Of a stretch of 15,182 nucleotides of DNA, positions 1 through 15,182 are shown piece after piece. The notes below the pieces were generated by a model. It did not search any database, was not told the origin of the DNA, and saw only the letters and a list, made by a program, of their open reading frames with translations. The stretch covers positions 1-15,182 of the forward strand of contig CAMLIF010000098.1 of NCBI GenBank assembly GCA_946479985.1, read 5' to 3'. Position 1 is the first letter of the stretch. Every line of letters begins with the position of its first letter. This stretch comes from an uncultured Flavobacteriales bacterium. GTDB taxonomy: Bacteria; Bacteroidota; Bacteroidia; Flavobacteriales; Crocinitomicaceae. A program made the translations under genes and the position numbers.

Positions 1-47
1 GACCACCGAGATCTACACTCTTTCCCTACACGACGCTCTTCCGATCT
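1..47 (+). other. Illumina TruSeq universal (P5) adapter remnant
   Basis: These bases match the last 47 nt of the 58-nt Illumina TruSeq universal adapter without a mismatch, ending in the diagnostic GCTCTTCCGATCT. This is library-construction sequence left on a contig end, not genome. Genomic sequence resumes at about base 48. The reading frame of the neighbouring surface-protein gene is open from base 50, and the only stop just upstream (TGA at 47-49) spans the artificial junction, so it does not mark the real end of that frame. Confidence 0.97.
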
Positions 48-3000
48 GAGGTGTCTCACCTTATACGTTCAGCTATACCATAAACGGCGGACCGGTACAA
101 ACAATTACAACGGCTTCGGGTTCATCTACTGCCACAATTACAATTCCAACTAACACGCTAGGAACGTATATCATCGATTTGATCGGAGCAACTTCATCAT
201 TTAAATGTCCGTGTATCCTGAATCCAATACAGAATCAAGTCATAATAAACGTGGTTCCGGTTCCATGTACAAATCCAACAGGAACAGCTGCCATTTCGGG
301 TTATTGCGGAAGCACTACGGTTACTTTAACTGCATCGGGAGGGATAGCACCTTATACCTATAGTTTTTCTGTTAATGGTATACCTTATACTTTTTCAGGA
401 GGTAGCCCAATGTCTGTATCCGGACCGACGAATATGGGGTCTTGGCCAACAACATATACGATTACCGGGGGAACAGTTTCAAGTAATGGTTGTACTGGAA
501 CTTTAAGCGGCGTTGGCAGCGCTATTGTTTTTCCAATGGCTATAATTTCTGCATCGGTCAACACCACTAGTGTTTGCCAAAACGGAACATCTCCTGTAAT
601 CAATATCTGGAATAGCACTGCTACAGGAGCTACGTACAATTATACTGTGAATGGAGGACCTCAATTGTCAATCAGTAATAGTACATTTGGAGCGGTTAGT
701 TTGAACGTCCCTACTACAGTTGCGGGAACCTATATCTATACTATTAGCGGTTCGCTTGGTACTTGCCTTACAGGAACTCGTACAGTTATAATTGTTGTAA
801 AACCTTCACCCAGCGCAACCATTACAGGAACAACTTCTGTTTGTTTGAATAGCGCTTCTCCGAATGTGACCTTAACAGGAAGTGGGGCAACTGCTCCATA
901 TACATTAACTTACAATGTGAACGGGGGAGCCAATCAAACGGTGAGTGCTTCATCATCCACTACGATTCCTGTTTCAACAACAACTGCCGGAACATTTACG
1001 TATTCTTTGGTAAGTGCTGCCAGTGCAAATGGCTGTTCGCAGAATGTAAGTTCTTTGGCAATTGTTACTGTTAAACCCATACCAACAGCAGTCATTTCAG
1101 GTACAACTACGGTTTGTTTGGGTTCTGCATCTCCCCAAATTACGTTCACAGGAGCAAATGGCACGGCACCATATATTTTTACCTATCAAATCAACGGCGG
1201 AGCAAACCTAACAGTTAATTCGGGTGCTTCTTCTTCTGTTACGGTGAATGTACCAACAGGCACAGCGGGAACCTTTGTGTACACATTAGTGAGTGTGAGT
1301 TCAGCGGGCTGTTCTCAAAGCCAGGCTGGTTCTGCAACAGTTATAGTGAATACTTTGCCTGCAGCAGCAATTAGTGGAAATGCAGCAATATGCCAGAACA
1401 GCGGAAATCCAACAGTAACTTTTTCAGGCTCGGGGGCAACAGCACCGTATACATTTACTTACAATATTAATGGTGGAGCGAATCAAACGGTTACAAGTGT
1501 CACTTCGTTGATTACGATTTCTGCTCCCTCAGATGTTGCCGGAACATTTTTGTATAATTTGTCGAATGTTAGCAGCAGCAACGGGTGTTCACAAAATCAA
1601 AGTGCCACGGCAACAATTATGATTACACCGATGCCAACTGCAACCATTTCTGCAAATAATTCGGTTTGTCAAGGTTCCGGAACTACTCCGGTAACGTTTA
1701 CGGGTTCAGATGGCGCATCTTATCCATATAGTTTTTTCTATTCAGTAAACGGCGGCGGGACTCAATCTATCAGCTCAAGTTTATCGTCGAATACGGCTAC
1801 AATCAATGTCCCAACGACATCAGTTGGTTCAATTACATACAACATTATTTCGGTCACTAATTCAGGTTGTTTACAAGCGCAGCCAGGTTCAGTGACCATT
1901 GCAATTAATCCGGTACCAACAGCAACTATTTCGGGAGGAACTGCAGTTTGTCAAAACGATCCGCAGCCGGTAATTACATTTACGGGATCAAATGGTACTG
2001 CGCCTTATATTTTTACCTATAACCTTGGTGGTGGTCCGAACCAAACTGTTTCCAGCGGAAGTGGAAATACGGCAACTATTTCGGCACCGACTGGCACTAC
2101 CGGAACTTTTTTTTACAACTTATCGAGTGTTTCCTCTGCAAATGGATGCTCACAAAATCAATTTGGAAGCGCTGTTATTACAGTAGGCCAACTTCCAACG
2201 GCAACTATTTCCGGAGGTGCTGCAGTATGCCAGAATTCAGGGAATACTCCAGTTGTTTTTACCGGCGCGAATGGCTTTGGGGCTTATTCATTTACTTATA
2301 CCTTAAACGGAGGGCCTCCGCAAATAATTCTCAGCGGGGGAGGATCAACAGCAACTATCAATCAGACGAATACTGCAGCCGGTTCATACGTGTATCAGCT
2401 TATTTCGGTTTCAAGTGCAGGTTGTTCGCAAGCCCAGTCAGGATCGGTAACTGTTGACGTAAGCCTGATGCCAGTCTCAGCTATTTCAGGAACAGCAAGC
2501 GTTTGTCAGAACGATCCCGAGCCCGTTGTAACATTTACCGGTTCTAATGGAACGGCACCATATACTTTTACATATAATCTGAACGGTGGTGTAAACCAAA
2601 CTATTTCAACCTCAGGTGGAAATTCGGTGACACTGTCGGTTCCAACAACTGCAACAGGAACATTTAACTACAACTTAGTGAGCGTTTCGAGTGCAAATGG
2701 CTGCTCGCAAAATCAAACGGGAATGGCCTCAGTTATTGTAAAACCAACTCCTTCAGCTACACTTTCGGGTAATTTGTCGGCCTGTGAAAATCAATCAACT
2801 CCTTTTGTCTTTAGCGGTATCAACGGTGGTACTCCGTTTGTTTTTACTTACTCGGTTAATGGTGGACCTATACAAAGTATCACCGGTAACGCGGCAAATT
2901 TAGTAACGGCCTATGTTTATGCCAATCCTTTAGGAACGATGGAGTTCAATTTAATTGGTGTTACGAATCAAGAAGGCTGTTCGGCGATCGTTGATCTGAT

Positions 3001-4819
3001 AGCACAGGTTCAGGTAAATCCGATACCAATTATTTCAGGCGATTCGGTTATTTGTGAGGGAACAACTGTTCAATGGACAGGATCGGGAGTTCCTAATTCT
3101 GTGAATCCGTGGGTTTCCTCAAACGCTTCAGTTGCAATAGTCGATAATTCAGGATTAATTACCTGTGTTTCTTCCGGAACGGCAATGATCACTTACACCA
3201 ATGATTCTGGATGTTCGGTTTCAAAGACTATCAATGTTCTTGCTCTTCCATCTGCTTCTGTTTCGGTGAACTCAACGATATGTTCAGGAGAGGAAGGATT
3301 ATTTACCATCTCAGGAACTCCGTGGTCAATGGTAGATTATACCGATGGAACTTCAATTTATAATCTTTTAATTCCGCCTTCAGGAGATACATTGATCAAT
3401 GTCGGCGTACTTTCTGCTTCAGTAGACTTTGAATTGTTAAATGCTCAGGGACCGGCACCCGCTTCGTGCTCAACTATACTAACAGAAACCGTTTCGATTA
3501 ACGTAAGCCCGACTCCGGTTGCTGATCCGTTACAAGATCTTCTTTTTTGCTCAGGCGATTTAAGTATTGTTCCATCTTTTTCAGGAACTCCTTCCGGTAT
3601 TTCTTTCAATTGGACGAATTCAAATACAGCCATTGGTCTTACTTCAGCGGGAACAGGAAATATTAACGACTTCACTGCTATAAATAATCAATCGAACCCG
3701 ATTGCAGGAACAATTGATATTACCCCGATATTGAATGGCTGTACCGGTGAAGTGGTATCGTTTAATATTGTTGTGGGTAATTTACCATTCGCCAGTGCCG
3801 GATCAGATCAATCGGCATGTCAGAATGATGGAAACAGTTACCTGATCGGTTCTACAGCGGAAGCCGGAAATTCTTACCAGTGGTCACCGTCGACAGGGTT
3901 AAATAACGCGGCTATAGCCAATCCATCAATTATAAATGTTTCGCTTGCGGGTACAGAATATATTGTGACAGTTACAAACGGCCTGGGCTGTGAAAACAGT
4001 GATACTGTTCTTCTCGAAATACTTCCTTCGCCCATTGTTACGCTCAATGCTTCTGACATTGCTGCATGTCAATCGGCAATGATTTCATTTGACCTGGAAG
4101 CATCTAACGATTTATCGGTTGAATGGTTTATGGATGGACTCAGTATTGGGAATAACGATGAATTGTATTTAACCACAAATTTCGCAAGTTCCGGAATTCA
4201 TACGGTTTATGTTGTAGCTACAAATGCTTACGGTTGTTCTGTTACAGAAGGAATTGACGGGGGAATTCAGATCTATCCTGATGTTGACGCTCAATTCACA
4301 ACTGCTCAAAATCCGGATGATGTTGATGAGTTTACCGGTCAGCTGGATCTTATCAATCAATCTGAAAATGCTACAGGCTATGTTTGGATATACAACGGCA
4401 ATTCATTTTCAACAGAAACCGATCCAACCCTGTTCTTTAATCCGGGCTACGGGTTGATAGACATTGTTTTAGTTGCTGTAAACGAAATTGGCTGCGTTGA
4501 TACTGCTGAATTAAAGCTGATACCAAATTCAGAGGGATTAATTTATGTTCCGAATACTTTTACTCCAAACGGCGATGGAGTGAATGATTTGTTCTTCCCG
4601 GTGGTGTCGGAAAATTTTGATTTGACTGCTTGCCGACTGGAAATCTATAACCGTTGGGGCGAATTGATTTTTGAATCGGATGAAACGACAATTGCCTGGA
4701 ATGGTTTTTACCTTGGAGCGTTGTGCAAAACAGATACCTATGTTTGGAAACTAAGAGTGAATACACAGGAGTCGGGCTTTGCGGAATCGATAGAAGGGCA
4801 TGTTAACTTACTGAGATAA
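48..4819 (+). CDS. Giant Ig-like repeat surface protein with T9SS type B (CHU_C) sorting domain, 5'-truncated
   Basis: The frame is open from base 50 to the TAA at 4817-4819, giving 1589 residues with the N terminus missing. An internal TTG at 179 is not the start, because the frame upstream of it still encodes repeat-type sequence (SPYTFSYTINGGP). The first two thirds is a chain of roughly 90-residue Ig-like cassettes rich in Ser, Thr, Gly and Asn. Each has a VCxN-type cysteine near its start and usually a GCSQ cysteine near its end. From about 3026 the modules diverge, and a PKD-like domain lies at about 4279-4516. The last 92 residues (from 4541) form a CHU_C / gliding-motility C-terminal domain with the landmarks NTFTPNGDGVND, IYNRWGELIFES and YVWKL. 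That family directs export by the type IX system and surface attachment. No catalytic domain is visible, so adhesion or polymer binding is inferred. No terminator follows the stop. Confidence 0.93.
815..3025 (+). repeat. Eight in-frame Ig-like cassettes inside the surface-protein gene
   Basis: Counting from two codons before the Ile (or, in one cassette, Leu) of the TISG-like motif, cassettes begin at 815, 1088, 1364, 1640, 1922, 2201, 2477 and 2756, and a diverged ninth module begins at 3026. Spacings are 273, 276, 276, 282, 279, 276, 279 and 270 nt, all multiples of three. Each unit follows the order TISG, VCxN, VTFTGxNGTAPY, FTYxxNGGxNQT, PTxxxGTFxYNLxSVSS, NGCSQ. Further, more diverged units lie upstream (about 545-814 and a partial one from base 50). 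The copies differ clearly at nucleotide level, so this is an old expansion and not a recent tandem duplication. Confidence 0.9.
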
Positions 4820-4854
4820 TTGATCCTTCAATGTGTGGACGATTTTTTCAGGAG

Positions 4855-5085
4855 GTAACTTAACCAGATTCTCATGCAACTTGTCGCCAGGCTTCGGGAT
4901 GACCACTTATTATAAGCGCATCATCATTTTTCAACCGAGCAACTTGTCCCGATTCTTTGGGATCATCAGTTTTTACTAAAGCATGATCATTTCCGGGGAA
5001 TGCATCACCACTTTTCAGCAGCGCAGCTTGTTTTGATTCCCGTGCAGCTTGTCGATATTCTTGGGGATAATCACTTTCCATAACC
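4855..5085 (-). repeat. Degenerate 21-bp tandem repeat array, two alternating unit classes
   Basis: The stretch between the convergent surface-protein and proC genes holds no convincing gene but has a strict 21-bp period. Ten units fill 4876-5085 exactly, and a decayed eleventh occupies 4855-4875. Read on the minus strand, class I units end in ACAAGYTGC (starting at 5064, 5043, 4959 and 4896; the decayed one at 4875). Class II units end in TGRTNATSC (starting at 5085, 5022, 5001, 4980, 4938 and 4917). The minus-strand order is II, I, I, II, II, II, I, II, II, I, I'. Class II units end in CC when a class I unit follows and in GC otherwise. Because 21 is a multiple of three, the minus strand stays open across the array and would encode heptads such as PKESGQV or ARLKNDD. 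I cannot name a known repeat family. Flanks 4820-4854 and 5086-5142 show nothing clear. Confidence 0.85.
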
Positions 5086-5142
5086 AATCACAATCGGGTA
5101 AACAACGTTCCCATTTATGCGTTAGATCACCGAGAGCTTTTT

Positions 5143-5934
5143 TTACTTCTTCTCGATTTTCTGGTAACTCGTCACAATTCCTTTAATAAGTGCCGAGCTG
5201 AATCCGCTGTGTTCCATCTCGTTCAAGCCAACAATCGTACATCCTTTAGGTGTTGTAACCTTATCAATTTCCTCTTCCGGATGCAAACCGTTCTGAATCA
5301 ACAGTTGTGCAGCTCCTTTTACGGTTTGACTCACGATTTTATTCGCCGTTTTAGCGTCAAATCCAACTTCAATTCCTCCCTGGATCATTGCTCTAATAAA
5401 TCTTAGAGCATAAGCAATGCCACATGCTCCGAGAATGGTTGCACTTTCCATCAATGCTTCATCAATCCAGACAGTTTCGCCGATTGCATTGAATAATTCC
5501 GTCACATTTTCTTTTCTGTTCAAGGGATCTTTTTGTGCGCTTAAAGCGGTGATGCTTTCCTGAACATCTGCGGCAGTATTCGGCATTCCACGATAAAGTG
5601 AAAAGGTTTCAGTTCCCAGTACTGTTTGAATCTCGTTTAAATTAATTCCGGTTGCAACACTGATAATGGTGTGTCGTGCCGGATCAAAATTCGGCTGGAA
5701 TTCTTTCAGGAAATCGAGGATCATATAAGGTTTCAGCGCAATAATCAGGAAATCACACTGAGCAATTACTTCCTCGTTATTTGCAGAAAAATGGGTAGAA
5801 CTGTTTTCATATTGTTTCAGTAATTCAACATTTCTGCGGGTTCCGAACAGTTGTGCCTGGGGGTATTGTTTCCGGAGGCCTTTCAATAATGATAATCCTA
5901 AGTTCCCGCATCCAATAATCCCAATCTTTTCCAT
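5143..5934 (-). CDS. proC: Pyrroline-5-carboxylate reductase
   Basis: This enzyme catalyses the last step of proline synthesis, NAD(P)H-dependent reduction of 1-pyrroline-5-carboxylate to L-proline, in the cytoplasm. At 263 residues it has the usual family length. The N terminus carries a Rossmann nucleotide-binding loop, IGIIGCGNLG (GxGxxG at residues 8-13). The family motif MPNT is at 117-120. The C-terminal helical dimerisation domain contains the P5CR signature around residues 226-245 (TTPKGCTIVGLNEMEHSGF), where E. coli-type enzymes have a similar TxPxGxT pattern. The ATG at 5934-5932 lies 18 nt from a near-perfect Bacteroidota promoter, which supports this start. It appears to be transcribed alone, diverging from the membrane-protein gene and converging on the 21-bp repeat array. 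No clear terminator follows it. Confidence 0.95.
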   Translation of the reverse strand: MEKIGIIGCGNLGLSLLKGLRKQYPQAQLFGTRRNVELLKQYENSSTHFSANNEEVIAQCDFLIIALKPYMILDFLKEFQPNFDPARHTIISVATGINLNEIQTVLGTETFSLYRGMPNTAADVQESITALSAQKDPLNRKENVTELFNAIGETVWIDEALMESATILGACGIAYALRFIRAMIQGGIEVGFDAKTANKIVSQTVKGAAQLLIQNGLHPEEEIDKVTTPKGCTIVGLNEMEHSGFSSALIKGIVTSYQKIEKK

Positions 5935-5952
5935 TTTGTCTGAATTTTAACG

Positions 5953-5982
5953 CAAATGTAGCGATTTGAACTGCTTTTTCAA
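5953..5982 (-). promoter_or_regulatory. Bacteroidota-type sigma promoter for proC
   Basis: On the minus strand a TTG (complement of 5980-5982) is followed after exactly 19 bp by TACATTTG (complement of 5953-5960). This matches the Bacteroidota consensus TTG-N19-TAnnTTTG at every defined position. Transcription would begin near 5946, giving a leader of about a dozen nucleotides before the proC ATG. Confidence 0.72.
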
Positions 5983-6013
5983 CAGGCGATGTAACATAGG
6001 ATTTAAAAAGCAT

Positions 6014-6021
6014 TACATTTA
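6014..6021 (+). promoter_or_regulatory. Possible -7 element for the small membrane-protein gene
   Basis: TACATTTA matches TAnnTTTG in all but the last base and sits 22 nt before the ATG at 6044. No good TTG lies at the expected -33 distance, so this is only a weak candidate. Confidence 0.3.
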
Positions 6022-6043
6022 GTCAACTGTAACTCATTGCAAA

Positions 6044-6526
6044 ATGAAAATTATTCGAATCCCGCTCTACCGCACTTTCACCAATTGGGTCATTATCGTC
6101 GTTATTGGAAGTGTCCTGCTTCCTTTTATCGGAAATCTTTTGTTTTCGGGAATTTCCGAATTCAGAAATATACGTATGGGTGAACAAATACTTGGGATTA
6201 TGGGAATATCCATGATCTGCAGTGCAATTTGTTCTATTCCTGCGCTGATCATTATGTTTGTTGCCCATCTGATTTTGAACCGAAAAGAACTGCCTTTTAA
6301 TGAACATCGATTCTATCAGAATCTTGTTCACCTGGGAGTATCCATATTAACGTTCGGGGTGATGCTCATGATAGCAGGAACAGGAAAAAAAGAACTGAAT
6401 TTTGTCGGTGCCCTGGCAGTTACATATCCATTTGTGGGTTTGATAGTTTGGAATATTACCTATTTTCTATATAAGAATAGAATAGCCGTTAAAGCTATTA
6501 ATGCTGAGGTGCTTGACGAAGTGTAA
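6044..6526 (+). CDS. Small four-helix inner-membrane protein, function unknown
   Basis: This 160-residue protein has four hydrophobic segments at about residues 13-35, 48-78, 93-112 and 120-143. The loops are short, with basic residues near the first helix (KIIRIPLYR) and an acidic end (AEVLDEV). I see no catalytic motif, no cleaved signal peptide and no family I can name. The second segment is long and contains Cys59, Cys63 and Pro66. The gene stands alone: proC diverges from it, and about 210 nt separate it from the response-regulator gene. The ATG at 6044 is the first in frame and is preceded by A-rich sequence, as is common in this phylum. The coding call is good because of its length and clean membrane-protein pattern; the function is open. 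Confidence 0.8.
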   Translation: MKIIRIPLYRTFTNWVIIVVIGSVLLPFIGNLLFSGISEFRNIRMGEQILGIMGISMICSAICSIPALIIMFVAHLILNRKELPFNEHRFYQNLVHLGVSILTFGVMLMIAGTGKKELNFVGALAVTYPFVGLIVWNITYFLYKNRIAVKAINAEVLDEV

Positions 6527-6738
6527 GTGTTAATTCATTTCTGCTTTACGTTTACCCTTTCTGTTAAAACTGATCAAAGCGAAATGCTTTGGGGATTACA
6601 GGAGTTGATGGGGCAGAAGTAGCATTAGTTGTGTCTGCATTATTTGCTATGCTCTACGAGGATGATTGAACCGCGTCAGTTTGTTTGATAGAATTATTCC
6701 CGAAATCATTGTAGCTTTACAACACAAAAACATCCCCT

Positions 6739-8076
6739 TTGAAGCAGCTTCTAATTATCGACGACGAAGAAAAACACCGTTCATTATTAGCTCGGATTAT
6801 CCGATCCGAAGGTTATGACGTGTGCGAGGCCGGAGATTGCACTTCAGGTTTAAAAAAAATGGCCCATAAGAGCATTGACGTTGTTCTTTGCGATGTCAAA
6901 CTACCTGACGGTTCAGGCGTAGAACTCGTACCGAAAATAAAAGAATGTCATCCGGATACTGAAATTATCTTATTGACTGCTTTCGGGAATATTACTGACA
7001 GCGTTCAGGCAATGAAGGACGGTGCATTTGATTACATAGTTAAGGGTAACGACAACGATAAGATTCTCCCACTTCTTTCCCGTGCATTCGAAAAGGTTGA
7101 ATTAAAGAAGCGTGTACGTGAATTAGAAAAACGAGTTGGAAAAAAATATTCGTTTGATTCCATAATCGGTTCTTCACCATCAATTGTAAAAGCAATTGAA
7201 TTGGCAAAAAAAGTGGCAGGGACAAATGCCAATGTCCTATTGACAGGAGAAACAGGAACTGGAAAAGAAGTGTTTGCTGAAGCCATTCATGTGGCAAGTA
7301 ACCGTTCCGGGAAAAGTTTTGTTGCGCTCAATTGCAGTACTTTTAGCAAAGAGATCCTGGAAAGCGAATTATTCGGACACAAACAAGGTTCGTTTACCGG
7401 AGCAATAAAAGATCAGAAAGGATTGATCGAAGAAGCTAACGGGGGCACGCTTTTTTTGGACGAAATTGGAGAAATGCCTTTGGAATTGCAGGCAAAATTG
7501 CTTCGGGTACTGGAAACATCTGAGTATTTCAAAATCGGTGATACGAAACCGAGTCACTCCAATTTTAGACTAATAGCTGCAACGAATCGAGATTTAAAGA
7601 CAGAATCAGAAGAACACCGTTTTCGGGCTGATCTTTATTTTCGCCTGAATGTTTTCCAGATAGAGCTTCCTGCATTACGTGAACGTATAAAGGATATCAA
7701 ATTACTAACAGAATATTTTGTCGGGCAGTTCTCCGCAAAAGCCAATCGCAGACCCATGAAAATAGGGGAGCATTTCCTTGAAAAACTAAATCTATATTCC
7801 TGGCCTGGAAATATCAGAGAATTGAAAAACATTCTTGAACGCGCTGTAATCCTCGCCGAGGGAGATACACTAACCATAGAAACACTCCCTCCCGAAATTC
7901 AGTTGGTTCATGAGCAAAAAAGTAATACACTCTCGGCATTTTCAATGGCAAGTGCGGAAAAGCTGCATATTCAGAAGGTGTTAAACCATACAAATGGAAA
8001 CAAAGCGGAAGCAGCTCGTTTGTTGGAGATCGGAATAGCGACTTTATATCGGAAAATTGAGGAATACAGATTGTAG
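6739..8076 (+). CDS. NtrC-type sigma-54 response regulator, probable regulator of kdp
   Basis: This is a 445-residue transcription activator. A receiver domain (about 1-120) has the acidic pair Asp8/Asp9, phospho-acceptor Asp52 (LCDVKLPDGSG), Thr80 and Lys102. An AAA+ sigma-54 interaction domain (about 140-380) has Walker A GETGTGKE at 170-177, the sigma-54 loop GSFTGA at 217-222 (the usual form is GAFTGA) and Walker B GGTLFLDE at 235-242. A Fis-type helix-turn-helix ends the protein (about 420-445, NKAEAARLLEIGIATLYRK). The start is an unusual TTG at 6739: receiver domains of this type begin with a residue or two before QLLIIDDEE, and no in-frame ATG lies between it and the TAG at 6712. A weak -7-like TAGCTTTA lies at 6712-6719. 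It precedes the kdp genes on the same strand and replaces the OmpR-type KdpE of enterobacteria. Kdp as its target is inferred from position. Confidence 0.93.
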   Translation: MKQLLIIDDEEKHRSLLARIIRSEGYDVCEAGDCTSGLKKMAHKSIDVVLCDVKLPDGSGVELVPKIKECHPDTEIILLTAFGNITDSVQAMKDGAFDYIVKGNDNDKILPLLSRAFEKVELKKRVRELEKRVGKKYSFDSIIGSSPSIVKAIELAKKVAGTNANVLLTGETGTGKEVFAEAIHVASNRSGKSFVALNCSTFSKEILESELFGHKQGSFTGAIKDQKGLIEEANGGTLFLDEIGEMPLELQAKLLRVLETSEYFKIGDTKPSHSNFRLIAATNRDLKTESEEHRFRADLYFRLNVFQIELPALRERIKDIKLLTEYFVGQFSAKANRRPMKIGEHFLEKLNLYSWPGNIRELKNILERAVILAEGDTLTIETLPPEIQLVHEQKSNTLSAFSMASAEKLHIQKVLNHTNGNKAEAARLLEIGIATLYRKIEEYRL

Positions 8077-8084
8077 ATATTCCC

Positions 8085-8128
8085 CTTATCATTTTGATAA
8101 GAGCCTATCATTTTGATAGGTTTTTTTT
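8085..8128 (+). terminator. Two tandem hairpins ending in a T8 tract
   Basis: Just after the regulator's stop codon come two 7-bp hairpins with identical TTT loops. The first has arms CTTATCA (8085-8091) and TGATAAG (8095-8101). The second has arms CCTATCA (8104-8110) and TGATAGG (8114-8120) and runs directly into eight T residues (8121-8128). The second is a good intrinsic terminator for the regulator gene. The two hairpins share a 13-bp palindromic core, TATCATTTTGATA, with centres exactly 20 bp apart, which is also what paired operator sites look like. Confidence 0.75.
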
Positions 8129-8196
8129 ATGCCCCAAAATTCCATTTTTCAGCGAAACCACCTAGTTACAATACGTTACGGAAACCACTTGTTTTG

Positions 8197-8211
8197 TGGA
8201 ACAACAATTGG
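8197..8211 (+). promoter_or_regulatory. Candidate sigma-54 (-24/-12) promoter of the kdp operon
   Basis: TGGAAC (8197-8202), a 5-nt spacer and TTGG (8208-8211) match the sigma-54 pattern TGGCAC-N5-TTGC with two mismatches (A for C in the -24 box, G for the final C in the -12 box) and exact spacing. Transcription would begin near 8223, about 13 nt before the first operon gene. Support comes from the sigma-54 activator gene immediately upstream. I see no TTG-N19-TAnnTTTG promoter in this gap. Confidence 0.45.
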
Positions 8212-8235
8212 CATAGCGCAATCAAAATGTAAAAA

Positions 8236-8514
8236 ATGATGTGCAAGAGAAACAACTACAGCCAAATGAGTCGCCTGGCTGATCTGACAAAACAGTATGT
8301 CCTGAAAGGAAATTTTAAACGGGTTAATGATTGCCTCGAAATCGCTGAATCTCAACTAAGGATGGGTACTGCAGAGATGCGAAATGCAGTAGTAAACGGT
8401 TTTCTATTTTCTTATTCCATTTTCATGGAAATGAACAAAGTTGCTTTAAATATTCCGCTTCCCGAGCTATTGGAAAGAGAGTATGTGAAGCAGGTAAATA
8501 CACATGGAGTTTAA
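8236..8514 (+). CDS. Small soluble helical protein heading the kdp operon, function unknown
   Basis: This gene encodes a 92-residue protein with no signal peptide or membrane segment. It appears almost entirely alpha-helical, with a core around residues 18-70 that includes the segment LEIAESQLRMGTAEMRNAV. A polar N terminus is followed by amphipathic helices, a pattern that fits a protein-protein interaction module better than an enzyme. The first codons are ambiguous: ATG at 8236 and 8239 are adjacent, with a third at 8266 (MSRLADL). A stop at 8230-8232 rules out a longer form. It lies between the sigma-54-like promoter and the 27-residue microprotein gene, with an 11-nt gap to the latter, so it is probably co-transcribed with kdpFABC. 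A role in Kdp assembly or signalling is a guess from position only. Confidence 0.72.
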   Translation: MMCKRNNYSQMSRLADLTKQYVLKGNFKRVNDCLEIAESQLRMGTAEMRNAVVNGFLFSYSIFMEMNKVALNIPLPELLEREYVKQVNTHGV

Positions 8515-8525
8515 TACAATATCTT

Positions 8526-8609
8526 ATGGAAACAACTCTTTTAATCGTTCTGGCACTCACCCTTTTTTGGTTGTGCTACAAGGCAGTACAATTTTTTGAA
8601 AACGTTTAG
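8526..8609 (+). CDS. 27-residue single-helix membrane microprotein upstream of kdpF
   Basis: A short frame from ATG 8526 to TAG 8607-8609 begins METTLLIVLALTLFWL and ends KAVQFFENV. It has one hydrophobic helix (about residues 4-18) and a short charged tail, so it should sit in the inner membrane. It lies 11 nt after the preceding gene and 2 nt before the kdpF ATG, which points to translational coupling. It is not KdpF, which follows separately and has its own conserved ending. The tight packing, the clean start and stop and the membrane-helix pattern argue for a real gene. An extra KdpFABC-associated subunit is a reasonable hypothesis; a regulatory leader peptide is the alternative. Confidence 0.68.
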   Translation: METTLLIVLALTLFWLCYKAVQFFENV

Positions 8610-8611
8610 TC

Positions 8612-8689
8612 ATGACAGCACTATTTATACTTGCCATTGCCGTGTTTGTTTACCTCGGTTATGTGCTGCTTAAACCTGAAAAATTTTAA
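8612..8689 (+). CDS. kdpF: K+-transporting ATPase subunit F
   Basis: KdpF is a tiny inner-membrane subunit that stabilises the KdpFABC potassium pump. The frame encodes 25 residues: one transmembrane helix (about 3-20, MTALFILAIAVFVYLGY) and the characteristic ending LLKPEKF. E. coli KdpF is 29 residues with the same layout, a single helix followed by a Pro-Glu-containing end. It starts 2 nt after the microprotein's stop and ends 3 nt before the kdpA ATG, matching the standard kdpF-kdpA order. Confidence 0.9.
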   Translation: MTALFILAIAVFVYLGYVLLKPEKF

Positions 8690-8692
8690 TTC

Positions 8693-10420
8693 ATGAGTAC
8701 AGAACTTCTAGGCATCATTGCCATGTTCATTATCACAGTTGCAATTGCAATACCACTTGGGCGTTATATCGGGAAAGTTTACCTAGGTGAAAAAACACTT
8801 CTGGATCCTGTTTTCGGACCGGTAGAACGCTTCTTTTTTCGGTTAAGTGGTCTTGACGGTACAAGCGAAATGAACTGGAAACAGCACATATACGCATTAC
8901 TGGGAATTAATCTGGTCTGGTTCTTTATCTGCTTCCTTATCCTGCTCAATCAGGGTTGGCTGCCGTTAAATCCGGATAATAATCCTTCTATGTCGCCAGA
9001 TCTGGCATTCAATACAACCATCTCGTTTCTTGTTAACTGTAACTTGCAACACTATTCCGGCGAAACAGGGCTTTCATATCTCTCACAAGTCGGTGGAATA
9101 ATGTTTTTGCAATTCGTTACCGCTGGAACAGGAATGGCTGCCTGTGCAATGGTCTTCAATGCCATGCGTAATCGTCAATCCGATCAGCTTGGAAATTTCT
9201 ACAATTATTTCATTAAGAGTTGTACCCGAATCCTGTTACCGGTATCTTTTATAGCTGCTATCATTCTGGTAGTTAGCGGTACACCGATGACTTGGGAGGG
9301 AAAAGAAACAATCACCACTTTACAAGGAGATTCACAAGTAGTCTCCCGTGGTCCGGCTGCGGCAATGGTTGCCATTAAACAAGCCGGAACAAATGGTGGT
9401 GGATTCTTTGGAGTTAATTCCGCACACCCGCTTGAAAATCCGACTTATCTCACCAATATGGTAGAGAATATTCTGATTGTCTTGATCCCGATTGCGATGG
9501 TCTTTGCATTAGGTTACTACCTGAAACGCCGAAAAATGGCCTGGATGATTATGGGGGTAATGACCGTTGGGTTCGTTTTGCTATTACTTCCTTCCATTTC
9601 ACAGGAGAATATTGGGAACTCCGCTATTACAGCAATGGGAATTGATCAATCTGCCGGGAGTATGGAAGGCAAAGAAGTGCGTTTCGGAGCAACAGCTTCT
9701 GCTTATTGGGGAATAACTACAACTGTTACTTCCAACGGTTCGGTAAACGCCATGCACGATAGTTTTACGCCTATTACAGGAGGAATGGCCATGCTAGGAA
9801 TGATGGCTAATTCGTTCTATGGAGGTGTTGGAGTAGGTTTTCTAAACTTCTACATTTTTATCATACTCGCAGTATTCATTTCGGGGCTTATGGTTGGTCG
9901 AACACCAGAATTCCTGGGTAAAAAAGTTGAAGCCAGGGAAGTCAAAATAGCAGCGTTTATTGCTATTCTTCATCCTTTACTTATACTGTCTGGAACTGCG
10001 CTATCTGCTTATTTGGTGGATAACAATACGGAAATGGGTTATTGGTACGATGGAAATGCATCTGGTTGGCTGAACAATCCGGGACATCACGGTTTTTCCG
10101 AAATGCTTTACGAGTACACATCCGGTGCAGCCAATAACGGTAGTGGTTTCGAAGGTCTTGGTGATAACAATCCGTTTTGGAACATTACCACGGGAATTGT
10201 ATTGTTGCTAAGTCGTTATCTGCCGATTATAGGACCACTTGCAATTGCTGGTTTGTTGGCGAGCAAAAAACATATCCCTGAAAGTGCCGGCACACTTCAA
10301 ACAGATACGCCTGTATTTGGGATTATGATTTTTGCAGTGATTTTTATTATCGCAGCTCTATCGTTTTTTCCGGCACTGGCTCTTGGACCATTCGCTGAAT
10401 ATTTCAGTCAAATTCATTAA
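8693..10420 (+). CDS. kdpA: K+-transporting ATPase subunit A (channel-like potassium-binding subunit)
   Basis: KdpA selects and binds K+ on the outer side of the inner membrane and passes it through a tunnel to KdpB. The 575-residue product (E. coli 557) has about ten hydrophobic helices in four pore-like repeats. All four filter regions are recognisable: the FLVNCNLQHYSGE loop, TNGGGFFGVNSAHPLENPT, the ANSFYGGVGVGF loop, and SGAANNGSGFEGLGDNNPFWN, each retaining its filter glycine context. The first filter reads NCN where E. coli has TNTN. The sequence GTGMAACAMVFNAMRN follows the first pore loop. It starts 3 nt after kdpF and ends 6 nt before kdpB. Confidence 0.97.
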   Translation: MSTELLGIIAMFIITVAIAIPLGRYIGKVYLGEKTLLDPVFGPVERFFFRLSGLDGTSEMNWKQHIYALLGINLVWFFICFLILLNQGWLPLNPDNNPSMSPDLAFNTTISFLVNCNLQHYSGETGLSYLSQVGGIMFLQFVTAGTGMAACAMVFNAMRNRQSDQLGNFYNYFIKSCTRILLPVSFIAAIILVVSGTPMTWEGKETITTLQGDSQVVSRGPAAAMVAIKQAGTNGGGFFGVNSAHPLENPTYLTNMVENILIVLIPIAMVFALGYYLKRRKMAWMIMGVMTVGFVLLLLPSISQENIGNSAITAMGIDQSAGSMEGKEVRFGATASAYWGITTTVTSNGSVNAMHDSFTPITGGMAMLGMMANSFYGGVGVGFLNFYIFIILAVFISGLMVGRTPEFLGKKVEAREVKIAAFIAILHPLLILSGTALSAYLVDNNTEMGYWYDGNASGWLNNPGHHGFSEMLYEYTSGAANNGSGFEGLGDNNPFWNITTGIVLLLSRYLPIIGPLAIAGLLASKKHIPESAGTLQTDTPVFGIMIFAVIFIIAALSFFPALALGPFAEYFSQIH

Positions 10421-10426
10421 GAAATC

Positions 10427-12466
10427 ATGAGTAATCAACAAATATCATTGTTCGACCGTCAGCTGGTCAAAGAAGCATTCAAAGAATCCTTTATTAAGCT
10501 GAAACCACAAATCATGTGGAAAAATCCGGTTATGTTTACAGTGGAAATAGGAACTGCAGTAATGCTGATCGTATGTCTGTCAATTCTATTCGGGGCAACA
10601 AACCAGGGTGGATTCGGATACAATTTGACTATTTTCCTCATTCTTTTTGCCACATTAATCTTTGCCAATTTTGCCGAAGCTTTAGCCGAAGCACGAGGAA
10701 AAGCACAGGCAGATAGCCTTCGAAAAACACGTGAGGAAACACCCGCCAAGCAAGTGTTTGAAAATGGAGAGATACGAAACGTCAACTCCTCTCAATTAAA
10801 AAAAGGTGATGTTTTCGTTTGTGAAGCGGATGATATTATTCCGATTGACGGGGAGATCATCGAAGGAATTGCAACGATAGACGAAAGTGCGATTACCGGT
10901 GAATCTGCTCCGGTTATTCGTGAAGCAGGAGGTGATAAAAGCAGTGTGACCGGCGGAACAAAAGTACTTTCCGACAAAATTAAAGTGGAGGTAACAACCG
11001 AACCGGGTGAAAGTTTCCTTGACAAAATGATTGCATTGGTTGAAGGAGCTAGTCGTCAGAAAACACCAAATGAAATTGCACTGACTATTCTATTGGCTGC
11101 ATTTACACTAATCTTTATTATTGTGTGTGTGACATTAAAGCCATTTGCTGATTATTCCAACACACCCATTACTATTGCAGCGTTCATATCCTTGTTTGTA
11201 TGCCTTATTCCTACAACCATTGGTGGTTTATTATCTGCGATCGGGATTGCCGGAATGGATAGAGCTTTACGAGCAAATGTAATCACTAAATCAGGAAAAG
11301 CGGTTGAAACGGCTGGCGATATCGATGTATTACTGCTGGATAAAACAGGAACAATCACCATCGGAAACCGTAAGGCAACTTCTTTTCATGGACTAAATGG
11401 CTCAGATGAAAAACACCTTATTCGTTGTGCTGTATTATCGTCATTAAAAGATGAAACTCCTGAAGGGAAATCGATCATAGAACTGGCGCAGCAATCAGGC
11501 CTTGATGTGGAAGCTTTGCGAGCATCGGTATCAGGTGCTACGTTCATCAAATTCACAGCAGAAACCCGAAGTTCGGGAATACAATTCAATGGATCAATTA
11601 TTCGCAAAGGTGCTTTTGATGCAATCAAAAAAATAGTGGAGTCCGCAGGAAATATTTTTCCTGATAAAGCTACCGAATACGTAAGAGCCATTTCGAGTAA
11701 TGGAGGAACTCCGCTTGTTGTATGTGAAAATAATCAGGCAGTTGGAGTAATCGAATTGCAGGACATCATAAAACCAGGAATCCTTGAGCGCTTTGAGCGT
11801 TTGCGTAAAATGGGAGTGAAAACCGTAATGGTTACCGGTGACAACCCGTTAACTGCGAAATACATTGCTGAAAAGGCTGGAGTAGATGACTTCATCGCAG
11901 AAGCTAAACCAGAAGATAAAATGAGCTATATCCGTAAAGAACAGGAAAGCGGAAAACTGGTAGCGATGATGGGAGATGGTACAAACGATGCACCGGCACT
12001 TGCTCAGGCTGATGTAGGTGTGGCAATGAACAGCGGAACCCAGGCAGCCAAGGAAGCAGGAAATATGGTGGATTTGGATAACGATCCTACCAAGTTGATC
12101 GAAATTGTTGAGATCGGTAAACAATTGCTCATGACCCGCGGCACCTTGACAACATTCTCAATTGCCAATGATATAGCGAAGTATTTTGCAATAGTCCCTG
12201 CCTTGTTCATTGCTTCCATTCCTTCGCTGGAAGGTTTGAACATCATGCACCTGAGCAGTCCGCAAAGCGCTATTTTATCAGCTGTAATTTTCAATGCATT
12301 GATTATTCCCGCACTGATTCCGCTTGCACTGAAAGGTGTGGCTTACAAACCAATTGGGGCAAGTGCTATTCTGCGCAGAAACTTACTGATTTACGGATTG
12401 GGTGGTGTAGTCATCCCATTTATCGGAATCAAATTATTAGACCTTTTTGTGTCATTATTCATTTAA
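10427..12466 (+). CDS. kdpB: K+-transporting P-type ATPase subunit B
   Basis: KdpB is the ATP-hydrolysing subunit, a P1A-type ATPase in the inner membrane. The 679-residue product is of normal length (E. coli 682). In order it has N-terminal helices; the actuator domain with TGES at 157-160; middle helices; the phosphorylation motif DKTGT with Asp305 (E. coli Asp307); the nucleotide-binding domain; the hinge GDGTNDAP at 516-523; and C-terminal helices. Asp582 and Lys585 in ANDIAK match E. coli Asp583 and Lys586, which couple ATP hydrolysis to transport. Ser160 corresponds to E. coli Ser162, whose phosphorylation inhibits the pump at high K+, so that control point is kept. It lies 6 nt after kdpA and 12 nt before kdpC. 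Confidence 0.98.
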
Positions 12467-12478
12467 AAAAACAAAATC

Positions 12479-13054
12479 ATGATCAAGAAAATCATTGCCA
12501 TTAATGTCTTCACGTTCTTGTGTATGTTATTGCTTTCAGTAACATATCCCTTGGTGATTTCTGCAATTGCACAACTTGGACCGAACCATGGAAAAGGGGA
12601 AGTTCTTTCCCTGGATGGAAAAACGGTCGGATTTCGTCGTGAAGGACAATCCTTTACCGGCGAAAGCTATTTCTGGGGAAGACCTTCGGCGGTTAATTAT
12701 AACGGTGCCGGAAGCGGCGGAAGTAATAAAGGACCTTCTAATCCCGATTATTTGAAAGAAGTAGAGGCTCGAATTGATACGTTCCTTTTGCACCATCCTT
12801 ATCTCGATAGAAAAGCTGTACCCGCTGAAATGGTCACTGCTTCCGGTAGTGGATTGGATCCGCATATTTCACCGAAAGCTGCCGCCGTGCAAGTGAAACG
12901 TGTGTCGTTGGCAACAGGAGTGGATGAACAAACGCTTCAGTCGCTGGTAAAAAAACATACCGAACAACCGCTGATCGGAGCCTTCGGTCCTTCAACTGTA
13001 AATGTGCTGGAACTGAATCTGGCATTGAATAATCTTAAAACTAGAATCCGCTAA
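12479..13054 (+). CDS. kdpC: K+-transporting ATPase subunit C
   Basis: KdpC is a single-pass membrane protein with a periplasmic domain that assists the pump. The 191-residue product (E. coli 190) starts with a membrane helix (about 8-30, INVFTFLCMLLLSVTYPLVI). It contains the family motifs FWGRPSAVNYN, GGSNKGPSNPDY and SGSGLDPHISPKAA, followed by a conserved C terminus with QVKRVSLATG and IGAFGPSTVNVLELNLAL. A short inverted repeat spans its stop codon (TCCGC at 13047-13051, GCGGA at 13056-13060). It has no T tract on this strand, so it is unlikely to terminate transcription strongly, and the next gene can be read through. Confidence 0.97.
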   Translation: MIKKIIAINVFTFLCMLLLSVTYPLVISAIAQLGPNHGKGEVLSLDGKTVGFRREGQSFTGESYFWGRPSAVNYNGAGSGGSNKGPSNPDYLKEVEARIDTFLLHHPYLDRKAVPAEMVTASGSGLDPHISPKAAAVQVKRVSLATGVDEQTLQSLVKKHTEQPLIGAFGPSTVNVLELNLALNNLKTRIR

Positions 13055-13110
13055 AGCGGACATTAAATAATCTGCGAGAAGTGGATTGAACATAAATTAA
13101 ATAAAGCAAC

Positions 13111-14475
13111 ATGAAAAAAATCAGTACTTGCATTGCAATAGCAATCAGTTTACAACTTTCCGCTCAGGAAAAAGAGGAAGCACCAAAAATCCCGTTTGAT
13201 GGAATAGATGCTACTTGGCAAAATGGAAGTGATAGAAGAACAGAAAATATTTGGAGCGAAATGAAATATTTCACTCCCTCGTTGATGATAGATGTGAATT
13301 ATACCTATTCGTTCAATAATCCAAACGATAACACCGTTGTTGGTTCAACTGCCTTAACCCGAAACAATGAAGTTCAACTTTCAGCACTTCATTTTGGAGG
13401 CGATTTCAATTATAAAAATGCGCGCGGTCGTTTTATGACTCAATTTGGAACGCGTTCTATTGTTGTTCCAAGAAACGATTACAGTCCATACAAGGGTCAG
13501 TACCAGTTGGCTAACGTATACCGTAACATCAGTGAAGCCTATGCTGGTTATCATTTCAATAAGTGGTACGGAATCAATGTTGATGCCGGGTTATTTATGT
13601 CCTACATTGGTTTGAATTCCTTCTACCAGACGGAAAACTGGGAATACCAGGCTTCTTTTACTTCTGATAACACACCTTGGTTCTTCAATGGGGTTCGTGT
13701 TCAAATTCACCCGACTAAAAATCTAAAAATAGAGCCCTGGATTATTAATGGCTGGCAGAGTTACGGTAAATTCAATACGCAGCCGGGTGTGGGAGGAAAT
13801 ATTACGTGGATGTCGGACAACAGTAATCTTAAATTGTTGACAAACAATTATTATGGGACTTATGCCGCTGGCTTGAAAGATAGAAAGCGGTTCCATTCAG
13901 ATAACAGTATTTTGGTGCGTTATTTCAATCGCCCGGAATCTAAGAAAATCAGCAGAATGGCATTTTCACTAACCGGCGATTTCGGTTTCGAGAAAGGTGG
14001 CGGCGTAAATGGTCTTAGAAACGGAGATAGTCTTGAGGGACCTGCACAGTATTTTGCCAGTGTCATGTTTTATAACAGAGTTTGGTTCGGCAAAAATAAG
14101 TTTGCCTGGACAGTTGGCGGGGGTGTAATGACGAACCCCGGAAGATACCTGGTTCTTTATCCTACGGGACAAGCGAGTCCATTACCAAATGCTTCAAATC
14201 CAACTCAAACGGAGGGAGCATTTCCTTTCAGTGCGAGCCCGGGTGATCAATTCAAAGGTTGGGATTGTTCAACAAACATCGATTTCATGCCAAATCAAAG
14301 TATTACCTTTAGAATAGAAGCAGTTTACAGACATTCTTCAGTTCCTTACTTTGCTGGTGCCGGAGGTGTAACTTCGCAAACAGGTTACTCAACGACTGTA
14401 CTTGATCCGGCGTGGCGACCTGATTTGGTGAAATCGGAATTCAGAATTATTGCGGCTTTGCTGTTCAGAATATAG
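13111..14475 (+). CDS. Outer-membrane beta-barrel protein, probable porin (OmpL/BBP2-like)
   Basis: This 454-residue protein has a cleavable signal peptide (MKKISTCIAIAISLQLSAQ, with cleavage predicted just before or after the Gln). The mature part shows alternating aromatic/polar strands throughout (LMIDVNYTYSFN, GGDFNYKNARGRFMTQFG, AGYHFNKWYGINVDAGLF) and ends with a barrel-closing strand, EFRIIAALLFRI. This is the pattern of the putative beta-barrel porin-2 family, common in Bacteroidota. It lies 56 nt downstream of kdpC and upstream of kdpD, suggesting that the pore belongs to the potassium-starvation response, perhaps admitting K+ to the periplasm. Family placement is from pattern recognition, and the K+ role is inference. 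No separate promoter is obvious in the 56-nt gap. Confidence 0.85.
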   Translation: MKKISTCIAIAISLQLSAQEKEEAPKIPFDGIDATWQNGSDRRTENIWSEMKYFTPSLMIDVNYTYSFNNPNDNTVVGSTALTRNNEVQLSALHFGGDFNYKNARGRFMTQFGTRSIVVPRNDYSPYKGQYQLANVYRNISEAYAGYHFNKWYGINVDAGLFMSYIGLNSFYQTENWEYQASFTSDNTPWFFNGVRVQIHPTKNLKIEPWIINGWQSYGKFNTQPGVGGNITWMSDNSNLKLLTNNYYGTYAAGLKDRKRFHSDNSILVRYFNRPESKKISRMAFSLTGDFGFEKGGGVNGLRNGDSLEGPAQYFASVMFYNRVWFGKNKFAWTVGGGVMTNPGRYLVLYPTGQASPLPNASNPTQTEGAFPFSASPGDQFKGWDCSTNIDFMPNQSITFRIEAVYRHSSVPYFAGAGGVTSQTGYSTTVLDPAWRPDLVKSEFRIIAALLFRI

Positions 14476-14518
14476 AAAATGTAGTTACATACTACGCTGA
14501 TGATAAACGTTATATTGG

Positions 14519-14558
14519 TTCAAACAGTCATGTCTATATTAGATGTGGCTGTTTTGAA
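14519..14558 (+). promoter_or_regulatory. Strong RNA hairpin between porin and kdpD
   Basis: Arms 14522-14536 (AAACAGTCATGTCTA) and 14540-14554 (TAGATGTGGCTGTTT) pair over 15 bp around a TAT loop. The stem extends by four more pairs (14519-14522 side with 14555-14558 side) through one bulge. Three pairs are G-U wobbles that would be A-C mismatches on the other strand, so the structure is specific to the + strand transcript. The 3' arm ends in TTTT, so it could be a weak terminator or attenuator. It ends only 5-14 nt before the possible kdpD start codons and could also affect their translation. Confidence 0.65.
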
Positions 14559-14572
14559 GTTTAATGCAAATT

Positions 14573-15182
14573 ATGACAGAAAAGGAAAATAACGTCCAGC
14601 ATTTCCTTGATTTAATCAAGCGATCAAGACGGGGGAAATTCAAGATTTATATCGGAATGAGTGCAGGGGTAGGAAAGACTTACCGGATGCTCCAGGAATC
14701 TCATGCCCTGCTTAAAAGTGGTATTGACGTAAAAATCGGTTACATCGAAACACATGATCGTGAAGAAACCAAATCACTTTTAGTAGGATTACCCATCATT
14801 CCGAGAAAACATATTTTTTACAAAGGGAAAGATGTAGAAGAAATGGATCTTCAGGCGATCATCAACCTACGTCCGGAAGTAGTGATCGTGGATGAACTGG
14901 CACATACGAATGTTGACGGCAGTAAGAACAAAAAGCGTTGGCAGGATATCATTGATATTCTTGAAGCGGGAATTAATGTAATTAGCGCCGTTAATATTCA
15001 GCACATGGAAAGTCTGAATACTGAAATTCGTCAAATTACTGGAATTGAAGTTGAAGAACGCATTCCTGACAGCGTTTTGCACATGGCAGACGAGGTGGTG
15101 AACATCGATCTTACGTCAGATGAGTTGATCAATCGCCTGAAAGAAGGCAAAATATATAAAGCCGAAAAAATACAACGTGCAC
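14573..15182 (+). CDS. kdpD: Potassium sensor KdpD, N-terminal domain, cut by window end
   Basis: KdpD is the sensor that controls kdp expression. Only 203 codons are visible and the frame is still open at the last base. The cytoplasmic N-terminal KdpD domain is clear: Walker A GMSAGVGKT at residues 28-36, the conserved IETHDRE at 58-64, Walker B VDELAHTN at 106-113, KRWQDI near 121-126, and VNIQHMESLN and RLKEGKIYKAEK further on, all closely parallel to E. coli KdpD. ATG 14573 is chosen; an in-frame ATG at 14564 would add three residues. Whether the protein is the full-length histidine kinase or a shorter form lacking the kinase domain cannot be seen. It follows the porin by 97 nt containing a strong hairpin. 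Confidence 0.95.
   Translation, partial: MTEKENNVQHFLDLIKRSRRGKFKIYIGMSAGVGKTYRMLQESHALLKSGIDVKIGYIETHDREETKSLLVGLPIIPRKHIFYKGKDVEEMDLQAIINLRPEVVIVDELAHTNVDGSKNKKRWQDIIDILEAGINVISAVNIQHMESLNTEIRQITGIEVEERIPDSVLHMADEVVNIDLTSDELINRLKEGKIYKAEKIQRA

Follow-up and report, generated by a model that had tools for sequence, protein, structure and literature searches.

The array and its genomic setting

Does a short, strongly diverged tandem array between two convergent genes carry a function, or is it ordinary repeat DNA, and from what was it built? The array lies in a stretch of 15,182 nucleotides that was analysed whole and is referred to here as the window. Ten units of 21 bp fill positions 4876-5085 on the minus strand and fall into two classes, which, read from 5085, follow in the order II I I II II II I II II I. 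Identity is 10-16 of 21 bases (48-76%) within a class and 3-11 of 21 between the classes, and the register is perfect over 210 bp, with no indel among the ten units. The nonamer ACAAGYTGC was found in all four class I units and TGRTNATSC in all six class II units, and the best nine-column block showed less change than all but 0.17% of column permutations (p = 0.0017). The period-21 score of the array was 1.18, and none of 20,000 array-like sequences simulated with a first-order Markov model scored above 1.07; for the window it was 0.492, with 0.377 as the highest value among 1,000 windows simulated with a second-order model. A preliminary description of this DNA, made from the sequence alone, had reported the exact register without slippage and the two classes with their conserved nonamers, and had proposed an autocorrelation test against shuffled sequence. 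The 21-bp period stood far above that of simulated sequence, and the array is confirmed as real.

The same description began the array at 4855. At positions 4855-4875 (minus strand) there is a degenerate eleventh unit. It agrees with the four class I units in 10-14 of 21 bases and with those of class II in 5-9 of 21; since it resembles class I more than class II, this start is justified. A class II unit was also said to end in CC when a class I unit comes next and otherwise in GC. All six class II units obey this rule (three end in CC before class I and three in GC before class II); by our own arithmetic, with so few units, the rule alone corresponds to about p = 0.05. Head-to-tail units of constant length are a trait that the array shares with minisatellites (VNTRs), a bacterial class of tandem repeats that it also resembles in its short units and its place in intergenic DNA. 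Unlike those of a typical VNTR, its units are far more diverged, and Tandem Repeats Finder did not report the array even at a score of 30.

The neighbouring genes are convergent, as first described. The gene at 179-4819 (plus strand), whose product is a large repeat protein carrying a CHU_C domain (type IX secretion), ends at 4819, and proC, which encodes pyrroline-5-carboxylate reductase (5143-5934, minus strand), ends at 5143. Compared with the proC proteins of Fluviicola-group genomes, that of the window reaches 82% identity. Beyond proC, the window continues with a sigma-54 regulator and kdp genes, and its DNA looks like that of the chromosome of a Fluviicola-like bacterium. A gene for a BBP2-type beta-barrel porin lies between kdpC and kdpD, at 13111-14475. 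Iteron arrays of replication origins have a unit length near 20 bp and fixed spacing, and the array shares both, but its neighbours (proC, kdp) are genes of chromosomal type. No replication gene was among the proteins identified in the window and no plasmid match was found for the array, which agrees with the earlier remark that nothing else here suggests a replication origin. The 500 bp downstream of proC held a different sequence in all 12 relatives printed, and pairs of nonamers at multiples of 21 bp were found in none of the 22 nearest loci. By this comparison, the array locus appears not to be kept among relatives.

A dispersed hairpin element within the array

A 24-bp hairpin element, consisting of AACTTG, a stem of TCCCGA and TCGGGA around four nucleotides, and a final T (pattern CAACTTGTCCCGANTCTTCGGGAT), was found to be dispersed in the genus. 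With up to 3 mismatches, the pattern gave 31 matches in 7 of the 14 genus genomes, while the reversed-pattern control gave 0. A stricter pattern gave 26 matches in 12 of 399 genomes of the order, 20 of them in six genus genomes and one in each of six others. In the window, two matches were found with up to 3 mismatches, both inside the array, compared to 0 in 200 shuffles. These copies, at 4940-4963 (plus strand, 1 mismatch) and 4877-4900 (plus strand, 3 mismatches), place the element at two of the three junctions where a class II unit ending in CC meets a class I unit. A probable third copy, at 5045-5068 (plus strand), is degenerate; with 5 mismatches it is beyond the 3-mismatch limit and is counted only by its position at the remaining junction of this kind. 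The six-pair stem is intact in the first copy (6/6 pairs, one of them G-T) and reduced to 4/6 pairs in the other two, which does not suggest that the array is maintained for its hairpins.

Class I together with the CC ending of the preceding class II unit is thus a copy of the dispersed element, and the CC/GC rule holds because the CC is part of an arm of the hairpin. The preliminary description had taken the rule to imply a higher-order composite unit. The rule stands, and is better read as a hairpin element lying across the boundary between II and I. Its suggestion of a mobile repeat family survives to the extent that class I is dispersed; class II does not belong to the element.

A rough ORF caller was used to locate thirty copies of the hairpin relative to genes. 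Half of them (15) separate tandem genes, 9 are within ORFs of at least 80 aa, and the others are between convergent (4) or divergent (2) genes. Since most copies are between tandem genes or in ORFs, a link to convergent genes is not supported. REP-like elements are dispersed short palindromic repeats of bacteria, and the element is like them in being a short hairpin with many copies per genome that is largely intergenic (21 of the 30 copies are outside ORFs). It differs from them in that some copies lie in a 21-bp tandem array, where one in three keeps its stem.

A DNA search with the array against 299 genomes of the order, in which only one or two candidates were scored per genome, found 229 with weak matches at E <= 1. 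The best (G001, E 3.4e-6) covered array positions 74-119. Six loci from this search were read, and an intergenic hairpin was seen in L233, L234 and L237 and none in L235, L236 and L238. At about position 1501 of three other loci (L261, L264 and L265), the 24-bp core stands between outer inverted arms (e.g. GCGCGAG ... CTCGTGCC), as if a larger palindrome carried it in its loop. Two cores lie in tandem with a spacing of 30 bp at L249 1501-1554 (G025), which shows that the core can be copied in tandem at a spacing other than 21 bp.

Class II and relatives of the whole array

Class II was looked for beside the hairpin elsewhere, and 28 of the 29 distinct copies gave p >= 0.06 at the in-register place. 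The sole class II-like neighbour was at L242 (p = 0.006 before correction). The in-register mean across the copies was not above background, and two shifted registers outscored it. Class II therefore has no convincing relatives and lies outside the dispersed element. We also considered the entire II-I dimer as the dispersed unit and dropped this reading, since class II is not enriched beside the 29 copies.

Protein, Rfam, plasmid and genome searches gave no relative of the whole array. A pattern for the I-to-II junction with up to 2 mismatches gave 122 matches in the 14 genus genomes, none of them exact, compared to 52 for the reversed pattern, a control that does not preserve dinucleotides; the excess runs against pure chance. 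A four-unit scan of 112 loci, which took in ten loci fetched from this junction search, gave a score of 93.0 for the window array, 23.1 for the best locus and 15.1 for the best simulated sequence. That locus (L014) has no repeat and sits in a long open frame, and it was rejected as a relative. In viral contigs, the II-to-I pattern was found in at least 120 stretches, and the best locus among the matches listed scored 25.9. At the level of listings and abstract openings, the literature gave no description of such arrays.

Other 21-bp arrays in the genus

Five genus genomes were scanned for periodicity over a total of 2.4 Mb (800 kb from Fluviicola chungangensis, G005, and 400 kb each from G001, G002, G021 and G025), of which 403 kb are outside ORFs of at least 150 aa. 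Eleven period-21 rows were found outside these ORFs and all were read. Four of them represent three diverged arrays. In F. chungangensis, array A (L276 15434-15937) has 24 units of 21 bp and contains the hairpin element twice, in register, and array B (L276 17510-17803) has 14 units of two roughly alternating classes. The third, in G002, is a weaker 21/42-bp two-class array with indels (L352 9737-9925). Of the remaining seven rows, two were 7-bp repeats; a 63-bp duplication, a simple repeat, a masked run of N, an AT-rich segment and one that looks coding accounted for one row each. Further period-21 hits were in coding regions and included coiled-coil-like and SprB-like repeats. Of the refuting outcome named in the preliminary description, about half was thus seen: both classes in tandem were absent from every relative searched, but intergenic 21-bp arrays of other sequence are present in two of the five sampled genus genomes, and the 21-bp period is far stronger than in simulated sequence.

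The three arrays resemble that of the window in being intergenic and in having diverged 21-bp units of more than one class, and array A also shares the hairpin element. They differ in their unit sequences and, in G002, in having indels. Apart from the hairpin unit, no nonamer is common to the window, G005 and G002 arrays. Array A had 17 non-self matches in the genus, 13 over the hairpin and 4 over other pieces of about 30 bp. In these samples, the 21-bp design recurs and the sequences mostly do not. Periods of 12-16 and 29/58 also gave hits in the scan, and 21 bp is not claimed to be the only recurring period. The simulated control for the genome samples was unusable at shorter periods, where one of its sample values was at or above every real one. 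A masked N run, as in L278, counts as periodic, and this probably spoiled the control as well. The window's own control was separate.

Origin of the array and alternative explanations

On balance, we favour the explanation that the array is an intergenic minisatellite that has diverged and that arose in part from a hairpin repeat specific to the lineage. It looks like ordinary repeat DNA, and the analysis revealed no function for it. The explanation is based on the dispersed hairpin, its copies within the array, array A and the point changes between units, together with the lack of codon constraint, the ordinary folding and curvature described below, and a locus that is not kept. We infer the order of events and the mechanism of duplication, as well as the lack of function. 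A 24-bp hairpin element of the Fluviicola lineage would have come to lie between the convergent genes. Slippage or unequal recombination could have multiplied it, together with the adjacent sequence (class II), in units of 21 bp, and point mutation would have worn these down afterwards. Some findings argue against this explanation. Neutral decay should have left some indels, yet there is none in 210 bp at 48-76% identity. The conserved nine-base block (p = 0.0017) is not explained by the dispersed element because the stem arms vary in the array. Also, class II is outside the dispersed element, and the multiplication step is unobserved, as the searches turned up no intermediate in which the two classes stand in tandem. 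As a decayed satellite, the locus would deserve a modest annotation, namely a Fluviicola lineage-specific hairpin repeat and a tandem array containing it; arrays like this can enter protein collections as small heptad proteins.

This account leaves the absence of indels and the nonamer conservation least well explained, and both keep alive another explanation, that the array binds a protein, such as the repeat-reading protein suggested in the preliminary description. With 21 bp making up two helical turns, the nonamers would all lie on one face of the DNA, separated by 12 bp of free spacer. The nine-column conservation beyond permutation, the fixed spacing without indels and the equal unit length, with other sequences, in G005 and G002 fit this. 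We nevertheless consider it unlikely, given that no nonamer outside the hairpin unit recurs between the arrays, that two different nonamers would need two readers and that the array is missing downstream of proC in the relatives printed. We know of no binding protein for the array. Predicted curvature, computed from wedge parameters, was at least as high in 24% of simulated sequences as in the window array, with AA/TT phasing at p = 0.42. Of the other arrays, A is predicted to be strongly curved (0.1%, and 2.6% for its second part), and B (53%) and that of G002 (11%) are not.

A coding function is improbable, whether as a small gene for a heptad-repeat protein of 69-71 aa or as the remains of a repeat-protein gene in another minus-strand frame. 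An open frame of 71 aa (69 aa from ATG; 4872-5087, minus strand) does run through all ten units, and a protein collection lists it (P0001, 69 aa, longest contig 6,788 bases compared to the 15,182 of the window). However, runs without a stop reach this length in 51% of arrays resampled by column and in 41% of those from a Markov model, and such a frame is therefore expected by chance; in it, the variable nonamer positions fall on codon positions 1 and 2. The frame, which we do not think is a gene, found only itself among 5.8 billion proteins. Genome searches with it gave a hit in 1 of 20 at E <= 10 and in 11 of 200 family genomes at E <= 1, the best being 0.148 (L081), a locus rejected as a relative since it has no 21-bp period. 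The second frame (4811-5182, minus strand) has six internal stops and is protein-like in places (VIIPKNIDKLH..., ENLVKLPPEKIVHTLKDQLSQ), including its end. In its nonamers, the positions that vary are synonymous or conservative (CTG/TTG; I/V/M), and stops recur near the start of its class II units. Read through (P0002), it had no protein homolog; 34 of 200 genomes gave hits at E <= 1 (best 0.013), as expected by chance for that many genomes. Pfam gave no family for the array frames, and the frame of array A (G005) had no protein hit. Over six frames, pN/pS was 0.69-1.13 and changes were even across codon positions. No frame shows codon constraint, and the purifying selection of a heptad-repeat protein was not seen; the dN/dS check thus upheld the first impression of no excess of silent changes.

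A structured RNA or a two-way terminator region for the convergent genes is about as improbable. One terminator-like site, a hairpin with a T-rich tail, was found at 4946-4963 (plus strand), but 0.7 are expected. RNA folding was no better than that of shuffles (z = -0.42 on the minus strand and +0.83 on the plus strand), Rfam had no match up to E 1 in 4700-5300, and inverted repeats of at least 12 bases were not found. A structured 3' UTR, as had been suggested, is unsupported, with ordinary folding on both strands.

We give the least credence to a loose class of Fluviicola intergenic arrays, with the window array as a member, that would have in common no sequence but a unit length of exactly 21 bp (two turns), each unit being part conserved and part variable, and that would form phased binding platforms for a nucleoid or recombination protein; if functional, this class would be a case where spacing, not sequence, is conserved.

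Some further repeats were seen in these genomes. Arrays A and B of F. chungangensis are about 1.6 kb apart, and each is followed by a similar sequence (ATCCTGYAGGG...CGATTAATCG). Intergenic 7-bp tandem repeats occur in G002, near-perfect at L351 ~16675 (GAATTAT) and imperfect at L361 ~14550 (CAGTCTC-like). A period-29 hit was found in G005 (L401 15307), and G021 has well-conserved intergenic arrays of period 58 (29) at L289 ~12900-13400 and L302 ~18200-18600, which have the motifs GTAGCTTTTGAAGACT / AGTCTTCAAAAGC and ACAAACGTTAGTGCGG in common.
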